From Verrucomicrobia subdivision 3 bacterium UBA7542 (GTDB taxonomy: Bacteria; Verrucomicrobiota; Verrucomicrobiia; Limisphaerales; UBA11358), in the NCBI GenBank assembly GCA_002479245.1, contig DLMG01000351.1:1116-13394 (forward strand): a stretch of DNA of 12,279 nt. The letters are read 5' to 3'. Shown here in pieces: positions 1-12,279 of the stretch (the first letter of the stretch is position 1; each line of letters opens with the position of its first letter). Below the pieces are notes generated by a model. That model did no database searches and was not told the DNA's origin. It saw nothing but the letters and a program-made list of their open reading frames with translations. A program made the position numbers and the translations under genes.

Positions 1-488
1 GCGCTGGCCACGGTGGTGAGCTTGAACGCGCCCACGTTGCCGGTGCGCATCACGTGCGGCCCGGCGCACAGGTCAATGAAATCGCCGCTCTTGTAGTAGG
101 TGATCGGCTCGCCTTCGGGAATGTCTTCCAGGTTGCCAATCTTGAACTTGCTCGAATTGCCGGGACGCTCGCCCAGCGCGCCGAGCCGGCCGTTTTGCGC
201 GTCCTTCAGCGCCTGCTCGCGCGTGACGACGAGTTTCTCGAAGGTGTGGTTGGCTTTGATCTCCTTTTTCATCTCGGCCTCGATGGCCGGGAAATCCTCG
301 GGCGAGATGCGGTGCGAAAGTTCGACGTCGTAGTAAAAGCCGTTTTCCACCGCCGGGCCGGAGGCGAACTGGGCGTCGGGCCAGAGCTTGACGATGGCGG
401 TGGCCATGACATGGGCGGCGGAGTGGCGGATGCGCTCCAGCTCGGTCATTTTCGCGCGGTCGTCGAGTGTCTTGCGTTCGGATTCCAT
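1..488 (-). CDS. thrS: Threonyl-tRNA synthetase, N-terminal editing part (partial)
   Basis: This is the N-terminal 162 residues of a threonyl-tRNA synthetase, the cytoplasmic enzyme that charges tRNA-Thr; the rest lies beyond the left edge. Translating the minus strand from the ATG at 488 gives the N2 editing domain: the HxxxH pair (H22, H26 in RHSAAHVMA), the GPAVENGFYYD segment, and the DLCAGPHV motif with C141 and H145. These match the four residues that clear mis-charged Ser-tRNA in this family. The protein starts directly in the editing domain, so the usual N-terminal TGS domain of about 60 residues is absent. The frame upstream reaches a stop at 546-548 without an ATG. No clear Shine-Dalgarno precedes the start; Met14 (ATG at 449) is an alternative. 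The identity is clear; the exact start is less so. Confidence 0.95.
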   Translation of the reverse strand, partial: MESERKTLDDRAKMTELERIRHSAAHVMATAIVKLWPDAQFASGPAVENGFYYDVELSHRISPEDFPAIEAEMKKEIKANHTFEKLVVTREQALKDAQNGRLGALGERPGNSSKFKIGNLEDIPEGEPITYYKSGDFIDLCAGPHVMRTGNVGAFKLTTVAS

Positions 489-500
489 AGCTTTTTTATA

Positions 501-532
501 ACGCAAAGACGCAAAGATGCAAAGGCGCAAAG
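501..532. repeat. Octamer tandem repeat, four units
   Basis: There are four head-to-tail octamers: acgcaaag, acgcaaag, atgcaaag, gcgcaaag. They begin 13 bases outside the synthetase start codon. The pattern resembles the short tandemly repeated sequences scattered between genes in several bacterial phyla. No function is known to me. The tract could vary in copy number by slippage and would lie in the 5' leader of thrS. Confidence 0.75.
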
Positions 533-550
533 AAACGGAGAATTTTTACC

Positions 551-662
551 CGGAGCGCGGCTTGTCTCAAGCCGCAGCAGAATCGTTGGCGAATGGAGGT
601 TAGGGTTATCGAACGGTCTTCCGCACGCGCACCTGCTGCGGGTTGGGACAACCCGCGCTCCG
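551..662. repeat. REPIN-like element: two inverted hairpins headed by GGAG
   Basis: Two 30-base arms (551-580 and 633-662) are inverted copies matching at 27 of 30 positions, with a 52-base spacer. Each arm is itself a hairpin: gcggcttg tct caagccgc on the left, gcgggttg gga caacccgc on the right. Of the three differences between arms, two are a compensating base-pair swap in the stem and one is in the loop. Each arm carries GGAG just outside the stem (552-555; complement at 658-661). A GGAG or GTAG head followed by a hairpin, in inverted pairs, is the layout of REPINs, which are mobilised by RAYT (IS200-like) transposases. No transposase is in the window. Confidence 0.75.
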
Positions 663-689
663 TTTGATTGCGGACATGGGGAAAGCTTA

Positions 690-720
690 ACCACAAAGGG
701 ACAAAAGGACGAGGGAGAAA
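690..720. repeat. Degenerate purine-rich short repeat
   Basis: The segment reads as degenerate eight-base units (ccacaaag, ggacaaaa, ggacgagg, gagaaaac). It looks like a decayed relative of the ACAAAG-type tandem repeats seen between genes in several bacterial phyla. The periodicity is weak and the boundaries are uncertain. Confidence 0.35.
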
Positions 721-804
721 ACAAGCTGCCAGTTTAAGAATGGGGCTGCGCTGCTGCGCCACCCGGCCCATTGCACCGGTTGTCATTGAGAAATGGTATC
801 AGCC

Positions 805-887
805 CCTGGGAGCGCCGGCGTCCCGCCGGCTCGCTGCGTTGCGACGGACAGTTCCAACCCAGCCGGCGAGACGCCAGCGCTCCCAGG
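805..887. repeat. REPIN-like element: inverted hairpin pair headed by GGGAG
   Basis: Two 27-base arms (805-831 and 861-887) are inverted copies matching at 25 of 27 positions, with a 29-base spacer. The left arm folds as gccggcg tcc cgccggc. The right arm keeps the same stem with one wobble pair, and the other difference is in the loop. GGAG sits just outside each stem (809-812; complement at 880-883). The architecture is the same as the element at 551-662 but the stem sequence differs. It ends 13 bases before the stop codon of the SGNH-fold gene on the opposite strand, so a role at that transcript's 3' end is possible. The family is, from memory, frequent in Verrucomicrobiota genomes. Confidence 0.75.
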
Positions 888-900
888 AGACGATAGCGGA

Positions 901-2031
901 TTACGGCCAGGTCCAGGAGTAGGGGAAACTCAGCCGGTAAAACCACTGCGGACCGGAATTGGTGACATAGATCGTCTGCGTCGTGTTGGAACTGACAAAG
1001 GTGACATTGGTCGTCCAGCTCGGCATCGCAAGATTCGTGCAGCCAAGGACCAGGCCATTCTGCCCAATCGGAACGTTGGCCACAACCAACTGGTTGCTGC
1101 CATTGAGTGATGTGATATTGCTGATTTGCACCGGCGAGATGAGTTGCTGAGTGATGTCGGCCAGCACCGCATGGAGCTTCGCGGTCGGGTCCGTTGGATC
1201 CCAAAAAATGTAGTTTGTGCCATAGCCATTGATGGATGCGCTTGGAAAGCCGTAATTCACAGCAGTAACGGCATCAATGCTCACTCCATTATAGAGGGTG
1301 TTGGTCAAACCATAGGCAGCGGCGTTTGTCAGCACGTTGTCCAACAGGCTGAAAAAGTCCGGCTCGTAAATCGTAATCCCGGGCAGGGACGTTCCGGCCT
1401 GATTCAAAAGGGCGGTAAAAGCGGTGTTAAAACCAACGATCCTTTGGCGGATGAAACTCTTAGTGGCCGCAGGGTTATTGTCGTATTGCGGAGTCTCGGT
1501 AATATCCACAGCATTCGGCATGATCAAGGTGCGAGCGCCCTTGGCATAATATAGATTGGTGATGATGTTCCAATGGTTGGTCAAGGATTGGTTAATGGCG
1601 TTGGTCCACGTGACTATGTTCGTAGAAGGATAAATAGTACCCATATCATTGACAAAATCAGCGTCGTTGACCCATACGACAAACAGTGCGGTGGCCGCAT
1701 CCGGTGGCGCGGTAAAATGGTTGACATTCGTTACCAGAAGGGGACTGAAATCACGGTAGAATGACCAGTTGTTGGTTGAGTTGGACCAATTGACGTTGGT
1801 GATGGAATTGGCGCCCAGCCCCTGCTGCTGCGCCAGCACCTCAACCCAGACCCGGCCGTTGGAGTAGCGGTTGCCGTAGTAATTTGTCAGGCCTGATGTG
1901 TTGTTGGTCGTGGTGGAAACGCCGTCGCCAAAAATGTAGAGCGAGGTGAAGGCGGCTTGGGCCGAAAAAATGGCGGCGCCAAACAACAAAAATTCCACCA
2001 TGAATCGCACGGCTTTTTTCACGCTGCTCAT
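901..2031 (-). CDS. Secreted SGNH/GDSL-fold protein, catalytic Ser and His apparently lost
   Basis: This 376-residue protein has a signal peptide (MSSVKKAVRF then a hydrophobic stretch, cleavage near AQA-AF at 26/27), so it is exported. The body follows the plant/bacterial GDSL esterase pattern: block I FGDGVS (34-39), block II SNGRVW (57-62), block III VWVNDADF (119-126) and block V FWDPTDPT (276-283). In active enzymes block I is GDS and block V is FWDxxHPT; here the nucleophile is Gly37 and the His position is Asp281. It may therefore be a binding protein rather than an esterase, unless H287 or another residue substitutes. The C-terminal 75 residues end in FYRLSFP, like many secreted verrucomicrobial proteins, and may serve in sorting or as a separate domain. 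The start was chosen at Met25 of a longer frame (to 2103) because it begins the signal peptide. No strong ribosome site is visible. Confidence 0.8.
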   Translation of the reverse strand: MSSVKKAVRFMVEFLLFGAAIFSAQAAFTSLYIFGDGVSTTTNNTSGLTNYYGNRYSNGRVWVEVLAQQQGLGANSITNVNWSNSTNNWSFYRDFSPLLVTNVNHFTAPPDAATALFVVWVNDADFVNDMGTIYPSTNIVTWTNAINQSLTNHWNIITNLYYAKGARTLIMPNAVDITETPQYDNNPAATKSFIRQRIVGFNTAFTALLNQAGTSLPGITIYEPDFFSLLDNVLTNAAAYGLTNTLYNGVSIDAVTAVNYGFPSASINGYGTNYIFWDPTDPTAKLHAVLADITQQLISPVQISNITSLNGSNQLVVANVPIGQNGLVLGCTNLAMPSWTTNVTFVSSNTTQTIYVTNSGPQWFYRLSFPYSWTWP

Positions 2032-2493
2032 TCTACCGCATGCCGGATGAAAGTAAAGCCGGCCTGAATCCCGGCAGGAGTTGGTTTGAAATAAATCCAA
2101 CATATTCGCCTGTTTACATTACGGAAGACACCGGGCTTATCTTTCACAAACCGGTTCCTTGACGTTTTCAGTGGAATTAGCATTTACGCTCGCCCTCGCC
2201 CAGCCAGCTTCCATGGGAAGGGATTTCCTCAAACAAAATTACGCTTTGAACCCCGGAACCGTAGCCGCCGACGTAAGTCGGCGCTGACTTTCATTGGACT
2301 CAAAGTGCGCGGACTGACGTCCGCGGCTACGAGGTTCATGGAGAAGGACGGGGTGAGGGCGGACGTCCCGCCTGCCGCCATAACTCCGATGCAGATGCCC
2401 GGTTGCGCCCGGCGGCCGGGATTTGCTTGCTCCGGCGCGGCGTCCATGCGTATCTACGGCGTTCGTTCTGTTGTTGGAACCCATGAATCGGTG
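2032..2493. other. Gene-free divergent region
   Basis: These 462 bases lie between the starts of the minus-strand SGNH-fold gene and the plus-strand FadL-type gene, so promoters for both should be here. I could not pick a convincing -35/-10 pair on either strand. The stretch holds a paired-hairpin element (2260-2331) and a small GC-rich hairpin (2408-2420, stem cccgg/ccggg). The frame of the downstream gene is open back to 2305 only by reading through the repeat. Confidence 0.6.
2260..2331. repeat. REPIN-like element: inverted hairpin pair headed by GTAG
   Basis: Two 24-base arms (2260-2283 and 2308-2331) are inverted copies matching at 21 of 24 positions, with a 24-base spacer. The left arm folds as cgccgac gtaa gtcggcg and the right as cgcggac tgac gtccgcg. 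Two of the three differences are a compensating C-G to G-C swap at the same stem pair; the third is in the loop. GTAG lies outside each stem (2261-2264; complement at 2327-2330). GTAG is the other classical head tetranucleotide of REP elements. The element sits 163 bases upstream of the FadL-type start. Confidence 0.78.
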
Positions 2494-3768
2494 ATGATAG
2501 ACCGACGCAACATCTTGAGGCTGCTGGCAATGCTGGTTTCAGGAGCTTTGGCCTGGAAAGCTTCGGCGAATGGCTTCGGGCTGGCGGATCAGGATGCCTT
2601 TGCGACCGCGCGCGGCGAGGCGTTTGTGGCCACGGCGGACAATCCATCGGCCATTTACTACAACCCGGCCGGCATCACGCAGCTCGAGGGCAACGAGCTT
2701 CGGGGCGGCATTTATGGAATCTATCTCGACCCGAGCTACAGCCCCCCCAGTGGCGCCCAAAACAGCGGCCACACTTACCACAGTTCGGATCATCTCGCCG
2801 CGATTCCCCAGGTTTTCTACACCTACTCTTCCACGAACATCCCGGTGAGTTTTGGTTTGGGTGTTTATGCGCCTTATGGCGGGAGCATGAGCTGGCCACA
2901 GGACACCGGCTTCCGCACGGTCGCCACACAGGGCAAGTTGACTTATTTGACGCTCAATCCAGTCGTGGCGGTGAAGCTGCCGCTCAATTTTTCAATTGGT
3001 GCCGGATTGATGGTGAACTATGCGAACATGGATTTGGAACAAGGTCTTCGCCCTTTCGCACAACCTCTTGCCAACTTCTTCCGCTTTAAAGGTGACGGTT
3101 GGAGTGTGGGTTACAATCTGGGTCTGCGCTGGCAGCCGATTGACCAAATTTCATTTGGCGCGACCTTTCGCAGTTCGGCGGCTGTCACTTTGAATGGCCA
3201 CACGGAATTCGAACAGCAACCGCTCATTCAGACCACACAGCTGCCCGCACACATGGATTTTGAGTTTCCCTTGACCGTTGTGTGTGGTCTTTCGTACCGG
3301 CCGACGCCAAAATGGAATCTGGAGTTTGATGCCGATTACACGGATTGGAGCAGCTTCGGAAAGACAGCCATCTATCAACAAGGAAACCCGCCGCTAGGCG
3401 GGCCCCAAAACCCTCCGGTGACACTCAACTGGCAGGAGAGCTGGATGTATGAGTTGGGTGCGACGCGGTATTTTGACAACGGCTGGCACGCGAGCGCCGG
3501 GTTCGTTTATAATGAGAGCTCCGTGCCGAATGCGTATTACACCCCGTTGGCGGCGGATCTGGATCGTTATTTCTTCAGCGTTGGAGCCGGACACAAAGGC
3601 AAGCGTTTCGACTTCGACATTGCCTATCAGCTCGGCTATGGCCCCACCCACACGGTTACCGGCAGCACCCCGTCATCAACACCCGGAATTGGATCCAACC
3701 AGAACGCCAACGGAAATTATGATTTCATCAGCCACGCCGTAATGCTGACGGTGGGAATGCATTTCTAA
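2494..3768 (+). CDS. FadL/OmpP1-type outer-membrane channel (copy 1)
   Basis: This 424-residue protein is a member of the FadL/OmpP1/TodX family of outer-membrane beta-barrels, which let long-chain fatty acids and other hydrophobic compounds diffuse inward. A signal peptide (MIDRRNILRLLAMLV..., cleavage near KASA-NGF at 25/26) is followed by the family's N-terminal hatch region with YYNPAGITQL (55-64). The rest shows alternating polar/aromatic strands such as YRPTPKWNLEFDADYTDWS, and it ends in Phe (VGMHF), as barrel proteins do for assembly by the Bam complex. The length is normal for the family. ATG 2494 was chosen because it begins the signal peptide; GTG 2491 is possible and no clear ribosome site is visible. 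It is clearly related to the gene at 6677. The substrate is unknown. A seven-C run lies at 2742-2748. Confidence 0.9.
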   Translation: MIDRRNILRLLAMLVSGALAWKASANGFGLADQDAFATARGEAFVATADNPSAIYYNPAGITQLEGNELRGGIYGIYLDPSYSPPSGAQNSGHTYHSSDHLAAIPQVFYTYSSTNIPVSFGLGVYAPYGGSMSWPQDTGFRTVATQGKLTYLTLNPVVAVKLPLNFSIGAGLMVNYANMDLEQGLRPFAQPLANFFRFKGDGWSVGYNLGLRWQPIDQISFGATFRSSAAVTLNGHTEFEQQPLIQTTQLPAHMDFEFPLTVVCGLSYRPTPKWNLEFDADYTDWSSFGKTAIYQQGNPPLGGPQNPPVTLNWQESWMYELGATRYFDNGWHASAGFVYNESSVPNAYYTPLAADLDRYFFSVGAGHKGKRFDFDIAYQLGYGPTHTVTGSTPSSTPGIGSNQNANGNYDFISHAVMLTVGMHF

Positions 3769-3850
3769 AACCGACCGGCGGTTGATCTGACATTGAGCCT
3801 GCGGTCTTCCTCAAAAATCAGCGCCAGCCCTGTCTCCCGTTGGTGTCTCC

Positions 3851-5176
3851 TCACAACAAATTCAGAAACGAGGAACGAAGCCTGTGATTGATGTCTATGT
3901 TCGCCAGGAAGGAAAACATAGTGTTTTTTCTTGGCGGCAGGAACCGCTTCGCCATGGATGAATATGAATAGAAATCATGAAGCGCATTGTATGACAAGAC
4001 ATATCCGGGAGTCTGATTGTCGGCATACTTGATTCCGGTGTGATTCATTTTTTCCCCGAGCTCTCTTTTATGGAGCCACCAATCATCAAAGAACAAACGG
4101 TTGTCACTTTTTAATCTTTGATAAAGTGGAGTTCCGGGAAACGGACAAAGGGGAAAGAATGCCGCAAAGGCTGCTTTTTGTTCGACCAGGAAGTTCACCG
4201 TGTACTTGATCCCACCCATTGTGTCGTTATCGAATCCCACAATGAAGCTGGCGTAACACGCGATGTTGTATTTATTCAAAAGTCGGAAGACATTTTTGTA
4301 CTCTTCAGGCTGGTTGAATCTTTTATTTACACTTCTGAGGACTTGAGGATCCTGACTTTCGAAACCGACATAGCAATGGAAACATCCGCTTTCCGCCGCC
4401 AGCGCTACAAGCTCAGGCTTGGCATGGATTAAGGTGTCCATCTGGCAGTGATATTTAATTTGCAGCGGTTTGATGGCCTTGAAGAATTCCTTCGCCCATT
4501 TGTAATCAGCAGTCAGATTATCATCAACAAAGAAAAAGGTTGTCGCCTTGCTTTGTTTGATTTCAGCGATTATATCTTCAATCGGTCGATGACGTATTTT
4601 TTCTCCGTAAAACCTTGTTGTTGCACAAAAATCGCAGTTGTGGGAGCACCCCCGCCCTGTTTGTATGGGGATCAAGGGCATCGGGTTGAAAAATGAACGG
4701 ATATACTTCTGCGGGTCGATCAGGTCGAACCGTGGATAAGGCAGGTTATTCAGAGAGTCTCTGGCGGGTTTCTCATATCGCTTTTTCAACCGGTTGTTCT
4801 CGAAATCTTTGATCAATTCTGGCCAGGTATCCTCGGCCTCTCCAACAACTATCGCATCAGCACGCAGGGCAGCTTCGTCTGGAACAGCGGTTACATGAAT
4901 TCCACCCATCACAACCGGCACACCTCGTTTCTTATACTCGGCGGCAACATCATAAGCTCTTTCCGCACTAAAAGTTTGAACGGTAATTCCGACCAGATCC
5001 ACTTTTTCATCATAATCAATATCCTCAACGCTTTCTTCAACAACAGAGACACGATGATGATTGGGAACCATCGCTGCCAGGTATCTGATGGTAATGCAGG
5101 GGACAAAAACCTTTTTCGTCTTCACCAGGTTTCCATGCTCATCATAGAACGAAGGCAAGATAATTTTTATATGCAT
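3851..5176 (-). CDS. Radical SAM enzyme with N-terminal B12-binding-like domain
   Basis: This 441-residue protein belongs to the COG1032-type radical SAM enzymes. Residues 1 to about 130 form a cobalamin-binding-like Rossmann region (VDLVGITVQTFSAERAYDVA, then VVMGGIHVTAVPDEA, then VVGEAEDTWPEL). I do not see the DxHxxG motif that would place cobalamin in base-off form. The [4Fe-4S] motif CxxxCxxC is complete at C177, C181 and C184, after GRG, followed by FFFVDDNLT and FIVGFDNDT. The C-terminal 60 residues (after TPGYVLSYN) are not recognised. An AGGA ribosome site (5185-5182) lies five bases before the ATG. The gene is clearly AT-richer than its neighbours (42% GC over four sampled 60-base lines, against 57% over four from flanking genes), suggesting acquisition by transfer. 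Substrate unknown; methylation or lipid modification are options. Confidence 0.88.
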   Translation of the reverse strand: MHIKIILPSFYDEHGNLVKTKKVFVPCITIRYLAAMVPNHHRVSVVEESVEDIDYDEKVDLVGITVQTFSAERAYDVAAEYKKRGVPVVMGGIHVTAVPDEAALRADAIVVGEAEDTWPELIKDFENNRLKKRYEKPARDSLNNLPYPRFDLIDPQKYIRSFFNPMPLIPIQTGRGCSHNCDFCATTRFYGEKIRHRPIEDIIAEIKQSKATTFFFVDDNLTADYKWAKEFFKAIKPLQIKYHCQMDTLIHAKPELVALAAESGCFHCYVGFESQDPQVLRSVNKRFNQPEEYKNVFRLLNKYNIACYASFIVGFDNDTMGGIKYTVNFLVEQKAAFAAFFPLCPFPGTPLYQRLKSDNRLFFDDWWLHKRELGEKMNHTGIKYADNQTPGYVLSYNALHDFYSYSSMAKRFLPPRKNTMFSFLANIDINHRLRSSFLNLL

Positions 5177-5675
5177 GCTGATCCTGTGTTATTTAATTGC
5201 ATCTGACGCTGCGCAGGGAAAAGAAGACTTGTTCTTAACCGAGCGCATGGTGATCAGCATATCCCGCCGGGTGGGTGCGTCAATGCGCAAAGTCAGCAGG
5301 CGCAGCCTGTTTGGCCAGTGGCATGGCCGGCAAGCATTGGCGATTCAACTCGAGAGTGCCGACAAAGGTCGCCGTTGAACTTAGTGAACACATACATAAT
5401 AACGAAGGAATAAACTGCAGTGTTTTCATGTACTCAGCGCCAAAAGAGCGTTCCAAATGGGGGGGCTTTAATGTCTCTGTTTAGCGATGGCCGCGTTCTT
5501 TGGCAGTAAATTAGGCGCATAAATTAAAGCTCAAATGTTTGTTCGGCTTTAGCTTGCGTCTTTGTTTTTGGATGTGGCAGACACGACTCGAAAAGCCCGG
5601 GCTCTGCCTGGTGTAGAGACAGGCAGGCGATTTGCTGCATTCTGCCAGTTATTGCTGCGGACAATCCGCAATTTC

Positions 5676-5690
5676 CCTTTTGGCAAAAGG
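5676..5690. promoter_or_regulatory. 15-bp perfect palindrome, possible operator
   Basis: The sequence ccttttg g caaaagg is a perfect 7+1+7 dyad. It covers the proposed -35 hexamer of the dehydrogenase promoter, which is where a repressor or activator dimer could act. No regulator gene is adjacent, and chance cannot be excluded. Confidence 0.35.
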
Positions 5691-5708
5691 TTTGCTTTGA
5701 ATTAGACT
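5680..5708 (+). promoter_or_regulatory. Possible sigma-70 promoter for the dehydrogenase
   Basis: TTGGCA (5680-5685) and TAGACT (5703-5708) are separated by 17 bases. They match the -35 consensus at five of six positions and the -10 at four of six. Transcription would start near 5715, giving a leader of about 20 bases before the ATG at 5734. Sigma preferences in this lineage are not known to me, so this is a weak call. Confidence 0.35.
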
Positions 5709-5733
5709 CGCGGCGGGTTGCCAATTTGCCTGT

Positions 5734-6582
5734 ATGAAAAACCTGCGCGGACAAACAGCGATACTCACCGGAGCTTCCGGCGGGATCGGTCGCCATATAG
5801 CCCCCGCATTGGCCAAGGCGGGAATGAATTTGGTGCTCGTGGCATTCCCCGGGATAGGACTTGATGAAGTCTGTTCGGCAGTGACAAGGGAGGGCATCAA
5901 AGCCATAGCTTTGGATCTCGATCTTCGCGATCCTAAACAGCGGCAGCACATGGTATCAGCAGCGCTCAAGGAATTTGGTCAAGTTGACGTGCTGGTCAAC
6001 AACGCGGCAGTGGAATTCACCGCTGTTTACCATGAGCTTTCGGAGCAGCAAATCAAAGACGTGCTCAGTGTGAATCTGGAAGCCCCGATGATGCTAACAA
6101 AGGCTGTTTTGCCGGAAATGCTGCGCCGGGGGCGTGGGCATATCGTAAACATTTCGTCATTTGCCGGCAGATTGGGGCCGGGTTTTCAGGAACCCTACGC
6201 GGCCACCAAAGCGGCGCTGACAGCATTTACGTACTCGTTACGAGGAACTTACCGCAGGACCGGAGTGAGCGCTTCCGTGGTTTGCCCCGGCTTTGTTGAG
6301 GCGGGGATTTATTCGCGGCTGAAAGCGCAGCTTGGACGGCCAGCACCGGGTCTTTTTGGCGCGAGCGTGTGCCCCCCCCAACGCGTCGCGCGAGCAGTAT
6401 TACGTGTCATTGAACGCGATCTGCCCGAGGTCTTCGTGAACAAATACCCGGTTCGTCCGGCGCTTGCGTTGTATGTTTTGTCGCCTTCCCTGGGCGCATG
6501 GATTACGGACAAAATCCTAGGCACGCACGATTTTTTCCAGTCTGTGGCTGAAGCTCAAAAGCGCGGCCGGCGAAAGCTTTAA
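5734..6582 (+). CDS. Short-chain dehydrogenase/reductase (SDR)
   Basis: This 282-residue classical SDR is an NAD(P)-dependent oxidoreductase, probably cytoplasmic. The glycine-rich cofactor motif TGASGGIG is at 12-19, NNAA at 89-92, the structural Asn at 114, and the catalytic Ser142, Tyr155 and Lys159 are in place (ISS, then YAATK). CPGFV follows at 184-188. The 100-residue C-terminal part, ending in a hydrophobic RPALALYVL segment, is like SDRs acting on acyl or lipid substrates, but the substrate cannot be read from the sequence. It lies 94 bases before the second FadL-type gene on the same strand, so the two may be co-transcribed. No Shine-Dalgarno is visible before the ATG. An eight-C run (6372-6379) inside the gene would break the frame if it slipped. 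Confidence 0.9.
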   Translation: MKNLRGQTAILTGASGGIGRHIAPALAKAGMNLVLVAFPGIGLDEVCSAVTREGIKAIALDLDLRDPKQRQHMVSAALKEFGQVDVLVNNAAVEFTAVYHELSEQQIKDVLSVNLEAPMMLTKAVLPEMLRRGRGHIVNISSFAGRLGPGFQEPYAATKAALTAFTYSLRGTYRRTGVSASVVCPGFVEAGIYSRLKAQLGRPAPGLFGASVCPPQRVARAVLRVIERDLPEVFVNKYPVRPALALYVLSPSLGAWITDKILGTHDFFQSVAEAQKRGRRKL

Positions 6583-6639
6583 AGGGGCTTGTCAGGATTG
6601 ACCTTGATGGCAAGGAACCTGCTTATTTCAGAGCACTAT

Positions 6640-6659
6640 TGCCTTGTAAACACAGGGCA
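6640..6659. promoter_or_regulatory. Imperfect dyad just upstream of the second FadL-type gene
   Basis: The sequence tgccttgt aaac acagggca forms an eight-bp stem with one G-T pair and a four-base loop, followed by an AT-rich tract. It ends 17 bases before the ATG at 6677. It could be a protein-binding dyad, an mRNA leader hairpin, or a weak terminator for the dehydrogenase. The sequence alone does not decide. Confidence 0.35.
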
Positions 6660-6676
6660 TTTGAATTTAATTAATT

Positions 6677-7933
6677 ATGAAAACAAACCGGGGTGAAGCG
6701 GCAAAATTTTTCCCGATAATCATTCTTTGCGGGACAACCTCGACGCTTTGGGCGGGAGGATTTCGTCTGCCTGATCAAGATGCTTTTGCCACTGCGCGTG
6801 GCGAGGCATTCGTCGCCACAGCGGACAATCCATCCGCGATCTATTACAATCCGGCGGGCATCACTCAACTCGACGACAGCAATGTCCGAGTCGGAATGTA
6901 TGGCATCTACCTTGATCCCAGTTACCGAAACCCGGTCACTTCCAGGTCCTACGAGATTGAGGATAAATTCGATGCCATTCCCCAACTTTTTTATACTTAC
7001 AGTCTAAAAGATAAAGATTGGCCGATCAGTTTTGGACTTGGCATCTATTCCCCTTATGGGTTGAGCGAAAAATGGCCCCAAGACACCGGATTTCGCACCG
7101 TTGCCACCGAAGGCTCGCTGACCTATTTCACCATCAATCCAGTCATCGCCTACAAACTGCCTTGGAATCTTTCCATTGCGGCGGGTTTGATGGTGAACTA
7201 TGCGAAGATTGATTTGCAACAAGCTGTCTACGACCCGAATCCAGACGCCGATTTGTTCCGGTTCAAGGGCGATGGCTGGGACGTGGGCTACAATCTCGGC
7301 GTACTCTGGCAGCCGCAGGAAAAAATTTCCCTCGGCGCAACTTTCCGCAGCGGCGCCACCATGAAATTCAACGGGCAGACAGAAACGACGGCCCCGCTTT
7401 TGGGCTATCCCAGTCCGCATTCCAGTCCCGCAAATGCGGATTGGCCATTTCCACTGGAAGCGGCCTTCGGCATTTCCTACCGGCCCACACCCAAATGGAA
7501 TCTGGAATTCGACGCGGACTATACCGATTGGAGCACGCTGGGAACAGTTAACCTCAATCAAACTGCGCCGCCATTTTTCATGTCTTCACCGTCCCCCATA
7601 ACACTGGACTGGGAATCCAGTTGGTTTTTTGAATGGGGCGTCACACGCTATTTTGACAGCGGCTGGCATGTGAGTGCCGGCTATATTTTCAATGAAAATT
7701 CCGTTCCCGACGCGCATTACACGCCATTGGTGACGGATATGGACAAGCATTTCTTCAGTGTCGGGACCGGATTTAAAGGCAAACAGTTTGATTTCGACGT
7801 CGCCTACCAGTTTGGTTACGGCCCCCCCCGCACCGTGGCGGGCAGCGCGCCCTCGTCAGCCGGACAAACAGCGGACGGCAACTACAATTTTTTCAGCCAA
7901 GCCATCGCGGTGTCGGTTGGATGGCATTTTTAA
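6677..7933 (+). CDS. FadL/OmpP1-type outer-membrane channel (copy 2)
   Basis: This 418-residue FadL/OmpP1-family barrel is a paralogue of the protein at 2494. A signal peptide (MKTNRGEAAK then FFPIIILCG, cleavage near LWA-GGF at 26/27) leads into a 33-residue stretch (33-65) identical to copy 1, including the hatch motif YYNPAGITQL. Further shared blocks include FRFKGDGW, YRPTPKWNLEFDADYTDWS and HYTPL; the protein ends in Phe (VGWHF). The family moves long-chain fatty acids and other hydrophobic molecules across the outer membrane. The two genes differ widely at the DNA level, so the duplication is not recent. It follows the dehydrogenase by 94 bases and precedes the methyltransferase by 176 bases on the same strand. 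An eight-C run lies at 7822-7829. No clear ribosome site is seen. Confidence 0.92.
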   Translation: MKTNRGEAAKFFPIIILCGTTSTLWAGGFRLPDQDAFATARGEAFVATADNPSAIYYNPAGITQLDDSNVRVGMYGIYLDPSYRNPVTSRSYEIEDKFDAIPQLFYTYSLKDKDWPISFGLGIYSPYGLSEKWPQDTGFRTVATEGSLTYFTINPVIAYKLPWNLSIAAGLMVNYAKIDLQQAVYDPNPDADLFRFKGDGWDVGYNLGVLWQPQEKISLGATFRSGATMKFNGQTETTAPLLGYPSPHSSPANADWPFPLEAAFGISYRPTPKWNLEFDADYTDWSTLGTVNLNQTAPPFFMSSPSPITLDWESSWFFEWGVTRYFDSGWHVSAGYIFNENSVPDAHYTPLVTDMDKHFFSVGTGFKGKQFDFDVAYQFGYGPPRTVAGSAPSSAGQTADGNYNFFSQAIAVSVGWHF

Positions 7934-7967
7934 AATCATCCGGGGGTTGCAGTTTCTTTCCAAAATA

Positions 7968-7991
7968 GCGATGGCAACCGGGGTCCATCGC
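7968..7991. other. Intergenic hairpin after the FadL-type gene
   Basis: gcgatgg (7968-7974) and ccatcgc (7985-7991) form a perfect seven-bp stem with a ten-base loop, starting 34 bases after the FadL-type stop. There is no T-run directly after it, so it is not a classical intrinsic terminator. It may still mark the end of the dehydrogenase-FadL transcript. Confidence 0.3.
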
Positions 7992-8109
7992 GCATGGCGA
8001 AAAAACAGGTGATATGCAGTAAAATTGCCGGCTTGCCGGAGCGGTGGCAGGATGCCGTCAATGTAAAGTGTTAAAACCGGCTAATAATCATTTTGTTTTG
8101 ACTTAAAAA

Positions 8110-9648
8110 ATGATGCACATTGCACACGCAATGAACCTGACTTTTAATGGTGATGGACATGGAAATGGGAACGGCGCGAATGGTTTGTTGGAGCAACCTC
8201 CCCAAAAGGCCGCCAACCCGCCCGCCGTTGCGCCTTCATCCGATGTCAAGGAAAGCCGGGTAACATTTCAGACGGTGGAGGGCATGGAGTTGCGCGGCAC
8301 CCCGGTGCGCGTGACACGGCACGCAACCGTTTTCGAGCTATACAATCCGAGTGTCACGCCGCGACTTTCCGAGGCGCTCGGCGAGTTCCAAATCATTCTG
8401 CAAGGGCGGACGATTTATTCCGGTCGCGCGGTGGTTCGCAGTGTGGTGGACGCGGGAACAAAAATCGTCTGTGAAGCAACGCTCAACGAATCAAGCTGGG
8501 CGGATTTGAACCTGGTGCTGGCGGTGGAACGGGAAGGCGGACTGGCGCAGGAATTCAAAACGTTTCTACAGGAATGGCAAAAGCTTTACGGGGTGTCGCC
8601 GGAATTCAAGATCGTTATCACCGACATGCAAACCTTTCTACATGATTTGCAATTGTGGCTGGAGCGGGTGGAGTTGGGAATTCGGGCTTTGGCCAGGGAC
8701 GAGCGGGAAAAATTCGAGCAGAAAACAACTCAAGAAATCGCTCAAGCAGTAATCCCGTTGATTGATGCGCTCTTTGAAAAATTCGAAGACATCGCCAAAG
8801 ACATCGAGGGGGAACAAAAGGCCGCTCATGCCCACTATATGCGGCAACATCTTCATCATCTCGTTTTGGCCGCGCCGTTCGCGCATCGCACTTTTGAAAA
8901 ACCGCTCGGTTACGCCGGCGATTACGAAATGGTGAACATGATTCTCCGCTGCGGTTACGAAGGGAACTCCTTGTTTGCCAAGATCGTCCACAACTGGTTT
9001 GTCAGGCAACCACCGGCGGCGGCGCATCGCAACCGGATAAAATATCTCACAGAGCACATTGAATTGGAAGCCGACCGCGTCGCCCGCGCGGGTGGCACGG
9101 CGCGTGTTTTCAACTTTGCCTGCGGCCCGGCGGTTGAAGTACAGAATTTCCTCCGCTCTTCATTTAGAGAAAATGTGGAATTGACGCTCGCAGATTTTAA
9201 TGGCGAGACCCTCGAATATGTCAGTAAGGTGCTCGACAAAATTAAAAATCTTTCCCGACCGCGGACGACCGTTCATATTCAAAAAAAAACCGTTTACCAA
9301 CTGCTCAAAGAGAGCCACAAATTAATGGATGTGGAGAAATCGCAATATGACTTCGTATATTGCGCCGGGCTTTTCGACTATTTGCCCGACCACACTTGCA
9401 AACAGTTGATGGATATTTTTTATAAATTCGTCGCTCCGGGCGGGCTGGTGGTGGTGACCAATGTCGAGCCATCCAATCCATTGCGCCACGGTATGGAACA
9501 TTTGTTGGACTGGCATCTGATCTATCGCAAGGAACCGGATTTACGCGCACTGCGCCCCACTCACGCAATCGATGATTATGTTTCCGTTCGCGCGGATTCG
9601 ACAGGCGTAAATTTGTTTATGGAAGTCCGCAAACCCGCCCATGACTAA
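8110..9648 (+). CDS. phcB: PhcB-like SAM-dependent methyltransferase (3-hydroxy fatty-acid methyl ester synthesis type)
   Basis: The 512-residue protein has three parts. Residues 1-45 are a Gly/Asn/Pro-rich leader. Residues about 50-130 are a beta-rich domain (VTFQTVEGMELRGTPVRV, then IYSGRAVV) that looks PilZ-like but lacks the c-di-GMP motifs RxxxR and D/NxSxxG. After a helical linker (145-255) comes a class I methyltransferase: LGYAGDYEMVN (266-276), SAM-binding FNFACGPAVEV (334-344), acidic D362 in LTLADFN, and YDFVYCAGLFDYL (413-425), then PGGLVVVTN. This layout matches proteins annotated as PhcB, which in Ralstonia methylates a 3-hydroxy fatty acid to make the quorum signal 3-OH PAME or 3-OH MAME. 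The kinase and regulator that follow support the assignment; the kinase gene overlaps its end by eight bases. The signal structure here is unknown. The start is uncertain among ATGs at 8110, 8113 and 8131. Confidence 0.8.
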   Translation: MMHIAHAMNLTFNGDGHGNGNGANGLLEQPPQKAANPPAVAPSSDVKESRVTFQTVEGMELRGTPVRVTRHATVFELYNPSVTPRLSEALGEFQIILQGRTIYSGRAVVRSVVDAGTKIVCEATLNESSWADLNLVLAVEREGGLAQEFKTFLQEWQKLYGVSPEFKIVITDMQTFLHDLQLWLERVELGIRALARDEREKFEQKTTQEIAQAVIPLIDALFEKFEDIAKDIEGEQKAAHAHYMRQHLHHLVLAAPFAHRTFEKPLGYAGDYEMVNMILRCGYEGNSLFAKIVHNWFVRQPPAAAHRNRIKYLTEHIELEADRVARAGGTARVFNFACGPAVEVQNFLRSSFRENVELTLADFNGETLEYVSKVLDKIKNLSRPRTTVHIQKKTVYQLLKESHKLMDVEKSQYDFVYCAGLFDYLPDHTCKQLMDIFYKFVAPGGLVVVTNVEPSNPLRHGMEHLLDWHLIYRKEPDLRALRPTHAIDDYVSVRADSTGVNLFMEVRKPAHD

Positions 9649-11038
9649 CACCACCCCTGCATTTTCCAATCCTGATTTCCTGAAGGCGTTTACCGCCCAC
9701 GAACAGCAAGAGCGGATTAGCACCGGCAAAGTGGCCTCGCTGCTGGTCGTGGTTCTGATGCCCCTCGGCTCGATCATGGACTGGCAAGTCTACCACCCGC
9801 AGCGCTGGTATTTTCTCGAACTGCGAATCCTCTGTTCCATCTTGGCGGGTGCTCTCTGGTATTTGCACACGACCGAGTTTGGATGGAAACACTATCGCCG
9901 CCTCGGCATTACCATTGCTCTTCTTCCGGCGTTCTTCATGTGCTGGATCATTGACGCGACACAAGGACCAATGGCCGGCGCAACTTCGCATTATTATGCG
10001 GCGCTAAACCTGATCTTGCTCGCCGTGAGCGTCGTGGTGCGCTGGAACTTTTGGGAGTCAACATTTTGTGTGGTCGCGATCATTTTGATGTATCTGGCTG
10101 TCTGCGGCTTTCACTGGCTGGAACCGTCTCCCAAGGAGTTTTTCAACGATCTCGCCAACAACCTTTATTTCCTGGCGCTGACCGGCATTATCGTGGTCAC
10201 CGGCAACCAGCTTTTTAACAAGCTGCGCCTTCGGGAATTCACCCTGCGATATGAACTGGACAAAAGCCGCAAAGCGCTGGAAGCCAGCCTCGTGCAACTC
10301 AAGGAAAACGAGATGCAACTGGTCCAGTCCGAAAAACTGGCTTCGCTGGGGCGCATGAGCGCGGGCATCATTCACGAGATCAACAACCCGCTGAACTTCG
10401 CCATCACCGGCCTCTTTACCCTGCGCAAAAAGGGCCAAAACCTTGCCCCGGAGCAACAGAAGGATTACGCCGAGGTTTTGACCGATGTCGAAGAGGGAGT
10501 CAAACGGGTGAAGACCATTGTCTCGGATTTGCGGATGTTTACGCATCCCGAAACCGAGAGCCGGGATGAGGTGGAGGTGGCGGAGGTGGTCGCTGCGGCG
10601 TTGCGGTTCTTCGGCAATGAATGCAAAGACAAAATACAGGTCAACCAGCAGATTGCCGGGCATCAGACGATCTGGGCGAACAAGAACAAATTGATCCACC
10701 TGGTCACGAACCTGCTGCAAAACTCGATTGATGCGTTAAAAACGAAGCCGTTCCGGGATGAAAAACCGACCATCCGGATTGAAGGACGGATTGAGAACGG
10801 CAGCAGCATTTTGTCGGTTCGCGACAACGGTCCGGGCATTGCCCCGGCCGATGTGGACAAGATTTTCGACCCCTTTTTTACCACAAAAGACGTGGGCGAA
10901 GGAATGGGGCTGGGGTTGAGCATCTGCCACCGCATCGTGCAGGAGTCCGGGGGAAGGATTTCGGTGAAAACGGAGCCGGGGAAATTCTGTGAATTTACGC
11001 TGGAATTCCCCGTCAGGACAAATCAGGCGACCAACTGA
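9641..11038 (+). CDS. phcS: PhcS-like membrane sensor histidine kinase
   Basis: This 465-residue inner-membrane kinase has six hydrophobic segments (about 30-47, 56-77, 87-107, 117-135, 140-160 and 173-192), then a helical linker and a complete kinase core. The core has the H-box IHEINNPLNF with phospho-acceptor His245, the N-box NLLQNSIDA (357-365), the G1 box DNGPGI (395-400), the F-box FDPFFTT, and the G2 box GEGMGLGLS (419-427). The six-helix sensor without a periplasmic domain is the plan of PhcS, LqsS and CqsS, which detect hydrophobic autoinducers in the membrane. Its ATG lies inside the last codons of the methyltransferase gene (eight-base overlap), so translation is probably coupled. 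The regulator gene follows after nine bases. Class and partners are well supported; ligand specificity is inferred from the neighbour. Confidence 0.85.
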   Translation: MTNTTPAFSNPDFLKAFTAHEQQERISTGKVASLLVVVLMPLGSIMDWQVYHPQRWYFLELRILCSILAGALWYLHTTEFGWKHYRRLGITIALLPAFFMCWIIDATQGPMAGATSHYYAALNLILLAVSVVVRWNFWESTFCVVAIILMYLAVCGFHWLEPSPKEFFNDLANNLYFLALTGIIVVTGNQLFNKLRLREFTLRYELDKSRKALEASLVQLKENEMQLVQSEKLASLGRMSAGIIHEINNPLNFAITGLFTLRKKGQNLAPEQQKDYAEVLTDVEEGVKRVKTIVSDLRMFTHPETESRDEVEVAEVVAAALRFFGNECKDKIQVNQQIAGHQTIWANKNKLIHLVTNLLQNSIDALKTKPFRDEKPTIRIEGRIENGSSILSVRDNGPGIAPADVDKIFDPFFTTKDVGEGMGLGLSICHRIVQESGGRISVKTEPGKFCEFTLEFPVRTNQATN

Positions 11039-11047
11039 AAGACGGAC

Positions 11048-12279
11048 ATGGAAAATCTCTACGACTATAAAAAATTTGCCATCCTCTACGTGGATGATGA
11101 GGAGAAGTCTTTAAAATACTTCACGCGCGCCTTTGAGGATCGGTTTCGGATTTTGACGGCGGCCAATGCCCAGGACGGCTTCAAACTGTTCGAACAGCAC
11201 GCCGACGAAATCGGCCTGCTGCTGACCGACCAGCGGATGCCCGGGGAAAAAGGCGTCTGGCTTTTGGGACAGGCGCGGCAATTGCGCCCGCAGGTTTTGC
11301 GCATGCTGGTCACGGCGTACACGGACGCGGACGCCGCCATCGCCGCCGTCAACAGCGGCGCGATTTACAAATACATCACCAAACCATGGGACCCGCCGCA
11401 ATTCGAACTCACGCTCAAGCAGGGCCTGGAATTTTTCATGGTGCAGACCGAACGCGACCAGTTGCTCCGTGAAAAAATGTCCGTGTTGCGCAACATGATG
11501 ATCGCCGACCGCATTGTGAGCCTCGGCCTGCTGGCCGCCGGTTTGAGCCATCATATTCGCAACTCGCTCGTCGCGGTAAAAACCTTTCTCGACCTCGCGC
11601 CCGGGAAAATGGCCGAGGAAAAAACGGATTTGAACAGCCTGCGCAACCCCGAATTTTGGAAGGAGTATCACCAGAACGTCCAGTCACAGATTGAAAAAAT
11701 CAACAGCCTGCTCAAAGACCTTTGGACCGCGTCGGAAAACAATGCCTCGTTGCAATTCGCCGATGAAGTGCTGCTGCACCAGACCGTCAGTGCGGCACTG
11801 GCCCCGCTCAAGGACCAATTCGCCGCCCGGCGGATCGAAATTGAAAACAAGATTCCCGATTCGTTGCCCGCGCTGCATGTGGACCAGCCGAAATTTTGCC
11901 GGCTGTTTGAATTATTACTGAAGGACGAACTGGACATGCTGCCCGCCGGCAGCCGCGTCACCTTGTCGGCGGAATTGCAGAATGCCGGGGCCAAACCGGA
12001 AATCGTCGTTCAAATCAGCGACAACGGGCCGGGCCTGCCGCAGGAGGCGTTGAGTGTCATCTTCGATCCGTTTGTCGTGAGTGACAGCGTGCCGTCCGAA
12101 TACGGCATTAATCTGATTGCCTGCTTTTTCATCGTCCACCATCACGGCGGCAAAATCGAAGCCCAAAGCCAGCCCGGCCACGGCACGACGTTCACCCTTC
12201 GCCTCCCGCTCAAACCCGAACCGGTCATTTCATCGCCGGACGACACGGAATTCCTCCAAAAAGCGCTGCTGAACGAAAA
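11048..12279 (+). CDS. phcR: PhcR-like response regulator fused to a histidine-kinase-like domain (partial)
   Basis: This gene runs off the right edge; 410 codons are visible. The N-terminal receiver domain (about 8-125) has the acidic pair D16/D17, phospho-acceptor D61 in LLTDQRMPG, T89 and K112 in ITKPW. After a linker comes a dimerisation/H-box region, SLGLLAAGLSHHIRNSL, with likely phospho-His168, then an ATPase-like region with DNGPGL (325-330) and FDPF. A receiver followed by a kinase core is the unusual plan of PhcR, the partner of PhcS. The C-terminal ATPase looks weakened: the N-box reads LFELLLKDELD, with Asp where the Mg-binding Asn should be, and the G2 box is SEYGINL instead of GxGLGL. 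The residue after the phospho-His is His, not Glu. The gene starts nine bases after the kinase stop and is surely in the same operon. Confidence 0.85.
   Translation, partial: MENLYDYKKFAILYVDDEEKSLKYFTRAFEDRFRILTAANAQDGFKLFEQHADEIGLLLTDQRMPGEKGVWLLGQARQLRPQVLRMLVTAYTDADAAIAAVNSGAIYKYITKPWDPPQFELTLKQGLEFFMVQTERDQLLREKMSVLRNMMIADRIVSLGLLAAGLSHHIRNSLVAVKTFLDLAPGKMAEEKTDLNSLRNPEFWKEYHQNVQSQIEKINSLLKDLWTASENNASLQFADEVLLHQTVSAALAPLKDQFAARRIEIENKIPDSLPALHVDQPKFCRLFELLLKDELDMLPAGSRVTLSAELQNAGAKPEIVVQISDNGPGLPQEALSVIFDPFVVSDSVPSEYGINLIACFFIVHHHGGKIEAQSQPGHGTTFTLRLPLKPEPVISSPDDTEFLQKALLNE

Follow-up and report, generated by a model that had tools for sequence, protein, structure and literature searches.

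A conserved phcB-phcS-phcQ-like cassette in Verrucomicrobiota, linked to a FadL channel gene, as a candidate lipid-signalling locus

In Ralstonia, PhcB is reported to make a methyl ester that PhcS senses, with PhcQ mediating (PMC8578825, PMC11960443, PMC13320629). Upon signal, PhcS is described as autophosphorylating at H230, and PhcQ as binding and protecting PhcA (PMC11960443, PMC8578825, PMC13320629). The corresponding phcBSRQ operon is found in Ralstonia, Cupriavidus and other Betaproteobacteria. The reference set used here comprised the best 80 phc loci listed from named genomes; all are Betaproteobacteria by title, since a Paraburkholderia protein stood first in the query alignment and the set was limited to these 80. 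The gene sizes fit those published for Ralstonia PhcB, PhcR and PhcQ in PMC8578825. By our own cut-offs, 58 of the 80 loci carry a phcR-like gene longer than 340 aa and 77 a phcQ-like gene longer than 300 aa; comparisons with PhcR leave out the 22 loci without a full-size phcR. Four of the 80 (L076, L087, L113 and L129) have no phcR apart from phcQ. A membrane kinase plus a receiver protein, as in the cassette described here, also characterizes the Lqs and Cqs alpha-hydroxyketone systems, whose synthase is the PLP-dependent LqsA and not a methyltransferase. No LqsA-type gene was found among the named genes of the window, by which we mean the whole stretch of 12,279 nt that was analysed; the names LqsA, LqsS and LqsR are those given for the Lqs system (PMC10653808). 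A further system for comparison is that of Sinorhizobium fredii, in which FadL is reported to take up long-chain AHLs; it is alike in that an outer-membrane FadL handles a long-chain signal, and differs in being an AHL system (PMC9938287). Our literature searches found no published description of Phc proteins in Verrucomicrobiota. Recognition of Phc is already present in annotation pipelines, which place PhcB, PhcS and PhcQ labels on such proteins.

The window spans positions 1,116 to 13,394, forward strand, of contig DLMG01000351.1, a contig of 13,734 bases from an incomplete genome (69.8% complete, 0.26% contaminated). Directly past the window end, at contig position 13395, a run of N starts, and 257 bases remain beyond it. 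The cassette consists of three frames on the + strand: a PhcB-like class I methyltransferase (8110-9648, 512 aa), a PhcS-like membrane sensor histidine kinase (9641-11038, 465 aa), and a PhcQ-like protein that joins a receiver to a degenerate histidine-kinase domain (11048-12279, open at the window end and running past it). The original prediction, made from the letters of this DNA, had described three genes packed with an eight-base overlap and a nine-base gap, and the coordinates agree (9641-9648 and 11039-11047). The domains it named, a class I methyltransferase, a sensor kinase and a receiver plus kinase, are also seen by Pfam, the methyltransferase models falling below cut-off. Its placement of the DNA outside the Proteobacteria, probably in a verrucomicrobium, is borne out by named relatives: among the best 120 relatives of the methyltransferase, the names are mostly Limisphaerales and other Verrucomicrobia, with Acidobacteria-type names on 2 of the 120 listed (P0024 and P0101). 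By the names of relatives, the host order is Limisphaerales. Among the matches listed for the kinase, two bear the names “Candidatus Paceibacterota” and “Clostridia”. Scans for promoters and terminators gave counts close to those of shuffles (3 vs 3.6 and 10 vs 8.4).

The methyltransferase was present in 43 of the 59 relatives searched, the window's own genome included. Subtracting two short fragments (G015:C149 and G026:C79) from 46 methyltransferase rows gave 44 loci, of which 41, including the window's, were read with long flanks (left out: G007:C324, G019:C84 and G038:C319). All three genes were found in 37 loci, and in each of these 37 they were adjacent, in the same order and on one strand. 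Of the remaining four, three were cut by contig ends and one (L046) had no third gene. The order B-S-(R)-Q is thus conserved, and related genomes do keep the neighbourhood on which the original prediction depended. A fourth gene, encoding a receiver-GAF-kinase protein, follows the cassette in 18 loci (its domains were scanned in one). In the contig under study, a frame opening at position 13630 encodes 35 residues that share 89% identity with the beginning of this fourth gene in relative L026. On a gyrB tree of 54 of the 59 genomes (the five without usable gyrB were left out), absences of the methyltransferase were scattered and implied 12 changes. Within the genus, incomplete assemblies alone would lead to 4.0 expected absences, compared with 7 seen (p 0.09).

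When the three proteins were searched against the Phc proteins, as had been proposed with the original prediction, the best matches in six of six betaproteobacterial genomes were phcB, phcS and phcQ, not members of unrelated families. For the methyltransferase, phcB was the single methyltransferase match per genome in all six, with 274-316 bits and 35-38% identity over residues 48-509; the search from the window protein thus recovers a full-length PhcB-type methyltransferase. In an alignment of 62 rows, identity to 17 betaproteobacterial proteins was 33-37%. The window protein carries about 45 additional N-terminal residues, and the remainder is collinear with PhcB. The automatic JGI name for its relatives is “extracellular factor (EF) 3-hydroxypalmitic acid methyl ester biosynthesis protein”. 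A change at PhcB R22 is reported to tune or alter the Ralstonia system (PMC6989110). This position (C. necator numbering) corresponds to R62 in the window protein, and holds Arg in 79 of 79 betaproteobacterial rows but in only 23 of 40 verrucomicrobial rows, a point against a Ralstonia-like working. The Pfam class I methyltransferase models on this protein are weak (best E 1.4e-4). A PilZ-like N-terminal domain had been suspected by eye and was rejected, no such model appearing in the Pfam scan up to E 10.

The N-terminal part of the sensor kinase, some 200 residues, is hydrophobic, its hydropathy being compatible with six helices; HisKA and HATPase domains follow (Pfam). Its top match was phcS in all six betaproteobacterial genomes, out of 25-77 matches in each, with 173-206 bits and alignments starting at residues 12-28. 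Among the matches listed, the runner-up reached 103 bits from residue 219, and lower-ranked matches had at most 103 bits and started at residue 189 or later, except for one 41-bit match from residue 92. Homology to phcS therefore takes in the membrane part of the kinase. In the reverse search, with Cupriavidus necator PhcS as the query, the cassette kinase was the top match in six of six verrucomicrobial genomes, so a PhcS-type kinase with a membrane sensor part is found in both directions; in three genomes with long hybrid kinases, the stretch that matched best was the cassette protein's second kinase unit. The H-box His of the window kinase, H245, is equivalent to H231 of C. necator PhcS, and its ATP-site motifs are intact by eye. 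JGI automatically names its relatives “PhcS”. Kinase length varies across the 41 loci: 19 kinases are of a hybrid type (700 aa or more), 21 are short (two of them cut) and one is intermediate. Two hybrids were domain-scanned, and both have a first kinase unit followed by a receiver and a second kinase unit. Precomputed labels put Pfam PF20968 on the membrane part of the kinase; our own Pfam scans returned no PF20968.

The original prediction took the third gene for phcR, and thereby the whole for the phcB-phcS-phcR gene order and domain set. The Phc family and the order stand; the third gene fits phcQ instead. The third protein has receiver, HisKA and HATPase domains (Pfam), and its relatives are mostly 420 aa long, the best 120 being 79-94% identical to it. 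Many of them carry the automatic JGI name “probable response regulator PhcQ”. PhcQ was its top match in six of six betaproteobacterial genomes, the alignment running through receiver and linker from residue 11 to about residue 168. The third protein was in turn the top match of PhcQ in six of six, with 132-145 bits where the next match had no more than 66. The score of the window protein with PhcQ exceeds that with PhcR in 56 of the 58 betaproteobacterial operons having both, and the third proteins of all 37 verrucomicrobial loci do likewise. Profile comparison relates the linker behind the receiver to that of PhcQ (E 3e-9); the match with the PhcR tail begins later and spans the kinase fold (E 1e-16). 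All 32 third proteins and all 77 PhcQ proteins compared keep one linker Arg (R155 in the window, R157 in C. necator PhcQ). PhcQ R154, whose place in this alignment is approximate, is reported as changed in adaptive mutants (PMC6989110). In a tree of receivers (120 columns), the verrucomicrobial receivers group with PhcQ and not with PhcR (93/82), together with seven other receivers; the bootstrap being unsettled, the identification does not draw on this tree.

Receiver and kinase motifs were counted in 32 third proteins, five incomplete ones of the 37 rows having been left out. The receiver residues D16, D17, D61, T89 and K112 are invariant in these 32 complete relatives. The kinase part shows a different pattern. 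The N-box Asn, present in 54 of 58 PhcR proteins, is absent from 32 of 32 third proteins, and so is the second Gly of the G2 box, which 56 of 58 PhcR proteins have. Directly behind the H-box His position, 58 of 58 PhcR proteins have Glu, and 30 of 32 third proteins have His; the H-box His itself is retained in 27 of 32. The kinase domain of the third protein thus looks dead, and we read the third protein as PhcQ-type, still bearing a decayed kinase domain. The possibility that the gene is a PhcR ortholog to the exclusion of PhcQ is rejected on the basis of the reciprocal PhcQ matches, the higher scores with PhcQ and the lost kinase motifs. Since the third protein fits PhcQ better and its kinase motifs are lost, we name the cassette phcB-phcS-phcQ-like. 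In 35 of the 37 loci PhcR, too, finds its best cassette match in the third gene, which makes a common ancestor of PhcQ and PhcR a possible source of this gene. PhcQ may have arisen via a decayed-kinase stage, or PhcQ and PhcR may both derive from one such gene. Besides the fourth gene, no second PhcR-like receiver-kinase gene was found in the 37 verrucomicrobial loci, so a separate PhcR with a working kinase domain is missing from them.

The cassette is therefore phcB-phcS-phcQ-like and not phcBSR, and by its sequence it is real and conserved in Verrucomicrobiota. It shares with phcBSRQ the methyltransferase, the sensor kinase, the PhcQ-type receiver, the order and the strand, and the homology of the first two proteins extends to PhcB's N-terminal part and PhcS's membrane part. 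It differs in having no separate PhcR, in a third protein that retains a degenerate kinase domain, whereas Pfam sees none in PhcQ, in the receiver-GAF-kinase gene that follows it in 18 loci, in a sensor kinase that has the length of a hybrid in 19 of 41 loci, and in the FadL gene upstream. The pseudokinase-type third protein, the extra kinase and the FadL neighbour are new in this variant.

A FadL/OmpP1 outer-membrane channel is encoded on the + strand at 6677-7933, 176 bases upstream of the methyltransferase and on the same strand; a second FadL/OmpP1 gene lies at 2305-3768 (+), its true start probably internal to the open frame. The FadL family (PF03349) occurs in 48 of the 59 genomes, each of which has between one and three matches. 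In 34 of the 44 loci a FadL gene lies no more than 3 kb from the methyltransferase, and always upstream. Of the other ten loci, one has FadL at 5.0 kb and nine have none on that contig. The 34 linked loci span 11 families, including 10 of the 14 other methyltransferase-bearing families of the order. By our own estimate, based on 1-3 copies per multi-megabase genome, such closeness is expected by chance in fewer than 1 locus in 100. Across the 59 genomes, 43 have both genes, none the methyltransferase only, 5 FadL only and 11 neither (Fisher p 1.6e-8). As proof of coupling, this joint absence is weakened by incomplete assemblies, in which linked genes vanish together; physical linkage is the better evidence for the association. 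In a wider draw of 240 genomes from the phylum, 12 further genomes had a methyltransferase match at E 1e-59 or better; FadL was found in 10 of these 12 (in one weakly) and not in the other 2, compared with 90 of 240 overall, and lay within 7 kb in at least 4 of the 12. The FadL link is looser outside the order. Near the 80 betaproteobacterial phc loci, no FadL was found by BLAST with 12 or by a profile of 33 verrucomicrobial FadL sequences, in a search that covered full 7.5-kb flanks for 65 of the 80 and from which a far-diverged FadL could escape; the known system thus needs no nearby FadL. The FadL neighbour is a new observation here, and bears directly on the fatty-acid-signal reading.

Given the observed homology, best matches, gene order, loss of kinase motifs and FadL linkage, we favour, with modest confidence, a phcB-phcS-phcQ-like cassette whose signal would be the methyl ester of a long-chain fatty acid, made by the methyltransferase, let in through FadL, perceived by the kinase and passed on by the third protein. 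As to signal chemistry, the methyltransferase would act on a long-chain fatty acid, probably a 3-hydroxylated one, and methylate its carboxylate, yielding a hydrophobic diffusible signal. The role of FadL would be to let this signal pass the outer membrane through the neighbouring channel. The membrane kinase would then sense it and autophosphorylate at H245, from which the phosphate would be routed to D61 in the receiver of the third protein. For the output, the third protein would work by partner binding, as PhcQ binds PhcA, with its kinase-like part serving in dimerisation or docking and not in catalysis. The fourth protein (receiver-GAF-kinase), whose gene starts just past the window, may modulate the third. 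It counts against this reading that the neighbouring proteins scanned include no DNA-binding output regulator. All 40 genomes examined for LysR-type proteins have them, 1-9 in each, counted as one class that would take in any PhcA equivalent.

The same families may instead handle another signal, the methyltransferase making a different hydrophobic, methylated and lineage-specific compound; we regard this as rather unlikely. More than 60% of the methyltransferase residues differ from PhcB, and because identity is only 35-38%, its substrate could differ from that of PhcB. In three of six genomes, moreover, PhcS matches better over its kinase-only part than over its membrane part, and in Ralstonia the signal type is reported to go with the sequence of PhcB and PhcS (PMC8578825). 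Against this, 51 alignment columns are at least 97% identical across 119 full-length verrucomicrobial and betaproteobacterial methyltransferases, and these near-invariant columns span both the N-terminal part and the methyltransferase core in both groups. A FadL channel would also suit a long-chain lipid.

An improbable alternative is that the cassette serves self-monitoring and not cell-cell signalling: the cell would gauge its own fatty acids or an imported hydrophobic supply, and FadL would be the regulated uptake channel. FadL is the commonest non-cassette neighbour, in 29 of 43 clustered loci, followed by the GDSL lipase family in 11 of 43 (in the window a peripheral, lipase-like gene at 901-2103 on the - strand, below Pfam's cut-off). 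A short-chain dehydrogenase (5734-6582, +) is likewise peripheral, its family occurring in 4 of 43. Among the 34 linked loci, FadL is on the same strand as the methyltransferase in 18 and on the opposite strand in 16, the frequent opposite orientation being in favour of this alternative. In addition, esterase-type hydrolases adjoin the cassette in five loci, where an alpha/beta hydrolase on the same strand overlaps the methyltransferase start or ends up no more than 60 bases from it. For one of these, an esterase is the top match of solved structure, and the generic matches include the methyl-ester esterase BioH. An ester-cleaving enzyme in an ester-making operon would, at a guess, fit signal turnover. 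What speaks against self-monitoring is the pairing of a dedicated methyltransferase and its cognate membrane sensor, which is how the known signal synthase and receptor are laid out and would be superfluous for plain nutrient sensing. That a generic methyltransferase came to lie beside generic two-component genes by chance, for which one might cite that Pfam finds generic domains only, is scarcely credible because order and strand are the same in 37 of 37 related loci and the best matches are phc genes in six of six genomes.

Beyond the favoured reading, we propose tentatively, as a possibility on the unlikely side, that Limisphaerales and scattered other Verrucomicrobiota have FadL-coupled lipid signalling, comprising a PhcB-type ester, a dedicated FadL, a PhcS reader and a PhcQ-type pseudokinase relay. 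If so, this would be a quorum-sensing system with the outer-membrane signal channel built into the locus, and the linked FadL would offer an answer to how hydrophobic signals cross the outer membrane. It would also suggest that Ralstonia PhcQ derives from a receiver-kinase with a decayed kinase domain, a stage kept here, and the pseudokinase-type third protein hints at how PhcQ works. The findings suggest that lipid-based cell-to-cell signalling extends past the group in which it has been studied, and the conserved cassette in another phylum presents a testable signal class.

In 19 of the 41 verrucomicrobial loci the PhcS-like kinase was of hybrid length, at about 900 aa (for example, positions 6570-9278 of locus L025), and a domain scan of two such proteins placed a receiver and a second kinase unit after the first. 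When the hybrid kinases were compared with PhcS, the second unit sometimes outscored the first.

The betaproteobacterial phc loci varied at the phcR position. L023 and most of L065-L081, which come from Paraburkholderia and one Burkholderia sp., carry a receiver-only protein there, 134 aa long in L023 and encoded by short frames in the others; the kinase part of PhcR therefore seems to have been lost in these loci. No phcR distinct from phcQ was seen in L076, L087, L113 and L129.

Some methyltransferase matches were located on plasmids. On a plasmid of Pseudanabaena sp. PCC 7367 (L024:6028-8647), the gene for a short methyltransferase matching the C-terminal half of the window methyltransferase runs towards those for a sensor kinase and a receiver protein in convergent orientation, with a Tn3-type transposase nearby. 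On two Enterobacter ludwigii plasmids (NZ_CP134637.1 and NZ_CP134634.1), the methyltransferase half matched, at 25.9% identity, within a gene annotated as a type I polyketide synthase. A few close relatives of the methyltransferase (P0024, P0101) and from the kinase search (P0156, P0199, P0204) belong to genomes named Sulfopaludibacter, Acidoferrales, Clostridia or Paceibacterota, which may reflect mis-binned contigs or transfer.

Elsewhere in the window, the minus strand encodes a B12-binding radical SAM protein (3851-5176), for which all matched NCBIfam models scored below their cut-off, and the start only of a threonyl-tRNA-synthetase-like gene (3-530), recognized by reading its translation.

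Immediately 5' of the methyltransferase, on the same strand and abutting or overlapping its start, an alpha/beta hydrolase gene was present in L032, L055, L056, L060 and L063. Its product is 278-312 aa long, L056 having a 173-aa piece, and in these five loci it may be a signal esterase.
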